64,000 nucleotides of DNA from Citrifermentans bemidjiense Bem (GTDB lineage: Bacteria; Desulfobacterota; Desulfuromonadia; Geobacterales; Geobacteraceae). Both the position numbers and the translations under genes were made by a program. Positions within the stretch are counted from its first letter, which is position 1. Each line of letters begins with the position of its first letter. The stretch is from positions 1,014,501 through 1,078,500 of the forward strand of contig NC_011146.1 of NCBI RefSeq assembly GCF_000020725.1, given 5' to 3'. The notes below the pieces were generated by a model that had not been told where the DNA came from, did no database searches, and was given only the letters and a program-made list of their open reading frames with translations. Shown here one piece after another: positions 1 through 64,000 of the stretch.

Positions 1-198
1 GGATCGACGACGAAACTGAACTTCGGCGCGCTCCCGTACCGGCAAAACGAGGCCATGCACTCAGTTGCGGACATCGTTGCACTTGAGCGGCTTGGCTGGA
101 AGGCAACTGTGGATCTCTCGGCAGGGCTTGCGCGCACCGTAGCCTACCAGCAACAGGAAGACAAAAACGGCAGTGAAGCTGAAGGGAGCATGTCATGA
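1..198 (+). CDS. rfbS: CDP-paratose synthase, 3' end (partial)
   Basis: The window opens inside a reading frame that runs in frame from base 1 to a TGA at 196-198. The 65 residues resemble the C-terminus of short-chain dehydrogenase-type sugar reductases, with a segment [20 protein letters not shown] followed by ALERLGW. From memory, the tail of Salmonella RfbS (CDP-paratose synthase, which reduces CDP-4-keto-3,6-dideoxyglucose) has the same pattern of NE-M-S-ADI-LE-IGW. The next gene is a clear CDP-tyvelose 2-epimerase, the following step of that pathway, and overlaps by 4 bases (ATGA). Catalytic parts lie outside the window, so the name rests on context plus the short tail. Confidence 0.65.
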
Positions 199-1223
199 AA
201 TTACTGATAACCGGCGGGTGCGGTTTTCTCGGAAGCAATTTGGCAGCACACGCGCTCAAGCGCGGGGACGAACTCGTCGTCTTTGACAGCCTGTACCGGC
301 AAGGGTCCGTGGCCAACCGGAAGTGGCTTGAAACACAGGGCCATTTTCATTTCATCCATGGTGACATCCGCAACCAAAATGATGTCACTCGGTTGATCCA
401 GGAGTTCCAGCCTGACGCCATTTTCCATCTTGCTGGACAGGTGGCGATGACAACCTCCATTGCCAATCCCCGCATGGATTTCGAGGTCAACGTAGTGGGT
501 ACGCACAACCTCCTGGAGGCCGTCCGCCTGTTCGCGCCGGAGGCAAGCGTATTTTATTCTTCGACGAACAAGGTGTACGGAGACCTGGAGCAGTACAGCT
601 ATGCTGAGACCGAGACGCGCTTTGTCTGCAGCGACAGGCCGAACGGGTTCGACGAGTCGACTCCGCTTGAGTTCCACTCGCCGTACGGCTGTTCCAAGGG
701 GGGCGCCGACCAATACATGCTCGACTACGCCCGCATCTTCGGCCTGAAGACCACCGTATTTCGGCACTCCAGCATGTACGGGGGGCGCCAGTTTGCCACC
801 TACGACCAGGGGTGGATCGGTTGGTTCTGCCAAAAGGCGGCGGAGACCAGACTCGGTTTGCTTAAGGAGCCTTTCACGATCTCCGGGACCGGTAAGCAGG
901 TGCGCGATGTTCTGCACGCCGACGACATGATCACCCTTTATTTCGGGGCGCTGGAGCGCGCCGAGCTGCTACGCGGCCAGGTCTTCAACATCGGGGGGGG
1001 GATCGAGAACAGCCTGTCGCTTCTGGAGCTGTTCGAGCTGCTGCAGGGGCACATCGGGGGGGCGCTTGACTACCTGAAGCTCGCCCCCCGCGAGAGCGAC
1101 CAGCGGGTCTTCGTGGCCGATATCGGCAAGGCCGCCGCTTTGATCGGCTGGCAGCCACGGGTTTCCGCTTCCGAGGGCGTGGCCAGGATGCTGGAATGGA
1201 CCAGCCGCGTGCTGGGCCATTGA
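195..1223 (+). CDS. rfbE: CDP-tyvelose (CDP-paratose) 2-epimerase
   Basis: An extended short-chain dehydrogenase of 342 residues that interconverts CDP-paratose and CDP-tyvelose, precursors of a 3,6-dideoxyhexose in O-antigen. The NAD-binding glycine motif GGCGFLG is at residues 7-13, a Ser-Ser-Thr lies at 122-124 and the catalytic Tyr-x3-Lys is Tyr164/Lys168. Long segments match my recollection of Salmonella Typhi tyvelose epimerase closely, including [43 protein letters not shown] and [10 protein letters not shown]. Translation is probably coupled to the upstream rfbS-like gene through the ATGA overlap. This is much more specific than a generic epimerase call. Confidence 0.9.
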
Positions 1224-1358
1224 TCCGACCATCGCTTGGCTGAGCGGCTTAATCGGAGGCAGATCCGCTATGGCAACGCTGGCAGGTTGACTTGCATTTT
1301 GGTGCCAACAGGATGGCTACCATGGGGCAGCTGCCCCTGCTTCAACAGAAGAGGACGG

Positions 1359-2378
1359 ATGAACATATTGATTATCAAGCCGGGCGCCATTGGCGACCTC
1401 CTGCTTATCACGCCTGTGGTGCGGGCACTGCGTGGGATCTATCCGTCGGCAAGGGTTACCCTCGTGGTCAGCTCCAGGGGGACCGCCTCGCTTTTCAGCC
1501 ACAATCCGTTGGTGAACGACGTCATCGTTTTCGACAGAAAGGGGGAGCACAGCAGTTGGGGCAGTCTGTTTCAGCTCTGGCGGCGCATCAGGGAAAAGAA
1601 GTTCGATCTGGTGCTGAACTTCCAGCGCAGCAACCTAAAGGGGTGGCTCCTGGCCAGTGCGGCTCTTCCCAGCCGAATCCTCGTCTACCATAAGGCGAAA
1701 AGAAGGATCGTGCACGCCGTGGTGAACCATCTGGAGACGTTGAAGCCCCTGGGGATAGAACCGGCGAACTGCGAGATCTCGCTTCAAATCGGAGTAGGAA
1801 AGGAAGACGAAGCCTTTGCTGCCGATCTCCTCCGGCCGCTGTGGCTGGAGGGGAGGGACGTGGTGGCAGTGAACCCGGGGGCGAGCCACCCGGTGAACCG
1901 GTGGGGCGTGGAGCATTTTGCCGGGCTGTGCGACCTTCTCTCTGAGCGGCTTGGGGCGAAGGTCATTATTGTCGGCGGTGCAGACGATACTGTCCTCGCG
2001 GACCAGATTGTGGCTAAGGCGACGTCCTCCCCTGTAGTATTGACCGGAAAAACCTCTCTGCTGCAACTGGGAGCCATTTTGCAGAAATCCGCATTGCTGG
2101 TCACCGGCGATACGGGGCCGATGCACATCGCTACGGCGGTGGGTACTCGAGTGGTGGCGCTTTTCGGCGCGGCCGATCCCGAGAGGACCGGCCCGGTGGG
2201 GGAGGGGCACAGGGTCATGCAGGCGCGCGAGGTGGCCTGCGTTCCCTGCCGCAGCCGCAAGTGCGCCAATGAAAACTACCTGGAGTGCATGAACCGGATC
2301 ACGCCGGAGCAAGTGTTCGAGGCGGTCAAGGAGATGCTGCTGCAGCCGTGCCGCACCAGCGGAAGCGTTTGCAAGTGA
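1359..2378 (+). CDS. Glycosyltransferase family 9 (heptosyltransferase-like)
   Basis: A 339-residue ADP-heptose:LPS heptosyltransferase-type enzyme of the GT-B fold, acting at the cytoplasmic face of the inner membrane on LPS core or O-antigen. The N-terminus MNILIIKPGAIGDLLLITPV is the family hallmark, with NPGAS near 172-176 and GDTGPMHIA near 250-258, where the sugar nucleotide binds. A C-terminal cysteine set (CVPC..KC..C) is common in this family. The frame is open back to 1236, but the family alignment and a GAGG at 1351-1354 support the ATG at 1359. The acceptor sugar cannot be assigned from sequence. Confidence 0.85.
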   Translation: MNILIIKPGAIGDLLLITPVVRALRGIYPSARVTLVVSSRGTASLFSHNPLVNDVIVFDRKGEHSSWGSLFQLWRRIREKKFDLVLNFQRSNLKGWLLASAALPSRILVYHKAKRRIVHAVVNHLETLKPLGIEPANCEISLQIGVGKEDEAFAADLLRPLWLEGRDVVAVNPGASHPVNRWGVEHFAGLCDLLSERLGAKVIIVGGADDTVLADQIVAKATSSPVVLTGKTSLLQLGAILQKSALLVTGDTGPMHIATAVGTRVVALFGAADPERTGPVGEGHRVMQAREVACVPCRSRKCANENYLECMNRITPEQVFEAVKEMLLQPCRTSGSVCK

Positions 2379-2423
2379 CGATGATGTTTTATTCCCTTCA
2401 ATATGGCAATTTCTGGAGGTCAG

Positions 2424-3434
2424 ATGACAAAGATACTTGTTACCGGCGCAGCGGGTTTCATAGGCTCGCACCTTTCCCACAGGCTCCTCGCCAAGGGGCA
2501 CGAGGTGGTTGGGCTCGATAACCTGAACGACTATTACGATGTCAGCCTGAAAGAGGGGAGGCTGGCGAGGCTGGAAGGGAAGCCGGGCTTTCGCTTAGTG
2601 CGGATGAACCTTGAGGACCGGGAGGGGATAGCCCGCCTCTTTGCCGCAGAGAAGTTCGATTCCGTGGTGAACCTGGCCGCCCAGGCCGGGGTCCGCTACT
2701 CGATCCAGAACCCCTACGCCTACATCGACAGCAACATCTCCGGTTTCATCAACATCCTGGAGGGATGCCGCCACAACAAGGTGAAGCACCTGGTCTACGC
2801 CTCGTCCTCCTCGGTCTACGGCGCCAACACCACGATGCCCTTCTCGGTGCACCACAACGTGGACCATCCGGTCTCGCTCTACGCCGCCACCAAGAAGGCG
2901 AACGAGCTGATGGCCCACACTTATTCCAGCCTTTACGGGCTCCCCACCACGGGGCTGCGCTTTTTCACCGTCTATGGACCGTGGGGGCGTCCCGACATGG
3001 CGCTGTTCCTTTTCACCAAGGCGATCCTGGAGGGGAAGCCGATCGACGTCTTCAACTATGGGAAGATGCAGCGCGACTTCACTTTCGTCGACGACATCGT
3101 GGAAGGCGTAAGCCGCGTGATCGACAGCGTTCCTCCCGGCGAAGCCGGCTGGAGCGGGGCGACCCCGGATCCGGGGACGAGCTACGCCCCTTACAAGATC
3201 TACAACATCGGGAACAACAACCCGGTGGAGCTCTTGCGCTTCATCGAGGTGCTGGAAAAGGCGCTGGGGAAAGAGGCGCAGAAGAACCTGCTTCCGATCC
3301 AGGCCGGCGACGTCCCGGCGACCTACGCCGACGTGGACGATCTGATGCGGGACGTCGGCTTCAAGCCGGCCACCTCCATCGAGGACGGAATAGCCCGCTT
3401 CGTCGCCTGGTACCGGGATTTCTACAAGGTCTAG
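2424..3434 (+). CDS. UDP-glucuronate 4-epimerase
   Basis: An extended short-chain dehydrogenase of 336 residues expected to convert UDP-glucuronate to UDP-galacturonate for capsule or LPS synthesis. The Rossmann motif GAAGFIG is at residues 8-14, and [13 protein letters not shown] carries the catalytic Tyr-x3-Lys. The segments [17 protein letters not shown] and [16 protein letters not shown] typify the uronate epimerase branch rather than GalE. The start is ATG 2424, preceded by GGAGG at 2416-2419 plus flanks; an upstream in-frame ATG at 2403 would place this ribosome-binding site inside the gene. It follows the glycosyltransferase by 45 bases and probably shares its transcript. Confidence 0.88.
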
Positions 3435-3520
3435 AAGGGGCATTCTCCCAGGGGCGCGTTCGGTGGCCAGCCGAAGTTCCGGAGTTGGCAGCCGGCGCTA
3501 AAATGCGAAAAGGATAGCTC

Positions 3521-4468
3521 GTGAAGAAATACCGCCCGCTCGATTTCTCAGGTGTCAGCACCTACCCCCTCGCCACGCGGAAGAACAAGATGAACGTCAA
3601 GGACGACTTCGCCCTGCCGGTGCGGCCGGGGATGACTGTAGCCGACCTGTTGGCCGCGATGCCGAACCAGTTGGGCTCCCAGTCCCTGAACCGGGTGATC
3701 GACGCCGTGGTCGCGGCGCGCCGGAAGGGGAAGCCGGTGGTGATGGCGATGGGGGGGCACGTCATCAAGTGCGGGCTGCAGCCGGTGCTTAAATCGTTGA
3801 TCGAGGCGGGCGTCGTTACCGCAGTGGCACTCAACGGTGCCGGTTCCATCCACGACTTCGAGATCGCCCTCATCGGCGCCACCAGCGAGGATGTGGGGGC
3901 CGTGCTCCACGCGGGGAACTTCGGCATGGCCGAGGAGACCGGGAGTCAGATCAACGAGGCGCTCAAGAAAGGGGTGGCCCAGGGGATGGGCCACGGCGAG
4001 TCGTTAGGGAGTATGATCCTGGAGCGCGAGCTCCCTTACCGCGAGCAGAGCCTCATGGCCACTTGCGTCAAGAACGGGATCCCCGTCACCGTGCACGTCG
4101 CCATCGGCACCGACATCACGCACCAGCACCCGTCCGCCGACGGGGCCGTCTTGGGGGCGGCGAGTTTCACCGATTTCCGCACCTTCGCCTCCGTCGTCTC
4201 AGAGCTTGGCGACGGCGGGGTCTATCTGAACATCGGGAGCGCTGTGCTCCTTCCCGAGGTGTTTTTGAAGGCGCTCTCCATAGCGCAGAACCTCGGGCAT
4301 CACGTCGATCACTTCACCACCGCGAACTTCGACATGCAGCAGCACTACCGTCCTCTCACCAACGTGGTGAAGCGTCCCACCTCCGGTGAGAGCCGCGGCT
4401 ACACCGTCACCGGCCACCACGAGATCATGATCCCCCTTCTGGCTGCGGGGATACTGGATAGGATCTAG
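3521..4468 (+). CDS. Conserved hypothetical, possibly deoxyhypusine synthase-like
   Basis: A 315-residue soluble protein that I do not recognise with certainty. Glycine-rich segments such as MGGHVIKCGLQP (about 78-89) and ALNGAGSIHDFEIALIG suggest a Rossmann-like nucleotide-binding fold, and the pattern loosely recalls the NAD-binding deoxyhypusine synthase family. A histidine-rich stretch, THQHPSADGA, sits near 205-214. The start is GTG 3521 with AAAAGGA just upstream. It lies between the uronate epimerase and HldE, so a role in nucleotide-sugar or surface polysaccharide metabolism is possible, but this is context only. The catalytic lysine of true deoxyhypusine synthases was not located. 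Confidence 0.5.
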   Translation: MKKYRPLDFSGVSTYPLATRKNKMNVKDDFALPVRPGMTVADLLAAMPNQLGSQSLNRVIDAVVAARRKGKPVVMAMGGHVIKCGLQPVLKSLIEAGVVTAVALNGAGSIHDFEIALIGATSEDVGAVLHAGNFGMAEETGSQINEALKKGVAQGMGHGESLGSMILERELPYREQSLMATCVKNGIPVTVHVAIGTDITHQHPSADGAVLGAASFTDFRTFASVVSELGDGGVYLNIGSAVLLPEVFLKALSIAQNLGHHVDHFTTANFDMQQHYRPLTNVVKRPTSGESRGYTVTGHHEIMIPLLAAGILDRI

Positions 4469-4470
4469 AA

Positions 4471-5161
4471 CCCGTTCAAGGTTCAACGTTCAACGTTCAG
4501 ATTGTTCCTCCTTTATATTGTCGCATGATGCGTGACGGGAGAATCTGAAGCAAACCTGTTCCAATGTTCTACGTTCAGCTTCTGTGTGCTTTTATTGTTC
4601 CGGGGGGGGGCGTGAAAATTGAGCGCTTTGAGGATGTTGACTCTTGGAAAGAAGCTCGTTTGTTGGTGAGTGAGGTATATAAACTACTCGATAATTGCAG
4701 GGATTATGGGTTTAAAGACCAGATCCAGCGTGCCACGGTTTCGGTCATGTCGAACATTGCAGAAGGTTTCGACCGAGGCAGCAACAGGGAGTTCGTGCAG
4801 TACCTTATAGTCTCTCGCGGTTCCCTCTCCGAGGTGAAAAGCCTGACCTATGCAGCTCTCGACATCGGATATTTCGATCATGCCGCCTTTGAGGCGGTAA
4901 TCGCGCGTTGTAACAAGATCAGCAACATCTTAAACGGGTTCATAAGGTTCCTGAAGGCATCGGAACGTAAGGCATAACCCTCAGTAACCTAAGTTGCGGA
5001 CGAAGTCGGATCGTAAGGGCACAATGGCTTTTAGCCTAAGTCATTCGTCAAACATTGAAGTTGAACCTTGAGCGGTTTTCAGGACGAAGTCAGATAGTAA
5101 GACAGATATGACCTTTAGCCTTAGCCGTCTGTCGAACATTGAACGTTGAACCTTGAACGGG
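4471..5161. repeat. Inverted-repeat-bounded cassette around the four-helix gene
   Basis: The left arm at 4471-4498 begins CCCGTTCAAGGTTCAACG; the right arm at 5134-5161 is its inverse with about one mismatch over 27 bases. Both arms are built from the short word GTTCAAC. The left arm starts two bases after the stop codon of the preceding gene, and the right arm ends 14 bases before the hldE start. The only coding content is the four-helix-bundle gene. No transposase and no obvious target-site duplication were seen, so cassette describes the layout and does not claim demonstrated mobility. Confidence 0.7.
4612..4977 (+). CDS. Four helix bundle protein (S23/IVS family)
   Basis: A 121-residue, all-helical protein of the family first known from intervening sequences in 23S rRNA genes and often found as stand-alone genes. 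Typical family segments are visible: SWKEARLLVSEVY near the N-terminus, ATVSVMSNIAEGFDRGS in the middle, and QYLIVSRGSLSEVKSL. The molecular function of the family is not established. The start is taken as GTG 4612, directly after a run of ten G that can act as a ribosome-binding site; an ATG at 4564 would add a hydrophobic tail not typical of the family. Its codon use is less GC-biased than the neighbours, and inverted repeats bracket it, suggesting acquisition. Confidence 0.85.
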   Translation: MKIERFEDVDSWKEARLLVSEVYKLLDNCRDYGFKDQIQRATVSVMSNIAEGFDRGSNREFVQYLIVSRGSLSEVKSLTYAALDIGYFDHAAFEAVIARCNKISNILNGFIRFLKASERKA

Positions 5162-5166
5162 TTTCT
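4998..5166. repeat. Imperfect 84-85 bp direct duplication
   Basis: Two head-to-tail copies, 4998-5081 and 5082-5166, both start GGACGAAGTC and share the blocks TTTAGCCT, AACATTGAA and GTTGAACCTTGA. Each copy contains one inverted-orientation GTTCAAC arm. The second copy provides the outer right arm of the four-helix cassette and runs up to the GGAGG of hldE. Divergence of roughly a quarter of positions suggests an old duplication. Confidence 0.75.
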
Positions 5167-5175
5167 GGAGGTTTT

Positions 5176-6639
5176 GTGGAACGTAGGGAAGTAGAATCCT
5201 TTTTCGAGCGGGCCACTTCGATCCGGGCCCTCGTTGTCGGCGACCTGATGCTGGACGAGTACCTCTGGGGACGGGCGGAACGGATCTCGCCGGAGGCCCC
5301 GGTGCAGGTGGTGGAGGTGGCCAGAGAAGACCTCCGTCTCGGCGGCGCCGGCAACGTGGTGAATAACCTCGCCGCCCTGGGATGCCAGGTCAGCGTCTGC
5401 TCGGTGATTGGTAGCGACGAGAACGGAGCGCTCCTGCGCCGCGCCCTGGAGGAGAAAGGGGCGGGACTGGAAGGGCTTTTCGAGGAAGGCGAGAGAAGGA
5501 CCAGCAAGAAGACGCGCGTGCTCGCGGCGAACCAGCAGATCGTCAGGATCGACCGGGAGACCAAGTCGTCCATAGCAGCCGCCAGCGAGCAGGGGATTAT
5601 CGACTACCTTGCCGCCCGAAGCGGCGACTTCGACGTGATCGTGGTCTCGGATTACCTGAAAGGGGTCCTGACCCCGGCGGTCCTTTCGGCGGTCTGCCGC
5701 AGCGGCAGGGAACTGGGGATCCCGGTGGTGGTCGACCCCAAGGGAAACGACTACGGCAAGTACCGCGGCGCCACCATACTGACCCCGAACCGCAAGGAGG
5801 CGGAAATTGCCTCGGGGGTAGCCATCACGGACCAGGAATCGCTGCAGTGCGCAGCGAGCGGGCTTTTGTCCTGCCTGGAGCTGGACGCGCTTCTCATCAC
5901 GCGCAGCGAGGCCGGGATGTCGCTCTTCCCGGCGGCCGGGGGGGCGGTTCATATCCCGACCGTGGCCCGCGAGGTGTTCGACGTGACCGGCGCCGGGGAC
6001 ACCGTGATCTCGGTCCTTTCGCTGGGGCTTGCCTGCGGCCTCACCATGGCTGACGCAGCCTGGATCGCCAACGTGGCGGCGGGGATCGCGGTCGGCAAAC
6101 TCGGTACCTCGACGGTCGCCCCGCAGGAGATCGTCGCGGAGGTGGGGCACGGTGCTAAGGACAGCGACTCCAAGATCAAGAACCTGGACGTCCTGGCGCA
6201 CGCCATAGCCCGCGAGCACTCCCGCGGCAAGAAGGTGGTCTTTACCAACGGCTGCTTCGACCTTCTGCACGTCGGGCACGTGAAGTACCTGCAAAAGGCG
6301 AGGGGGCTCGGGGACATCCTGGTGGTGGGGCTAAATACAGACGCCTCGGTCCGCCGCCTCAAGGGGGAGAAGCGCCCCCTCATCGAGGAGACGGAGCGGG
6401 CCCACATCCTGGCGGCGTTGGACTGCATCGACTACGTGGTGCTCTTCGACGAGGACACCCCCTTGAAGGTAATCGAGACGCTTGGGCCGGACATCCTGGT
6501 GAAAGGCGGCGACTACAGCATCGAAGGGGTGGTCGGGCGCGAGGTGGTGGAGGCCCGCGGGGGACGCGTGGAGTTGATCCAGTTCGTCGACGGCAGGTCC
6601 ACGAGCCGCATCATCGAGAAGATCCTTTCCTCGTATTGA
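5176..6639 (+). CDS. hldE: Bifunctional heptose-7-P kinase / heptose-1-P adenylyltransferase
   Basis: A fusion of about 487 residues that makes ADP-heptose for LPS inner core in two steps. The N-terminal ribokinase-type domain has [15 protein letters not shown], the [15 protein letters not shown] substrate segment and the DVTGAGDT anion hole/catalytic motif. The C-terminal nucleotidyltransferase domain begins near [19 protein letters not shown], containing the HxGH-type HVGH signature, and ends with [10 protein letters not shown]. The start is GTG 5176 with CTGGAGG at 5166-5171; the ATG at 5146 lies in repeat DNA and would place the Shine-Dalgarno inside the gene. Length matches the fused E. 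coli type. Confidence 0.93.
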
Positions 6640-6664
6640 GAGTGGGGGGAGGGGGATAGAAGCG

Positions 6665-7594
6665 ATGGATAAAGACGCGAAAATCTACGTCGCCGGCCAC
6701 CGCGGCCTGGTCGGCTCCGCCCTGGTGCGGGAGCTCGCTCGCCTTGGCTACCGAAACCTGTTGCTGCGCGAAAGCCGTGAGCTTGACCTGCGCAACCAGG
6801 CGGATACGCTGGCCTTCTTCCAGGCGGAGCGTCCGGAATACGTTTTTCTCGCCGCGGCCAAGGTGGGCGGGATCGCGGCCAACAACAGCTTCCCGGCCGA
6901 CTTCATCTACGACAATCTGATGATCCAGAACAACGTGATCCACTCCGCCTACCTGAACGGGGTCATCAAACTTTTGCTTTTGGGCTCCACCTGCATCTAT
7001 CCGAGGCTCGCGCCGCAGCCGATCCGGGAGGAGGCGCTTCTGACCGGTCCGCTGGAGCCGACTAACGAGCCTTACGCCATCGCCAAGATAGCGGGAATCA
7101 AGCTGTGCCAGTCCTACAACCGCCAGTACGGCACCCGCTTCATCAGCGCCATGCCGACGAACCTCTACGGCCCCAACGACAACTTCGACCTCGACTCCTC
7201 GCACGTGCTCCCGGCGCTGATGAGGAAGTTCCACGAGGCGAAGGTCTCCGGCAGCCAGAGCGTCACCGTCTGGGGGAGCGGCACCCCTTACCGCGAGTTC
7301 GTCCACGTGGACGACGTGGCGCGGGCATCGCTCTTTCTCATGGAGCGCTACGAGGGATGGGAACCGGTGAACATAGGGAGCGGGCAGGAGCTGACCATAC
7401 GGGAGCTGGCCGAAAAGATCCGGGAGGTGGTCGGTTTCACCGGGGAGATCGTCTTCGACAGCTCCAAACCGGACGGCACTCCCCGAAAACTCAGCGACGT
7501 AAGCCGCATCCACCAGCTTGGCTGGAGGCACGGCATCGAGCTTGTGCAGGGGCTCCGTGACACCTACGCCTGGTACCTCGGCAACCTCTGCTGA
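6665..7594 (+). CDS. fcl: GDP-L-fucose synthase
   Basis: A 309-residue epimerase-reductase that converts GDP-4-keto-6-deoxymannose to GDP-L-fucose with NADPH. The dinucleotide motif [10 protein letters not shown] is near residues 11-20. The segments [32 protein letters not shown] and the catalytic Tyr-x3-Lys in [13 protein letters not shown] are characteristic of Fcl/WcaG. The C-terminal signature [12 protein letters not shown] is also present. It starts 25 bases after hldE and likely belongs to the same operon. The partner gene for GDP-mannose 4,6-dehydratase is not in this window and must lie elsewhere. Confidence 0.92.
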
Positions 7595-7665
7595 CCGGCT
7601 GCAACCACTGTTTTGTACCCTTTTTCAAACTTTGTGCCAAAAGTAACGGTTTGGCCAAAATTGGC

Positions 7666-7694
7666 TTTACAGTGAAATTTTATGATGCTATACT
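7666..7694 (+). promoter_or_regulatory. Sigma-70-type promoter for lptC
   Basis: TTTACA at 7666-7671 and TATACT at 7689-7694 are separated by 17 bases, a near-consensus arrangement. The expected transcription start is around 7700-7702, only about 6-8 bases before the lptC ATG at 7708, so the transcript from it would be almost leaderless. Confidence 0.6.
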
Positions 7695-7707
7695 TTGCAG
7701 CGGAATT

Positions 7708-8283
7708 ATGAATAACTTCAATAATATCAAGCGATTTCTCGGTCTGGTGGCCATCGTAGCATCCCTTTTGGTGGTAGGAACAATTCTGTTGCGAATGGAT
7801 CACGGTATGGTGCCGAAGCTGCCTGTAAGGAAGCTTCCGCTGCAGGTGGACATCTCGCTGCAGAAGTTCCACTACACGGAAACCAAACAGGGGGTGAAGC
7901 GGTGGGACCTTGCGGCCGAGAAAGCCGAGTACAACAAGAAAAAGGACCTGACCTCCCTTGCGACGGTACGGCTTACGGTGGCAGGTGCAGCGAAGTTCGG
8001 AGACCTGGTGATCACTGCTGACCGTGCGCTGTACCATAACGGGACCCGGGACGTGGTCCTGTCCGGCAACGTAACAGGGGTGAGCAGCAAGGGGCTTCGG
8101 TTCTCCGCCTCCAACCTGAGCTACTTGGCGTCTCGCTCCCTGCTGGTGAGCGAGGAACGGGTCCGCTTCAGCGACGGGGGCAACGAACTGGAAGGGGTAG
8201 GGATGGAGTTTCAGACGCAGACACGGAGGTTCAAGTTGAAAAAGGACGTGAGCGCCGTATTTCGGCAGCAGGAGGCCAGGTGA
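7708..8283 (+). CDS. lptC: LPS export protein LptC
   Basis: A 191-residue bitopic inner-membrane protein that receives LPS from the LptB2FG transporter and passes it to LptA. One N-terminal membrane helix (about residues 10-30, FLGLVAIVASLLVVGTIL) anchors a periplasmic beta-jellyroll. The jellyroll shows typical repeats such as WDLAAEKAEYNKKKDLTSL and LYHNGTRDVVLSGNV. The start ATG 7708 puts the helix at the N-terminus; no convincing Shine-Dalgarno precedes it. Its TGA overlaps the lptA start region, giving translational coupling in lptC-lptA-lptB. Confidence 0.85.
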   Translation: MNNFNNIKRFLGLVAIVASLLVVGTILLRMDHGMVPKLPVRKLPLQVDISLQKFHYTETKQGVKRWDLAAEKAEYNKKKDLTSLATVRLTVAGAAKFGDLVITADRALYHNGTRDVVLSGNVTGVSSKGLRFSASNLSYLASRSLLVSEERVRFSDGGNELEGVGMEFQTQTRRFKLKKDVSAVFRQQEAR

Positions 8284-8751
8284 TGCGGAGCGTCTTTTGC
8301 CAATTAATACTGTTGCTGCTGCTCGTTTCGGGGGCTGTTGCCGCGCCGATAAGCGGAAATGAGCCCCTGAAGGTTAAGTCCGACAACTTAACTGCCGATA
8401 ACGAGAAGAAGACGGCGACCTTCGAGGGGAAGGTGGTTGCCCACCAGGGCGAGCTGACCCTGTACACGGACCGGCTGGTGGTGAGTTCCGCCGGCGACGG
8501 CAACGAGCTCTCCAAGGTGGAGGCATTCGGCAACGTCAGGATTCTGCAGGGGATTCGGCAGGCTACCGGGGGGCACGCGGTCTACGACCCGAAGCGGGGG
8601 GTGATTTTGTTGGACGGCAACCCCAGGGTCGTGGTAGGGGATGACGTGGTGACCGGGAAGGTTATTACCTACTTCATCAACGAGCAGAGAAGCATTGTAA
8701 CCGGCGGCCCGAAGGAGCGGGTGGAAGCGGTCATTCACCCCGGAGGGAAAA

Positions 8752-8771
<20 letters not shown>
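8283..8771 (+). CDS. lptA: LPS transport periplasmic protein LptA
   Basis: A 162-residue periplasmic protein with a signal peptide (MRSVFCQLILLLLLVSGAVA, cleavage after AVA) and an OstA/LptA beta-jellyroll. The repeat pattern ATFEGKVVAHQGELTLYTDRL followed by VEAFGNVRILQG is typical of the periplasmic bridge that moves LPS to the outer membrane. The start is ATG 8283, seven bases after GGAGG at 8271-8275; a GTG at 8280 is an alternative in the same frame. The gene overlaps lptC by one base and lptB by 20 bases. Confidence 0.88.
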
Positions 8772-9489
<718 letters not shown>

Positions 9490-9552
9490 CGGCGGCGACG
9501 TTCTTTGTTCTGTTTTTAATTCTTTCGTTTTAAAAAAATAATGCTTTCCCCG

Positions 9553-9581
9553 TTTTCCAAATCGCTTTCCGCGGTTATAAT
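9553..9581 (+). promoter_or_regulatory. Possible promoter for rpoN
   Basis: A perfect -10 hexamer TATAAT at 9576-9581 is preceded at 17 bases by TTTTCC, which matches the -35 consensus at only three positions. It would give a leader of about 165 bases before rpoN. The remainder of 9490-9755 shows no gene. Confidence 0.45.
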
Positions 9582-9755
9582 GAGCGTAGGCGCAAGTCAT
9601 AACAGAGGCAGACTGTAGCCGAATAACGCACAGCAAGCGGAGAACCGGCAGCTTGTAACTGTTAAACCGGCAACTAACAACGCATAAACAGCACGTAGAA
9701 CTTCATCCGCTTAGAAAGGAACTGTCGTAGCAGTACACGGATTCAGCGAGGACTT

Positions 9756-11303
9756 ATGGCAATAGAGATGCGCCAGCAGATGAAAATGAGTCAGCAACTG
9801 GTGATGACGCCCCAGTTGCAGCAGGCCATCAAGCTCCTCCAGCTTTCCCGGCTGGAGTTGCAGGACGTAGTACGTCAGGAGCTGGAGGAGAACCCCATAC
9901 TCGACGAGGTGATCGAGCAGGAGGAGATCCGGGAACCCGAGCAGATCGAGTTGCGCGAGAAGGAAGCCGAGCCGGAGGCCGCAGCGAGCGATTTCCAGGA
10001 AGTGCGGGCCGGCGAGGAGACGCGCGAGGCGGACTGGGATTCCTACATAGACGGCTACAACTACAGCTCCGGCGAGCAGTACTACGACGACGAGGACCGT
10101 CCCTCCTTCGAGAACCTCCTCACCAAGAAATCCACCCTGTTCGACCACCTGATGTGGCAGCTGAGCCTCACCCGCCTCACCGAGCGCGAGATTGTGGTAG
10201 GAGCCGAAATCATCGGCAACATCGACGAGGAGGGCTACCTCCGCGCCTCCCTCGAGGACGTAGCTTCCGCCTGCGTGCAGGTTGCCCCGTTTCAGGAAGA
10301 GATGCTCGAGTGGTCGGGGCTCGGCTCTGACGCCTGCGAGGAAGAGATCGCCGATGCTGCGGGCGGTTTCTCCACTGCCGTGCTGGTTCCGCTGGTCGAT
10401 TCGGTGTTGAAGCGGATCCACGAATTCGACCCGGTCGGCGTCGGGGCTCGCGACCTGCGCGAGTGCCTCCTGATCCAGGTCGGCAGCCTCGGCATGGGGG
10501 GGAGCCTCGTGGAGTCGCTGTTGCGCGACCACCTTAAGGACCTGGAGAGCCACAAGTACAAGCAGGCCGCCAAGGTGCTGGGGGTGGAGGTGAACGACAT
10601 CCTCGCCGCCACGAGGATCATCGCGGAACTCGATCCCAAGCCGGGGCGGGTCTTTGGCAGCGACGACGTGCAGTACATCTCGGCCGACATCTTCGTGCAC
10701 AAGGTGGGTGAAGAGTACGTGGTGATGCTGAACGACGAGGGGATGCCCAACTTGAGGATCAACCCCATCTACGCCCCCGACGCCAAGAGCAGCCGCCCGG
10801 TGGACAAGGTGGCCGAGGATTACATCGGCGAGAAGATGCGCTCCGCCCTGTGGCTCATCAAGAGCATCCAGCAGCGCCAGCGCACCATCTTCAAGGTGGC
10901 CAAGAGCATCGTGAAGTTCCAGCGCGAATTTCTGGACCGCGGCATCGAGCACCTGCGCCCGCTGGTCCTGAGGGACATCGCCGAGGACATCGGCATGCAC
11001 GAGTCCACCATCAGCCGTGTCACCACCAACAAGTACATGCAGACCCCGCAGGGGCTCTTCGAGCTGAAGTACTTCTTCAACTCCGGCATCTCGACCGGGG
11101 AGGGGGACTTCATCGCCTCCGAGAGCGTGAAGAGCAAGATCAAGGAACTGGTGGACAACGAGGACTCCAAGCGCCCCTACAGCGACCAGCGCCTGGCGGA
11201 ACTCCTCTCGGACCACAACATCGTCATAGCCCGCCGCACCGTTACCAAGTATCGCGAGATGCTTCGGATCGGCTCGTCTTCGGAGCGCAAGAAGCATTTC
11301 TAA
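9756..11303 (+). CDS. rpoN: RNA polymerase sigma-54 factor
   Basis: A 515-residue alternative sigma factor that needs enhancer-binding ATPases for open-complex formation. The Gln/Leu-rich region I (MRQQMKMSQQLVMTPQLQQA) is at the N-terminus, followed by an acidic region II, a core-binding domain and the DNA-binding helix-turn-helix ESTISRVTTNKYMQTP. The RpoN box ARRTVTKYR is at about 492-500 and recognises the -24 element. The length is a little longer than the enterobacterial protein because of the acidic linker. Position between lptB and hpf is the conserved proteobacterial order. Confidence 0.96.
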   Translation: MAIEMRQQMKMSQQLVMTPQLQQAIKLLQLSRLELQDVVRQELEENPILDEVIEQEEIREPEQIELREKEAEPEAAASDFQEVRAGEETREADWDSYIDGYNYSSGEQYYDDEDRPSFENLLTKKSTLFDHLMWQLSLTRLTEREIVVGAEIIGNIDEEGYLRASLEDVASACVQVAPFQEEMLEWSGLGSDACEEEIADAAGGFSTAVLVPLVDSVLKRIHEFDPVGVGARDLRECLLIQVGSLGMGGSLVESLLRDHLKDLESHKYKQAAKVLGVEVNDILAATRIIAELDPKPGRVFGSDDVQYISADIFVHKVGEEYVVMLNDEGMPNLRINPIYAPDAKSSRPVDKVAEDYIGEKMRSALWLIKSIQQRQRTIFKVAKSIVKFQREFLDRGIEHLRPLVLRDIAEDIGMHESTISRVTTNKYMQTPQGLFELKYFFNSGISTGEGDFIASESVKSKIKELVDNEDSKRPYSDQRLAELLSDHNIVIARRTVTKYREMLRIGSSSERKKHF

Positions 11304-11368
11304 ACGCGGGCGCCGCCGTCGGCCGGCGCGTGAGCCGCGTGTATTGACAATAAAGGGAGGTACTTATT

Positions 11369-11917
11369 ATGCAAACAACCGTGACGTTCAGACACATGGA
11401 GCCGAGCGACGCTCTCAAGAGCTACGCAGAAGAGAAACTGGAGCGGGTTAAGAAATATATAGACGAGCCGATCGTCGTCCAGGTATTTTTGACCGTTGAG
11501 AAGATCCGTCACATGGCCGAGGTAACCATCACCGCCAAGGGGATCACCATCAAGGCCGCAGAAGAAACCAACGACATGTACGCCTCCATCGACGCAGTTT
11601 CGGACAAGATCGAGCGCCAGCTGCGCCGCTTCAAGGAGCGCATCAAGGCCCACAAGCCCGCCCCCGACGCCCGCGAGCGCCAGGTGCAAAAGAGCATCGT
11701 CGAGGCCCAGAGCATCGAAGAAGGGGCACAGGCCCCGGTCATCATCAAGACCAAGAGCTTCTCCATGAAGCCCATGTCCGTCGAGGAAGCCGTGATGCAG
11801 ATGGAACTTTTGCACAAGGACTTCCTGGTCTACACCGAGTCCTCCACCGAGAAGATCAACGTCGTGTACCGCAGGAAAGACGGCAACTACGGCCTGATCT
11901 CCCCGGAGATCGCCTGA
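11369..11917 (+). CDS. hpf: Ribosome hibernation promoting factor, long form
   Basis: A 182-residue protein with the N-terminal RaiA/HPF fold that sits in the decoding centre of idle ribosomes (MQTTVTFRHMEPSDALKSY onward, about 1-95) and a C-terminal dimerisation domain (KSFSMKPMSVEEAVMQMELL to the end). The two-domain layout is the long form known to pair 70S ribosomes into 100S dimers. The start ATG 11369 follows AAAGGGAGG. Location immediately after rpoN is conserved in Proteobacteria. Confidence 0.93.
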   Translation: MQTTVTFRHMEPSDALKSYAEEKLERVKKYIDEPIVVQVFLTVEKIRHMAEVTITAKGITIKAAEETNDMYASIDAVSDKIERQLRRFKERIKAHKPAPDARERQVQKSIVEAQSIEEGAQAPVIIKTKSFSMKPMSVEEAVMQMELLHKDFLVYTESSTEKINVVYRRKDGNYGLISPEIA

Positions 11918-11948
11918 TCGCCGGCACGCCGGCAGCCATGCTGAAAAA

Positions 11949-12030
11949 GGGAGCTTTTAGCTCCCGGTAAAGGATAGGGAGGCGCCCCCCGTGGCGCCTC
12001 CCATCATCTACGGCCCCTTCTGGGGCTTTT
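11949..12030 (+). terminator. Three consecutive hairpins after hpf
   Basis: Hairpin 1 is GGGAGCT/AGCTCCC (11949-11965). Hairpin 2 is GGGAGGCGCC/GGCGCCTCCC (11977-12002). Hairpin 3 is GCCCC/GGGGC (12013-12026) followed by TTTT. Only the third has a U-tract and resembles an intrinsic terminator. The cluster separates hpf from the hprK group. Confidence 0.65.
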
Positions 12031-12058
12031 CGCTTGCACGGGGGAAAGGTCGACGCAA

Positions 12059-13018
12059 TTGACAAGCATGAGCCTCAGCATCAAGGATCTTCTGGAAGAC
12101 AAGGCCTACGGCCTGGACCTGCAGCTGCTCGGCGGCGAAGCGGGACTGGCCAACCGTCTCTACAGTTCCCGCATCCAGAAACCGGGGCTCGCGCTCACCG
12201 GGTACACGGAGCACCTGCACCCGGATCGGGTCCAGGTACTGGGCAACACCGAGATCTCCTACCTGAGCCAGATCCCCGAGGAAGTGGGGAGCCGGCACAT
12301 CGAGAAGCTCTGCAGCTACCCCATCGCCTGCTTCATCGTCACCAAGGGGCTCGATCCCCCCGAATTCCTTAAGAAGAGTGCCCAGGATGCCGGAATCCCG
12401 CTTCTGGGCACGCACCACCAGTCCTCCACCTTCATCTCCCTCATCACCAAGTTCCTGGAGGAGAGCCTGCTCCCCTCGACCCACATCCACGGCGTGCTGG
12501 TAGACGTCCTGGGGGTGGGGGTGCTGCTCTTAGGCAAGAGCGGCATAGGCAAGAGCGAGTGCGCCCTCGACCTGGTGATCCGCGGACACCGGCTGGTCGC
12601 CGACGACGTGATCCACATCAAGAAGAAGATGCCGGCGGCGCTGGTCGGGCAGGCGGGAGAGTCGATCCAGTACCACATGGAGATCCGGGGCTTAGGGATC
12701 ATCAACGTCAAGGACCTCTACGGGGTCTCCTCCATCCGGGAAAAGAAGATCATCGACATGGTCCTGGAGCTCATGGAGTGGGACGCAAGCCAGGAGTACG
12801 AGCGCCTGGGGATCGACGAGCCGATGAAGACCATCCTGGGCGTGGACCTGCCGCACCTGAAGATCCCGGTACGTCCGGGCAGGAACCTCACCTCCATCAT
12901 CGAGGTGGCCGCCAGGAACTTCCTGCTGAAGGGGATGGGGTACCACTCCGCCCGGGAATTCCACGAAAAGCTCCTGGCCCGCCTGGAATTCCGGCCGTTG
13001 GGCAACGAGGTGGAATAG
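12059..13018 (+). CDS. hprK: HPr kinase/phosphorylase
   Basis: A 319-residue bifunctional enzyme that phosphorylates Ser46 of HPr with ATP and reverses this by phosphorolysis. The P-loop GKSGIGKS is at about 159-166, followed by the ADDVI segment and the HprK signature EIRGLGIINVKDLYG near 211-225. TTG 12059 is preferred because GGAAAGG at 12042-12049 lies about nine bases upstream; the ATG at 12068 is the alternative and would be far from it. It is followed by rapZ after one base, so the two are surely cotranscribed. Its substrate HPr is encoded 1.3 kb downstream. Confidence 0.93.
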   Translation: MTSMSLSIKDLLEDKAYGLDLQLLGGEAGLANRLYSSRIQKPGLALTGYTEHLHPDRVQVLGNTEISYLSQIPEEVGSRHIEKLCSYPIACFIVTKGLDPPEFLKKSAQDAGIPLLGTHHQSSTFISLITKFLEESLLPSTHIHGVLVDVLGVGVLLLGKSGIGKSECALDLVIRGHRLVADDVIHIKKKMPAALVGQAGESIQYHMEIRGLGIINVKDLYGVSSIREKKIIDMVLELMEWDASQEYERLGIDEPMKTILGVDLPHLKIPVRPGRNLTSIIEVAARNFLLKGMGYHSAREFHEKLLARLEFRPLGNEVE

Positions 13019-13019
13019 C

Positions 13020-13883
13020 ATGCGCATCGTCATCATAACCGGGCTCTCGGGCTCGGGAAAATCCACCGCCGTGCGCGCCCTGGAGGACGAGGGGTTCTTC
13101 TGCCTGGACAACCTCCCGGTCTCCCTCGTTACCACCTTCATCGAACTGGTAGAGCACTCGCGCGAGGACATAAAAGACGTAGCTCTCGTGATGGACATCC
13201 GCTCCCGCGACTTCATCAAGGGGTACGACCAGGTCTTCCAGGCCATCGCCTCCGCCGGGCACAGCGTCAAGATCTTCTACTTCGACGCGACCGACGAGGT
13301 GCTGATCCGCCGCTTCTCCGAGACCCGGCGCCGGCACCCGGCGCTTGAGGGGGCGACGGTCCCCGAGGGTATCCGCTTCGAGCGCGACCAGCTAGCGGGC
13401 CTAAGGCGCATCGCCACGGCGATCATCGACACCTCCGAGATGAACGTGCACCGCCTGAAAGAGCTGGTGATCGGGCTGGTAAAGGGGGGGGAGGGTGTGC
13501 TGGAGATGCAGGTGAACCTGCAGTCCTTCGGCTTCCGCTACGGCCTGCCGCTGGAGAGCGACCTGGTCATGGACGTGCGCTTTCTCCCGAACCCCTACTT
13601 CGTGGCCACGCTGCGCCCTTTCTCGGGGCTGGACCAGGGGGTGCGGGAGTACGTCATGGGGCACAAGGAAACGGTGGTCTTCCTGGAGCACTTCAGGGAC
13701 ATGCTGGAACTCCTGCTCCCCAGTTACCGCAGGGAGGGGAAGTCGTACCTCTCGGTCTCCATCGGCTGCACCGGCGGCAGGCACCGCTCGGTCGCCATCG
13801 CGGAGGAGCTTTACAACTACTTCCGCCAGAGAAACGTGAACATCAAGATTACACACAGGGACATAGATAAGGGGTTGGGATGA
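13020..13883 (+). CDS. rapZ: RapZ/YvcJ family nucleotide-binding protein
   Basis: A 287-residue P-loop protein. In E. coli RapZ is an RNase E adaptor that controls GlmS through small RNAs, and in Bacillus YvcJ binds nucleotides. The Walker A motif GLSGSGKST is at residues 8-16. The family segments FFCLDNLPVSLV and SIGCTGGRHRSVAIAEEL are near the N- and C-termini. The start directly follows the hprK stop, and the end overlaps the EIIA gene by four bases (ATGA). Which RNA targets it has here cannot be read from the window. Confidence 0.93.
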   Translation: MRIVIITGLSGSGKSTAVRALEDEGFFCLDNLPVSLVTTFIELVEHSREDIKDVALVMDIRSRDFIKGYDQVFQAIASAGHSVKIFYFDATDEVLIRRFSETRRRHPALEGATVPEGIRFERDQLAGLRRIATAIIDTSEMNVHRLKELVIGLVKGGEGVLEMQVNLQSFGFRYGLPLESDLVMDVRFLPNPYFVATLRPFSGLDQGVREYVMGHKETVVFLEHFRDMLELLLPSYRREGKSYLSVSIGCTGGRHRSVAIAEELYNYFRQRNVNIKITHRDIDKGLG

Positions 13884-14275
13884 TAGGATTGCTTTTGGTA
13901 GCGCATGCCGGTGTGGCCAGCGAGCTCTTGGCCGCGGCGGAGATGATAGTAGGCAAGCTGGAACTTGCCGAGGCAGTGGGGGTGACCCCGGACGCTTCCG
14001 CAACGGACGTGATGGCCGCCATCAAGGACGCTGTGGCCCGGGTCTCGGAGGGGGGCGCCATCATCATGACCGACATGTTCGGGGGGACCCCTTCCAACAT
14101 GAGCATCTCCTTTCTCGAGGAGGGGCGCGTCGAGGTGCTTACCGGCGTGAACCTCCCCATGCTGATCCGCTTCACCCAGGAGCGCGGCCGCTGCACCGTG
14201 GGGGAATTGGGTCTCAAGCTCAAAGAGAGCGCCGTCGAGGGGATCACCGTAGCCGGTGACTACCTGAAGAAATAA
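13880..14275 (+). CDS. PTS EIIA component, mannose/fructose family
   Basis: A 131-residue cytoplasmic phosphocarrier of the EIIA-Man type. The expected phosphohistidine is His9 in LLVAHAGVASELL, and TDMFGGTPSNMSI near 75-87 is the family core. No EIIB, EIIC or EIID gene is present nearby, so it probably serves a regulatory rather than a transport role, as proposed for other incomplete PTS systems in Proteobacteria. It overlaps rapZ by four bases and is followed by HPr after ten bases. Confidence 0.9.
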   Translation: MIGLLLVAHAGVASELLAAAEMIVGKLELAEAVGVTPDASATDVMAAIKDAVARVSEGGAIIMTDMFGGTPSNMSISFLEEGRVEVLTGVNLPMLIRFTQERGRCTVGELGLKLKESAVEGITVAGDYLKK

Positions 14276-14285
14276 AAGGTCAACT

Positions 14286-14552
14286 ATGATTCAGGGTGAA
14301 TTCGTCATACCTAACAAGCTGGGACTGCACGCCAGGGCCTCCGCGCTCTTGGTCAAGACGGCGAGCCGCTTCGCCTCCGAGATCAGGATTGAGCGCGAGG
14401 GGATCGAGGTGAACGGCAAGAGCATCATGGAGATCATGATGCTGGCCGCGGGGAAGGGGAGCACCGTCGTGCTCAAGGTCGAGGGGCCGGACGACGCCGA
14501 GGCGTTCGCGGCTATCGGGGAGCTGATCCGCAATGGGTTTGGAGAGGAGTGA
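14286..14552 (+). CDS. ptsH: Phosphocarrier protein HPr
   Basis: An 88-residue HPr. Both regulatory sites are in the canonical places: His15 in KLGLHARAS receives phosphate from enzyme I, and Ser46 in NGKSIMEIM is the target of HprK. Start ATG 14286 follows AAAGG. Its last 20 bases overlap the start of ptsI, indicating translational coupling. The presence of Ser46 together with hprK implies that this small PTS can be switched by serine phosphorylation. Confidence 0.95.
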   Translation: MIQGEFVIPNKLGLHARASALLVKTASRFASEIRIEREGIEVNGKSIMEIMMLAAGKGSTVVLKVEGPDDAEAFAAIGELIRNGFGEE

Positions 14553-16292
14553 TTCCAAAGAGCTGAAGGGGATCGGCGCCTCCGCCGGGATCGCCATCGG
14601 CGAGGTCCGCATCACGGACCGGCGCCGGGTGCCGGTGACCGAGGTGGTGGTGGCGCACGAGGAGATCCCGGGAGAGGTGGCACGCTTCGCCAAGGCGATC
14701 GAGCGGGCCAAGGGGGAGCTCTGCGCCCTCAAGGACCAGCTCTCCAGCACCCACGGCCCGGAACACCTCTGTGTCATCGACGCGCACCTGATGCTTTTGG
14801 ACGATACCATGCTGGTGGGCGAGACCACCCAGTACATAGAACGGCTCGGCATCAACGCCGAAGGGGCGCTCAAAAGGACCCTGACGCGCTTCAAGTCCTT
14901 CTTCGACGGGGTGGAGGACGACTACCTGCGCGAGCGCGGCAACGACGTGGAGACGGTGGTCGAGCGGGTGCTCAGGAACATGGTAGGGCAGAAGCAGGAG
15001 TCCATCGCCAAGATCGAAGGGAAGGCGATCGTGGTGGCCCACGACCTCTCCCCGGCGGACATCCTGCAGATCGACAAGGAGAAGGTGATCGGCTTCATCA
15101 CCGACCTGGGGGGAAGACCTCCCACTCCTGCATCCTGGCGCGCGCCTTCGAGATCCCGGCAGTGGTGGGTCTGGAGCGGGCCACGCTCGAGGTGGGGGAG
15201 GGCGATACCCTGATTGTCGACGGCGCCACCGGCGTGGTCATAGTCAACCCGGGCGTCGAGCAGTTCAGGGACTACCTGCAGAAAAAGCAGCGCTACGAGT
15301 ACGTGGAAAGGGAACTGCTGAAGCTGCGGGACCTGCCGGCCGTGACTCTCGACGGCCACCGGATGCGGCTAAAGGGGAACGTCGAGTTCATCGAGGAAGT
15401 GGCCGGCATCCACCGGCACGGCGGCGAGGGGATCGGCCTGTACCGCACCGAGATGCTCTTCTTGAACCGGAGCACGCTTCCCGGCGAGGAGGAGCAGTTC
15501 GAGGCCTACGCGGCGCTGGTGAAGAATATGGCCCCGCAACCGGTGACCATCAGGACGCTGGACATAGGCGGCGACAAGTGCCTTACCGACCTGGAACTTA
15601 CCGACGAGATGAACCCGGCCCTGGGGGTAAGGGCGATCCGCTTCTCGCTGCGTCAGCCCGAGGCCTTCAAGGCCCAGCTCCGGGCCATCCTCCGGGCCAG
15701 CGCCTTCGGCGAAGTCCGCCTCTTCTTCCCCATGGTCTCCGGGGTGGCCGAGGTACGCGCCGCCAAGGCGCTCCTGGAGGAAGCAAAATCAGAGCTGCGC
15801 GGGCGCCATCCGTTCGATGAAAAGATCCAGGTCGGCATCATGATCGAGATCCCGTCGGCCGTGGTCATCGCCGACCTCTTAGCCGCGGAGGTCGACTTCT
15901 TCAGCGTCGGCACCAACGATCTCATCCAGTACACCCTCGCCATCGACCGCACCAACGAACATTTGTCCTCGCTTTACGAGCCGTTGCACCCGGCGGTGCT
16001 CCGTTCCCTGAAGATGGTGGTGGACGCGGCCCACGGCGCGGGAATCGACGCCTGCATCTGCGGCGAGATGGCGGGGGAGCCGGAGTACCTCCCGGTCCTT
16101 CTCGGTCTCGGCTTCGACGAGCTTTCCATGAACGCGGTCTCCATACCGCGGGTCAAGAAGATCCTGCGCCGCTGCAGCATGGAGGAGGCCCGCCAGGTCG
16201 CCTCGCGCGCCCTTTCCTTTTCGACCGCGGCCGAAGCGGACGCCTACTTGAAGGGAGAGATAGCGGCACGCTTCTCCGAAAGCTTCGATTGA
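14533..16292 (+). pseudogene. ptsI: PTS enzyme I, frameshifted at the active site
   Basis: Enzyme I transfers phosphate from PEP to HPr His15. The frame opens at ATG 14533 with [15 protein letters not shown], reads normally to DLGG (ending 15114) and then shifts to a stop at 15213. The correct continuation, [19 protein letters not shown], is in the -1 frame from 15114, and the rest of the enzyme ([20 protein letters not shown], the C-terminal PEP-binding barrel) is intact to TGA 16292. The break lies in six consecutive G, four codons before the phosphohistidine (His198 in the restored protein). Restored length is about 586 residues, normal for the family. A one-base deletion, an assembly error or a ribosomal -1 slip would each explain it. 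Confidence 0.85.
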
Positions 16293-16301
16293 CCCTTTTG
16301 T

Positions 16302-17069
16302 TTACTGCGTTTCGCTAAGCACCAAAAGCGCCAGCTCCACCCCGAGCGCCAGGTTTGCCCCCGCTACCTTGGAGTTCCGCGCCAGCCGGATGAACTGCGG
16401 TACCAGCGAAGGTCTCTTGGCCAGGGTGAGCACGAGCCGCCACGGGCTCAGGTTCAGCTCCGAGTCGCAGATCTCGGCGATGTCGAAGCCAAGTTCTTCC
16501 TCTGCCGGGTCGCTCACCCCTCTGAGCGCCACTGCTTCGATTCCGGCTTTTTCGGCCTCCCGGAACACCGCAGCACTCTCCATTTCCAGCACCGGTTCGT
16601 GAATCGATCCCTCCAGCGTCTGCGCGAGCGCGCGCTTGTTCACCACACCGGTGGCGGTGATGAAGGAGCCGGGCCGGGAAGAGAGCCCGTGTTTGCGGCA
16701 GCTTTCCAGGATCGGGGAGGTCAGCGGCAGAGGAGGTGTGAGCACCTCGCTCAGTCTCCCCCCGGCAAGCGCGAAGACCCGCTCGGCCAGCACCAGGTCG
16801 CCTACGGTTAGGCCGGGGAGCACGCCGCCGCAGAACCCGAAGTTGAGGATCACATGCGGCGAGGCGCTCCGGATCAGGGTTGCCGTGGCAAGAGCCGCGT
16901 GGTCGGGCCCCATCCCGGATTCGATCAGGGCGACGCGGGTACTGCCGCAGTCGAAGCGGTACAGGTTGAACCCGGAGATCTTTTCCTTCTGGAACCGCCG
17001 CACCCGTCGCAAAAGCGGGGCTATCTCCTGGGGCATGGCGGCCACCGCCCCGAGGCACTCTGTCTTCAT
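16302..17069 (-). CDS. Nucleoside phosphorylase family protein (possible HpnG)
   Basis: A 255-residue protein of the PNP/UDP phosphorylase superfamily. Family features include ALIESGMGPDHAALATATLI, NFGFCGGVLPGLTVGDLVLA and the substrate-binding LEMESAAVFREAEKAG, plus the catalytic-region Asp in GVSDPAEEE. Because it is divergent from hpnJ-hpnK, the hopanoid-associated phosphorylase HpnG, which acts on adenosylhopane, is the favoured role. Futalosine hydrolase or MTA/SAH nucleosidase remain possible. It converges with ptsI, with only nine bases between the stop codons. Confidence 0.7.
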   Translation of the reverse strand: MKTECLGAVAAMPQEIAPLLRRVRRFQKEKISGFNLYRFDCGSTRVALIESGMGPDHAALATATLIRSASPHVILNFGFCGGVLPGLTVGDLVLAERVFALAGGRLSEVLTPPLPLTSPILESCRKHGLSSRPGSFITATGVVNKRALAQTLEGSIHEPVLEMESAAVFREAEKAGIEAVALRGVSDPAEEELGFDIAEICDSELNLSPWRLVLTLAKRPSLVPQFIRLARNSKVAGANLALGVELALLVLSETQ

Positions 17070-17145
17070 GGCCAGGCGCTCCTGTAGTTTGGTTCGCGCA
17101 CTTTAACAGAGCGGGGCTTTTGCCGCAATGTCAAAGAGGGTTAAC

Positions 17146-17174
17146 TTGACAAACTGGATGCGCCGACATATAGT
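17146..17174 (+). promoter_or_regulatory. Sigma-70 promoter for hpnJ-hpnK
   Basis: TTGACA at 17146-17151 and TATAGT at 17169-17174 are spaced by exactly 17 bases, giving a start near 17181 and a leader of about 40 bases. CTGGAGG at 17207-17213 is the ribosome-binding site of hpnJ. Confidence 0.75.
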
Positions 17175-17220
17175 CAGGCCTCTAATTTTTGTGTGATACT
17201 GCTAATCTGGAGGGTGAATC

Positions 17221-18642
17221 ATGAAGCCGCTATTTCTGAACCCGCCGACCTTCGAGGACTTCGACGGGGGGGCCGGTGCGCGCTACCAAGCCTCCCGCGA
17301 GGTTACCTCCTTCTGGTTTCCCGGCTGGCTTACCTATCCCGCAGGGATGATCCCCGGAGCCCGGGTCGTGGATGCCCCGGTGCAGCGGCTCGATCTCGAT
17401 GCCTGCCTGAAGATCGCCAAAGAGTTCGACATGGTGGTGATGTACACCTCCACCCCGACGCTCGCCATCGACGTAGAAACCGCCCGCCGCGTCAAGGCCC
17501 AGAACCCCGCCACCGTCACGGTGCTGACCGGCCCCCACGTGAGCGTCCTCCCCGAGGAATCGCTTCGCTTCGCCGCCGGCGCCGTCGACATAGTCTGCCG
17601 CGGCGAGTTCGACTACTCCACCAAGGAGCTTTGCGAAGGGAAGCCGCGTGCGGAGGTGGAGGGCATCAGCTTTCTGCAGGACGGGAAGGTGGTGCACACC
17701 AAGGACCGCCCCCCCATCGCCGACCTCGACAGCCTCCCCTTTGCAAGCCAGGTCTACCATCGCGACCTTCCCATCGATGAGTACGTCATCCCGCATTTCC
17801 GGCACCCTTACGTCTCCATCTACGCCTCCCGCGGCTGCCCCTCGCGCTGCATCTACTGCCTGTGGCCCCAGACCTTCTCCGGGCGGACCCTGAGGAAGAG
17901 GAGCCCGCAGAACGTGTATGAAGAGGTGCGCTGGATCAAGGAGAACCTCCCCCAGGTGAAGGAGATCTCCTTCGACGACGACACCTTCACCGCCGACCGC
18001 GAGCACGCCAAGGCGATTGCCCGGGCCATCAAGCCGCTCAACGTCTCCTGGGTGATCAACGCGCGGGCCAACTGCGACTACGAGACGCTCAAGGAGTTGC
18101 GCGACGCCGGGATGCACCACGTGGTGGTCGGCTACGAGACGGGGAACGAGCAGATCCTGAAGAACATCAAGAAAGGGGTCACCAAGGCGCAGGCCATCGA
18201 GTTCACCCGCAACTGCCACAAGCTCGGCCTCACCATACATGGCGCTTTCGTGCTGGGGCTCCCCGGGGAGACCAGGGAGACCATCAAGGAGACCATCGCC
18301 TACGCCATAGATCTCAACCTCACCTCGATCCAGGTCTCGCTCGCCTCCCCCTATCCCGGCACCGAGTTCTACGATATGGCGCTCAAGGAGGGGTGGATCG
18401 CCTCGGACAGCTTCCTGGATGCCAGCGGGCACCAGAAATGCGTCATCAACTATCCCGACCTCTCCAATAAGGAGATCTTCGACGCGGTCGAACTCTTCTA
18501 CAACAAGTTCTATTTCCGCCCCCGTTACATCGCGCGCAGCCTCTTCAGCATGCTGGTCGACTCCGCCCAGCGCAAGAAGCTTCTCAAGGAGGGGGCGCAG
18601 TACCTAAGCTACATGAGAAAGCGCAAGCAGACCTGCGCCTAG
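17221..18642 (+). CDS. hpnJ: Hopanoid biosynthesis radical SAM protein HpnJ
   Basis: A 473-residue radical SAM enzyme. Work on other hopanoid producers implicates HpnJ in forming the cyclitol ether head group of bacteriohopanetetrol from an amino-sugar precursor. A cobalamin-binding-like N-terminal domain (about 40-140, with TGPHVSVLPEE) precedes the radical SAM barrel. The cluster-binding cysteines are Cys206, Cys210 and Cys213 in SRGCPSRCIYCLWPQ. Length and N-terminal segment FLNPPTFEDFDGG fit the HpnJ subfamily. hpnK follows after seven bases. Confidence 0.9.
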   Translation: MKPLFLNPPTFEDFDGGAGARYQASREVTSFWFPGWLTYPAGMIPGARVVDAPVQRLDLDACLKIAKEFDMVVMYTSTPTLAIDVETARRVKAQNPATVTVLTGPHVSVLPEESLRFAAGAVDIVCRGEFDYSTKELCEGKPRAEVEGISFLQDGKVVHTKDRPPIADLDSLPFASQVYHRDLPIDEYVIPHFRHPYVSIYASRGCPSRCIYCLWPQTFSGRTLRKRSPQNVYEEVRWIKENLPQVKEISFDDDTFTADREHAKAIARAIKPLNVSWVINARANCDYETLKELRDAGMHHVVVGYETGNEQILKNIKKGVTKAQAIEFTRNCHKLGLTIHGAFVLGLPGETRETIKETIAYAIDLNLTSIQVSLASPYPGTEFYDMALKEGWIASDSFLDASGHQKCVINYPDLSNKEIFDAVELFYNKFYFRPRYIARSLFSMLVDSAQRKKLLKEGAQYLSYMRKRKQTCA

Positions 18643-18649
18643 GAAGTCG

Positions 18650-19516
18650 ATGAAAGAGCTAGTGATCAACGCGGACGACTTCGGTCTTTCCAATGGCGCC
18701 AACGAGGGCGTCTATCGGGGGTGGGAGGACGGGGTACTGACCAGCGCCTCGCTCATGGTCGGGGGGGACGCCTTCGACGAGGCTGTGGCGTACGCCCGCG
18801 CCAATCCACTCCTGCAGGTCGGGCTGCACCTGACCCTGGTGCAGGGAAGCGGCGTGCTGACGCAACACGGACTGCCGCCGTTGACCGACGCAAGCGGCTG
18901 CTTCGGCGACGACCCGGTGCTGGCGGGGATGCGTTTTTTCTTCCTGAAGCCCTTGAGAAAGAAGCTGCACCAGGAGATCGAGGCGCAGATCCGGAAGTGC
19001 CTCGATGCCGGGGTGGAACTTTGCCACATCGACGGGCACCTGAACATCCACATGCACCCGGTGGTGTTCGACATCCTCTGCGAGCTGATGCCGCGCTATG
19101 GCATCAAAAGCTTCCGGCTCACCCGGGAGAACTTGGCTGCGAACCTCGCCCTCGACCGAAAGAGGGTCGTCGGGAAATGCGCCGACGCCTTCATCTTCGC
19201 CTCGCTCGCCAAGCGCTGCCGCCCGATGCTCGACCGGCTCGGTATCCGGTACGCCGCCGAGGTGAAGGGGCTGCTCAATTCGGGGCGGATGACGGAACAG
19301 TACCTGCTGCGGGCGCTGGAGGGCGTGGGGGAAGGTCTCACCGAGATCTATTTCCATCCAGGCCGCCGTCCCTGCGAGACGCTGGAGCGCCGGATGCCGG
19401 ATTACCTGCACGACCAGGAACTGGCCGCTTTGACCAGTCCGAAAACGGCGCAGAAGCTGGCCCAGTTGGGGATACGGCTCAGAAATTACCGTGGAGAGGA
19501 AAAGACGTATGCTTAA
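18650..19516 (+). CDS. hpnK: Hopanoid biosynthesis deacetylase HpnK (ChbG/YdjC family)
   Basis: A 288-residue YdjC-type carbohydrate deacetylase; HpnK removes the acetyl group of the GlcNAc-hopanoid before HpnJ acts. Metal-binding residues are visible: Asp9-Asp10 in VINADDFGLS, His60 in GLHLTL, and His126/His130 in CHIDGHLNIHMHP. Typical length for the family. The C-terminus overlaps the next gene by eight bases. The glycosyltransferase HpnI that should supply the substrate is not in the window. Confidence 0.9.
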   Translation: MKELVINADDFGLSNGANEGVYRGWEDGVLTSASLMVGGDAFDEAVAYARANPLLQVGLHLTLVQGSGVLTQHGLPPLTDASGCFGDDPVLAGMRFFFLKPLRKKLHQEIEAQIRKCLDAGVELCHIDGHLNIHMHPVVFDILCELMPRYGIKSFRLTRENLAANLALDRKRVVGKCADAFIFASLAKRCRPMLDRLGIRYAAEVKGLLNSGRMTEQYLLRALEGVGEGLTEIYFHPGRRPCETLERRMPDYLHDQELAALTSPKTAQKLAQLGIRLRNYRGEEKTYA

Positions 19517-19889
19517 GACCGTTGTGGTCATGCTGATGGCGGTCACCGCCGGAACCATCGGGGACGTGCTGCTCGCCAGCGGCATGAAAGAGCTGGGCGA
19601 TCTCTCTACCATGAATTTCAGGGGGATACTGAAAGTCTCCCAGCAGGCGCTGACCACGCCGAAACTGGTGCTGGGAACCGCGATGCTCGCCATCTTCTTC
19701 TTCCTGTGGCTCGCGGTCCTATCCTGGGAAGACTTATCCGTGGCGCTGCCGATGCAGGCCTTAAACTATATACTGGTGGCCTTTTTGTCTCAGTACTTCC
19801 TGCACGAGATAGTGAGCCCCATGCGCTGGGCCGGAACCATCCTGGTGGCGGTCGGCGTTATAATGATAACCAAGAGTTCCGGCGCCTAA
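19509..19889 (+). CDS. Small EamA/DMT-type membrane protein
   Basis: A 126-residue protein with four predicted membrane helices (about 3-22, 40-60, 66-86 and 104-122). It has the half-size architecture of EmrE-like and ArnE/ArnF-like transporters, which work as dimers. The GTIGDVLLASGMKELGD segment near 14-30 resembles the first helix of that group. ATG 19509 follows GAGAGGA; it overlaps the hpnK stop by eight bases, so translation is coupled. Its position suggests movement of a lipid-linked or hopanoid head-group precursor, which is inference only. Confidence 0.75.
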   Translation: MLKTVVVMLMAVTAGTIGDVLLASGMKELGDLSTMNFRGILKVSQQALTTPKLVLGTAMLAIFFFLWLAVLSWEDLSVALPMQALNYILVAFLSQYFLHEIVSPMRWAGTILVAVGVIMITKSSGA

Positions 19890-20004
19890 TCTTCTTTTAA
19901 GACGATCATAGAAGAAGCGCCTGTCGTGGGTAGCTGTGTAACATTAGATAAAACCTAGGCTTTTTCCCTTGAAAAATAATTCCAAGTGGATATAAGCTGT
20001 AGTC

Positions 20005-20769
20005 ATGAAAATTTCCGTCCTCATTATACTGGCCGCATTACTCATTCCCCTGCATGCTTTTCCCGCCTCAGCCTTCAGCAACAACGAAAAGCTGGTCTAC
20101 GACGTAAGTTGGACCGGCTTGAAGGCCGCCACCTCCGTGCACGAGGTTTCCACCAAAGGAAACGAGATGCACATCGTTTCCACCACGCGCTCCAACTCTT
20201 GGATCGACACCTTCTTCAAGGTCGACGACCGCGCCGAATCCGTGATCATCCGCGGCAGCGGCGACCGCTTCGGGACCCCGAAGTACTCCCGCAACAAGAT
20301 CCAGGAGGGGAGCCACCGCAGGTTGAAAGAGGCCTTCTTCGACCCGCAGGAGTTAAAGGTGGAGTCGCGGAACCTTTTGGATAAGTCCAAGCATGTCGAC
20401 AAGATCAGCGCCAATACCTTTGATTCCCTTTCCTGCGTCTACTACGTCAGGACCCTGGAGCTGGTCCCCGGGAGGTCCGTCTACGTCGACATCTACGACT
20501 TCAACACGCTCTGGAATACCGAAGTGAAGGTGCTCAGGCGCGAGGAAATCAGCACCCCGCTGGGCAGGTTCAAGACCATCGTGGTGAAGCCGATTATGAA
20601 GGCCGAAGGTTATTTCTCCCGTACCGGCGACGTCACCGTCTGGCTTACCGACGATTCCCTGCGTATCCCGGTGAAGATGACCACCAAGGTGAAAATCGGC
20701 AAGATCACCGCCACCATTTCCGGCGGCAGTTACTGGCCCGCCAACGGCGACCGCACCGCCAGCAACTAG
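20005..20769 (+). CDS. Secreted DUF3108 domain protein
   Basis: A 254-residue protein with a Sec signal peptide (residues 1-23, ending FPASA) and a single DUF3108-type beta-rich domain. Recognisable pieces are EKLVYDVSWTGLKAATSVHEV at the start of the domain, IDTFFKVDDRAES in the middle and VWLTDDSLRIPVKM at the end. It is expected in the periplasm or outer-membrane lumen; the family function is unknown. It is a monocistronic unit ended by a strong bidirectional hairpin. Confidence 0.8.
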   Translation: MKISVLIILAALLIPLHAFPASAFSNNEKLVYDVSWTGLKAATSVHEVSTKGNEMHIVSTTRSNSWIDTFFKVDDRAESVIIRGSGDRFGTPKYSRNKIQEGSHRRLKEAFFDPQELKVESRNLLDKSKHVDKISANTFDSLSCVYYVRTLELVPGRSVYVDIYDFNTLWNTEVKVLRREEISTPLGRFKTIVVKPIMKAEGYFSRTGDVTVWLTDDSLRIPVKMTTKVKIGKITATISGGSYWPANGDRTASN

Positions 20770-20815
20770 AACCAAAGACGCCAATAGAGACAGCACCGCA
20801 AAAAAAAACAAAGAA

Positions 20816-20857
20816 GGGCCGGCAAAGCAGCTACAAGCTGACCCGCCGGCCCCTTTT
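20816..20857. terminator. Bidirectional intrinsic terminator
   Basis: The stem GGGCCGGC (20816-20823) pairs with GCCGGCCC (20845-20852) and is followed by TTTT on the plus strand. On the minus strand the same stem is followed by a long T-rich tract (the A-run at 20799-20812). It serves the convergent DUF3108 gene and asnS. Confidence 0.8.
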
Positions 20858-20884
20858 CGTTGAGCCTTCGGTAGGTGGTGTTTC

Positions 20885-20917
20885 GTTGTCAATTGTCAAT
20901 CGTCAATTGTTAATTGC
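20885..20917. repeat. ATTGACA-word repeat arm downstream of asnS
   Basis: A single arm of TTGTCAATTGTCAATCG type, made of about three near-copies of a 7-8 base word. It ends five bases before the asnS stop codon on the minus strand. The same word recurs at 25701-25880 and 57683-57712. Confidence 0.7.
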
Positions 20918-20921
20918 TATC

Positions 20922-22307
20922 CTAGAATTCCGCGTGCCTCGGCGTCCTGGGGAAAGGAATCACGTCCCTGATGTTCTCCATCCCGGTCAGGTACATGATC
21001 AGCCTTTCGAACCCGAGGCCGAACCCCGCATGCGGGGTCGAGCCCCAGCGCCTGGTGTCGAGGTACCAGGAAAGCGACTCCGGCTCGATCCCGACCTCCA
21101 TCATCCGGCCGATCAGCGGCTCTAACCGCTCCTCGCGCTGGCTCCCCCCGATGATCTCTCCCACCTTGGGGACCAAGAGGTCCATGGCGGCGACGGTCCT
21201 GCCGTCGTCGTTGAGCCTCATGTAAAATGCCTTGATGTCCTTGGGGTAGTTCATTATGAAGACCGGGCCGCCGACCACCTGCTCGGTCAGGTAGCGCTCA
21301 TGCTCGGACTGCAGGTCGAGCCCCCACTCCACCGGAAACTGGAAGGAGACCGGCGCCTTCTTGAGCCGCTCGATCGCCTCGCCGTAATCCATCCTGGCGA
21401 AGGAGGCCTGCGCCACCCCCTCTATCCGCTCGATGAGCCCCTTGTCGATCTGTGCGTTGAAGAACCGCATGTCGTCGTCGCAGTTGTCCAGCGCGAAGCG
21501 GCAGAGCCTTTTCAGAAAGGCCTCGGCCAAGTCGGCGTCGTCGGAGAGGTCGGCGAAGGCCATCTCCGGCTCGATCATCCAGAACTCGGCGGCGTGCCGC
21601 GCCGTGTTGGAGTTTTCCGCGCGGAAGGTGGGGCCGAAGGTGTAGATGTCGGAGAAGGCCTGGGCGAAGAGTTCCCCCTCCAGTTGCCCGCTCACGGTAA
21701 GGCCGGTGGCTTTAGCGAAGAAGTCCTGCGCGAAGTCGATCTCACCCTCGACCCGGGGCGGGTTGTTCAGGTCCAGCGTGGTGACGCGGAAGAGTTCCCC
21801 CGCCCCCTCGCAGTCGTTGGCAGTGATGATGGGGGTGTGCACGTATAGAAAGCCGCGCTCGGCGAAGAAGCGGTGCACCTCCTGGGCCAGCGCCGACCGG
21901 ACGCGGAACACGGCGCCGAAGGTGTTGCTGCGCACCCTCATGTGGGCGATGGTGCGCAGGTATTCGAAGCTGTGCCGTTTTTTCTGCATCGGGTATTCCT
22001 GGTCCGCCGTACCCACCACTTCTACCGAGAGCGCCTTCAGCTCCAGTTCCTGCCCCGCTGCAGGCGACTCCTGCAGCACGCCGGTCACGGTGAGCGCGCT
22101 TCCTGTGCCAAGCGCGGCAACCTCTGCATAATTGGCAAGCTCCGGCTCGGCCACCACCTGTATCCCCGCCAGTGTCGATCCGTCGTTCAGGGAGATGAAG
22201 GTCACTCCCTTGCCGGTCCGCACCGTCCTCGCCCACCCCTTGAGCAGTAAAGTCTCGCCCGGCCGTCCCTCGCTCAGTGCCTGTTTTACCCTGGTTCTCG
22301 CTGTCAT
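20922..22307 (-). CDS. asnS: Asparaginyl-tRNA synthetase
   Basis: A 461-residue class IIb aminoacyl-tRNA synthetase that charges tRNA-Asn. An N-terminal OB-fold anticodon-binding domain (LLLKGWARTVRTGKGVTFISL) occupies about 17-110. The catalytic core carries motif 2, TFRAENSNTARHAAEFWMIEPE, near 215-237 and motif 3 in HAGFGLGFERLIMYLTG near the C-terminus. Length is close to the bacterial AsnRS norm, and the ...ENSNT... signature separates it from AspRS. Convergent with the DUF3108 gene. Confidence 0.95.
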   Translation of the reverse strand: MTARTRVKQALSEGRPGETLLLKGWARTVRTGKGVTFISLNDGSTLAGIQVVAEPELANYAEVAALGTGSALTVTGVLQESPAAGQELELKALSVEVVGTADQEYPMQKKRHSFEYLRTIAHMRVRSNTFGAVFRVRSALAQEVHRFFAERGFLYVHTPIITANDCEGAGELFRVTTLDLNNPPRVEGEIDFAQDFFAKATGLTVSGQLEGELFAQAFSDIYTFGPTFRAENSNTARHAAEFWMIEPEMAFADLSDDADLAEAFLKRLCRFALDNCDDDMRFFNAQIDKGLIERIEGVAQASFARMDYGEAIERLKKAPVSFQFPVEWGLDLQSEHERYLTEQVVGGPVFIMNYPKDIKAFYMRLNDDGRTVAAMDLLVPKVGEIIGGSQREERLEPLIGRMMEVGIEPESLSWYLDTRRWGSTPHAGFGLGFERLIMYLTGMENIRDVIPFPRTPRHAEF

Positions 22308-22415
22308 GTGAGCCGCTCCGCTGGTAGATTTTAATGACCATTTATAGCATACAGGTCAGGCCACAGCAAAAGCATAGTTGACAATCCACCCGGGGTTCGT
22401 ATAGGTTTGCTCCCT

Positions 22416-22802
22416 ATGATGAAGAGTATTTTCGCCCTATTGCTTTGCCTGTTCCTGATGGCGCCGGCCGCTTCCGGCAAAGAGCCCGGTTTCGGAGGAG
22501 TCGGTATCGACGGCGTCCCCAGGGCCGACGGCACCATCGTGGTGAGGCAGCTGGTGGCTGGCGGGCCGGCGCATCTGGCCGGAATCAAGGCGGGGGACGT
22601 GATAACCCAGGTGGACGGGACGCCGACTGTTGGGAGCGACTTCAAGTTCATCGTAGAGCGCAGGCTGCGCGGGCGGGCCGGAAGCCCCGTGCTCATCCTG
22701 GTGCGGCGGCCGGGGAACCCGAAGACGCTCAGTTTCAACATGGTGCGGCGGCAGTTGAAGCTTGATGGGGCCGGGAAAAAAGGTACCCAAAAGGGGGAGT
22801 GA
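22416..22802 (+). CDS. Secreted single-PDZ protein
   Basis: A 128-residue protein with a signal peptide (MMKSIFALLLCLFLMAPAAS) and one PDZ domain covering the rest. The carboxylate-binding-loop region is GFGGVGIDG, and the segment LAGIKAGDVITQVDGTP is typical of HtrA-like PDZ domains. No protease domain is attached, so it may present substrates or act as an adaptor in the periplasm. ATG 22416 is used; the frame extends to a TTG at 22407. The stop codon is one base before the ATG region of the next gene, so the pair is cotranscribed. Confidence 0.75.
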   Translation: MMKSIFALLLCLFLMAPAASGKEPGFGGVGIDGVPRADGTIVVRQLVAGGPAHLAGIKAGDVITQVDGTPTVGSDFKFIVERRLRGRAGSPVLILVRRPGNPKTLSFNMVRRQLKLDGAGKKGTQKGE

Positions 22803-22803
22803 C

Positions 22804-23169
22804 ATGCGTAGATTCATGACAACAGCATTGGCGGTTTTCCTTCTGCTTCCGCTTTCGGGCCTAGCCGCGGGGCAGATGCCGCAGAGCCCGCTAGGTCAGC
22901 ACGCTCCGGCGCAGAAGTATCCCAAGGTAGTACTGTTCTCGACCTCGTGGTGCCCGCACTGCAAGGCCGCGAAGGAATTTTTCACCCGCAACGACATCCC
23001 CTTCATCAACCGCGACGTCGAACTCGACAGCGATGCGATGGAGCTTTTGACCGGGAAGTACAAAAGCCAGGGAGTGCCGGTCATCGTGATTGGGGATGAC
23101 GCCCAGGTGCTGAAGGGATTCGACGAGGGGCGGGTGCGAAAGGCCTTGGATCAATACCGGAAGAAGTAA
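22804..23169 (+). CDS. Periplasmic glutaredoxin/thioredoxin-like protein
   Basis: A 121-residue exported protein with a signal peptide (about 1-22) followed by a glutaredoxin-like fold. The redox motif is Cys50-Pro-His-Cys53 in STSWCPHCKAAKEFF, the CPHC dithiol seen in periplasmic oxidoreductases such as DsbA. The cis-proline loop is GVPVIVI near residue 89. Start ATG 22804 follows GGGGGAG. It probably acts on disulfides outside the cytoplasm; oxidase or reductase direction cannot be decided. Confidence 0.8.
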   Translation: MRRFMTTALAVFLLLPLSGLAAGQMPQSPLGQHAPAQKYPKVVLFSTSWCPHCKAAKEFFTRNDIPFINRDVELDSDAMELLTGKYKSQGVPVIVIGDDAQVLKGFDEGRVRKALDQYRKK

Positions 23170-23196
23170 CCTGGCGGGCAGCATGAGAGGCACACG

Positions 23197-23225
23197 AAGG
23201 GGGGCGCGATGCGCTCCCTTTTTTT
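23197..23225. terminator. Terminator between convergent genes
   Basis: The stem formed by 23197-23207 and 23211-23220 (GGGGGCGC with GCGCTCCC, one wobble pair) has a three-base loop and is followed by TTTTT. It serves the thioredoxin-like gene; the reverse strand has only a two-base T start. Confidence 0.7.
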
Positions 23226-24198
23226 ATCCCTGCACTTCGGCCTCTTCGGCCAGAACCTCCAGAAGGACCTCCACCAGGCGCGGCGCCAGGTGGTTTCCCT
23301 TCATCTCGTTCATGGTCCCGATCGTCTCGTCACGGGTGAATCCCTTGCGGTAGGGGCGGTCCATGGTCAGGGCGTCGCAGATGTCGGCGGTCGCCACTAT
23401 CTGCGCCTCGATCGGTATCCGGTCTCCGTCCAGCTTCTGTGGGTACCCCTTGCCGTCGTAGCGTTCGTGGTGGTAAAGGACGATGTTCTGCACCGTCTTC
23501 GATAGGTTCGCCTTGCGCACCACCTCGCATCCCCATTCCGGGTGCTTCATCACGACCTGAAACTCCTCGTCGGTCAAGCCGCGCTCCGCGTTCAGGATCG
23601 CCTCAGGCACCCCGATCTTGCCGCAGTCGTGCAACCAACTGCCGTACCTGATCTCCTGCTTTATCTCCTCGGACACCCCCAGCCGCTCCGCGATTTTAAT
23701 GGCGAGGGTGGCCACGCGATCGCAGTGCCCCTTGGTGGAGGCATCCTTCAGCTCGATGGTCTGCGCCAGCGAGAACAGGATGAACTCGTCCTCGCGCTTG
23801 AGCGACTGCAGCACGCGGTACCTGCGGATGCCGTCTTTCACCGCACGCAGCATGTCCGCCTTCTTCCACGGCTTGAGCACGAAACGAAAGACTTCGCCGC
23901 TGTTGATGGCGGCCAGTGTGGTGGAGAGGTCGGCGCTTCCGGTCATCATGATCTTCACCGTGTGCGGCGAGACCTCCTTGATCTTTGACAGCAGTTCTAT
24001 TCCACGCATCCCCGGCATCTCGTTGTCCGAAATGACTACGGCGACATTCTGCTCCTCGACGATCTTCAGCGCCTCCAGTGCGGACGCAGCAGTCAGTACG
24101 TTGAGCCCCCTGTTCTCGAAGACCCCTCTGGTGTAGGCGAGGTAGCTTCTCTCGTCATCGACGAAAAGGATGGTTTCGCGTTCTTGTTTGTTGGGCAT
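23224..24198 (-). CDS. Response regulator with HD-GYP domain
   Basis: A 324-residue cytoplasmic protein that probably hydrolyses cyclic di-GMP (or a related dinucleotide) when its receiver domain is phosphorylated. The receiver domain covers about 8-125 with phosphoacceptor Asp58 in VVISDNEMPG. The HD-GYP domain covers about 145-320, with His158, the His190-Asp191 pair in WLHDCGKIG, HHE at 243-245 and GYP at 251-253, so all catalytic residues are present. Start ATG 24198 follows GGAG; a GTG 21 bases upstream is the less likely alternative. No kinase is adjacent. Confidence 0.9.
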   Translation of the reverse strand: MPNKQERETILFVDDERSYLAYTRGVFENRGLNVLTAASALEALKIVEEQNVAVVISDNEMPGMRGIELLSKIKEVSPHTVKIMMTGSADLSTTLAAINSGEVFRFVLKPWKKADMLRAVKDGIRRYRVLQSLKREDEFILFSLAQTIELKDASTKGHCDRVATLAIKIAERLGVSEEIKQEIRYGSWLHDCGKIGVPEAILNAERGLTDEEFQVVMKHPEWGCEVVRKANLSKTVQNIVLYHHERYDGKGYPQKLDGDRIPIEAQIVATADICDALTMDRPYRKGFTRDETIGTMNEMKGNHLAPRLVEVLLEVLAEEAEVQG

Positions 24199-24335
24199 TG
24201 GTTTATCTCCGGCAGGCACAGTTCATTAAGCAGTGTGCCTTGTACTTATCGGCAGAAGTTCCCATGAGAAAAGGGAAAAAAATTAAGGCTGGCGATCTCG
24301 GTGATATTTCAGCGGGAAGCTGCGCTTGGCGCCGC

Positions 24336-24363
24336 TTGACACGCTAGGCAAGAGCGGTACCAT
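24336..24363 (+). promoter_or_regulatory. Candidate promoter for the small HTH gene
   Basis: TTGACA at 24336-24341 and TACCAT at 24358-24363, spaced by 16 bases, precede the 59-residue gene by about 85 bases. It may also drive the HD-GYP gene behind it. Confidence 0.45.
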
Positions 24364-24448
24364 GCATCTGGGAGCTGTAATTAAAACGACGCCGGTTTTG
24401 TTTTCTTAATTTCTCGATCTTCGGGAAGAGCTGGCAAAGGGGTAGACC

Positions 24449-24628
24449 ATGCTGATAACGAAGACCTGGTACACCATCTCGGAAGCGGCCCAGAAATTCG
24501 GGGTGGAAGAGGAGCGGCTCAGGGTGTGGATCGAGGAGGGGGTGATCCGGACCGAGGAGGAAAATGGGGTGGTCCGGGTAAACGGGGACGACTTGGAATT
24601 GAAGATCGAGGAACTGACCGGGATATAG
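24449..24628 (+). CDS. Small MerR/excisionase-type helix-turn-helix protein
   Basis: A 59-residue protein. It starts at ATG 24449 with AAAGGGG upstream and ends at TAG 24626-24628. The sequence [19 protein letters not shown] followed by [20 protein letters not shown] is the winged helix-turn-helix of MerR/excisionase-type DNA-binding domains, where the first helix reads ISEAA and the wing reads the GVVRV strand. There is no effector domain. It precedes the HD-GYP gene by 110 bases on the same strand and could regulate or be cotranscribed with it. Confidence 0.75.
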
Positions 24629-24738
24629 CCGTTAAAATGGAAAAAGCCCTGCTGGCCCTTAAGCTCATGAGCGTGCTGCCGATATAGTTCCTGTGCCCAC
24701 CAACGCAGGGGGGCAACGGTAACAACGGAGGTGGCGCC

Positions 24739-25701
24739 ATGGGGGAGATGTACGTACCCGTCAGCATAGAAAGCATCCAGGCCGATCTTTTCCCGGATGT
24801 GGCCCTTTACATCAGAAGTGGTGAAAAATACATCCTTTACAAGAGCCATGGCCGCAATTTCACCGCCAGCGACCAGGAACGGCTCATGGAAAACAAGGTG
24901 GAGTTCCTCTTCGTAAGTCCGGCCGACCTGGAGGTGATCACGACCTTCATGGAGAACAACGCCGAGCGCGTGTTGAAGGACAATACGCTGCAGGCGAAGA
25001 CCAAGGGAAAGATCATCTACCAGACCTCCATCAACTTCGTGGGGGACATCTTCGAACACCCAGAGAAGGTCTCGGATTTTTCCCGTAGCAAGCGGCTGGT
25101 GGAAAACCTGCTGCAGTACCTGGCCAGCGACCGCGATTCCTTCAATTCCCTGGAAAGCGTGATGGCCCACAACTACTACACCTTCGTGCACAGCCTGCAG
25201 GTGACCGCGCTGTCGGTGCTGCTGCATGCGGAGGCCTACCTTCTGTCCCACGACGAAATGCTCGACGTCGGTATCGGGACTCTCCTGCACGATTTCGGCA
25301 AGGTATTCGTTGCGCCAGCGATCCTGAACAACGAAGGGAAGCTCTCCAAGGCCGAGATCGAGGAATACCGCAAGCATCCGGAAGAGGGGTACCAGTACCT
25401 CAAGAAAAACACCAGGCTTTCCGAGATCTCCCTCGGAGTCGTGCGCTGTCATCACGAGCGCAACAACGGCAACGGGTATCCCCAGGGGCTGAAAGGGCCG
25501 GCCATTTCCCGCAGCGCGCAGGTCGCCGCCATCTGCGACGTCTACTGCACCTTAACCATCGACCGTGCCTGCCGTAAGGCCCTCAGTTCCGCCATTGCCG
25601 TCTCCATCATGAAGCAGGAGATGAAGGGCTCGTTCAACGAGCGGCTGCTCGATGTACTGGAAGGGATCGTCTGCACCGAAAACCCGGCGCAGTTCTTGTG
25701 A
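24739..25701 (+). CDS. HD-GYP domain phosphodiesterase
   Basis: A 320-residue cytoplasmic protein. The N-terminal ~100 residues (YVPVSIESIQADLFPDVALY) resemble a domain often found ahead of HD-GYP modules. The HD-GYP domain follows: His184-Asp185 in LLHDFGKVFV, HHE at 238-240 and GYP at 246-248, as expected for cyclic di-GMP hydrolysis. It has no receiver or membrane segment. ATG 24739 follows GGAGG. Its stop codon directly touches an inverted repeat of ATTGACA words. Confidence 0.85.
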   Translation: MGEMYVPVSIESIQADLFPDVALYIRSGEKYILYKSHGRNFTASDQERLMENKVEFLFVSPADLEVITTFMENNAERVLKDNTLQAKTKGKIIYQTSINFVGDIFEHPEKVSDFSRSKRLVENLLQYLASDRDSFNSLESVMAHNYYTFVHSLQVTALSVLLHAEAYLLSHDEMLDVGIGTLLHDFGKVFVAPAILNNEGKLSKAEIEEYRKHPEEGYQYLKKNTRLSEISLGVVRCHHERNNGNGYPQGLKGPAISRSAQVAAICDVYCTLTIDRACRKALSSAIAVSIMKQEMKGSFNERLLDVLEGIVCTENPAQFL

Positions 25702-25880
25702 ACCAATTGACAATTGACAATGGACAATTGACAACGAAATACAAACCACTACCACGCAGCGGGCAGTGTCCAGTCCAACTTGAAGCATTGGGGATAATGA
25801 AAAAGGGACGGGCCTGGCGCTAGTTATGAATACCACGGCATTTAGTTGTCAATTATCAATTGTCAATTGTCAATTGGTTT
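25701..25880. repeat. Long inverted repeat of ATTGACA words
   Basis: The left arm at 25701-25735 begins AACCAATTGACAATTGAC; the right arm at 25844-25880 is its inverse, with about 33 of 35 bases matching. Each arm consists of four near-copies of the word. About 108 bases of unremarkable DNA separate the arms. The left arm starts at the last base of the HD-GYP stop codon. A further partial copy at 25890-25905 lies just before the CheX ribosome-binding site. Confidence 0.8.
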
Positions 25881-25922
25881 AAGACCAAGCGTCAATTGCC
25901 AATTGAACCTCAGGAGGTTGCC

Positions 25923-26423
25923 TTGAGCAGTATCACGTTCGAAGAAATCATGTTCACCATCATGTCCGCCACGCAGGATACCTTCAAGAGCTACATGAAC
26001 ACAGACATCTTCGCGGGGAAGGTGGAAAAGAAGATAAACCCGCTGCATAGCGACGTGGTCGGCATCGTCGGGGTCGCCGGAGACCGGGTCGGCTACATCC
26101 TCTTCGCCACCGAGAAAGGGTCGGCCGAGCAGATAGCGAAGGAACTCATGATGATGGACGAGGCGGACGACGAATCGATCAACGACGCGGTGGGCGAGGT
26201 GGTCAACAACATCGCCGGCGTGTTCAAGACCAAGTACCACGAGCAGTACGGCAGCGTGGCGCTGGGACTTCCCCTGGTACTCTCCGGCCGCCTGAGGCCG
26301 ATCACCGACCCTCCCGAGCAGGCGGCTAGCGACGGGAGCATGGTGGTTCAATGCAAGGGGGTAACCATCCCCTTCACCACCATGGACGGCAGGCTCACGT
26401 TCCGGGTCATGGTCTACATGTAA
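25923..26423 (+). CDS. CheX-like chemotaxis phosphatase
   Basis: A 166-residue protein of the CheC/CheX/FliY family, which dephosphorylates CheY-type receivers. The phosphatase motif E-x-x-N is seen as Glu92 to Asn95 in NDAVGEVVNNIAGVFK. The rest, including HSDVVGIVGVAGDRVGYILF, follows the CheX fold. The start is TTG 25923, five bases after AGGAGG (25912-25917); the open frame extends into repeat DNA but that part is not credible protein. It may act on one of the many receiver proteins of this genome, since no che genes are adjacent. Confidence 0.82.
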   Translation: MSSITFEEIMFTIMSATQDTFKSYMNTDIFAGKVEKKINPLHSDVVGIVGVAGDRVGYILFATEKGSAEQIAKELMMMDEADDESINDAVGEVVNNIAGVFKTKYHEQYGSVALGLPLVLSGRLRPITDPPEQAASDGSMVVQCKGVTIPFTTMDGRLTFRVMVYM

Positions 26424-26428
26424 CGGCT

Positions 26429-26449
26429 GGGGCTAGGGGCTAGGGGCTG
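26429..26449. repeat. GGGGCTA heptamer repeat
   Basis: Three consecutive 7-base units (GGGGCTA, GGGGCTA, GGGGCTG) start six bases after the CheX-like stop codon. Short, but in the same 3'-of-gene position as the other word repeats. Confidence 0.65.
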
Positions 26450-26507
26450 GATAGACTGCACGGCCACCGGTCCTGTTTATACGGCTCCTCCTCAGCTACT
26501 CCTCCAA

Positions 26508-26550
26508 CGGAAAAGCCCCCGCTGCCTTGACGGCAACGGGGGCTTTTCCG
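26508..26550. terminator. Strong bidirectional terminator
   Basis: CGGAAAAGCCCCCG (26508-26521) pairs with CGGGGGCTTTTCCG (26537-26550), and the inner TGCC/GGCA extends the stem. A and T tracts within the stem provide U-runs on both strands. It separates the convergent CheX-like and fumarase genes. Confidence 0.85.
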
Positions 26551-26596
26551 TTTCGCTGTTACAGCTTGGGGGCCGTAGCCCTAGGCGCGAAGGCGC

Positions 26597-28222
26597 CTAG
26601 ATGCCCAGCTGCTTGAAGAAGTCGTTCCCCTTGTCGTCCACCAGGATGAACGCCGGGAAGTCCTCAACCTCTATCTTCCAAACCGCCTCCATGCCGAGCT
26701 CGGGGAAGTCGATGCACTCGACCTTCTTGATGTTCTCCTCGGCCAGGATGGCAGCCGGGCCGCCGATGGAGCCCAGGTAGAAGCCGCCGTGCTTCTTACA
26801 GGCGTCGGTGACCTGCTGGGAGCGGTTGCCCTTGGCGATCATGATCATGGAGCCGCCGTTTGCCTGCAGGAGGTCGACGTAGGAGTCCATGCGACCGGCG
26901 GTGGTGGGGCCGAAGGAGCCGGAGGGCTTCCCTTTCGGGGTCTTCGCCGGGCCCGCGTAGTAGATCGGGTGGTTCTTCAGGTACTCGGGAAGCGGCTTGC
27001 CGGAGTCGAGTATCTCCTTGAACTTGGCGTGGGCGATGTCGCGGCCGACCACGATGGTTCCGGAGAGGAGCAGCGGCGTGGAGACCGGGTGCTTGGTCAA
27101 CTCGGCAAGGACGTCCTTGAGCGGCTGGTTCAGGTTGATCCTGACGCCGTGCTCGTGCTTGCCGCGGAAACGCTCGGGGATCAGGCGGCCCGGGTTGTCG
27201 TCCATCTGCTCGACCCAGATCCCTTCCTTGTTGATCTTCGCCTTGATGTTGCGGTCAGCGGAGCAGGAGACCCCCATGCCGACCGGGCAGGAGGCGCCGT
27301 GGCGGGGCAGGCGGACGATGCGCACGTCGTGGGCGAAGTACTTGCCGCCGAACTGCGCGCCGATGCCGGATTCCTGGGCCGCCTTGAGGAGCTGCTGCTC
27401 GAGCTCGACGTCGCGGAACGCCTGGCCACCGTCGTTGCCGGAGGTGGGGAGGGCGTCCAGGTATTTGGCGCTGGCGAGCTTCACGGTCTTCAGGCACGCC
27501 TCGGCGGAGGTGCCGCCGATGGCGAAGGCCAAGTGGTACGGCGGGCAGGCCGCGGTCCCGAGGGTCTTCATCTTGGCGACCAGAAACTTGATCAGGCTGT
27601 CCGGGTTAAGGAGCGCCTTGGTCTCCTGGTAGAGATAGGTCTTGTTGGCGGAGCCGCCCCCCTTGGCCATGAAAAGGAACTTGTACTCGGCCCCTTTGGT
27701 CGCGTAGACGTCGATCTGGGCCGGGAGGTTGGTGCCGGTGTTGATCTCCTTGTACATGTCCAGAGCCACGGTCTGGGAGTAGCGCAGGTTCTCCTCGGTG
27801 TAGGTCTTGTAGACCCCCTTGGAGAGGTACTCCTCGTCGTTGGCGCCGGTCCAGACCTGCTGCCCTTTCTTGCCCATGACGATGGCGGTGCCGGTGTCCT
27901 GGCAGATGGGGAGTTCGAGCTGCGCTGCGACCTCTGCGTTTCTCAGGAAGGCGAGGGCGACACCCTTGTCGTTTTGGGAGGCTTCCGGGTCGGCGAGGAT
28001 CTTGGCTACCTGCTCATTGTGCTCCGGGCGCAGCATGAAGGAGAGGTCCTTCATGGCGGCGTTGGCCGCGATGGTAAGCGCCTCGGGCGCCACCTTGAGG
28101 ATCTCCTGCCCCTCGAAGTTGGACACCGACACGTACTGCTTGGAATCCGGGATCAGGCGGTACTTGGTGCTGTCCGGTCCGAGCGGGAAGGCTTCCTGGT
28201 ACTTGAACTCTGGAGTTGCCAT
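26597..28222 (-). CDS. fumA: Fumarate hydratase, class I (iron-sulfur)
   Basis: A 541-residue single-chain class I fumarase that interconverts fumarate and malate in the TCA cycle with a [4Fe-4S] cluster. The alpha part contains [28 protein letters not shown] and [20 protein letters not shown]. The beta part contains [16 protein letters not shown] and [26 protein letters not shown]. Three widely spaced cysteines (ICQD, ACPP, SCPVG) are the expected cluster ligands. Start ATG 28222 has AAAAGGAGAAGAG upstream. In an acetate-oxidising metal reducer this would be a central respiratory enzyme. Confidence 0.94.
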
Positions 28223-28302
28223 CGATTCTCTTCTCCTTTTGCTGGGATGATGGTGACAATCTACTCTATCGGCTCCTGCCGGGACTGAAGGCAGGAAAAA
28301 TT

Positions 28303-28331
28303 TGTATACAGTATCCCGGAATATATTGCAA
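28303..28331 (-). promoter_or_regulatory. Promoter and palindrome upstream of fumarase
   Basis: On the minus strand TTGCAA (28326-28331) and TATACA (-10, 28303-28308) are 17 bases apart, about 80 bases before the gene. The -10 is inside the 8-base palindrome TGTATACA (28303-28310), a shape common for GntR-type operators, so a repressor site is possible. Confidence 0.45.
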
Positions 28332-28383
28332 AAGGCTCACTTTGTCGAGAGGGAATTGAAGCCAAGCGCGCCCCTGGAGCAGA

Positions 28384-28414
28384 AAAGCCCCCCTGCCGGG
28401 CGGAGGGGGGCTTT
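28384..28414 (-). terminator. Terminator of the lipase-like gene
   Basis: AAAGCCCCCC (28384-28393) pairs with GGGGGGCTTT (28405-28414) around an 11-base loop; on the minus strand CTTTTC follows. It is 33 bases past the stop codon of the lipase-like gene. Confidence 0.75.
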
Positions 28415-28446
28415 CATGAACTGCGGCGGGAGGCGGAGCTCTCCGT

Positions 28447-30945
28447 CTACTTGGGAGAGCCGAACACCTTCATGGTACGGGGCGGGGTGATGCGGTACTC
28501 TATCCTCCCTCCGGTCCCGACCGGGACCTTGGGGAGGGCAGGCGAGACCACGGTCGGGTCGACGGCAATCCCGTTCAGGACGAAATACACCATCTGCCTC
28601 TGCATGAGCCTGAGCGTTTCCGGCGAGCCGGCGAGGTCGATGAAGGAGCCGTGCTTGGCGTCCGGCTGGTCGAACTGGAAGTACCCTTCGCGGGGGGCGG
28701 TCGCCGTCGCGCTCCCGGCGGCGGGCGCCACCTTGGGGACCGGCAGGCCGCCGGCGAGGGTCATCATGAAGGGGGCGGGGACCCGCCCGGAGAGGTAGCT
28801 CAACTGGTCGAAGCCCGGTGCCGTCGCCCGCGCCTCCGGGGTTCCCAGCACCTCGCGCCCCCCAAGCGCGTTGCCGAGATAGCGCGTGCTGGAGTTGGGG
28901 ATGACTATGTCGCCGTTAGTAGGGCGGCCTGAGGCGTCGAAGCTCGTGCTGGTCGCCTCCTGCATCAGGACCCTTCCGGAGAGGCGCGACGGCAGCGGAG
29001 TCCCGTTCGCTAGGTTGGGAAGCGGCGTGGTCATGGTGGCCGGGTCGGCCGGGTCGACAACCGACTGGGTGAGCTGGAAGAACTGGTGGTAGAGCGGCGT
29101 CCCCGGCTCGATGCCGTGAGCCGCGAGCCCGGCGACGATTCCCGGGCCGAAGTCGGGGCTGTCCCTCAAGAGGTAGGCGACGCGGCCGCCGGGGACGTTC
29201 AGGAGCCCTTTCATGTCGGCGTCGAGCGTTGCCTGCGTGTAGGGAGGGGTACCCGGCGCTGCCGACAAGGTGGTGTTCCCGGCGAGGAAGTAGGCGCCGA
29301 CGATGGCGCCCAGGCTCATGCCGACGAACTTAGGTTTCACGAGCGGGTTGGGGGCGTTGGCCCCGAGCGCCGCGAACCCCTGCGAGGCGAGCGCCGGGTC
29401 GAAGGAGGGGGGGGCCGCCACCAGTTCTAACCGGTGCAGGTTCAAGGCCGCCTGCTGTATGTTGGTGCGGGTGGCAAGCGGCGCGCCGAGCGCTATGAAG
29501 TCCTCCCCCCATGCGGTGCCGGTCGTGTGCCCCGGGAGGGCGAGTGCGCCATGCAGCGGGAGGTCGATGGCGACCACAGCGAAACCCGCCCCAGTGAGAC
29601 TCCCGGCCAGGGCGATGACGTCCTCCTTGGGGCGGTTGATGCTGGGCTGGTAGATGGCGAGCGGCCATCCCCCTGCAGGGGGAGCGCCGGCCGGTGCGAG
29701 GTACACGAAGGGGATCTGGCGCTCGGAGTGGTAGAAGCCGGTGAGCCTGTGCGTCGCCGGATCTCTGAACGGCTGCAGCACGGCGCTGGCCGCGCTGTAG
29801 CGCCCGAAGGGGAGGTTGAGATTCATGGTAGTACTCCCGCGCGCGACCGTAGGGCTCACCGAGATATCGGCGCTGGTGAAGCTGCCGGTCGCGACGGCGC
29901 CGACGCTCGCCGGTGGGGAGGCGCTGAGACCTGTCCCCGCAAGCACAGCTGACCAGTAACCCTGCGGGGTAAGGCCGGCTGGGGTGGTTACGGTGACCGA
30001 GTTGAGGCCGGCGCCGATCCAGTTCTTGCCGGGAAGCCCCCCGGGCACCCCGCTCCCCGCGGCGAAGGCGCGCAAGGCGCTCTCCACCGGGACGATACTT
30101 GCCACCGGCGCCGCCGGGTCCGTGGCTATGAACTGCGCGGCGGTGGTATTGAAGCGCCCGATCAGCGCGACCTGGTCCCGGCTCGACACGCTGGTTTGAG
30201 CCGGGGCGGCGGTGAGATCGTCGAGGACCTTCCGGTATCCGGAGAAGACGACGTTGCCGGCCTGGTCGGTGCGGTTGGCGCGGATTGCCTCCAGCGGCTG
30301 GAACGGCCCTGCCAGCGGGAGCGGGGACTTGAGGGCTGCGAAGTAGACCGAACTGCTCACCGCGCCGCCGGTCGAGGCGTCCCGCACCCGGTCGGAAACC
30401 AGGTAGAGGTAGCGGGTGGCCGGAAGCAGTGGAAACCTCGGGAATAAAGAGACGTCGCTGCTGCCGGGGGTGTAGCTGAAGCTGAAGTTGCCGGTGACAT
30501 CGGCGAAGCGCAGCGGCTGGTTCTCCGTCGCATCGGGTGCGGGGGTGTCGGCTTGGATCCGGAACACCTTGATGTTGTCGCCGGTGACGCTGGCTGGGAC
30601 CAGGGGGCTGGCGAACCGGATGTAGATCGGGGCGTTGACGCCGGCGACGGCGCCGCTGCCGCCGACCTCGTAGATGTTGACGTAGGCCAGCGCCTCCAGC
30701 GGGCTCATGGGCGTGTTGGGGGGGCGTAGCCCGACGTTGCCGGTAACGGGGTCCGTGTACTGGGTGAGGGGGTCCTTGGCGTTCGCGGTGGCGAGGACGT
30801 TGGGGAGCGGGATAGTGCCGCTGGCGGGGTCGAAGAGGGCGGTGTTGGGGCTCGCCTCCTGGGAGACCGCGCCGTCGTAACCGCACCCGGCGAGCGCCAG
30901 GAGCAGGATGATGCAGCAAAGCACACGTTGCGTCTGCCTTGTCAT
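28447..30945 (-). CDS. VolA/Pla-1-like surface lipase lipoprotein
   Basis: An 832-residue lipoprotein. The signal ends in the lipobox LALAGC with Cys21 as the acylation site. The N-terminal ~370 residues, beginning FDPASGTIPLPNVL, look like the bacterial lipase N-terminal domain; the C-terminal half is an alpha/beta hydrolase with nucleophile elbow GMSLG (Ser544), WPLAIYQPSINR and a probable catalytic His in DAKHGSF. This matches VolA-type lysophospholipases and Pla-1/Cef lipases. It lies 19 bases after a FadL gene, the same pairing as in Vibrio cholerae, where VolA releases fatty acid from lysophosphatidylcholine for FadL uptake. The substrate here is inferred. Confidence 0.8.
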   Translation of the reverse strand: MTRQTQRVLCCIILLLALAGCGYDGAVSQEASPNTALFDPASGTIPLPNVLATANAKDPLTQYTDPVTGNVGLRPPNTPMSPLEALAYVNIYEVGGSGAVAGVNAPIYIRFASPLVPASVTGDNIKVFRIQADTPAPDATENQPLRFADVTGNFSFSYTPGSSDVSLFPRFPLLPATRYLYLVSDRVRDASTGGAVSSSVYFAALKSPLPLAGPFQPLEAIRANRTDQAGNVVFSGYRKVLDDLTAAPAQTSVSSRDQVALIGRFNTTAAQFIATDPAAPVASIVPVESALRAFAAGSGVPGGLPGKNWIGAGLNSVTVTTPAGLTPQGYWSAVLAGTGLSASPPASVGAVATGSFTSADISVSPTVARGSTTMNLNLPFGRYSAASAVLQPFRDPATHRLTGFYHSERQIPFVYLAPAGAPPAGGWPLAIYQPSINRPKEDVIALAGSLTGAGFAVVAIDLPLHGALALPGHTTGTAWGEDFIALGAPLATRTNIQQAALNLHRLELVAAPPSFDPALASQGFAALGANAPNPLVKPKFVGMSLGAIVGAYFLAGNTTLSAAPGTPPYTQATLDADMKGLLNVPGGRVAYLLRDSPDFGPGIVAGLAAHGIEPGTPLYHQFFQLTQSVVDPADPATMTTPLPNLANGTPLPSRLSGRVLMQEATSTSFDASGRPTNGDIVIPNSSTRYLGNALGGREVLGTPEARATAPGFDQLSYLSGRVPAPFMMTLAGGLPVPKVAPAAGSATATAPREGYFQFDQPDAKHGSFIDLAGSPETLRLMQRQMVYFVLNGIAVDPTVVSPALPKVPVGTGGRIEYRITPPRTMKVFGSPK

Positions 30946-30964
30946 ATGACCTCCTCGTCTGGCG

Positions 30965-32326
30965 TCAGAACTTGAAGTTAAGGTTCGCCGCCAGCAGGTA
31001 GGCGTCGCTTTTGAAGGTGCCGTTGGACCCGCGCAGCGCAGCCATGTCCTGGTTGTTGACCGTGCGGTCCACGAAGTGCACCCACATGTAGGTCAGGTCG
31101 AAGGTGCCCATGCTGTGATGAATGCCGGCACCGACGGCAAAGCTGTGGCGGTCGGCGTCGGGGAGCAGCGGATCGAGGGTGGCGTCGGGAACGGGGGTGT
31201 TGTCGAAGGAGTAGCCGGCGCGCAGGTCGAGGACGTCGTTCAGGGAGTATTGCCCGCCGAACTTGTAACCCCAGACGTCGCGCCAGTCTCTCGGGTCCGG
31301 GCGGTTGTTGAAGGCGGCAAATTCGGGCGAGTCGAACTCGATCAGCAACTGGTCGAAGCTGCTCCAGCCGGTCCGGGTGGCGTCAAACTCGAGGGTGAGT
31401 TTTTCCGTGGGGTGCCAGGCAACGCCCAAGTCCAGGGTGTCGGGGAGGACGATCCGGGTCGAGGCGGCGCTGGTGGCGCGGGCCCTGGTGTAGGGGAAGG
31501 GGGCGGCCGCCGTGAAGCCTATGGCACCAAGCCCCGTAGGGGTGGTGGCGAGGAAGTTGGCGTCGCCGTTCACGTCGAGGGTGATCCGGCTCCGGTAGGC
31601 GACGCCGAAGCTGTACTGCGGCCGCGGTTTCCAAAGGATCCCGAAGTTGTACCCGACGCCGGTCGCTGTCCCGTCCAGCCCCAGCGAGCCGAGCTCGTAG
31701 GCGCCGAACGGAGGAGCCGGCGCGGTGGGATCAATCGCCGGGGCATAGGTCATCTTCTGCAGCGACACTACAGCGTAGGTGACGTCGAGAGCGCCGGCGA
31801 CGGCCAGCTTCAGGTCGTCGAAGCGGTACGCAACCGTTGGCTGAAAGTTGATCGGTTTGATTGAGGCAGTCTGCACCTGATTCCTGAAGACGCTGGAGTC
31901 GTCCCAGCTCTTGGCCAGAGGGTACATGGCGTTGATGCCCAGGCCGAAGGAAAGCGGTAAGCGATCCATGCTGTAGGTGGCGTAGAGGGTCGGCGCCACG
32001 ACGATGTCCCTTCTGGACTTCTCCGTCACGTGGGTAGTTCCTGTGTCCAGTGGAGGTGTGCCGCTTAGTGGCGTGGTGCCGTGAAACTCGGTCTGGGGCA
32101 CCAGTATCACCAGCGAGCCCAAGTTCGCCTGCGCGCCGCGCAGAAACGAGATCCCTGCCGGGTTGAAGTACAGCGCGCTCGGGTCGTCCGCCTGCGCCGC
32201 GAACGCGTTTCCCATCGCCATCGCCTTGGCCCCCTGCTCGCTCACCTTGAACCCTGCCGCATGGCAGATGCCGGCCGCCCCCAATAAGGCGCAGGCCGCG
32301 CCCGCATAGCACACAGATCTTATCAT
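30965..32326 (-). CDS. FadL/OmpP1 family outer-membrane fatty acid channel
   Basis: A 453-residue outer-membrane beta-barrel for long-chain hydrophobic compounds. Signal peptide residues 1-23 end CHA; the mature N-terminus AGFKVSEQGAKAMAMGNAF is the FadL hatch, with the conserved DDPSALYFNPAG next to it. Alternating strands and a terminal aromatic residue (LNFKF) complete the barrel. ATG 32326 follows AAGGAG; a start 45 bases upstream lacks this. First gene of a two-gene operon with the lipase. Confidence 0.9.
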   Translation of the reverse strand: MIRSVCYAGAACALLGAAGICHAAGFKVSEQGAKAMAMGNAFAAQADDPSALYFNPAGISFLRGAQANLGSLVILVPQTEFHGTTPLSGTPPLDTGTTHVTEKSRRDIVVAPTLYATYSMDRLPLSFGLGINAMYPLAKSWDDSSVFRNQVQTASIKPINFQPTVAYRFDDLKLAVAGALDVTYAVVSLQKMTYAPAIDPTAPAPPFGAYELGSLGLDGTATGVGYNFGILWKPRPQYSFGVAYRSRITLDVNGDANFLATTPTGLGAIGFTAAAPFPYTRARATSAASTRIVLPDTLDLGVAWHPTEKLTLEFDATRTGWSSFDQLLIEFDSPEFAAFNNRPDPRDWRDVWGYKFGGQYSLNDVLDLRAGYSFDNTPVPDATLDPLLPDADRHSFAVGAGIHHSMGTFDLTYMWVHFVDRTVNNQDMAALRGSNGTFKSDAYLLAANLNFKF

Positions 32327-32575
32327 TAGATTCTCCTTGACGACCACGTGACTGAGCCCATATCGCTGCATCGTGAAAGTGCAGCAAAATAGGCCACTTG
32401 CGCCTGAGGCTTAGTGCCGTTCTCGGCAGCGGGATTTCCATGTGAAGCCCCGGCCGTCGGCAATAATTAGCATTTGCCAATGCTACAGCCCCCTGTGGTG
32501 AAGTCAAGAGAGACGCCGGTGTCCGCGGGAGTGCCTAACTGCCGCCGCCTGACTCAGCTCATATTTAGTTGTTGA

Positions 32576-32839
32576 TCAGTGCACCGTCTTCTCCCGGACC
32601 ATGCGGCCGAGCATCTGGCGCAGTTCGTCTTCCTCAACGAAGCTGAACAGGTCGCTCCTGCCGAAGGCGACCTCGACGCACCCTCGTCTTTTTTTCAGGG
32701 TGACGTCCACCTCGTGGACACCGTTGCCGAGGAGCCCGTAGTAGACCTGGTCCAGGCCGTTGCGGCTCCGGAATGCCTCTTTCCCTCTCATCTCGAAATA
32801 CACAGCCTGGTCCAGCGCGTCGTTGGTAAGGTAGATCAT
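32576..32839 (-). CDS. Hypothetical protein, 87 residues
   Basis: A small acidic/basic protein without signal peptide or membrane helix, sequence starting MIYLTNDALDQAVYFEMRGKE. I do not recognise the family. A good GAGGAGG lies just before ATG 32839, and a Lys-Arg-Arg cluster is present at 49-52. It is separated from fadL by about 250 bases with no gene and is probably monocistronic. The opposite-strand frame over it lacks a ribosome-binding site. Confidence 0.55.
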   Translation of the reverse strand: MIYLTNDALDQAVYFEMRGKEAFRSRNGLDQVYYGLLGNGVHEVDVTLKKRRGCVEVAFGRSDLFSFVEEDELRQMLGRMVREKTVH

Positions 32840-33012
32840 GGTGCACCTCCTCGTTTTTCTATATCAAACCATGAGGTGGTGACAGATAACGTCGCACATC
32901 TAAGGAGAGGCTACCCTCATCCCTCGACCCCCGCCGGGGGAGGAGAAAGTCTTGACAATTGCGCGGCCGGATTGTACGCCTATGTCCTTGAACAACGTGG
33001 AGGGGGTGGGGT

Positions 33013-33585
33013 ATGGACGGAGATCGCATCAAATGGGACCAGCGTTACCGCGACGTCGAACGCTTCTTTTCCCTAGGTCCGTCGAGGTTTCTCGCCGATT
33101 CATTTGCGCGGGTACTCTCCCTGGTCCGGGGGAGGAGGGCGCTGGACCTCGCTTGCGGCGAAGGGCGCAACAGCATCTATCTGGCGCAGCAAGGCTTCGA
33201 GGTGAGCGGCGTGGACATTTCGCCGGTGGGGCTTGAACGGGGGAAGAGGAGGGCGGCGGAGCTGGGCGTCCCGGTGGAGTTCATCGAGGCCGACCTGGAT
33301 CATTGGCGACCGCAGGAAAGCTACGACCTGATCCTTAACTTCAACTTCCTGATGCGCGACCTGATCCCGGCTTTGATCGAGGCACTCTCGCCGGGCGGGG
33401 TGGTGCTGATGGAGACCATACTGGACGCGCCGGGCCTGCAAGGGGAGCACCGGAGGGATTACCTGCTGCAACCTGGGGAGTTGGGGAACATCTTCGAGGA
33501 GTTCGAGGGGAAGGTGCTGCTTCTGGAAGAGGACGGCGCTCAGGAGATCCCGGTGGCGCGGGTGCTGTTTCAAAAACGGCTGTAA
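33013..33585 (+). CDS. Class I SAM-dependent methyltransferase
   Basis: A 190-residue methyltransferase of the TehB/small-molecule type. The AdoMet-binding motif I is LDLACGEGRNSIYLAQQG (about 43-60), followed by the acidic residue of motif II in GVDISPVGLERGK and motif IV in YDLILNFNFL. The substrate cannot be told from sequence. ATG 33013 has GGAGGGGG close upstream. It converges with ubiE across a hairpin. Confidence 0.8.
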   Translation: MDGDRIKWDQRYRDVERFFSLGPSRFLADSFARVLSLVRGRRALDLACGEGRNSIYLAQQGFEVSGVDISPVGLERGKRRAAELGVPVEFIEADLDHWRPQESYDLILNFNFLMRDLIPALIEALSPGGVVLMETILDAPGLQGEHRRDYLLQPGELGNIFEEFEGKVLLLEEDGAQEIPVARVLFQKRL

Positions 33586-33627
33586 AAAAAGGGTTGAGTG
33601 GGAGCATGCAGCTCCCGGCCTCAACCC
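33584..33627 (-). terminator. Intrinsic terminator for ubiE
   Basis: GGGTTGAG (33591-33598) pairs with CTCAACCC (33620-33627), enclosing an inner hairpin GGGAGC/GCTCCC. On the minus strand a run of seven T (33584-33590) follows. The T-run overlaps the stop codon of the convergent methyltransferase. Confidence 0.75.
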
Positions 33628-33656
33628 ATGGAACGATTATCTACCTTATCTATTAT

Positions 33657-34364
33657 CTACTTCGTGCCGACGTAGACGGTGGCGATGCCGCCGGTCAGGT
33701 CGAAGTGCCGCACGTCCTTGAATCCCACCTGAGTCATCATCCCTTTGAACACCTCCCTGGAGGGGAACTCCAGGACGGAATCCGGCAGGTATTGGTAGGC
33801 GCTGAACCTGGAGAAGGCGCCGCCGATCTTCGGGAGCACCTTCAGGAAGTAGAAGTGGTACAGATCCTTGAACACGGGGAGGGTGGGGGTGGAGAACTCC
33901 AGGATGACGATCTTGCCGTCGTTTTTCAGCACCCGGTGCATCTCGGCGAGTCCCTTGATCCGGTCCACCACGTTCCTGATCCCGAAGGAGATGGTGGCTG
34001 CGTCGAAGCTCCCGTCGTCGAAGGGGATCTCTTCGCAAGGCGCCACCTGCAGCGTAATGCGGCCGCAATGGCGCGAATCCTTTACCTTCACGCGCCCCAG
34101 TTCGATCATCTCGGGGGTGAAGTCGATGCCGACGATGCTGACCGAGGCGGGGGTCTGCGAAGCGATCTCCAGCGCCACGTCCCCGGTGCCGGTGGCGACG
34201 TCGAGCACGCGCCCGGACCCGTTAAGCCCGATCTTCTTTACGGCGAAGCGGCGCCAGCGGCGGTCGATACCCAGGGAAAGAAGTCTGTTCAAAAGATCGT
34301 AACGCGGGGCGATGCTCCCGAACATGGCGCGTATACGTTCACCCTTTTCCGACAATGCGTACAT
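33657..34364 (-). CDS. ubiE: Demethylmenaquinone/ubiquinone methyltransferase
   Basis: A 235-residue C-methyltransferase that completes menaquinone synthesis (the quinone expected in this group). The sequence IRAMFGSIAPRYDLLNRLLSLGIDRRWRR at the N-terminus and LDVATGTGDVALEIA as motif I are family hallmarks; RIKGLAEMHRVLKNDG and VLEFSTP are also typical of MenG/UbiE. Divergent from cdaA. The terminator hairpin lies immediately after the stop. Confidence 0.94.
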   Translation of the reverse strand: MYALSEKGERIRAMFGSIAPRYDLLNRLLSLGIDRRWRRFAVKKIGLNGSGRVLDVATGTGDVALEIASQTPASVSIVGIDFTPEMIELGRVKVKDSRHCGRITLQVAPCEEIPFDDGSFDAATISFGIRNVVDRIKGLAEMHRVLKNDGKIVILEFSTPTLPVFKDLYHFYFLKVLPKIGGAFSRFSAYQYLPDSVLEFPSREVFKGMMTQVGFKDVRHFDLTGGIATVYVGTK

Positions 34365-34594
34365 ATTTTCCTACCTTTTTGGTGCGTGAAATGCTATAAA
34401 TTTTAGCCCCTTCCCCTAGCGGACAGGGTTAGCGAGCTTTGATTTTTAACATAAAGCGCCCCCTCTTGCCAGTAAAAAGCGGCCTCCCTCTTCCACGGAT
34501 TCTCTGCAAATGCGGTTTCCGGACAGAGCCGGCACGCCGCCTGCCCCGGCAGGGCAGCTCACTCCCCGGCGTCATCTCCTCAAGGAGGAAACCG

Positions 34595-35761
34595 TTGCTC
34601 CCGCATTTCCGGCCCCAGGACATCGCAGACATCCTCATCATGACCTTCCTGGTCTACCAGCTTTACAGCTGGTTCAAGAACTCGAAGGCGCTCCAGGTCG
34701 TATTGGGGCTGCTGTTTTTGGGGGTGATCTACTTCATCACCAAGAACCTCGGGTTGTTCATGACCAGCTGGATCCTGCAGGAGCTGGGAACCGTGCTGCT
34801 GGTGCTCTTGATCGTGGTGTTCCAGGCGGAGATCCGTCAGGCCCTTTACCGGCTGAGCCTGTTGCGCAACTTCTTCGACCGCGAGGAGAGCGCCTTGCGC
34901 ATCGACCTCCTGGAGTTCTCGGCCACCGTCTTCTCCCTGGCCTCGCAGCGCATCGGGGCGCTGGTCGTTTTCCAGCGCGAGGAACTGCTGGACGACCACA
35001 TCCTGCACGGCGTCCCCTTGGACTCCCTGGTGAGCGGCTCGCTGATGACCAGCATCTTCATCCCCTCCTCGCCGCTGCATGACGGCGCGGTACTGATCAA
35101 GGACAACAGGGTTTCGCTCGCCTCTTGCCACCTGCCGCTGTCGGTAAGCGCGGACGTGCCGCAGCACCTGGGAACCAGGCACCGGGCCGCACTCGGGCTG
35201 TCGGAGCGCTCAGACGCCGTGATCGTGGTGGTTTCCGAGGAGCGGGGGGAGGTCTCCCTTTCCCTTGCGGGCGAACTGCAGCCGATGGCCTCCGCCGCGC
35301 AGCTCCACGGAAAACTCACCTCGCTGCTGCAGCCCCTATCTCCCGAGGAACAAAGGGTGGGGCTCAAGTCCCGGCTCTTCGCCAACCTCTGGCCCAAGGT
35401 GGCCATCCTCTGCATGGTGGTTGTCTGCTGGCTGCTGATCACCTTCCGCCAGGGGGAGATCCTGACCATAACCGCGCCGGTCACCTTCCACAACCTCCCC
35501 GACTCGCTCACCTTGACTCGCAGCTATCCGGACCAGGTCGATCTGCAGCTCAAGTCGTTTTCGAACCTCGTCTCCCCGAAACAGCTCGACATCGTGGTGG
35601 ATCTCGACCTTTCCAAGGTCAAGGAAGGGAACAACAACATACAGATCAGCAAGGAGCTGATCAAGCTTCCGCCGGGGGTCGTGGTGGTCAACATGGACCG
35701 CTCCCTGATCCGTGTTACGGCCGAGCGCAAGCCCTTGAGGGAGGAAAAACGACGTCGTTAA
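34595..35761 (+). CDS. cdaA: CdaA-type diadenylate cyclase fused to a YbbR domain
   Basis: A 388-residue membrane protein predicted to make cyclic di-AMP from two ATP. Three N-terminal helices (about 10-27, 34-50 and 58-78) lead to the DAC domain with the catalytic DGA (163-165 in PLHDGAVLIKD) and RHR (195-197 in GTRHRAALGLSE). A fourth helix at 268-283 is followed by one YbbR repeat (about 290-375). In Firmicutes the cyclase CdaA and the YbbR protein CdaR are separate neighbours. Start TTG 34595 has AGGAGG at 34583-34588; the open frame reaches back to 34439 but without support. Confidence 0.85.
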   Translation: MLPHFRPQDIADILIMTFLVYQLYSWFKNSKALQVVLGLLFLGVIYFITKNLGLFMTSWILQELGTVLLVLLIVVFQAEIRQALYRLSLLRNFFDREESALRIDLLEFSATVFSLASQRIGALVVFQREELLDDHILHGVPLDSLVSGSLMTSIFIPSSPLHDGAVLIKDNRVSLASCHLPLSVSADVPQHLGTRHRAALGLSERSDAVIVVVSEERGEVSLSLAGELQPMASAAQLHGKLTSLLQPLSPEEQRVGLKSRLFANLWPKVAILCMVVVCWLLITFRQGEILTITAPVTFHNLPDSLTLTRSYPDQVDLQLKSFSNLVSPKQLDIVVDLDLSKVKEGNNNIQISKELIKLPPGVVVVNMDRSLIRVTAERKPLREEKRRR

Positions 35762-35816
35762 ATAGCTGTATTCATTGTTACTTTAAAAAATATTTCCTAG
35801 CAATACGATCATTAGG

Positions 35817-35843
35817 TTGACAGGGCGCAACTTTTGTTATACA
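35817..35843 (+). promoter_or_regulatory. Candidate promoter for the LysM-NlpC/P60 gene
   Basis: TTGACA (35817-35822) and TATACA (35838-35843) have good hexamers but a short 15-base spacer. They lie 46 bases before the start codon in the A/T-rich gap behind cdaA. Confidence 0.45.
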
Positions 35844-35888
35844 AATTTAAGGCCTTGCGGTATTTTCTAAAACAATGAAGGAGGATTC

Positions 35889-36917
35889 ATGATAAAATGC
35901 GTCAAGCTAATAGCCTTATGCCTTCTCATGCTCTCCGTCCCTTCGCTCGCCTTCGCTGCCAAGACCCATCGCGTTAAAAAGCACGAAACCCTATATTCCC
36001 TCGCCAAAAAGTATCATGTCACCGTTGAAGAACTGAAGGCTGCGAACAACCTGGTCGGCAACAGCGTGAAGCCGCGCGTCGTCCTGGTTATCCCCGCCCG
36101 CTCCGTTTCCGAGGGAAGAAACGAGACGGCGTCGAGCGACGCGACTTACAAGGTGAAGAAAAGCGAAAGCCTCTCCCGCATCTCGAAGAAGACCGGCGTG
36201 TCCGTGGCGGAGCTGAAGCGCCTGAACGGACTCAGCAGCAGCCGGGTCAAGGCCGGGAAGGTGCTGGTTCTCAAGGAGAGCGCTCCCGCCGACGAGCCGA
36301 AGGTCAAGGTGGTCAAAAAGCTGCAGCTGCGCCATGGCGACCTTTTCAACGAGAAAGATTACGAGCAGAGCCTTCAGGAGTTGACCGCGCTCGAGCCTGA
36401 GCAGCAGGTGGATCTGGCCAAGAACGCCGAGCTCAAGGTGGACAACCTCAAGGAACTGAAGAAATCCGCCTACGGCTTCCTCGGGACCCGCTACCGCTTC
36501 GGCGGGAGTTCCCGCTCCGGCATCGACTGTTCCAGTTTCGTGCAGCACGTGTTCCGCGACCTCGAGGTCTCCCTGCCGCGCACCGCTCGCGAGCAGTTCG
36601 AGGTGGGGAATGCAGTGGCGCCGGGCGACCTGCAGAAGGGGGACCTGATCTTCTTCGCCACCTACGCCTCCTATCCGTCCCACGTAGGGATCTATCTGGG
36701 CAACAACAAGATGATCCATGCCTCCTCCCGCGACCGCAGGGTGGTCATCTCCTCGCTCAACACCTCCTACTACCGTTCCCGCTTTCTGGGGGCCAAAAGG
36801 ATCGCCAAGGTGAATCCGGAAGTGTTCCAACTGGACGACCTGATCCTGGGGGTCGAGGAGGAGAGCCCGGAGGAGATGCTGGAAAACGACTCGCTCGGGT
36901 TGACGAGCAGCAACTAG
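35889..36917 (+). CDS. LysM-NlpC/P60 cell-wall hydrolase
   Basis: A 342-residue exported peptidoglycan endopeptidase. A signal peptide (1-23, ending AFA) is followed by two LysM modules (about 26-69 and 86-129) that bind glycan and then the NlpC/P60 domain (about 190-305). The catalytic residues are Cys214 in GIDCSSFV, His265 in SHVGIYLG and His277 in MIHASS. It probably cuts stem-peptide bonds during growth or division. GAAGGAGG precedes ATG 35889, and a strong terminator follows. Confidence 0.92.
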   Translation: MIKCVKLIALCLLMLSVPSLAFAAKTHRVKKHETLYSLAKKYHVTVEELKAANNLVGNSVKPRVVLVIPARSVSEGRNETASSDATYKVKKSESLSRISKKTGVSVAELKRLNGLSSSRVKAGKVLVLKESAPADEPKVKVVKKLQLRHGDLFNEKDYEQSLQELTALEPEQQVDLAKNAELKVDNLKELKKSAYGFLGTRYRFGGSSRSGIDCSSFVQHVFRDLEVSLPRTAREQFEVGNAVAPGDLQKGDLIFFATYASYPSHVGIYLGNNKMIHASSRDRRVVISSLNTSYYRSRFLGAKRIAKVNPEVFQLDDLILGVEEESPEEMLENDSLGLTSSN

Positions 36918-36943
36918 GCTAAACAGAACCACAGAACTTCCGA

Positions 36944-36972
36944 ATCCGGCCCTCAGGGCCGGATTTTTTTAT
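36944..36972 (+). terminator. Strong intrinsic terminator
   Basis: AATCCGGCCC (36944-36953) pairs perfectly with GGGCCGGATT (36957-36966) around TCA, followed by a run of T to 36971. The next gene begins only ten bases later. Confidence 0.9.
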
Positions 36973-36981
36973 GGGTGCAGC

Positions 36982-38676
36982 TTGAAGATCCTCCTTGCGT
37001 ACAAATGCCATCCCGAAGGCGCTGAAGACCCTTTCACCTCCCTGTTGCCGGCAGGGCTTCTCTCCCTGCATGCCGTGCTGCTCAAAGCCGGGCATCAGGT
37101 CACCCTGGCCAACCTTTCCGGCTTCACTTGGGGCGAGGTCCGCGCGCTTTTCAAGCGGCTGCGCCCCGAGGTCCTGGGGGTGTCGCAGTTCACCCACAAC
37201 CGGGTGGAGTCGCTGCGCCTGGCCGCTCTTGCCAAGGAGCTCGACCCGGGCTGCCTGGTGGCGCTCGGGGGGCCGCACGCGACCCATTGCTGGCGCGAGC
37301 TCCTGGAGGGGCACCCCGAAGTCGACCTGGTGGTTCTCGGCGAGGGTGAGGCGACTGTTTGCGAACTGGTTGAGGCGAAGGCTCTCGGCACACCCTGGGA
37401 CAAGGTCGCCGGGCTCGCTTTCCGCGCCGCAGGAAAAGCAAGCCTCAGCGCGCCGCGAGCGCCCATTACCGACCTGGACCTCCTGCCTCTGCCGGGAGCG
37501 GCCGAAGGGGACAGCATAGGGGTCGATTTCCGGCGTCAGCTGGAGTTCGTCATCACCTCCCGCGGCTGCCCCGCCAGTTGCCTCTTCTGCTCCTCACCGC
37601 TCTTTTGGGGGCGCGGCGTCCGCTTTCGGTCACCCGAGTCGGTGGTGCAAGAGATCCGCTCCTTGAAGGAGCGCTACGGGCTGATCTACTTCTCCTTCCG
37701 CGACGATACCTTCACGGCCAACCGGGGGCGGGTGCTGGAGATCTGCCGCCTGCTCCGGCAGGAGCGGCTCCACGTCATGTGGAACTGCCAGTCCCGGGTG
37801 AACGCAGTGGACGAGGAGATGCTCATCGCCATGAAGCAAGCGGGCTGCGAATGCATCCAGTTCGGCGTGGAGTCGGGATCGCCGCAGATGCTGAAAGCAC
37901 TCGGCAAGAGGATCCTTCCCCCTGAAGTGGAGCGTGCAGCCGCGGCGGTGCGGCGCGCGGGCATCAACCTGTCGGTATACCTCATCACGGGGATTCCGGG
38001 GGAAGGGGAGGAGGACCTGCGGCAGACGGTGCGGCTTATCGAGAGCATCCGCCCGCACGACGGGCAGGTCTCGCCGCTGGTGTACTACCCGGGTACCGAG
38101 CTTTTGGCCCGCGCGGTGCGGGAAGAGGGGGTGCCGTCCGACCTCTTCGAGGAGGAGCGTGGCGAAGGGTTCCTGGTGCGCCGCGACCCGTTCGTGGAGC
38201 GGTCGCGCCAGGCGATGCTGAAGGCGCTGGAGAAGGCGGGACGCAAAGCCGTGTTCACACAGGCTTCGTATGCGGCGCAGCGAGCCCTTTTGGGGTACTG
38301 CTTCGTGACCGAGATGCTTTGTGCGGAATCCCTGGAGCAGCAAGGGGACTGGGACGGGGCGCTCAGGTTATATCGCGGCATGGTGAAGGCCGAGCCCGAC
38401 AACCCCTGGGGGTTGCTCCAACTCGGTGGATTGCAGGCGCGGATGGGGGATATGAAGGGGGCTTCCCGCTCCTACCAAAAGGCCCTGCAGCTGGTGCCGC
38501 GGCACCTCCCCGCGTTGCTGGCATTGGGAGAGCTGGCCCTGGCGCAGGGTGATCGGCCCGGGACTGCCCGTCACTTCGCCGAAGCGCTCAAGCTCGACCC
38601 CGCCGATCCCGTCGCGCTGGAAGGCGCGGCCGCAGCCGGCGCTGGCAGGGAGCAAAAGGGCAAGCGCGGGAAATAA
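36982..38676 (+). CDS. B12-binding radical SAM protein with C-terminal TPRs
   Basis: A 564-residue protein. A cobalamin-binding-type domain (about 20-140, with GVSQFTHNR and LGGPHATH) is followed by a radical SAM barrel with Cys196, Cys200 and Cys203 in SRGCPASCLFCSS. A helical tail from about 445 contains two or three TPR units (GDWDGALRLYRGMVKAEPDN, GDMKGASRSYQKALQLVP, GDRPGTARHFAEALKLDP). The layout resembles the B12-radical SAM families that modify small molecules or lipids; the substrate is unknown. The start TTG 36982 follows a terminator by ten bases and has only a weak ribosome-binding site. Confidence 0.8.
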   Translation: MKILLAYKCHPEGAEDPFTSLLPAGLLSLHAVLLKAGHQVTLANLSGFTWGEVRALFKRLRPEVLGVSQFTHNRVESLRLAALAKELDPGCLVALGGPHATHCWRELLEGHPEVDLVVLGEGEATVCELVEAKALGTPWDKVAGLAFRAAGKASLSAPRAPITDLDLLPLPGAAEGDSIGVDFRRQLEFVITSRGCPASCLFCSSPLFWGRGVRFRSPESVVQEIRSLKERYGLIYFSFRDDTFTANRGRVLEICRLLRQERLHVMWNCQSRVNAVDEEMLIAMKQAGCECIQFGVESGSPQMLKALGKRILPPEVERAAAAVRRAGINLSVYLITGIPGEGEEDLRQTVRLIESIRPHDGQVSPLVYYPGTELLARAVREEGVPSDLFEEERGEGFLVRRDPFVERSRQAMLKALEKAGRKAVFTQASYAAQRALLGYCFVTEMLCAESLEQQGDWDGALRLYRGMVKAEPDNPWGLLQLGGLQARMGDMKGASRSYQKALQLVPRHLPALLALGELALAQGDRPGTARHFAEALKLDPADPVALEGAAAAGAGREQKGKRGK

Positions 38677-38711
38677 AAAAGGCGCCTTCCATCTAGGAGG
38701 GCGCCTTTTTT
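38675..38711. terminator. Bidirectional terminator
   Basis: An A-run and GGCGCC (38675-38686) pair with GGCGCC and a T-run (38700-38711), a symmetric stem with T tracts for both strands. It sits between the radical SAM gene and the convergent NrfJ-like lipoprotein. Confidence 0.85.
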
Positions 38712-38731
38712 TATCACTGCTGCAGGGAAGC

Positions 38732-39139
38732 CTACTTGTTGACGGCGAGGCCCGGCGCGAAGATGATTTTGTCGAAGGTGCGCTTCAGAGTCTTGCTCTG
38801 GAAGTTGATCATCGGCGGGGAGTCCGGGAACTCAACGGTGTCGCCGACTTTCACCGGGGTCTGCATTGCGGCAACCCACAGTTTCTGGCCATTTTCTTCG
38901 ATCTGCACGTAGGTGTACCCGCCGGAGTCCATGGTCTCGAGGACCTTCCCTTTGTGCCCTGCGCCCGGCTTTATTTCCTGGGGCTTAAGGCCTGCGTGGG
39001 GATCGCCGCCAGGTGCTGCTGCGGGCATCTGGCCTGCGGGTGCTGCCGCGGGAGCGGTGGTCTGGGGTGCCTCTTCTTTCTTCTTGCAGCCGACTGCTGC
39101 CACAGCAACGATTGCCAACAGTACCAAAGTCTTCTTCAC
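38732..39139 (-). CDS. NrfJ-like lipoprotein
   Basis: A 135-residue lipoprotein: the signal ends VAAVGC with Cys18 as the lipidation site, followed by a KKKEE stretch and a Pro/Ala-rich linker to about residue 60. The C-terminal domain (HKGKVLETMDSGGYTYVQIE... and TPVKVGDTVEF) resembles the small OB-like domain of NrfJ and related proteins. It is expected in the periplasm or outer membrane; a link to cytochrome maturation is by analogy only. Monocistronic. Confidence 0.7.
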   Translation of the reverse strand: MKKTLVLLAIVAVAAVGCKKKEEAPQTTAPAAAPAGQMPAAAPGGDPHAGLKPQEIKPGAGHKGKVLETMDSGGYTYVQIEENGQKLWVAAMQTPVKVGDTVEFPDSPPMINFQSKTLKRTFDKIIFAPGLAVNK

Positions 39140-39252
39140 AGTCTTCCTCCGTGTTGGATTATATTAAGCTTCACAACGACGAGGCAAAATAGCACAACCT
39201 TAGCCGTCATTACAACTAAAAAAGGTGTAGACGGTTGAGGGGCTTGAGCAGG

Positions 39253-42200
39253 CTATCTTCCTATCACCACCTCTCCGGTGTCCGTGAAGAGCCGGGCCGG
39301 GAGTTCGAAAACCCTCTTGAAAATGTTGAATACCCCCTTGGCGAGCGACTTTACCGGAACCGCGGTAACCTGCGGGTCGTCGATGCGCCCTTTGGCCTCG
39401 AAGTAGGTGGTGATCAGCGACTTGTCCTTGCCGGTCAGCACCCACCCCACGATCGGTATCTTGCTCACCACCTTGTCCACGGTCTGCAGCGGTTGCACCC
39501 CGATGTTCAGGTCCAGTTCGTTTTTGACCAGGTTCAGTCTTCCCACCGCCGAGATGTTCATGGCGTTGCTGTCCAGGAAGAGGTTATCCGTAGAGGCGAT
39601 GCCATCTTTAAAGGTGAAGTCGCCGGTTATCTTGTTGAAGGGCATTCCCCCCGACACCATGTCGGGCAAATGGAACTTGAAGAGCTGCGAGACGTTCAGG
39701 ATGGAGAAGACCTTGGAGAGGGTCGAAAACTTCCTGATGCTGCCGCGCTCCACCTTGAGCTTCAGGTTCCCCTGCGCGCTCCTCTTCCATTCGGCGGAGG
39801 TGTCGCCCCTCCCGGCGAGCTCACCCGAGAGCGTCATTGCCCCGGTAATCTCCTGTTTTTTCACCCCCATGCTCCGCATCAGCGGGTCCGCAGAAACCTT
39901 CTGCACGTTGTAGCTAAGCGTGTGGCGCACCGGCAGTTGGTTGAAGTCGCTCTTGAGCCTCCCGGAGACCTCCCCCTCGAAAGCGGCGAAGTCGAAGGGC
40001 TGCAGGTGCAGCACCTTGTTTTCCAGAAGCACGCTGCAGCGCAGGTGCTGGAAGGGGAGGTCGCTGAATTTCCCTTCGCTGGCGGTTAAGTGCGCCTTGA
40101 GCGTGACCCGGCTCTCACCCTCGCCCGAGCCGCCAAAGAGCGGGAACAGGTCCTCGACTTCGAGGTGCGGCGAGCTAACCGACAGGTCCGCTACCGGGTT
40201 CTTGAGTTCCTTCACGCTCCCTTTCAGCGAAAGAGGGCTCTTGCCGAGGGTCCCGGATAGGGCGGCGATCTGGAGGTTGTCGTTTTGGTAGGCTAGGGTC
40301 CCCTGCACGCGCTCCACCCGCACCGGGTTCTTCGCGGGGACAAGCCCCAGGTCGGACAGATACAGAGAGGGCGAGCTGAAGGAGATGAGGAAGCTCGGAT
40401 GGTCCAGCCCCGTCACGGTCCCTTTGCCGCTGATGCTCGACCCGCCGACCCTGAGCGAGAGTTGCGTACTCTCGAAACTCTCGCCGTTGATCCGGACGTT
40501 CCCGTTAACCCCGGAGACCGGCCGCACCTTGTCGCCCGCCTTCACCGAGACGTTGGAGAGGGCCGCGTTGCCGCTCCAGAAAAGCCGCTCCATGTCCGGA
40601 CCGGCCGCGTGCAACTGCAGCTGCACCAGGCCCGCCGGGCGGTAGTCGCGCGCCATCGGCACCATGTAGCCGACCTCCCCGGACTGGAAGCGGTTGCTCC
40701 TGATGTCGAAGCTGACCGGACCGTCGTAGCGGCTGACTGCGGTCGCCGAGAGGGCTGCCGGAGCGAGCTGGTAGTTGAGCGCGGTGATCCGGAACTGCTC
40801 CTTGTCGAAGTTCATGGCGAAGGAGAGGGCGTTCGGGCGCGACACGGGCTTGGCCACTATGTCGCGGAAGGCGTAGGTGGTAGCGGTGAGGTTCGCGTCT
40901 CCGGAGAGCTTATAGAGGGCGGTGGTACCTTCTCCTTTGAGATTCAAGGTGGAGCCGTCGGAGAAGGAGGTGAGCCCTTTTCCCAAAAGCCATACGGCCT
41001 CGGCCTTTTTGGGCTGGACCTTGGCGTTGAAGAGGTACTGGCAGGGGACCGTCAGGGGGTAGTCTGTGATGCGCCCTTCCAGAAGAAGCGGCGAGCTCCC
41101 GAAATTCCCGCTCATCCCCTTTAAAAGGAAGTCCTTGCCGGCTAGCTGCAACTCGCCGCGGATCCCGCTGAATACGGGGATGCCGGAGCCGTAATCCACC
41201 ACACCTTCCTGCACATGAGCCTTTATCGCGAGCACGTTGTAGTTCTGTCCCCGCTCCATGTGCAGGATCTGGCTCACCCTGCCGTCCAGGTGCCCCTGCT
41301 CCAGCCGGTAAACTCCCCCCTTGATCTTCTGCTCGATGAAGTGCGAGGTGTCGTCGACGATGATGCCGTAGGGGATGTACTGGTGGAAGTCGCGCAGGTT
41401 GAAGCTGTTGCTGGACGCGTTGGCGGTGATGCGCAGGTCCCCAGAGTGGATGTCGGAAAGGCGCACCCCGCCGTTTACCTTGAACCCGTCCAGGTCGACC
41501 TTGACGTGTTCGATGTCGAGCTGGTTGGCGGTGAGGGTGAGCGCGCAGGATCCCTTCAAAAGCCTCGGGGTGAGCCTTGCGTGGAACACCTGCGGGTAGT
41601 CGAGGTTGAGCCGGGTGATCCGGAACTCCGCCTTGCTCTTGAAGGCGTTCAGCCGTCCCTTGAAGGAGGCGTCGAGCGCCAGTTCGCCGGCGAGGCTTTT
41701 GAAGGGGACCCATTTGCTGTAGTAAGGCCAGAAGTGCCCGGCGTCCAGCGGGCCGGTAGCGACCTTGCCGTTCACCTCCATGCCGGAGAAGGGCGTCCCG
41801 GCCTCCGGGATCTTCGCGGAACCGGAGAGGGAAACCGGGACCGGGCCTTTTGGCGAACCAAGCGCCGCGGCGAGCTTGAAATCGCAGCTCTTGCCACGCA
41901 CCAGGCGGCTAAGGAAGAGATCGGCATTGGAGAGTTCGGTGACTACGGGCTTTTCCGAGAAGGCGAAATCGGTGAAGCGGATATGCCCCTTCTTCAGTTC
42001 CAGCCCCCTGATCCCGGGGGCTTCCCCGCCGGCAGAGGGGGTGAGGAGGTCGGCGATGTTGAAGGTCCCCTGGCGGTCGCGCACGATTCTCATCGCCGGG
42101 CGCTCCAGTTGCAGCCGCGACACGACGAGTTTCTTGCGCAAAAGCGGGAGGATCGCGATGCGTACCGTGAGCCGGTCCGCGGTGATGAAGTCGCTGGATC

Positions 42201-42438
42201 CGTCCTTTTCCTTCACGGTGACGCCGGTGAAGGTGAAGGCGGGGGTGAGGCGGAGGGAGAACTCTCCCGTCTGGTACTGCAGGTCCCGTTTCAGGGAGCT
42301 CTTCACCTGCGCCAGGATCTCCTGCTTATAAGTATCGAGGTCCAGGAGCCTAGGCAGGAGCGCCGCGGCGAGAACTATCACGGTGAGTATGGTGGCCAGA
42401 GCCGGCAAGAGCCAGCTTCGTATTTTTTTCAGCAACAT
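39253..42438 (-). CDS. AsmA-family protein (large)
   Basis: A protein of about 1061 residues with one N-terminal membrane helix (about 8-30) and a very long periplasmic beta-rich region. The N-terminal AsmA domain (LDLDTYKQEILAQVKSSLKR) and the C-terminal AsmA-2-like domain (NAMNISAVGRLNLVKNELDLNIGVQPLQ) fit bridge-like lipid transport proteins such as TamB, YhdP and AsmA, which carry phospholipids between membranes. ATG 42438 is chosen; the open frame extends through GATAAA repeat DNA that would encode an alternating Tyr-Leu run and is not credible. It follows the NtrY-like kinase in the same direction. Confidence 0.85.
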   Translation of the reverse strand: MLLKKIRSWLLPALATILTVIVLAAALLPRLLDLDTYKQEILAQVKSSLKRDLQYQTGEFSLRLTPAFTFTGVTVKEKDGSSDFITADRLTVRIAILPLLRKKLVVSRLQLERPAMRIVRDRQGTFNIADLLTPSAGGEAPGIRGLELKKGHIRFTDFAFSEKPVVTELSNADLFLSRLVRGKSCDFKLAAALGSPKGPVPVSLSGSAKIPEAGTPFSGMEVNGKVATGPLDAGHFWPYYSKWVPFKSLAGELALDASFKGRLNAFKSKAEFRITRLNLDYPQVFHARLTPRLLKGSCALTLTANQLDIEHVKVDLDGFKVNGGVRLSDIHSGDLRITANASSNSFNLRDFHQYIPYGIIVDDTSHFIEQKIKGGVYRLEQGHLDGRVSQILHMERGQNYNVLAIKAHVQEGVVDYGSGIPVFSGIRGELQLAGKDFLLKGMSGNFGSSPLLLEGRITDYPLTVPCQYLFNAKVQPKKAEAVWLLGKGLTSFSDGSTLNLKGEGTTALYKLSGDANLTATTYAFRDIVAKPVSRPNALSFAMNFDKEQFRITALNYQLAPAALSATAVSRYDGPVSFDIRSNRFQSGEVGYMVPMARDYRPAGLVQLQLHAAGPDMERLFWSGNAALSNVSVKAGDKVRPVSGVNGNVRINGESFESTQLSLRVGGSSISGKGTVTGLDHPSFLISFSSPSLYLSDLGLVPAKNPVRVERVQGTLAYQNDNLQIAALSGTLGKSPLSLKGSVKELKNPVADLSVSSPHLEVEDLFPLFGGSGEGESRVTLKAHLTASEGKFSDLPFQHLRCSVLLENKVLHLQPFDFAAFEGEVSGRLKSDFNQLPVRHTLSYNVQKVSADPLMRSMGVKKQEITGAMTLSGELAGRGDTSAEWKRSAQGNLKLKVERGSIRKFSTLSKVFSILNVSQLFKFHLPDMVSGGMPFNKITGDFTFKDGIASTDNLFLDSNAMNISAVGRLNLVKNELDLNIGVQPLQTVDKVVSKIPIVGWVLTGKDKSLITTYFEAKGRIDDPQVTAVPVKSLAKGVFNIFKRVFELPARLFTDTGEVVIGR

Positions 42439-42456
42439 GGGTGTCCCGGGAAAAAC

Positions 42457-42575
42457 CAGATAAAGATAGAGATAAAGATAAAGGAGAGTCAAAAACTTTC
42501 TTAAATCTCAATCTTAAGTCAATCTGCTTTTTATTCGTTTTCTCAATCTTTATCTTTATCTCTATCTGCTTCTGT
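42457..42575. repeat. Inverted repeat of GATAAA words
   Basis: The left arm (42457-42485, CAGATAAAGATAGAGATAAA...) and the right arm (42541-42569, its inverse over about 20 bases) consist of the hexamer GATAAA or GATAGA. The right arm ends at the stop codon of the NtrY-like gene and the left is 19 bases before the asmA start. Confidence 0.8.
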
Positions 42576-44845
42576 TATGCCGCGTCAGCGGGGAGCTCGA
42601 TGACGAACCTGCTCCCCTTGGGGTAGTTTTCCTTGGCTCTGATGAAGCCGTGGTGGTCGGTGATGATGGTGTTGACGATGGCAAGCCCGAGCCCCGTGCC
42701 GCTCTTCTTGCGGGAGAAGTACGGCTCGAAGAGCCGCGGGCGGTCTTCGGCGGATATGCCGTGACCGGTGTCGGAAACGGTGAAAGTGACCATCTTCAAC
42801 TGGCTGTCGTAGCTGGTGCTGAGCTCGACCACTCCCTCCCCCTCCCCCTCTATGGCGGCGACGGCGTTGTCCAAGAGGTTGATCACTACCCGCTTGATCT
42901 GGTCGCGGTCCAAAAGGATAGGGGGGATTGCCTCGTCGGCGTTCAGCACGAAGCGTATGTGCCGGTGCGCCTCGTCGTAGAGGGTGAGCGCCTCCTTGAG
43001 TATCCCGTTCAGGTCGTTTGGCTTCAGCACCGCGGCCGGCATCCGGGCGAAGTTGGAGAACTCGTTCACCAGCCCCTTCAGCTCGTCCACGGACTTGATG
43101 ATCATGGCGGTGCACTGGTCGAACACCTCCTCCTCCCCCTCGAACCGGGTGAGGTAGCGCTTCCTCAGCCGCTGGGCGGAGAGCTGGATCGGGGTGAGCG
43201 GGTTCTTGATCTCGTGGGCGATCCTTCGGGCCACTTCGCGCCAGGCGGCCATGCGCTGCGCCTTGATCAGCGAGGTCATGTCGTCCAGCACCACCACCAT
43301 TCCCATGAAGGCGTCATTTTCGTCCTTCAGGACGGTGAGGTTGGTGAGCAGGGTGAGCTCCGCGTCGCGCATCGGGATCACCACCTGCCGCACGATGGAG
43401 TCGTGCTTGGCAAGCACCATGTCCCGCAGGAGCCCCTTGACGATGTCCAGGTGCTCCGGGCGCAGCACCTCGCGGAAGTTCTGCCCGGTGACCCTGTCCG
43501 TGTCGATGAGGAGCAGCTTTTCGGCCGATTTGTTCACCGTGGTGAGCAGGCCGTTCTTGTCCACCGAGATGATGCCGGCGGTGACGTTGGCGAGCACCGC
43601 CTCCATGTAGCGGCGGCGCTGCTCCAACTCGAGGTTGCTCTTTTGCAGTTCCTCGTTGGTGTGCTGCAGCGCGAGCTGGTTCGCCCGGAGGTCCTCGGTC
43701 ATCCGGTTGAAGGAGGAGATCAGCATCCCTATCTCGTCCCCCCCGCTTTGGCCCAGGTGTACGTCCAGGTTCCCCTCGGCCACCTGCCGGGTCGCCTCCG
43801 CCAGTTCCTGAATCGGGATGGTGAGGCTTCGGGCGAGGTACATCCCGAACCACACGGCCAGGAATAGGATCACCATGGTGATCAGGAACAGGGTGAGTAT
43901 GTATCCGGTCCTGATCGGGTTTTTCAGGATCTTCAGCTGGCGGAACTCCTGGTAGGAGGAGGAGATCTCCCGCATCTTGGACACCAGCGAGTAGGGAACG
44001 TAGTAGTTGACCACCACCACCCCGACCACGTCGTTCTCGTTGAAGTTGCTGTGGATGGGGACTATGCCGCGGATCAGGTCGGCCTTGCCGATGGCGTTGA
44101 CGCGGGTAAGCCTGGCCCCGGAGAGGACGCGTTGGATATCCTCTGACGAGGGGTTGGTGAATTCACCCAGCGGCAGCTTGGCATTGCCCGCCCGGAACAG
44201 CTCCTCGCGCTGCGCCGAGAAGACCTCGACCACCCCCAGGTTATATTCGGTCTGTTTCTGGCGCACCAGGGCCTTCAGCTTGGGGAGGTTCTCCTCGTTC
44301 AGAAGCTTACGTTCCTTGATGGCGGTGCTGATCTGCTCGCCGTAGTAGAGGGCGTTGGCCGCGGAGGTCTGGTAATAGACCTGGGCCACCTCCATCGACT
44401 CGTTGAGCGAGGTCTCCACCTGCTTGTTGAACCAGTTCGAGATGCTGTTCTTGATGAAGCCGGCGGAGACGAAGAACAGCAGCATGGTCGGGACCAGCGA
44501 GAGGGTGACGAAGGCAAGCACCAGCTTCGTGCGCAGCTTCGCCCCCGGCGTGTTCTTGCGCCGCTCCAGGACCAGTTTGGCTATGTTTCTGAAGACCAGG
44601 TAGACCAGCAGGATGATGAGGAGGATGATCAGGTTTACCATGCCGAAGATGGCGATGTTGCTGCCCATCGGCACCTGCTCGCTTAGGCGGGAGAGGTGGA
44701 TCTCCAGGTAGGTGAGGAGGCAGATGGTTAACAGCGAGAGGCAGACGATTATGGCCTCGCGCTTTCTTTTCCTTACTTCACCGGCGGAAAGTTCCGGCCC
44801 CTGGTATTGCGGGGGCGTTCCCCCTTTTTCGGCTGAAATCGGCAT
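42575..44845 (-). CDS. NtrY-like sensor histidine kinase
   Basis: A 756-residue membrane kinase. Helices near 30-50, 62-85 and 105-130 are followed by an extracytoplasmic segment and a further helix near 310-332. A HAMP domain (SLTIPIQELAEATRQVAEGNLDV), a PAS domain and a HisKA domain with the phospho-His in ARRIAHEIKNPLTPIQLSAQRL come next. The ATPase domain has DTGHGIS and GTGLGLAI. This is the NtrY architecture (nitrogen or envelope sensing). The usual partner NtrX is not adjacent on either side. Confidence 0.88.
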   Translation of the reverse strand: MPISAEKGGTPPQYQGPELSAGEVRKRKREAIIVCLSLLTICLLTYLEIHLSRLSEQVPMGSNIAIFGMVNLIILLIILLVYLVFRNIAKLVLERRKNTPGAKLRTKLVLAFVTLSLVPTMLLFFVSAGFIKNSISNWFNKQVETSLNESMEVAQVYYQTSAANALYYGEQISTAIKERKLLNEENLPKLKALVRQKQTEYNLGVVEVFSAQREELFRAGNAKLPLGEFTNPSSEDIQRVLSGARLTRVNAIGKADLIRGIVPIHSNFNENDVVGVVVVNYYVPYSLVSKMREISSSYQEFRQLKILKNPIRTGYILTLFLITMVILFLAVWFGMYLARSLTIPIQELAEATRQVAEGNLDVHLGQSGGDEIGMLISSFNRMTEDLRANQLALQHTNEELQKSNLELEQRRRYMEAVLANVTAGIISVDKNGLLTTVNKSAEKLLLIDTDRVTGQNFREVLRPEHLDIVKGLLRDMVLAKHDSIVRQVVIPMRDAELTLLTNLTVLKDENDAFMGMVVVLDDMTSLIKAQRMAAWREVARRIAHEIKNPLTPIQLSAQRLRKRYLTRFEGEEEVFDQCTAMIIKSVDELKGLVNEFSNFARMPAAVLKPNDLNGILKEALTLYDEAHRHIRFVLNADEAIPPILLDRDQIKRVVINLLDNAVAAIEGEGEGVVELSTSYDSQLKMVTFTVSDTGHGISAEDRPRLFEPYFSRKKSGTGLGLAIVNTIITDHHGFIRAKENYPKGSRFVIELPADAA

Positions 44846-44904
44846 TTGGGCACTCTATACGAAAGGTTGCGGGATTTCAAGTAGTGCAAAAGGAGCTGTA
44901 AACG

Positions 44905-44934
44905 AAAAGAGCAGCCCCTGTCTGGTGGCTGCTC
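44905..44934 (-). terminator. Terminator of lpxC
   Basis: GAGCAGCC (44909-44916) pairs with GGCTGCTC (44927-44934); on the minus strand TTTT (complement of 44905-44908) follows. It lies between lpxC and the kinase gene. Confidence 0.8.
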
Positions 44935-44940
44935 CGATTC

Positions 44941-44988
44941 GCTTAATCTTTGTCTTAGTCTCAATCTTAATCTTTATCTCTATCTGCC
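44941..44988. repeat. GATAAA-word repeat arm after lpxC
   Basis: A single arm whose minus strand reads GCAGATAGAGATAAAGAT and continues with further GATT-AA words. It begins one base after the lpxC stop codon and precedes the terminator. It belongs to the same family as 42457-42575. Confidence 0.75.
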
Positions 44989-44989
44989 T

Positions 44990-45907
44990 CTAAGCCTCCA
45001 GCCAGGAGAGTTCCGGTATGCCGATGTTGAACGGAGCGTTGAAGGCCTGGGGGGTGAACTCGATCAGCGTGTAGCAGTCCGGGCGCTTCAAAAGCTCGGT
45101 GACCAGCTTGTGGTTCAGGTCGTGCCCCGACTTGGTCGCCTTCACGTGGCCGATGAGGCGGTGGCCGGTGAGGGAGAGGTCGCCTACGGAGTCGAGGATC
45201 TTGTGGCGCACGAACTCGTCCTGGAACCTGAGCCCTTCCGGGTTGATGACGCCGTTATCGCCGATTACCACGGCGTTCTCCAAGGACCCCCCCAGCGCCA
45301 GGCCGTGGGACTTCATCATCTCCACCTCGGCCAGAAAGCCGAAGGTTCTGGCCGCCGCGAAGTCGCCGATGAAGCTTTCCTGGCTGAATTCCAGGGAGCG
45401 GAACTGGCTCTTTACCGCCGGGTGGGCGAACTGCATGTCGAAGGAGATCTTGTAGTGGCGCGAGGGTATGATGGTCGCTTTCTTGTCCCCGTCCACGACG
45501 GTCACCGGTTTCTTAACCACGAGGTACTTGCGCGCCTTGCCGGAAACCTTAACCCCGGCCTTGGTGATCGCGGCCACAAAGGGGGCGGCGGAGCCGTCCA
45601 TGATCGGGACTTCCGGGCCGTCAATGTCGACGTGGGCGTTGTCGATGCCGCAGCCGTAGAGGGCTGCCATCAGGTGTTCTATGGTCGAAACGCTCGCGTC
45701 GCCGCGGCCGATGGTGGTGGAGAGCCTGGTGTTGACGACGTTGGAGGCGTGCGCCTCGATCGAGACGGCGGGGGCGAGGTCAACCCTGTGGAAGACGATG
45801 CCGGTTCCGGCCTCGGCCGGGCGCAGCGTCAGGGTAATGGTCTTACCCGTGTGCAGTCCGATGCCGCTGAATGTTGCTTTGTTGCCCAAGGTCTGCTGGA
45901 ATATCAT
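44990..45907 (-). CDS. lpxC: UDP-3-O-acyl-GlcNAc deacetylase
   Basis: A 305-residue zinc deacetylase that commits UDP-GlcNAc to lipid A. N-terminal IFQQTLGNKATFSGIGLHTG is typical; the zinc ligands are in STIEHLMAALYGCGIDN and in GHVKATKSGHDLNHKLV, with the catalytic HDLNHK close to residue 265. Start ATG 45907 is supported by CAGGGAG upstream. A terminator and a repeat separate it from the kinase gene, so it is probably its own unit. Confidence 0.95.
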   Translation of the reverse strand: MIFQQTLGNKATFSGIGLHTGKTITLTLRPAEAGTGIVFHRVDLAPAVSIEAHASNVVNTRLSTTIGRGDASVSTIEHLMAALYGCGIDNAHVDIDGPEVPIMDGSAAPFVAAITKAGVKVSGKARKYLVVKKPVTVVDGDKKATIIPSRHYKISFDMQFAHPAVKSQFRSLEFSQESFIGDFAAARTFGFLAEVEMMKSHGLALGGSLENAVVIGDNGVINPEGLRFQDEFVRHKILDSVGDLSLTGHRLIGHVKATKSGHDLNHKLVTELLKRPDCYTLIEFTPQAFNAPFNIGIPELSWLEA

Positions 45908-46099
45908 CTGCGTGCTCCCTGATAATCAGTATGCGGACTATCAAGCAAGGAGCGCGCCAAAGCGTCGGTCTTGCTCGTGAGGGTTAAAAGTATAGACATT
46001 CCGGCGGTATAGAGGTGTGGGGCAGGGACGGGGGGCTCGCGGGAGCTGTGGCGAAAATGCCCGTGTGGTGGAAAAGCAACGGCGGGTGTGGCTTTTTTG

Positions 46100-47782
46100 C
46101 TACAGTCTGCCGGAGCGGAGGATGGCGATCATCCACCAGATGCCGACTACTCCGGCGCAGCTGTAGCCGAAAAAGGCGAATACGGGGAGCCCCCAGAGCA
46201 TCGGGCCGTGGTTGGTCTGCATGGCGATGGAGGAGCCGATCAGGAGCGCCGCTATGATGAGGCTCAGGCAGACCCGGTTCGCGGAGCGGTCGAGCTCACG
46301 GCTGAAGCGGTCCAGCCCCCGGTGTTCCAGGTCGATGCGGAACTTGTTCCGGTTGATCTTGTTCAGGATCTCCTTCAGCTCCCGCGGCAGGTTGCGCGCC
46401 AGGGTCAGGTATCCCTCCAGCCCCTGTTCCATCTCGCGCAGCAGTCGCCCAGGGGAGCGCTGCTCCCTGTACTCCCTCTCCAGGAACGGCCGCAGGTGCC
46501 CGACCATGTCGAAATCGGGATCGAGCTTTCTCCCCATCCCCTCCACCACTACCAGCACCTTGACCAGCATGGTGAGGTCCGGGTGCACCTTGATGCGATG
46601 CGTGGAGATCAGGTCGATGAACTCCAGGAGCATGCGCCCCACCACGATCTCCTTGAGCGGGATCTCGAAGTAGCTGTCGATGAACTCGGCGAGCCCCTTT
46701 TTGAGCGCGTGCATGTTGACGTTCTCGCCCGCGTCGCCGGCCTCCGCCACGATATAGGCGAGCCCTTCGACGTCCCGGTGTATCACCGCGCCGAGGACGT
46801 CGGTCAGGTAGCGCTTCACCGCGGGGTCGAGTCTTCCCACCATGCCGTAGTCGAGCAGGCAGATCACGTTGTTGGGGAGGATCATCACATTGCCCGGGTG
46901 TGGGTCGCCATGGAAGAAACCGTGCTCCAATACCATCTTCAGAAACGCCGTCGCGCCGCGCCGCGCAATCTCGCGCCGGTCCAGCCCCGCCTTCTCGATG
47001 GCGCAGATGTCGCTCACCTTGATGCCGTCCACGTACTCGGTGGTGAGCACACCCTTGGCGGTCGCCTCCCAGTAGACCTGCGGGAAATAAAGGTCGGGCC
47101 CCCCCTTGAAGTTGTCGCGGATGCGCTCGATGGCGTGCCCCTCGCGGGAGAGGTCCATCTCCCGCCGGATGGTGTAGGAGAATTCCCGCACCACCCCAAC
47201 CGGGTCGTAGATGTCGCTTCTGGCCATGTGGCGCTCCAAAAGCAGCGCCACTCCCATCAGGATGTCGATGTCGGTCTCGACCGCCTCAATCACGCCCGGA
47301 CGGCGCACCTTCACCACCACGTCCTCGCCGGTGATCAGCGTGGCCCGGTGCACCTGCGCAATCGACGCCCCGGCGATCGCCACCTGATCCACGTGGAGAA
47401 ACCGGCTTTCCAGCGGGACCCCCAGTTCGTGCTCGATCTGTACCTTTATCTCCTCGAAGTCGATGCAGGGTATCTCGTCCTGCAGGCGCGCCAGTTCCTG
47501 CACGAATGCGGGGGGTATGATGTCGGCGCGGGTGGAGAGGAGCTGCCCCAGTTTGATGAAGGTCGGCCCGAGTTCTTCCAGGGCTAGGCGCAGGCGCTCG
47601 GGTGCCGAGAGGTTAGCCGCCTTGTTGGGGCGGCGCAGCATACGGCGCGACAGGGCCACGACGTGCCCCAGGTTCAGGTACTCCAGCAACTGACCGAGGC
47701 CATACCCGCCCATCACGGTGATGATTTGCCGGTAACGCCGGATGCTCCGGACGTTACGGTTGATGTTCAGGATTCTATACAC
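46100..47782 (-). CDS. ubiB: UbiB/ABC1 (AarF) family atypical kinase
   Basis: A 560-residue protein with the UbiB-type protein-kinase-like fold, needed for ubiquinone or lipid handling in other bacteria. The family KxGQ motif is in TFIKLGQLLSTRADIIPPAF, the A-rich loop in IAGASIAQVHRATL, and the DFG-equivalent in VICLLDYGMVGRLDP. Two C-terminal helices at about 500-550 anchor it in the inner membrane. Its first codons overlap the preceding phasin-like gene by 16 bases. Confidence 0.9.
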   Translation of the reverse strand: MYRILNINRNVRSIRRYRQIITVMGGYGLGQLLEYLNLGHVVALSRRMLRRPNKAANLSAPERLRLALEELGPTFIKLGQLLSTRADIIPPAFVQELARLQDEIPCIDFEEIKVQIEHELGVPLESRFLHVDQVAIAGASIAQVHRATLITGEDVVVKVRRPGVIEAVETDIDILMGVALLLERHMARSDIYDPVGVVREFSYTIRREMDLSREGHAIERIRDNFKGGPDLYFPQVYWEATAKGVLTTEYVDGIKVSDICAIEKAGLDRREIARRGATAFLKMVLEHGFFHGDPHPGNVMILPNNVICLLDYGMVGRLDPAVKRYLTDVLGAVIHRDVEGLAYIVAEAGDAGENVNMHALKKGLAEFIDSYFEIPLKEIVVGRMLLEFIDLISTHRIKVHPDLTMLVKVLVVVEGMGRKLDPDFDMVGHLRPFLEREYREQRSPGRLLREMEQGLEGYLTLARNLPRELKEILNKINRNKFRIDLEHRGLDRFSRELDRSANRVCLSLIIAALLIGSSIAMQTNHGPMLWGLPVFAFFGYSCAGVVGIWWMIAILRSGRL

Positions 47783-48102
47783 TCTTCCTCCGCCTCGACG
47801 CTCAGGTTTTGCACCTGGAGCGCCTCAAGCGCCCGCACGCGCCGCTCCAGGCGGTCGTACTCCTCGCGGGACACCATTCCCATACGGTCGAGCGCTTTCT
47901 TCACCTCGGTCTCCGCCATCTCCGCGGAGCGCTGCTGCCCCGTCTTGACCATCTCCTGGATCCGGTCCAGGAACGCCCTTCCTTCCTCCTCGCTGATCTT
48001 GTAGCGGGACTTCATCTCCTGGACCAACTCCTCCCCTTTTTTCTGGGTGATCGCCGCCGCGCCGAGCGCCGTGAGCATTACCTTCTCGAAAAGTTCAAAC
48101 AT
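47767..48102 (-). CDS. Phasin-like helical protein
   Basis: A 111-residue, mostly helical protein. An amphipathic N-terminus (MFELFEKVMLTALGAAAITQKKGEELVQEM) is followed by a heptad-rich coiled coil (REEYDRLERRVRALEALQVQ). Small proteins of this shape are annotated as phasin or polyhydroxyalkanoate-associated proteins. ATG 48102 follows AAGGAGGGG; a start 45 bases upstream would lie beyond that site. It overlaps ubiB by 16 bases and is the first gene of that pair. Confidence 0.7.
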   Translation of the reverse strand: MFELFEKVMLTALGAAAITQKKGEELVQEMKSRYKISEEEGRAFLDRIQEMVKTGQQRSAEMAETEVKKALDRMGMVSREEYDRLERRVRALEALQVQNLSVEAEEECIES

Positions 48103-48153
48103 GGTACCCCTCCTTGGGCATCTGAATTCGCGCCGGTTATTAGGCACAATCTA

Positions 48154-48181
48154 ATGATATCGGTCGGCCGTCCATTGTCAA
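48154..48181 (-). promoter_or_regulatory. Promoter of the phasin-ubiB pair
   Basis: On the minus strand TTGACA (48176-48181) and TATCAT (48154-48159) are 16 bases apart, about 50 bases ahead of ATG 48102. Confidence 0.6.
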
Positions 48182-48193
48182 TCTTGGACACCC

Positions 48194-48222
48194 TTGACAT
48201 TATTAAGGTTCTCGCTGATACT
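48194..48222 (+). promoter_or_regulatory. Promoter of the GspE/PilB-type gene
   Basis: TTGACA (48194-48199) and GATACT (48217-48222) are 17 bases apart, 35 bases upstream of the start codon. It is divergent from and close to the phasin promoter. Confidence 0.6.
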
Positions 48223-48257
48223 CCCAGCTTTAAGATAATGAGAGAGGAACCGCACGC

Positions 48258-50045
48258 ATGCACAGGAAGAAGATGTTCACCATTAAGAATGTGGGACAGA
48301 TACTCCTGCAGCGCCAGATGATCAGCGAGGAGCAGTTCCAGGTGCTGCTCGCCCAAGGTGAGGCGCAGGCCCAGCGGCTGGCCGGCGCGCAGCAGGCCGG
48401 CTATTCTCGCCGGGTGCTGCATGCGCCGGAAAAGGCCTCTCCTGCCGAGGTGATCGCCTCCTTCAACCTGGAGATTCCGGGAGCGGGGGGGAGGCTTCTG
48501 ACCGAGGACGCCATCACGGAGGTGCTGGCACAGGCTGTCGGGCTTCCTTATCTCAAGATCAACCCGATGAAGCTCAATCTCGATCTGGTCACGGCGCACA
48601 TCTCCCGCCCCTTCGCCTTGAAGCACCTCATCGTCCCGGTGGGATACGAGGAGGGGGTGGTGGTGCTGGCGGTAGCCGACCCCTTCAACGAGGAGGTCGT
48701 CGAGGAGCTCAGATCCATCAAGCGGATGGAGTTCCGCCGCGTCTTAGCCTCCAGAAACGACATCCTCAAGATACTCAGGGAGTTCTTCGGCTTCCGCGCC
48801 TCGGTGCAGGCCGCCGAGAGCGAGGTAACGGCGGGGGTGGACCTCGGCAACCTCGAGCAGTTCGTGCGCATGAAGACCGGGCACGAGATCGAGGGAACGG
48901 ACCGCAACATCATCTCCGCCGTGGATTTCCTCTTGCAGTACGCCTTCGACCAGCGCGCCAGCGACATCCACATCGAGCCCAAGAGGGAGAAATCCCTGGT
49001 GCGGCTCAGGGTGGACGGCGTGCTGCACAACGTCCACGTGGTACCCAAGCAGCTGCACCCCCCCATCGTCTCCCGCATCAAGATGCTCTCCCGCATGGAC
49101 CTCGCCGAAAAGAGGCGTCCCCAGGACGGCCGGATCAAGACCAACCACCAGGAAAAGGAGGTTGAGCTGCGCGTCTCCACGCTCCCTGTCGCCTTCGGCG
49201 AGAAGGTGGTGATCAGGATCTTCGATCCCGACGTGCTGATGCAGGAGCTCGACCAGATAGGCTTCTATCCGCGGGAGTACCAGCTCTACAGCTCGTTTTT
49301 GCGCAGGCCCAACGGCATCATCCTCGTCACCGGACCTACCGGCAGCGGCAAGACCACGACGCTCTACTCGTCCCTGCGCACCCTCTCCTCGCCCGAGGTC
49401 AACATCGTCACCGTGGAGGACCCCATCGAGATGGTGATGGAGGAGTTCAACCAGGTGGGGGTCCAGTCCGGGATCGGGGTGACCTTCGACAAGGTGTTGA
49501 GAAACGTGCTGAGGCAGGACCCGGACATCATCATGATCGGGGAGATCCGGGACAAGGAGACGGCCGAGAACGCGGTGCAGGCGGCGCTCACCGGGCACCT
49601 GGTGCTATCCACCCTGCACACGAACGACGCTCCCTCTTCGGTGACGAGGCTCATCGACCTGGGCGTCCCCCCCTTTCTCATCTCTTCCACCGTGGTCGGG
49701 ATCATCGCGCAGAGGCTGCTGCGCAAGATATGTCCGGCTTGCAAGAAGGAGCGCCGGCTTGCCCCCGACGAGCTCGAATACCTGGGGCTCAAGCGCGCCG
49801 GAACCGTCTGGTTCGGCGAGGGGTGCGCAGAGTGCCGCGGCACCGGCTACAAGGGGAGGACCGGGATCTTCGAGGTGCTGGACGTGAACGAAGCGGTGAA
49901 GGGGGTTATTTCGGAGCGGCTCGACCTGGCCGAGTTGCAGGCGGTCGCCCGCCGCGACGGCCTGGTCACGCTCAGGGAGCAGGCCATCCGCAAGATGCTG
50001 GAGGGGATCTCCACTTACGAAGAGGTGATTGCAGTCACGGGGTAG
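48258..50045 (+). CDS. GspE/PilB-type secretion ATPase
   Basis: A 595-residue hexameric ATPase of type II secretion or type IV pilus assembly. The N-terminal MshEN/GspE-like domain covers about 60-190. The ATPase core has Walker A GPTGSGKTT (359-367), the Asp box TVEDPIE, Walker B IMIGEIRDKE and the His box LSTLHTNDAPS. A zinc-binding four-cysteine motif, CPACKK plus CAEC, is present, as in GspE/PilB. ATG 48258 or 48273 could be used. The gene stands alone without gsp or pil partners, so the machine it drives is unclear. Confidence 0.88.
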   Translation: MHRKKMFTIKNVGQILLQRQMISEEQFQVLLAQGEAQAQRLAGAQQAGYSRRVLHAPEKASPAEVIASFNLEIPGAGGRLLTEDAITEVLAQAVGLPYLKINPMKLNLDLVTAHISRPFALKHLIVPVGYEEGVVVLAVADPFNEEVVEELRSIKRMEFRRVLASRNDILKILREFFGFRASVQAAESEVTAGVDLGNLEQFVRMKTGHEIEGTDRNIISAVDFLLQYAFDQRASDIHIEPKREKSLVRLRVDGVLHNVHVVPKQLHPPIVSRIKMLSRMDLAEKRRPQDGRIKTNHQEKEVELRVSTLPVAFGEKVVIRIFDPDVLMQELDQIGFYPREYQLYSSFLRRPNGIILVTGPTGSGKTTTLYSSLRTLSSPEVNIVTVEDPIEMVMEEFNQVGVQSGIGVTFDKVLRNVLRQDPDIIMIGEIRDKETAENAVQAALTGHLVLSTLHTNDAPSSVTRLIDLGVPPFLISSTVVGIIAQRLLRKICPACKKERRLAPDELEYLGLKRAGTVWFGEGCAECRGTGYKGRTGIFEVLDVNEAVKGVISERLDLAELQAVARRDGLVTLREQAIRKMLEGISTYEEVIAVTG

Positions 50046-50078
50046 GGCGCTGGCCGGCCAGGGGTCGGACAGGCGCGG

Positions 50079-52208
50079 CTAGCTCTTTTTTTGCAGTGCC
50101 TGTTGCAGGTCCGCCCAACGGTACGGCTTCACCACGGCGCAACAGAACCCGTAATCGGCGTACCGCGACATGACCGGGTCGTTGGAATAGCCGCTGGAGA
50201 CGATGAGCCGGGCCTGGGGATCGAAGGCCAGGATCTCCCGGGCGGCTTCCCGCCCCCCCATGCCAGCCGGTACGGTCAGATCCATGATGGCGGCGAAAAA
50301 CGGGTGCCCTGCCTCGCTTGCCTCCCTGTAGAGCCGGACCGCCTCTTCCCCTGTGCCGCAGGTGACCGTAGCGTGCCCCAGATGGGTCAGCAGATCTTCG
50401 GCCAGCGTCCTGATCGCCTCCTCGTCATCCATGACCAGCACGGGACCCTCGCCGCCCTCCGCGGGACAGGGCACTGCAGACTTCTTCTCCTGTTCGGGCA
50501 TGACTCCTCCCGTCGAGGGGAGGTAGAAGGTGAGGGTGGTGCCCTTCCCGGGCGCGCTGATCACCTCCACCTTCCCCGCATGCCTGGAAACAATGGAGTG
50601 CACGGAGGCCAGCCCCAGCCCGGTGCCGTCTGCCTTGGTGGTGAAATAGGGGTCGAAGATCATCTTCTGTTCCTCGAACGGTATGCCGCACCCCTCATCG
50701 ATGAACGAGATCCAAATGTACTCCCCCGCTGCCAGCCCCAACTCGTTTTGCGCATCTAGCGAGACGTTTCCCGCCTTCACCTTCAATACCCCCCCATCCG
50801 GCATGGCCTGGCAGGCGTTGATGATCACGTTGTTGAAGGACTGGCTCATCTGCCCTTCGTCCGCCTCTATCGCGTGCAGGGACTCGGGGATCTCCACCTC
50901 GGTCTGCACCTTGGACCCGTGCAGCGACAGGGCGAGCGATTCCCGTACCAGTTGCGCCGCGGAAACCACCTTCTTCAGCGGCTCCCCTCCCCGGGAGAAG
51001 GTAAGGAGCTGGTGCGCCAGTTCCGCCGCGCGCTGGGACGCCTTTTCCGCGTGCTCCAGGGGCCTGCGCGCCGGGTGATCGCTTGCCGTCAACAGACCGG
51101 CAAAGGAGATGTTGCCCAGGATGCCGGTGAGGATGTTGTTGAAATCGTGGGCTATGCCGCCGGCCAGGATCCCCAGCGATTCCAGCTTCTGCGCCTTGAG
51201 GATCTCGGTTTGCAGCGCTTCCCATTTGGTGATGTCGGTGAAGATGAAGAGTATGCGGTGGTGGATCAGGCGGGTGTTGAGTATGACGTGCTTGATGGAG
51301 CCGTCGCTGCAGGTCAGCTTCGCTTCGATGGGGGGGATGGGGGTGCCGTTTTTCAGGGTTTCGCCGATGCCGGCGTCCCACAGCCGCTGGACCCGGGCGC
51401 GATACTCAGGGTCGGGCAGGGCGCGTTGCAGCAGGTCTTCCAGGGTTGGCTTCCCGGAACAGGCAAGGCCCAGCCATTCGCTGAGCAGGCCGTTCAGGTA
51501 CTGGATTACCCTCCCTTCGTCCGACCATCCCACCCCCGCCGGCATCTCCTCCATCAATAGCTTGAGAATTTCCTCGTTTTGCCTAAGCGCCTCCTCGACT
51601 TCCTTTCGGGCAGCGATGTCCCGCACCATGACGATGATCCGCTCTTCGTCGTTGATGGTGGCCCGGCGCAGGCTGACCTCGGACCAGAACAAGGTCCCGT
51701 TCTTCTTTTTGCTGCGCCACTGGGCCGTCTGCGGGACCCCTTGCGCCGCAAGCGTGAGCAGGTGTCGCGCCTCTTGCTCGGAGTAGGGTGGCTCCCCCTG
51801 GCTTAACTGCCCGACGCCAAGTTGCAGCGCTTCTTCCCTGCTGTAGCCGAACATGCTGCACATGGTGCGGTTCACGTCGGTTACCCGTCCGCCCGGCTCG
51901 TGAATCAGCAGGGCGTCGTTCACGTTGTGGTAGATGGCCTGGAAGCGCGCCTCGCTCTCCTCCAGCTTTTCTACCGATTCCGCGAGCCTTTTGGCGAAGC
52001 GGGTGATCAACTGGTACAAAAGCGCGGAGGTGACTAGGATGAAGAGGAGCCCCTTGTACACCTCTATCTGGTTCGCCAGGTGCGGGTCCGTTACCAGCCA
52101 GACGAGGGCATACCCGGAGAGGTAGATCCAGGCGCTTCCGAAAAGCGCGTAGATCCCGACTATCTTCCCTATCTCCCGTGCCGCTCTCTTTTTGGATTCG
52201 CTTCCCAT
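50079..52208 (-). CDS. Hybrid PAS sensor histidine kinase
   Basis: A 709-residue membrane kinase. Two N-terminal helices (about 12-38 and 44-66) are followed by two PAS domains (about 85-205 and 215-330), HisKA with the phospho-His in ILAGGIAHDFNNILTGILGNI, an ATPase domain (DEGCGIPFEEQ, GTGLGLASVHSIV) and a C-terminal receiver whose acceptor Asp is in AAIMDLTVPAGMGG. The AHDFNNIL form of the H-box marks the hybrid-kinase subgroup. It follows glgC by 43 bases; no output regulator is adjacent. Confidence 0.9.
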   Translation of the reverse strand: MGSESKKRAAREIGKIVGIYALFGSAWIYLSGYALVWLVTDPHLANQIEVYKGLLFILVTSALLYQLITRFAKRLAESVEKLEESEARFQAIYHNVNDALLIHEPGGRVTDVNRTMCSMFGYSREEALQLGVGQLSQGEPPYSEQEARHLLTLAAQGVPQTAQWRSKKKNGTLFWSEVSLRRATINDEERIIVMVRDIAARKEVEEALRQNEEILKLLMEEMPAGVGWSDEGRVIQYLNGLLSEWLGLACSGKPTLEDLLQRALPDPEYRARVQRLWDAGIGETLKNGTPIPPIEAKLTCSDGSIKHVILNTRLIHHRILFIFTDITKWEALQTEILKAQKLESLGILAGGIAHDFNNILTGILGNISFAGLLTASDHPARRPLEHAEKASQRAAELAHQLLTFSRGGEPLKKVVSAAQLVRESLALSLHGSKVQTEVEIPESLHAIEADEGQMSQSFNNVIINACQAMPDGGVLKVKAGNVSLDAQNELGLAAGEYIWISFIDEGCGIPFEEQKMIFDPYFTTKADGTGLGLASVHSIVSRHAGKVEVISAPGKGTTLTFYLPSTGGVMPEQEKKSAVPCPAEGGEGPVLVMDDEEAIRTLAEDLLTHLGHATVTCGTGEEAVRLYREASEAGHPFFAAIMDLTVPAGMGGREAAREILAFDPQARLIVSSGYSNDPVMSRYADYGFCCAVVKPYRWADLQQALQKKS

Positions 52209-52251
52209 CAGCGCTCCGGTCGCCTGCGATTTTTACCCCGCGGGCGGGGGC

Positions 52252-53493
52252 TTACCTCGCGTCGGGGTTCGACACCACGACGATCCCCGATTCGGTCACC
52301 CGGTACCCTTTTAGCCGGTCCTGGTCATGGTCGAGGCCGATTTGCGTGCCGTCGGGGATGACTATGTTCTTGTCGATGATCGCTTTCTTGATAGTGACGT
52401 TGCGCCCCACGGTCACGTTTTCGAACAGGATGGAGTCCTCCACCAGGCTGAAGCTGTTCACCTTGCAGCGCGGGCCGAGGATGGTCCTTCTCACCGTGGC
52501 CCCGCTGGTTATGCACCCGGCGCAGACGTAGGAGTCTATGTTCATGCCGCGCCTTCCCTCTTCGTCAAAGACGGTCTTCGCGGGGGGGAGGTTCCCCTGG
52601 TTGGTGAGGATGGGCCACTTGTAGTTGTACAGGTTCAGCTGCGGCGAGACGTTGATGAGGTCCATGTTGGCCTCGTAGTATGAGTCGAGGGTTCCTACGT
52701 CCTTCCAGTACCCCTTTTCCTCCGCCTTCATCCCGGGGATGATGTTGTCGTTGAAGTTGTAGGCGAACACCTTGTCCCGGTGTTCCAGCATCATCGGGAT
52801 GACGTGCTTGCCGAAATCCAGATCCTCGTAACGCTTCTTCCCCTCCTGCAGCACCTCGATCAGCTTCTTGGTGGAGAAGATGTAGTTCCCCATGGAGGCG
52901 AAGCAGGTGCTCCGCCCCGGGATGCACTCAGGATGTGCCGGCTTCTCGGCGAAGGCGGTGATGTGGTAATCCTCGTCGACCGAGAAGACGCCGAAGCGGC
53001 TGGCTTCCTCGACCGGGACCTCCAGCGCGGCGACGGTAAGGTCGGCGCGGTTTCTGCGGTGGTAGTCGATCATCTGGCTCACATCCATCTTGTAGATGTG
53101 GTCGCCGCCGAAGATGGCGACGTAGTCCGCGTCGGAGGATTCGACGAACCTCAGGTACTGCAGGACCGCATCGGCCGTCCCCTTGAACCACTCTTCGCTC
53201 TCGGAGCTGGTCTCGGGCGAGATGGAGACGAAGAACTCCCCAAGCCCGGTCCACTTGCCCCAGGACTCCCGGATGTGCTTGGTGAGCGAGTAGGCGCGGT
53301 ACTGGGTCAGGATGTAGACCTTCTTGATCCCTGAGTTGAAAAGGTTGCTCAGCACGAAGTCGATGATCTTGTACTTGCCGCCGAACATGACGCTCGGTTT
53401 TGCCCTGCGTGTCGTCAGCGGGCTGAGCCTTTCCCCTTTGCCGCCTGCCAGCACCATTGCAATCGTGTTTCCGACATTACTCATGGCATACAT
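52252..53493 (-). CDS. glgC: Glucose-1-phosphate adenylyltransferase
   Basis: A 413-residue enzyme making ADP-glucose for glycogen. The nucleotide motif VLAGGKGERLSPLTTRRAKP is at about 14-33, followed by VMFGGKYKIIDFVLSN and VAIFGGDHIYKMD with the catalytic Asp. A left-handed beta-helix (hexapeptide repeats such as VGRNVTIKKAIIDKN) forms the C-terminus. ATG 53493 is seven bases after GGAGG. The chaN-like gene lies 26 bases upstream on the same strand. Confidence 0.94.
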   Translation of the reverse strand: MYAMSNVGNTIAMVLAGGKGERLSPLTTRRAKPSVMFGGKYKIIDFVLSNLFNSGIKKVYILTQYRAYSLTKHIRESWGKWTGLGEFFVSISPETSSESEEWFKGTADAVLQYLRFVESSDADYVAIFGGDHIYKMDVSQMIDYHRRNRADLTVAALEVPVEEASRFGVFSVDEDYHITAFAEKPAHPECIPGRSTCFASMGNYIFSTKKLIEVLQEGKKRYEDLDFGKHVIPMMLEHRDKVFAYNFNDNIIPGMKAEEKGYWKDVGTLDSYYEANMDLINVSPQLNLYNYKWPILTNQGNLPPAKTVFDEEGRRGMNIDSYVCAGCITSGATVRRTILGPRCKVNSFSLVEDSILFENVTVGRNVTIKKAIIDKNIVIPDGTQIGLDHDQDRLKGYRVTESGIVVVSNPDAR

Positions 53494-53519
53494 ATCCTAT
53501 CCTCCAAAAGATTTCGGTG

Positions 53520-54800
53520 TCATGGCGCCTTTTGGGGGGCCGCATTTTCCTGCTTGCCGTGCTGGTAAGGCTCGCTCTGTTTGAATTCGACCTCGACGCT
53601 TAGCGGTGCCCCGTTTCGCTCAAGCTTCAGCGTGCCCCGGTCGCCCACGTGTTTCTGCTTTACCGCGTAGATCAGGTCGAAGGCCTCAGTAAGAGGCTCT
53701 CCGTCCAGGCTTAGCAGCAGGTCCCATTCCTTGACTCCGGCGCGCGCCGCATTCGATTCGGGGATCACGGTTTTAACCAGCAGCCCGCGCTTGTTCGGGT
53801 CGTTATCGAAGGCAACCCCCAGCATCACGTCTCTCTTCGGTAGTTCCTCATAGGCGAAGTTGACCAGGAAGTCGAAGGCCACCATGGGAAACCCCGGGAG
53901 CTCAACATCCATGGTTTCCGGCTGCACTTGCCTGGTGACGACCACCTCGTGCCCTCCAATGGTTACATAGGAACTCGGCACGCGGCGGAAGACGCGGCGG
54001 GGAATCCCGAACCCGTAGCTTACGTGGTTGCCGCCGGCCGCCACCAGGAGGTGACGGTCCTGCCCCTGCGGACTCTCCAGGAAACGTGCCGCCGTCTCGG
54101 CCATGGTGTCGTCCCAAAGCGTCTGAGCGCGCAGAAAACCCTCGGCCGCCATCTTGCCGTGGCTGTGCCCGGCGAAGATGCTCTCGGTCTGCGCCCGTTG
54201 ATAGGGGTCGGAGAGGTCGAGCTCGGGGAGCTGCGCCTTTTCCTCGGCGCTTAGGTCCTCCAGGGGCTTGCTCTGCACCGCCTGCACCAGGCTTTTCTCA
54301 GCGTTCAACCCGATAATGGGGATGCGCTTTTCCTTGGCGTAGAGCAGCAGGTCGCGGTAATAGTCGAAATCCATCTTCCAGGTATCGAACCAGTGTGAAT
54401 CCTTCACGAAGGTTTTTTCGTCCAGCTCGCCTGCGCTCCAGCGGTCCAGGACGGGCTGCTGGGACCTGGTGAACATCTCCATGCCGAGCGCGGCCTTTCC
54501 CGGGTAGCGCTCTTCCAGGGCCTTCAGCATGTCCAGTTCCAGGCGGTGCGAGGCGGGGTTGTCATGGGTCTCCCCCACGTAGACCACCCGTGCGTCGGTG
54601 GCGACTTTCTTCATCTGTTCCGGGGTCACCAGGACCCCGGTGGGGAGGTGGATTATGTCCCCCACCTTGGGCGCAGACGGAAGCGGATAGGGCACCTCGG
54701 GGTTGCCGATGACCTGTTTTCCTGAAGTCGTGCAGCAACCGGTCATGGCAAAGAGGGAGAAGGCGGCAACGAGATGCCGTAAGTGGGAAGGGGAAAGCAT
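53520..54800 (-). CDS. ChaN-family lipoprotein with C-terminal PDZ domain
   Basis: A 426-residue lipoprotein: the signal ends LFAMTGC with Cys22 as the lipid anchor. The ChaN/haem-binding-uptake-like domain covers about 50-305 and has VVYVGETHDNPASHRLELDM at its start plus AAGGNHVSYGFGIP. The last ~100 residues form a PDZ domain (LLVKTVIPESNAARAGVKEWDLLLSLDGEPL). ChaN relatives bind haem or iron, which would fit an iron-respiring host, but that is inference. ATG 54800 follows CAGGAGG. Confidence 0.82.
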   Translation of the reverse strand: MLSPSHLRHLVAAFSLFAMTGCCTTSGKQVIGNPEVPYPLPSAPKVGDIIHLPTGVLVTPEQMKKVATDARVVYVGETHDNPASHRLELDMLKALEERYPGKAALGMEMFTRSQQPVLDRWSAGELDEKTFVKDSHWFDTWKMDFDYYRDLLLYAKEKRIPIIGLNAEKSLVQAVQSKPLEDLSAEEKAQLPELDLSDPYQRAQTESIFAGHSHGKMAAEGFLRAQTLWDDTMAETAARFLESPQGQDRHLLVAAGGNHVSYGFGIPRRVFRRVPSSYVTIGGHEVVVTRQVQPETMDVELPGFPMVAFDFLVNFAYEELPKRDVMLGVAFDNDPNKRGLLVKTVIPESNAARAGVKEWDLLLSLDGEPLTEAFDLIYAVKQKHVGDRGTLKLERNGAPLSVEVEFKQSEPYQHGKQENAAPQKAP

Positions 54801-55194
54801 GGTGCCTCCTGATAGCATGCCGGCCCAACGGGCCTTTGGTAGTCGGGCAAGGAAACCCCCTGTCGGCGGACCGGAGAGTTGTCCGGAAACGGCCGTCCTG
54901 CCGGCAACGGCTGGCGGCGGCGTAGTCGCCCCTTCTAGGTTAAAGGGGTATCATACCGTCTTTAATGAGCTTGTCTAGGCCGTTTTGCCCGCGCCGGCAA
55001 AAATGGGTCCTGACATAGCTGGTCGACCTTTGAGGGGACCGCGCTCAGGTTACTGTATCAAGGTTGGAAGCATATATCATAACTTTTCATGAATAGGAAC
55101 TAAAAAGCATAGGCGCAGGAACGGGTAAAAGGTATACAGGACCATTACTTCACCGCACTGAGCTTTATCCAACTCTTGTCGAGGAGATTGAGCG

Positions 55195-55248
55195 ATGCAG
55201 TCAGTGGCGACTGTCTGTACCATGCTCGGATCCGCTCTCTATGACTAA
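55195..55248 (+). CDS. Possible 17-residue leader-type reading frame
   Basis: ATG 55195 lies eight bases after GAGGAG (55181-55186) and the frame ends at TAA 55246-55248, encoding MQSVATVCTMLGSALYD. An imperfect hairpin (55198-55205 with 55210-55217, CAGTCAGT/ACTGTCTG) is inside it, and a terminator-like stem follows 25 bases later. The spacing looks like a leader peptide, but only two Leu codons are present, so it does not resemble a leucine attenuator. It may be chance. Confidence 0.3.
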   Translation: MQSVATVCTMLGSALYD

Positions 55249-55272
55249 GCCGTTCCCCTCTCTTGGTTTGGG

Positions 55273-55300
55273 TCGCTAAACGTATGTTTGACGGGCTTTT
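55273..55300 (+). terminator. Weak terminator-like hairpin before leuB
   Basis: AAAC/GTTT with GC pairs and wobbles (about 55273-55294) precedes a run of T at 55297-55302. The stem is imperfect. It ends four bases before the leuB -35 element. Confidence 0.4.
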
Positions 55301-55305
55301 TTATG

Positions 55306-55335
55306 TTGACAATAGCGGCCGGTCGCAAATAGAAT
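55306..55335 (+). promoter_or_regulatory. Promoter of leuB
   Basis: TTGACA (55306-55311) and TAGAAT (55330-55335) with an 18-base spacer, about 25 bases before the ribosome-binding site GGGAGG. Confidence 0.7.
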
Positions 55336-55366
55336 CGCTAATTTAATACATCTGGGAGGTCATGTG

Positions 55367-56455
55367 ATGGGAAAGCTTTTTAAAGTGGCGGTATTGCCAG
55401 GAGACGGCATAGGTCCCGAGGTTATGGCTGAAGCACTGAGGGTGCTCGATGCAGTCGAGAAACGTTACGATGTCACTTTCGAGCGGACCCACGCCAACGT
55501 AGGCGGGGCGGGAATCGACCAGGAAGGTCGTGCGCTTCCCGAGACCACCGTAAACATATGCAAGGCTTCGGACGCCATCCTTTTCGGCTCCGTCGGCGGA
55601 CCCAAGTGGGAAACACTTCCCCCGGACGAGCAGCCCGAGCGCGGCGCCCTGCTGCCGCTTCGGAAGATCTTCGGCCTTTACGCCAACCTGCGTCCGGCCA
55701 TCATCTTCCCGTCGCTCACCAGCGCCTCCTCGCTGAAGGAAGAGGTCATCGCAGGAGGCTTCGACATCCTGGTGATCCGCGAGCTGACCGGCGGCATCTA
55801 CTTCTCCCAGCCCAAAGGGATCGAAGGCGAGGGGCGTAACCGCGTCGGCGTCGACACCATGCGCTACAGCGTCCCGGAGATCGAGCGCATCGCGCACGTA
55901 GCATTCCAGGCGGCGAGAAAGCGCGGCAAGAAGGTCTGCTCCATCGACAAGGCCAACGTCCTTTCCAGCTCCGTCCTCTGGCGCGAGATCGTGATCAACA
56001 TCGCCAAGGAATACCCGGATGTCGAGCTCTCCCACATGTACGTCGACAACGCCGCGATGCAGCTCGTGAAGTGGCCCAAGCAGTTCGACGTGATCCTTTG
56101 CGAGAACATGTTCGGCGACATCCTCTCCGACGAGGCGGCCATGCTGACCGGCTCTCTGGGGATGCTTCCCTCCGCCTCCCTGGCCGAGGGGACCTTCGGC
56201 ATGTACGAGCCTTCCGGCGGGAGCGCCCCGGACATCGCAGGCCAGGGGATCGCCAACCCGATCGCCCAGATCCTCTCGGCGGGGATGATGCTCCGTTACT
56301 CCTTCGGCATGATCGAGGCGGCCGACGCCATCGACAAGGCGGTCGCCAAGGTGCTGGACGGCGGGTACCGCACCAGGGACATCTATCAGGAGAAGGCAGG
56401 CGAGAAGCTGGTGAACACCAAGGAGATCGGCGACGCCATCATCGCCAACCTCTAA
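55367..56455 (+). CDS. leuB: 3-Isopropylmalate dehydrogenase
   Basis: A 362-residue NAD-dependent enzyme of leucine biosynthesis (oxidative decarboxylation of 3-isopropylmalate). [12 protein letters not shown] opens the chain, [14 protein letters not shown] carries the substrate-binding arginines, and [32 protein letters not shown] holds the metal-binding aspartates. The family signature [20 protein letters not shown] is complete. ATG 55367 is seven bases after GGGAGG; a GTG three bases earlier is the alternative. It is followed by a REP-like hairpin and then asd. Confidence 0.95.
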
Positions 56456-56460
56456 TTCAA

Positions 56461-56505
56461 GGGGACAGATTCAGGGGGACAGGCACCTGGCGGAGCCAGT
56501 CCCCT
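56461..56505. repeat. REP-like hairpin repeat after leuB
   Basis: Two GGGGACAG words (56461 and 56475) start five bases after the leuB stop. The second forms a hairpin with GTCCCC (56499-56504), pairing GGGGACAGGC with GCCAGTCCCC except for an A/A mismatch. The pattern looks like palindromic REP elements found outside genes in many bacteria; no REP-associated transposase is in the window. Confidence 0.65.
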
Positions 56506-56582
56506 CGACGCGCAACACGGTAGAGGCGGGACTCTCCCGCCGGTGCATATATTTAAATACAGACAGAAAAGGAAGGTCGCCT

Positions 56583-57680
56583 ATGAAAGTCGGACTGGTC
56601 GGTTGGCGTGGCATGGTAGGCTCCGTTCTTCTCCAGCGTATGCAGGAGGAAAACGATTTCCAGGGAATAGAGCCGGTTTTCTTTACAACCTCGCAGGTGG
56701 GGCAGCCCGCCCCGATGAACGCCGGGACGCTCAAGGACGCCTCTGACATAAACGAGCTGAAGAAGCTGGACGTGATCATCACCTGCCAGGGTGGCGACTA
56801 CACCAAGGCGGTGCGCCCGGAACTGAACAAGGCGGGATGGAAAGGGTACTGGATCGATGCGGCCAGCACGCTCCGCATGGAGAAGGACGCCGTCATCATC
56901 CTCGACCCGATCAACCGCAACGTCATCGACGCTGCCCTTGCCAAAGGGGTCAAGGACTACATCGGCGGCAACTGCACCGTGAGCCTCATGCTCATGGGCC
57001 TGGGCGGGCTCTTCAAGGCGGGTGCTGTCGAGTGGATCACCTCCATGACCTACCAGGCAGCCTCCGGCGCGGGCGCTCCCAACATGCGCGAACTCCTCTC
57101 CCAGATGGGCGTATTGCAGGGCTCGGTAGCCGATCTCTTGGCCACCCCGGGCTCCGCCATCCTGGAGATCGACCGCAAGGTGACCCAGACCCTGAGGGGG
57201 GGCGATCTCCCCACCAAGGAGTTCGGCTTTCCGCTCGCGGGTAGCGTCCTTCCCTGGATCGACCGCGAGGTCGAGGACGGGCAGAGCCGCGAGGAATGGA
57301 AAGGGTATGCCGAGACCAACAAGATCCTCGGCACCGCGAACCCGATCCCGGTCGACGGCATCTGCGTCCGCGTGGGGGCCATGCGCTGCCACAGCCAGGC
57401 GCTGACCATCAAGCTGAACAAGGACATCCCCATCGGCGAGATCGAGGAGATGATCAAGAACGACAATCAGTGGGTCAAGTTCGTTCCCAACACCAAGGCG
57501 GAGACTTTGGCTCAGTGCACCCCGGCAGCCGTTTCCGGTTCGCTCACCGTGCCGGTCGGCCGCGTGAGGAAGATGAAGATGGGGCCGCAGTACCTCTCCG
57601 CCTTCACCTGCGGCGATCAGCTCCTTTGGGGTGCCGCCGAGCCGCTGCGCCGCATGCTGCAGATCCTGAAGGAGCGGTAA
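56583..57680 (+). CDS. asd: Aspartate-semialdehyde dehydrogenase, E. coli-type
   Basis: A 365-residue enzyme producing aspartate semialdehyde from aspartyl phosphate, the branch point to lysine, methionine and threonine. It begins [20 protein letters not shown], with the catalytic Cys131 in [12 protein letters not shown] and the proteobacterial segments [17 protein letters not shown] and [15 protein letters not shown]. This is the subfamily of enterobacterial Asd, distinct from the second asd gene 130 bases downstream. AAGGTCGC precedes the start at 56583. Confidence 0.93.
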
Positions 57681-57682
57681 AC

Positions 57683-57712
57683 TGCAATTGACAATGGATA
57701 ATTGACAATTGA
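57683..57712. repeat. ATTGACA-word repeat arm after asd
   Basis: Near-copies of the word in GCAATTGACAATGGATAATTG and following bases start two bases after the asd stop codon. The same family as 20885-20917 and 25701-25880, here as one arm only. Confidence 0.7.
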
Positions 57713-57744
57713 CGATGAGCGATTGTCGACCGAAACGATGATAA

Positions 57745-57788
57745 ACGGAGCGCGTCCCCGGTTTCAAGGGTGGCGCGCTCCCGTTTTT
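57745..57788 (+). terminator. Terminator between the two asd genes
   Basis: ACGGAGCGCG (57745-57754) pairs with CGCGCTCCCGT (57774-57784, one bulged C) and a T-run follows to 57788. The next start codon is 22 bases later, so the second asd gene either depends on read-through or has its own start of transcription. Confidence 0.75.
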
Positions 57789-57809
57789 GTCTTGAGGAGA
57801 TGTAACAGT

Positions 57810-58829
57810 ATGAAGAAACTTTGGAACGTGGCAGTGGTAGGCGCGACCGGCGCGGTCGGGACCCAGATGATCGAGTGCCTGGAGGAACGGAAGTTCCCGG
57901 TGGGGAAGATAAAGTTCCTGGCCAGCGTCCGCAGCGTCGGGCAGGTCCTCGAGTTCAACGGCAAGCCGGTGCCGGTGGAAGAGCTGAAGCACGACTCCTT
58001 CGAGGGGATCGACATTGCCCTTTTCTCCGCAGGGGGGGCGCGCTCCGAAGAATTCTGCCCCTCCGCCGCCAAGGCGGGTGCGGTCTGCATCGACAACTCC
58101 AGCGCCTGGCGCATGGACCCGGAGGTGCCGCTGGTTGTCCCCGAGGTGAACCCGCACGCGCTTGCCGGCTACCGCAAGAAGGGGATCGTAGCCAACCCCA
58201 ACTGCTCCACCATCCAGATGGTGGTCGCCTTGAAGCCCCTGCACGATTTCGGCTCCATCAAGCGGATCGTCGTCTCCACCTACCAGGCGGTTTCCGGCAC
58301 TGGTAACAAGGCGATAGACGAACTGCGCAAGCAGACCGGCGAGCTTTTGAACGGGCGTCCGCCCAAGAACGAGGTCTACCCGCACCGCATCGCCTTCAAC
58401 TGCCTGCCGCAGATCGACTCCTTCTGCGACAACGGCTACACCAAGGAAGAGATGAAGATGGTGAACGAGACCCGGAAGATAATGGAGGCGGAGATCAAGA
58501 CCACCGCCACCTGCGTCAGGGTTCCCGTCTTTTACGGGCATTCCGAGTCGGTGAACATAGAGACCGCGAAAAAGATCACCGTGGCCAAGGCGCGCGAGCT
58601 TTTGGAAGACGCGCCCGGCGTGGAACTTGTGGACAACCCCGCCAACGGCGAGTACCCGATGGCGATGGACGCGGCGGGCGAGGACCTGACCCTGGTAGGT
58701 CGCATCCGCGAGGATGACACCGTCGCCAACGGCCTCAACCTCTGGGTCGTCGCCGACAACCTCAGAAAGGGCGCCGCCACCAACGCAGTCCAGATCGCGG
58801 AGTTGCTGGTGGAGGAGTACCTGAAGTAA
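57810..58829 (+). CDS. asd: Aspartate-semialdehyde dehydrogenase, Gram-positive type
   Basis: A 339-residue second enzyme for the same reaction, but from the other Asd subfamily (Bacillus, many thermophiles). The nucleotide-binding motif VVGATGAVGTQM is at 9-20, the catalytic Cys132 in ANPNCSTIQMV and the substrate-binding region VYPHRIAFNCLPQID. It shares little with the upstream asd beyond the fold. ATG 57810 follows GAGGAG; the open frame runs back through repeat DNA. A 9-base tandem array starts right after the stop. Confidence 0.93.
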   Translation: MKKLWNVAVVGATGAVGTQMIECLEERKFPVGKIKFLASVRSVGQVLEFNGKPVPVEELKHDSFEGIDIALFSAGGARSEEFCPSAAKAGAVCIDNSSAWRMDPEVPLVVPEVNPHALAGYRKKGIVANPNCSTIQMVVALKPLHDFGSIKRIVVSTYQAVSGTGNKAIDELRKQTGELLNGRPPKNEVYPHRIAFNCLPQIDSFCDNGYTKEEMKMVNETRKIMEAEIKTTATCVRVPVFYGHSESVNIETAKKITVAKARELLEDAPGVELVDNPANGEYPMAMDAAGEDLTLVGRIREDDTVANGLNLWVVADNLRKGAATNAVQIAELLVEEYLK

Positions 58830-58831
58830 GG

Positions 58832-58920
58832 CTGTCGGACAGGTCAGACAGGTCAGACAGGTCAGACAGGTCAGACAGGTCAGACAGGTCAGACAGGTCA
58901 GACAGGTCAGACAGGTCCGC
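58832..58920. repeat. AGGTCAGAC tandem array
   Basis: Eight perfect copies of the 9-base unit AGGTCAGAC (58841-58912) are flanked by one degenerate copy on each side. The array fills the whole gap between the asd stop codon and the truA ribosome-binding region. The unit is a multiple of three and reads Ser-Asp-Leu on the reverse strand, but no gene is credible there. Copy number of such arrays tends to vary between strains. Confidence 0.95.
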
Positions 58921-58930
58921 GGAAAGAGTT

Positions 58931-59683
58931 ATGCGTAACATCAAGCTGATCATAGAATACGATGGCACCGCCTATTGCGGCTGGCAGGTGCAGCCGAACG
59001 GCCGCACGGTCCAGGAGGTATTGCAGGAGGCCTTGGCGGCCATGCTGGGGGAGAAGACCCCCCTGCACGGCTCCGGCCGCACCGATGCGGGCGTGCATGC
59101 CCGCGGCATGGTGGCCTGCTTTAAAACCGATAAGGCCATGCCGCTGCGCGCCTTCCGGGAGGGGCTCAATTGCCTCCTTCCAGGCGACATCGCGGTGCGG
59201 GAGGCGTGCGAGGTCCCGCTGGAATTCCATCCCCGCTTCGACGCGCACGCGAAGCACTACCGCTACACCATTCTCTTGGACGACCTGCGCTCCCCGCTGT
59301 CGCGCCTCACGGTCTGGCGCCTTAAGGGAAAGCTCGACATCCAGGCGATGAGAGCCGCCTGCGCCGCTTTCGTCGGCGAGCACGACTTCGCCGCCTTCCG
59401 TGCTTCCAACTGCGCCGCCAAGACCACGGTGCGCAGGATCTACAGCATGGACCTGGTGCAGGAGGGGTGCTTGCTGCATCTGGACGTGAAGGGGAGCGGC
59501 TTTCTGAAGAACATGGTCCGCATCATCACCGGGACCCTGATCGAGGTGGGGCAGGGGAAGAAAAGCGTCGAGGACGTGGCGCGACTGCTTCAAGGGGGCG
59601 ACCGGCAGCAGAACTCCGGCATGACTGTGCCTCCGCAGGGGCTTTGCCTGATGCAGGTCTACTATCAGGAAAAGTGCGACTGA
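58931..59683 (+). CDS. truA: tRNA pseudouridine synthase A
   Basis: A 250-residue enzyme that makes pseudouridine at positions 38-40 of tRNA anticodon stems. It starts RNIKLIIEYDGTAYCGWQVQ, the catalytic Asp52 is in GSGRTDAGVHARG, and HYRYTILLDD and FLKNMVRIITGTLIEVG complete the TruA pattern. ATG 58931 follows GGAAAGAG and sits ten bases behind the 9-base repeat array, so array length alters only the upstream spacing. Confidence 0.93.
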   Translation: MRNIKLIIEYDGTAYCGWQVQPNGRTVQEVLQEALAAMLGEKTPLHGSGRTDAGVHARGMVACFKTDKAMPLRAFREGLNCLLPGDIAVREACEVPLEFHPRFDAHAKHYRYTILLDDLRSPLSRLTVWRLKGKLDIQAMRAACAAFVGEHDFAAFRASNCAAKTTVRRIYSMDLVQEGCLLHLDVKGSGFLKNMVRIITGTLIEVGQGKKSVEDVARLLQGGDRQQNSGMTVPPQGLCLMQVYYQEKCD

Positions 59684-59728
59684 TACTGCTTTTTATAAAC
59701 CGTTAATCTTTCCTTTCGGTTTTTTGTC

Positions 59729-59757
59729 TTGACATGAAGTGGGGAATGGATTAGATT
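59729..59757 (+). promoter_or_regulatory. Promoter of the rplM-rpsI operon
   Basis: TTGACA (59729-59734) and TAGATT (59752-59757) with a 17-base spacer, about 50 bases ahead of rplM. Confidence 0.7.
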
Positions 59758-59808
59758 CTCAAACTTCCGTAAGTTAATGTGCTAATTCCAGATAGCTGTG
59801 AGGTTTCG

Positions 59809-60237
59809 ATGAAGACGCAAGTTGCCAAAAAAGAAGAAGTAACCAGGGATTGGTACCTGGTTGACGTGGATAATAAGGTGCTCGGCCGTGTTGCGACTGA
59901 AATCGCCAACGTGCTGCGCGGTAAGAACAAGCCGACCTTCACCCCGAGTGTCGATACCGGCGACTTCGTCATCGTCGTGAACGCGGAGAAGATCGCCCTG
60001 ACCGGCAGAAAGCTCGCCGACAAGACCTACTACAGCCACTCCTCGTACCCGGGCGGCCTGAAAGAGATCACTGCCGGCAAACTTCTCGACAAGAAGCCGG
60101 AAGAGCTTCTGAAAAAGGCTGTCAAAGGCATGCTTCCCAAGAACAAGCTTGCCCGCCACATGCTGAAGAAGCTTAAGATCTATAGTGGCGGAGCCCATCC
60201 GCATGCGGCTCAGAACCCGAAGAATCTGAACATTTAA
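59809..60237 (+). CDS. rplM: Ribosomal protein L13
   Basis: A 142-residue large-subunit ribosomal protein. [41 protein letters not shown] and [20 protein letters not shown] are family hallmarks. ATG 59809 with TGAGG upstream begins the usual N-terminus [15 protein letters not shown]; the frame is open 30 bases further back. It is followed after 22 bases by rpsI, the conserved pair. Confidence 0.97.
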
Positions 60238-60259
60238 TTCGTTCATCAGGAGATATAAA

Positions 60260-60649
60260 ATGGCAGTCAGCTTTTACGCAACTGGGAAAAGGAAGTCGTC
60301 GATCGCCAGGGTTTGGATCAAGCCCGGCAACGGCGAGATCATTGTAAATACCAAGACTCTTGACAACTACTTCGGCAGGGAGACCTCCAAGATGGTAGTC
60401 ATGCAGCCGCTCGAACTGACCGAGAACGTCGGCAAGTTCGACATCTTCTGCACCGTCAAGGGCGGCGGCGATTCCGGCCAGGCGGGCGCCATCAAGCACG
60501 GCATCACCAAGGCTCTCATCGAGGCCGATGCCGATCTGCGTGGCACGCTGAAAAAAGCGGGCTTCATCACCCGCGACTCCCGTATCAAGGAAAGAAAGAA
60601 ATACGGCAAGAAGGCTGCTCGCGCAAGCTTCCAGTTCTCCAAGCGTTAA
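60260..60649 (+). CDS. rpsI: Ribosomal protein S9
   Basis: A 129-residue small-subunit protein whose C-terminal tail contacts P-site t[41 protein letters not shown] and the basic end [20 protein letters not shown] are all present, with the terminal Lys-Arg. CAGGAGAT precedes ATG 60260. A terminator follows after 32 bases. Confidence 0.97.
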
Positions 60650-60681
60650 TCCGCTGCCGGGACAGGCTGTTTCAGCTTTAC

Positions 60682-60712
60682 AAAGGGGGAATCCGCAAGG
60701 GTTCCTCCTTTT
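60682..60712 (+). terminator. Terminator of rplM-rpsI
   Basis: AAAGGGGGAA (60682-60691) pairs with TTCCTCCTTT (60702-60711, one G-T pair); the loop has ten bases and a T-run follows. Confidence 0.75.
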
Positions 60713-60720
60713 GCTGTTTC

Positions 60721-60844
60721 AAAACCGTTAACACGGAGAACATCTGAGAAAATCTGAGTAAAAGCAGAAACAGGAGAAAAGCTTTTGCTGTTCTCTGTCT
60801 TTTTCTCAGACATCCTCAGATTTCCTCCTTGTTAATGGTTTTGG
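60721..60844. repeat. Imperfect 124-base palindrome with CATCTGAG words
   Basis: Left half: AAAACCGTTAACACGGAG, then ACATCTGAG and AATCTGAG. Right half, read as reverse complement: AAAACCATTAACAAGGAG, then AAATCTGAG and TGTCTGAG. The halves meet at AAAAGCTTTT (60777-60786), so the transcript could fold into a long hairpin. A second family member lies at 61940-62065. Confidence 0.8.
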
Positions 60845-60894
60845 TGTGCTAACATCGGGCTTATTTTTTTCCGTTGTGAGAAGGGAGGCTTTTC

Positions 60895-61935
60895 ATGATC
60901 AAGGTTGCCATCGTCGGGGCCAGCGGCTATACCGGCGTCGAACTTATCCGTATCCTGCATTCCCACCCCGAGGTCGCCGTCACCTGCGTCACCTCCGAAC
61001 AAAGCGCCGGGCGCCCGGTCAGCTCCGTCTTCCCGAGCCTGCGCGGCAGGTGCGACATCGTCCTGGAGAACCTGGAGCCGGTAGGGATCGCGGAGAAGGT
61101 CGACATCGTCTTCACGGCGCTGCCGCACAAGGCCGCCATGGAAGTGGTGCCCACCTTCATGAAGATGGGCAAGGACGTCATCGATCTTTCCGCCGACTAC
61201 CGCATTCACGATGCGGATACCTACGGCAAATGGTACGAGCCGCACCTGAACCCCGAGCTTTTGCCGGAGGCTGTGTACGGCATCCCGGAACTGCGCCGCG
61301 CCGAGATCGCCGAGGCCTCGCTGATCGCCAACCCCGGCTGCTACCCGACCAGTGTCATCCTGGGGCTTGCGCCGCTTTTGAAGGGGAAGGTGATCGATCC
61401 CAGATCCATCATCGTGGACGCCGCGTCCGGCACCTCGGGTGCGGGGCGCGGAGCCAAGGTGGATAACCTCTACTGCGAGGTGAACGAAGGGTTCCGCGCC
61501 TACGGCGTGGGGGGGGTGCACAGGCACATCCCGGAGATAGAGCAGGAGCTGTCGCTTCTGGCAGGAAACCCGCTCAACATCACCTTCACCCCGCACCTGG
61601 TTCCCATGGACCGCGGCATCCTCTCGACCATCTACTCCCAGCCGACCGGGAGCGTCAAGGCCGCCGACCTGATCGCTTTGTATCAGGCGTTCTATGACGG
61701 CGAGCCGTTCGTCAGGGTGTTGCCGGAAGGGGTTCTTCCCTCTACGGCACACGTCAGGGGCTCCAACTTCTGCGACATCGGCATCACAGTCGACCAGAGG
61801 ACCGGGCGGGTCATCGTGATCTCCGCCATCGACAACTTGGTGAAAGGTGCTTCCGGGCAGGCGGTGCAGAACATGAACCTGATGTGCGGCCTACCCGAGA
61901 CCCTCGGGCTGGATCTCCTGCCGGTCTTTCCTTAA
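60895..61935 (+). CDS. argC: N-acetyl-gamma-glutamyl-phosphate reductase
   Basis: A 346-residue NADPH-dependent enzyme of arginine biosynthesis. The dinucleotide motif [16 protein letters not shown] is at 4-19, the catalytic Cys149 in [10 protein letters not shown], and [15 protein letters not shown] with [11 protein letters not shown] complete the ArgC pattern. ATG 60895 follows GGGAGG. CATCTGAG-type repeats lie on both sides of the gene. Confidence 0.95.
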
Positions 61936-61939
61936 AGTC

Positions 61940-62065
61940 AAAACCCTTGGCAAGGAGAACATCTGAGAGGATCTGAGAAAAGCAAAGACGGAGAGAAACA
62001 AAGCTCCAGCTTCGGTTATTCTCAGACGTCCTCAGATGTTCTCCGTGTTAAAGGTTCAAGGTTTT
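61940..62065. repeat. Second CATCTGAG palindrome, touching the ygiQ start
   Basis: Left half starts AAAACCCTTGGCAAGGAG and contains ACATCTGAG and GATCTGAG; the reverse complement of the right half contains TTTAACACGGAG, ACATCTGAG and CGTCTGAG. It starts four bases after the argC stop and ends one base before the ATG at 62067. The AAGG at 62058-62061, inside the repeat, is the only visible ribosome-binding site of the next gene. Confidence 0.8.
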
Positions 62066-62066
62066 T

Positions 62067-63866
62067 ATGAAACACGCACGACCTAAGCAATCTCCCGGCA
62101 AGTTTCTCCCCATCTCCCTCTCCGAAGCAAAAGCGCGCGGCTGGAACGAACTCGACGTCATCTTCGTGACCGGCGACGCCTACGTGGACCATCCCTCGTT
62201 CGGGGTGCCGCTTTTAGCGCGCCTCTTAGAGTCGAAGGGGTTACGCGTGGGCATCATCCCCCAGCCGGACTGGCGCAGCAAGGAGCCTTTCATGGCCTTG
62301 GGGCGCCCGCGCCTTTTCTTCGCGCTCGCGGCCGGCGCCATGGACTCCATGGTCGCCCATTACACGCCGGCCCGAAAGCTGCGCCGGGATGACGCCTACA
62401 CCCCCGGCAACCGCCACGGCGCCCGCCCCAACCGCGCCATCATCGTCTACACCTCCAGGCTCAAGGAAGCCTATCGCGACGTCCCCGTGGTCATCGGCGG
62501 CATCGAGGCGAGTCTCAGGCGCTTTGCCCATTACGACTTCTGGGAGGACAAGGTGCGCCGCTCGGCGCTCTTGGACGCGAAGGCGGACCTGCTCGTCTAC
62601 GGCATGGGGGAGACGCCGCTATTGGAACTGGTGCGGCGGCTTCAGAAGGGGGAGCCGTTCGCCTCCATAAGGGACATCAGGGGGACAGCCTATGTCGCAG
62701 CCACCCCTCCGGATGCAGAGGAATTGCTGGAGCTTCCCAGCTTTGAGACGGTCGCTTCCGATAATGCTGCCTACGGCCAATCTTTCCGGCTTCTGTCGGG
62801 GGAGCAGAGCCCTGCCTGCGCCAGGGTCGTGGTGCAGCGCCACGCGGAGCGTTTTCTGGTCTGCAATCCGCCGGCCTGGCCCCTCTCCGAGCAGGCACTG
62901 GACGCGATCTACGCGCTCCCCTTCGTGAAGGCGCCGCACCCGAAATACAAGGAGGCGATCCCCGCCTACGAGCAGATCAGGAACTCCATCACCACGCACC
63001 GGGGGTGCTTCGGCGGCTGCGCCTTCTGCGCCATCACCCATCACCAGGGAAAGACCATCCAGTCGAGAAGCGAGGAAAGTGTCCTGCGCGAACTGGAGCG
63101 GCTGGCGGCGCTCCCCTGGTTCAGGGGGAGCGTGAGCGATTTGGGCGGACCGACGGCCAACATGTTCGGACTTTCCTGCGGCAACAAGGAGGCGGGGGGC
63201 AAGTGCCGCCGGGAGAGCTGCCTTTATCCCAAACTTTGCGGCAACCTGGTCACCGCCGACGCCAGGAGCTCCAGGCTTCTCGCCAAGGCCCGGAAGATCT
63301 CCGGGGTGAAAAATGTTGCCGTCTCTTCCGGCGTGCGCTACGACCTGTTGGAGCGCCAGCCCAACTACCTGCGCGAGCTGGTGTCGCATCACGTGAGCGG
63401 CCTTTTGAAGGTGGCGCCAGAGCACCTGACCGACCGTGTCACCTCCGCGATGCGCAAGCCGGGAAAAGCCTGCTTCGAGCGCTTCCGCGACTCCTTCATG
63501 AAGGAGAGCGCGAGAGTCGGGAAAAGGCAGTACATCATCCCGTACTTCATCTCCGGGCATCCCGGGTGCACCCTTTCCGACATGGTGGATTTGGCCCTGA
63601 TGCTTAAGCGCTGGGGGATGAAGGTAGAGCAGGTGCAGGATTTCACCCCGACACCGGGCACCCTCTCCACCTGCATCTACCACACGGGCGTCGATCCCTA
63701 TACCGGGGAGAAGATGTACGTGGCGAAGACCGACCGTGAGAAGGGGCTGCAGAAATCGCTGCTGCTCTACCATGTGCCGGAGGAGAGGAAGAGCTGCCTG
63801 CAGGCGCTCAGGGAATGCGGCAGGGAAGACGCGGCGGAAGAACTCTTCGGGCCGGGAAGGAGATAG
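62067..63866 (+). CDS. ygiQ: YgiQ family radical SAM protein
   Basis: A 599-residue radical SAM protein of the UPF0313/YgiQ family, widespread but of unknown reaction. The N-terminus [27 protein letters not shown] and [26 protein letters not shown] are family signatures. The cluster cysteines are Cys314, Cys318 and Cys321 in [19 protein letters not shown]. The C-terminal [22 protein letters not shown] is also typical, so the protein is complete. Start codon and ribosome-binding site are next to a palindromic repeat. Confidence 0.9.
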
Positions 63867-63868
63867 GG

Positions 63869-64000
63869 ATGCACTACTTGTTGTTCTACGAGGTGGCGCC
63901 CGATTACCTGGAGCGCCGCGGCGAGTATCGCGCCGAGCATCTGGCGCTTGCGTGGGGCGCGGTGGAACGGGGCGAGTTGTTGCTGGGAGGTGCTCTGGCC
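63869..64000 (+). CDS. YciI-like protein, 5' end (partial)
   Basis: ATG 63869 has GGAAGGAG just upstream and starts MHYLLFYEVAPDYLERRGEY, then RAEHLALAWGAVERGELLLG, which is the pattern of the small YciI/YCII-related ferredoxin-like family (the HL motif and GELLLGG). Forty-four codons are visible before the window ends. Two bases after the ygiQ stop, so cotranscribed. The rest of the gene is outside the window. Confidence 0.75.
   Translation, partial: MHYLLFYEVAPDYLERRGEYRAEHLALAWGAVERGELLLGGALA

Follow-up and report, generated by a model that had tools for sequence, protein, structure and literature searches.

The window, the 64,000-nt stretch of the Citrifermentans bemidjiense Bem genome analysed here, contains a gene for a 23S rRNA intervening protein (IVP) enclosed by inverted arms of tandem heptamers in the gap between a protein gene and hldE. 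Our best explanation, to which we assign a probability of roughly two in three, is that this feature is a copy, with a gene inside, of a dispersed heptamer-arm repeat, and that the IVP is the trans-acting partner of this repeat, in an organisation resembling that of RAYT genes and their REP sequences and with a hairpin mechanism that we infer. The partnership between IVP and repeat is well supported. That the protein recognises and spreads the repeat is an inference, made without binding or mobility data.

An IVP gene enclosed by inverted heptamer arms

The initial annotation had described a four-helix-bundle gene of the S23/IVS type between two nearly identical inverse arms built from GTTCAAC words, exactly between the stop of one gene and the ribosome-binding site of hldE. 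Each part of this description holds. A repeat search recovered outer arms of 30 nt each that are inverted, 97% complementary and 635 nt apart, and both are made of tandem GTTCAAN heptamers (Table 1). The left arm begins at the base following the TAG stop of the upstream gene (4466-4468), and GGAGG and the GTG start of hldE come immediately after the end of the right arm. Compared with shuffles, the entire cassette folds better (z -3.9), and it meets the 23S IVS-type criterion of terminal inverted repeats forming a long stem. The equivalent outer left arm in genome G014 has one heptamer fewer than in G000. At loci L043 and L063, G000 has tandem duplications of about 75-85 bp that comprise an arm and adjacent interior, and that are absent at L315 and L313 of G014.

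Table 1. Positions of the cassette, its borders and the second heptamer family within the window
Feature	Position	Strand	Evidence
Upstream gene, co-directional, forming the conserved left border of the slot	3521..4468	+	sequence, relatives
Outer left arm, tandem GTTCAAN heptamers	4469..4498	+	sequence and inverted-repeat search
Inner left-arm copy, degenerate, about 84 bp inward	4553..4578	+	sequence; 3-mismatch pattern match at 4559-4576
Nine-G run before the GTG start, probable ribosome-binding site	4602..4610	+	sequence; GGAGG-type sites here in relatives
IVP/S23 four-helix-bundle protein gene, 121 codons and stop	4612..4977	+	PF05635, AF2 model, fold matches
84-bp tandem duplication with inner and outer right arm	4998..5165	.	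repeat families D1, D2
Inner right-arm copy, about 84 bp inward	5053..5078	-	inverted repeat I3
Outer right arm, reverse-complementary to its left counterpart	5134..5163	-	inverted repeat I1, 97%
hldE, conserved right border of the slot	5176..6639	+	sequence, relatives
Array of CAATTGA heptamers, second family, whose cognate IVP is at genome position 418094	20889..20909	-	
Inverted CAATTGA array pair, second family, 172 bp across, too short for an IVP gene	25704..25876	.	

The protein encoded between the arms matches PF05635 (E 4.9e-30), its sole Pfam family, and TIGR02436, and its AlphaFold (AF2) model consists of four helices with a pLDDT of 90. The nearest solved folds identified with Foldseek are 2GSC and 2RLD, followed more weakly by Avd of diversity-generating retroelement (DGR) ribonucleoproteins (4DWL, probability 1.00, TM 0.78, E 0.01; TM about 0.75-0.78 for 4DWL and 8UB7). 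The solved pentamer 2GSC corresponds to the homologue Xcc0516 of Xanthomonas campestris. Judging from the sequence, translation probably starts at the GTG at 4612, a position at which a start codon is found in relatives too. The nine-G tract preceding it differs in length in G014, and translation of the IVP could therefore vary. Ratios of dN/dS lie between 0.05 and 0.13 among diverged relative pairs and reach 0.28 in the closest pair, the latter resting on four changes only; by this measure, the IVP is under purifying selection. In G020, the IVP gene of the cassette (L155) is frameshifted, and the genome still holds more than 150 GTTCAA matches.

Dispersed heptamer pairs in the same genome

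Copies of the arms recur throughout the genome. Pattern search, the only method used for the genome counts, gave 131 matches to the GTTCAAN-array pattern (64 + 67) in about 30 places, compared to 0 for the reversed control pattern. The dispersed copies are mostly gene-less inverted pairs about 100-200 bp apart, and they often lie right after a stop codon and right before the next ribosome-binding site. A common interior sequence among them was rejected, as the sharing of 7-mers between interiors was not clearly beyond that of shuffles.

The initial annotation had also placed empty repeats of the same design elsewhere in the window. This stands only in part: the pattern search revealed no other clear GTTCAAC array within the 64 kb besides the cassette, but arrays of a second heptamer, CAATTGA, are present. 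A degenerate heptamer match, GTTAAAGGTTCAAGGTTT, lies at 62047-62064. The genome contains two further strong IVP genes, at positions 418094 and 715806. The first is enclosed by CAATTGA heptamers, which have about 185 dispersed matches in the genome, with two groups inside the window; the second has no heptamer arms.

The number of repeats is related to the presence of the gene. Within the genus, GTTCAA counts are higher in cassette-bearing genomes (p 0.0013), as they are when GTTCTA is added (also p 0.0013), and GTTCAA- or GTTCTA-type arms agree with the dispersed type of their genome (p 0.0013). For CAATTGA, the highest counts are those of the three gene-bearing genomes (p 0.004). None of these p values is corrected for phylogeny. 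The relation is only partial, and a strict dependence of repeat counts on the gene was rejected: repeats persist gene-less in G013 and G015, which have more than 100 GTTCTA matches without the gene, and in G018, which has 122 CAATTGA matches without a cognate IVP gene.

Arms and insertion slot in close relatives

PF05635 matches occur in 44 of the 48 genomes of the family. We counted as close relatives the IVP genes whose products are 59% or more identical to the window protein. All 20 of them, from 18 genomes, have the heptamer family inverted on both sides, as GTTCnnnGTTC upstream and GAACnnnGAAC downstream. Relatives keeping the gene without arms would have refuted the association, and none was found among the close relatives. 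In the next IVP relatives (42-47% identity), neither GTTCnnnGTTC upstream nor GAACnnnGAAC downstream is present. Moreover, the heptamer shifts jointly in both arms, being GTTCAAC, GTTCTAC (G024, G025, G030 and G032) or GTTCGAC (G033 and G006).

Most genomes of the genus, and also g7, have the cassette in the same slot ahead of hldE, indicating that it is old there. Because it is mostly at this same site in g1 and related genera, inheritance there is mostly vertical. It lies elsewhere in G009, G010, G022 and G036 and in one copy of G006. Empty versions of the hldE-upstream site, which the initial annotation had suggested looking for, do exist: G011, G018, G026 and G027 have only a short slot with nothing in it. 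In G013, G015 and G028 (L246, L248 and L251), the slot is occupied by a RAYT transposase with GTAGGGGCGAATAATCATTCGCCC repeats on its flanks, and that of G022 contains a different repeat family. Intergenic slots of G022 (L244 and L308) carry this other family as CCACAGAGG.../...CCTCTGTGG, with no evident cargo gene at the hldE slot.

Gene pairs that harbor a dispersed copy are variously empty, occupied by a heptamer pair, scarred or occupied by a different repeat in the relatives. One gene pair with a heptamer element in G000 has in its place an inverted repeat with a period of about 6 bp (AAGATT type) in G022 (L305, G022:C1:578100-578420). We searched ten sites in six relatives for a clean target duplication, and none of the eight sites whose junctions were read was decisive. 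The empty sites are too diverged to define the junctions, and with them a target-site duplication, which is a MITE criterion. A clean insertion with target duplication was not seen at these sites, and no transposition event of the cassette or the repeats was seen in the relatives compared.

These comparisons bear on the most serious alternative, in which the IVP is an RNA-binding regulator for which heptamer hairpins in mRNAs serve as sites of binding or processing. The sites would then form a regulon whose dispersal was selected rather than selfish, and the arms of the gene itself would serve autoregulation or be targets of RNase III, like those of 23S IVSs. The position of heptamer copies in gaps near stops and starts would suit such a role, as would the folding of the cassette above that of shuffled sequence, the purifying selection on the protein and the excision of 23S IVSs by RNase III (PMC4990558). 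However, from one close relative to another a given gene pair can have a copy, lack it or carry an unrelated repeat family instead, which is unlike a conserved regulon. Autoregulation also needs no two arms around the gene, and the repeats persist in genomes without the gene. We consider this regulatory reading unlikely, but it is not excluded.

Heptamer arms accompany IVP genes across phyla

If arms were randomly placed relative to such genes, the partnership would be in doubt. Tandem periods from 3 to 15 were scored in 250-nt flanks to both sides of IVP genes, using windows 1 kb away as controls for the Geobacter family. In that family, period 7 reached the threshold upstream of 40 of 93 genes and downstream of 45 of 93, compared to 7 and 1 in the controls, and no other period passed more than 5 times except the harmonic 14. 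An independent cross-phylum sample gave the same picture, with period 7 passing in 34/79 loci versus 3/138 control windows. Genes of other IVP subfamilies with 7-bp-period flanks were found in Geobacter relatives, Bacteroidota, Clostridia, Cyanobacteria and others. Period-7 arms thus exceed the controls by far in many subfamilies and phyla.

The two arms of a gene are also matched to each other. Where both arms scored, they were mutually reverse-complementary with a median similarity of 0.915, compared to 0.549 for random pairs, and the inverted match beat the direct match in 80 of 93 cases. Heptamer similarity tracks the identity of the IVP proteins (Mantel r 0.29, p 0.002; r 0.22, p 0.001 in the cross-phylum set), with the caveat that these tests do not fully remove shared ancestry. 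Paralogues within one genome have differing heptamers. The proposed partnership of the S23/IVS-type protein with the repeat thus gains support from the arms of all 20 close relatives, the enrichment of period 7 and a heptamer type that follows the protein lineage.

A minority of IVP genes in the Geobacter family, notably the 715806-type subfamily, lack heptamer arms. The KDMPVWQ-type subfamily (L064; similarly L093, L094, L095, L097 and L116) is consistently without them and possibly has a different job.

In Cyanobacteria, period 7 passes at 16 of 25 IVP loci, and most of the named plasmid loci examined agree. On plasmids of Anabaena sp. 90 and Pseudanabaena galeata, IVP cassettes lie between cas6 and cas4 (L328 and L329), in Anabaena within a type I-D CRISPR context. 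A cassette on a Nostoc edaphicum plasmid (L323) lies between the genes for both ribonucleotide reductase subunits, in the opposite orientation to both. One cyanobacterium, G145, has a broken IVP gene inside GGGGACT arms and 421 GGGGACT matches in its genome. In two other cyanobacteria rich in this heptamer no such gene was found, and a cyanobacterium with 496 matches shows no IVP. As a single broken gene is all that ties GGGGACT to IVPs, and none was found in the two other rich genomes, the connection is a lead only; a strict STRR1-IVP link in Cyanobacteria, with only one decayed gene behind it, was rejected.

Another enzyme might instead move the heptamer hairpins, a RAYT or other host transposase, with the IVP a passenger or helper in one copy. 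The genome does encode five Y1 transposases (PF01797), all of them elsewhere than the cassette, and the hldE slot of three relatives is taken by a RAYT with its own REPs. Yet none of the five has heptamers within 1.5 kb, and on this ground RAYT was rejected as the carrier of the heptamers. In addition, the GTAG-type palindromes that RAYTs carry are unlike the heptamers, and the gene found inside heptamer arms across phyla is an IVP, not a transposase. We regard this explanation as improbable. That the heptamers are passive simple-sequence repeats grown by slippage, with an IVP gene merely adjacent, could account for the whole-unit differences between the near-identical genomes G000 and G014 but is barely credible given that period 7 alone is enriched, that the arms are inverted and matched at IVP genes across phyla, that heptamer type follows the protein and that the arms are conserved in every close relative.

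Relation to known elements

The cassette shares features with several known systems. Like the 23S rRNA IVSs of Coxiella, Leptospira and Azospirillum, it combines a PF05635 protein with a long terminal inverted repeat. In Azospirillum lipoferum, we found an IVP inside a 23S rRNA gene (Rfam RF02541), flanked by GAGGACG/GATGACA heptamers and their complements, and in the Coxiella IVS tandem GACAGAT heptamers are reported to precede the S23p ORF (PMC4990558). Unlike these, the window cassette lies between a protein gene and hldE rather than inside 23S rRNA, and its arms recur at about 30 other places.

The REP/REPIN and RAYT systems likewise have a single gene between inverted copies of a dispersed intergenic repeat, with non-homologous segments between repeats (PMC2817692), and in sister species a RAYT occupies the very same hldE slot. 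In contrast, the window protein lacks a Y1/HuH domain (PF01797) and forms a four-helix bundle, and its repeats are tandem GTTCAAN heptamers rather than a GT(A/G)G (GTRG) head with a palindrome. Avd of DGRs has the same fold as the IVP (4DWL, 8UB7), and its homology to PF05635 has been noted before (PMC10053308), but there is no reverse transcriptase or template/variable repeat (TR/VR) at the cassette locus, as far as the cassette and its neighbours are concerned. The dispersed copies also lack the conserved shared interior of MITEs. Because the defining features of 23S rRNA location, Y1 transposase and conserved MITE interior all failed, we place the system outside the known families.

In being tandem heptamers dispersed intergenically, the window family resembles the STRR-type repeats of Cyanobacteria. 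Published heptamers include GGGGA(C/T)T in Cyanobacteria and GGGAATC in Xanthomonas (PMC4692102), GGGACCG in 49 places of Geobacter metallireducens (PMC2700814), TAACTGA in Beggiatoaceae (PMC4679880) and the P6b heptanucleotides of the Nostoc trnL intron (PMC4476775). Those of Xanthomonas and Nostoc typically comprise four units and are intergenic, and in Xanthomonas they often form inverted pairs (PMC4692102). As far as we searched, none of these four papers links its heptamers to PF05635/S23, and we found no earlier report of a heptamer-IVP link in the open-access literature, a search that left subscription papers mostly outside.

A proposed model for heptamer arms and their partner

In the reading we prefer, the repeat unit is an inverse pair of arms, each of about three to four tandem heptamers, around a variable interior. 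One or a few copies per genome contain the IVP gene, and dozens are empty. The IVP would act in trans on its own heptamer family, with which it is inherited and diverges, in a RAYT/REP-like organisation that uses an Avd/S23-type four-helix bundle instead of a transposase. Most likely, the IVP acts as an oligomer (its solved homologues are pentamers) that binds the two arms when they pair into an RNA or single-stranded DNA hairpin, although this is inferred. Avd works on RNA together with a reverse transcriptase, which makes a hairpin RNA the most appealing guess. We further infer that the IVP may help such a pair of arms to be copied, or to persist, in transcribed intergenic gaps, the enzymes coming from the host. 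In this view, the 23S rRNA IVS would be the special case of such a cassette in a loop of 23S rRNA. All of the parts are already known, and 23S IVSs may be special cases of the same class.

A broader conjecture, which we offer only tentatively, is that standalone S23/IVPs are partners of heptamer arms throughout bacteria. In the manner of Avd, they would work with a reverse transcriptase or other polymerase on hairpin RNA, copying or extending the arms, and one process would give rise to 23S IVSs, cyanobacterial STRRs, the heptamers of Xanthomonas and Geobacter and the stems built from heptanucleotides in trnL introns of Nostoc.

Many bacterial genomes have an excess of heptamer repeats, and in the literature we consulted the origin and role of these repeats are unexplained, as are the function of S23/IVP proteins and the spread of 23S intervening sequences. 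The tie between heptamers and IVPs gives each of these enigmas a concrete partner. It predicts a binding specificity for each pair of gene and heptamer, and it makes the origin of IVSs and of STRR-type repeats directly testable.
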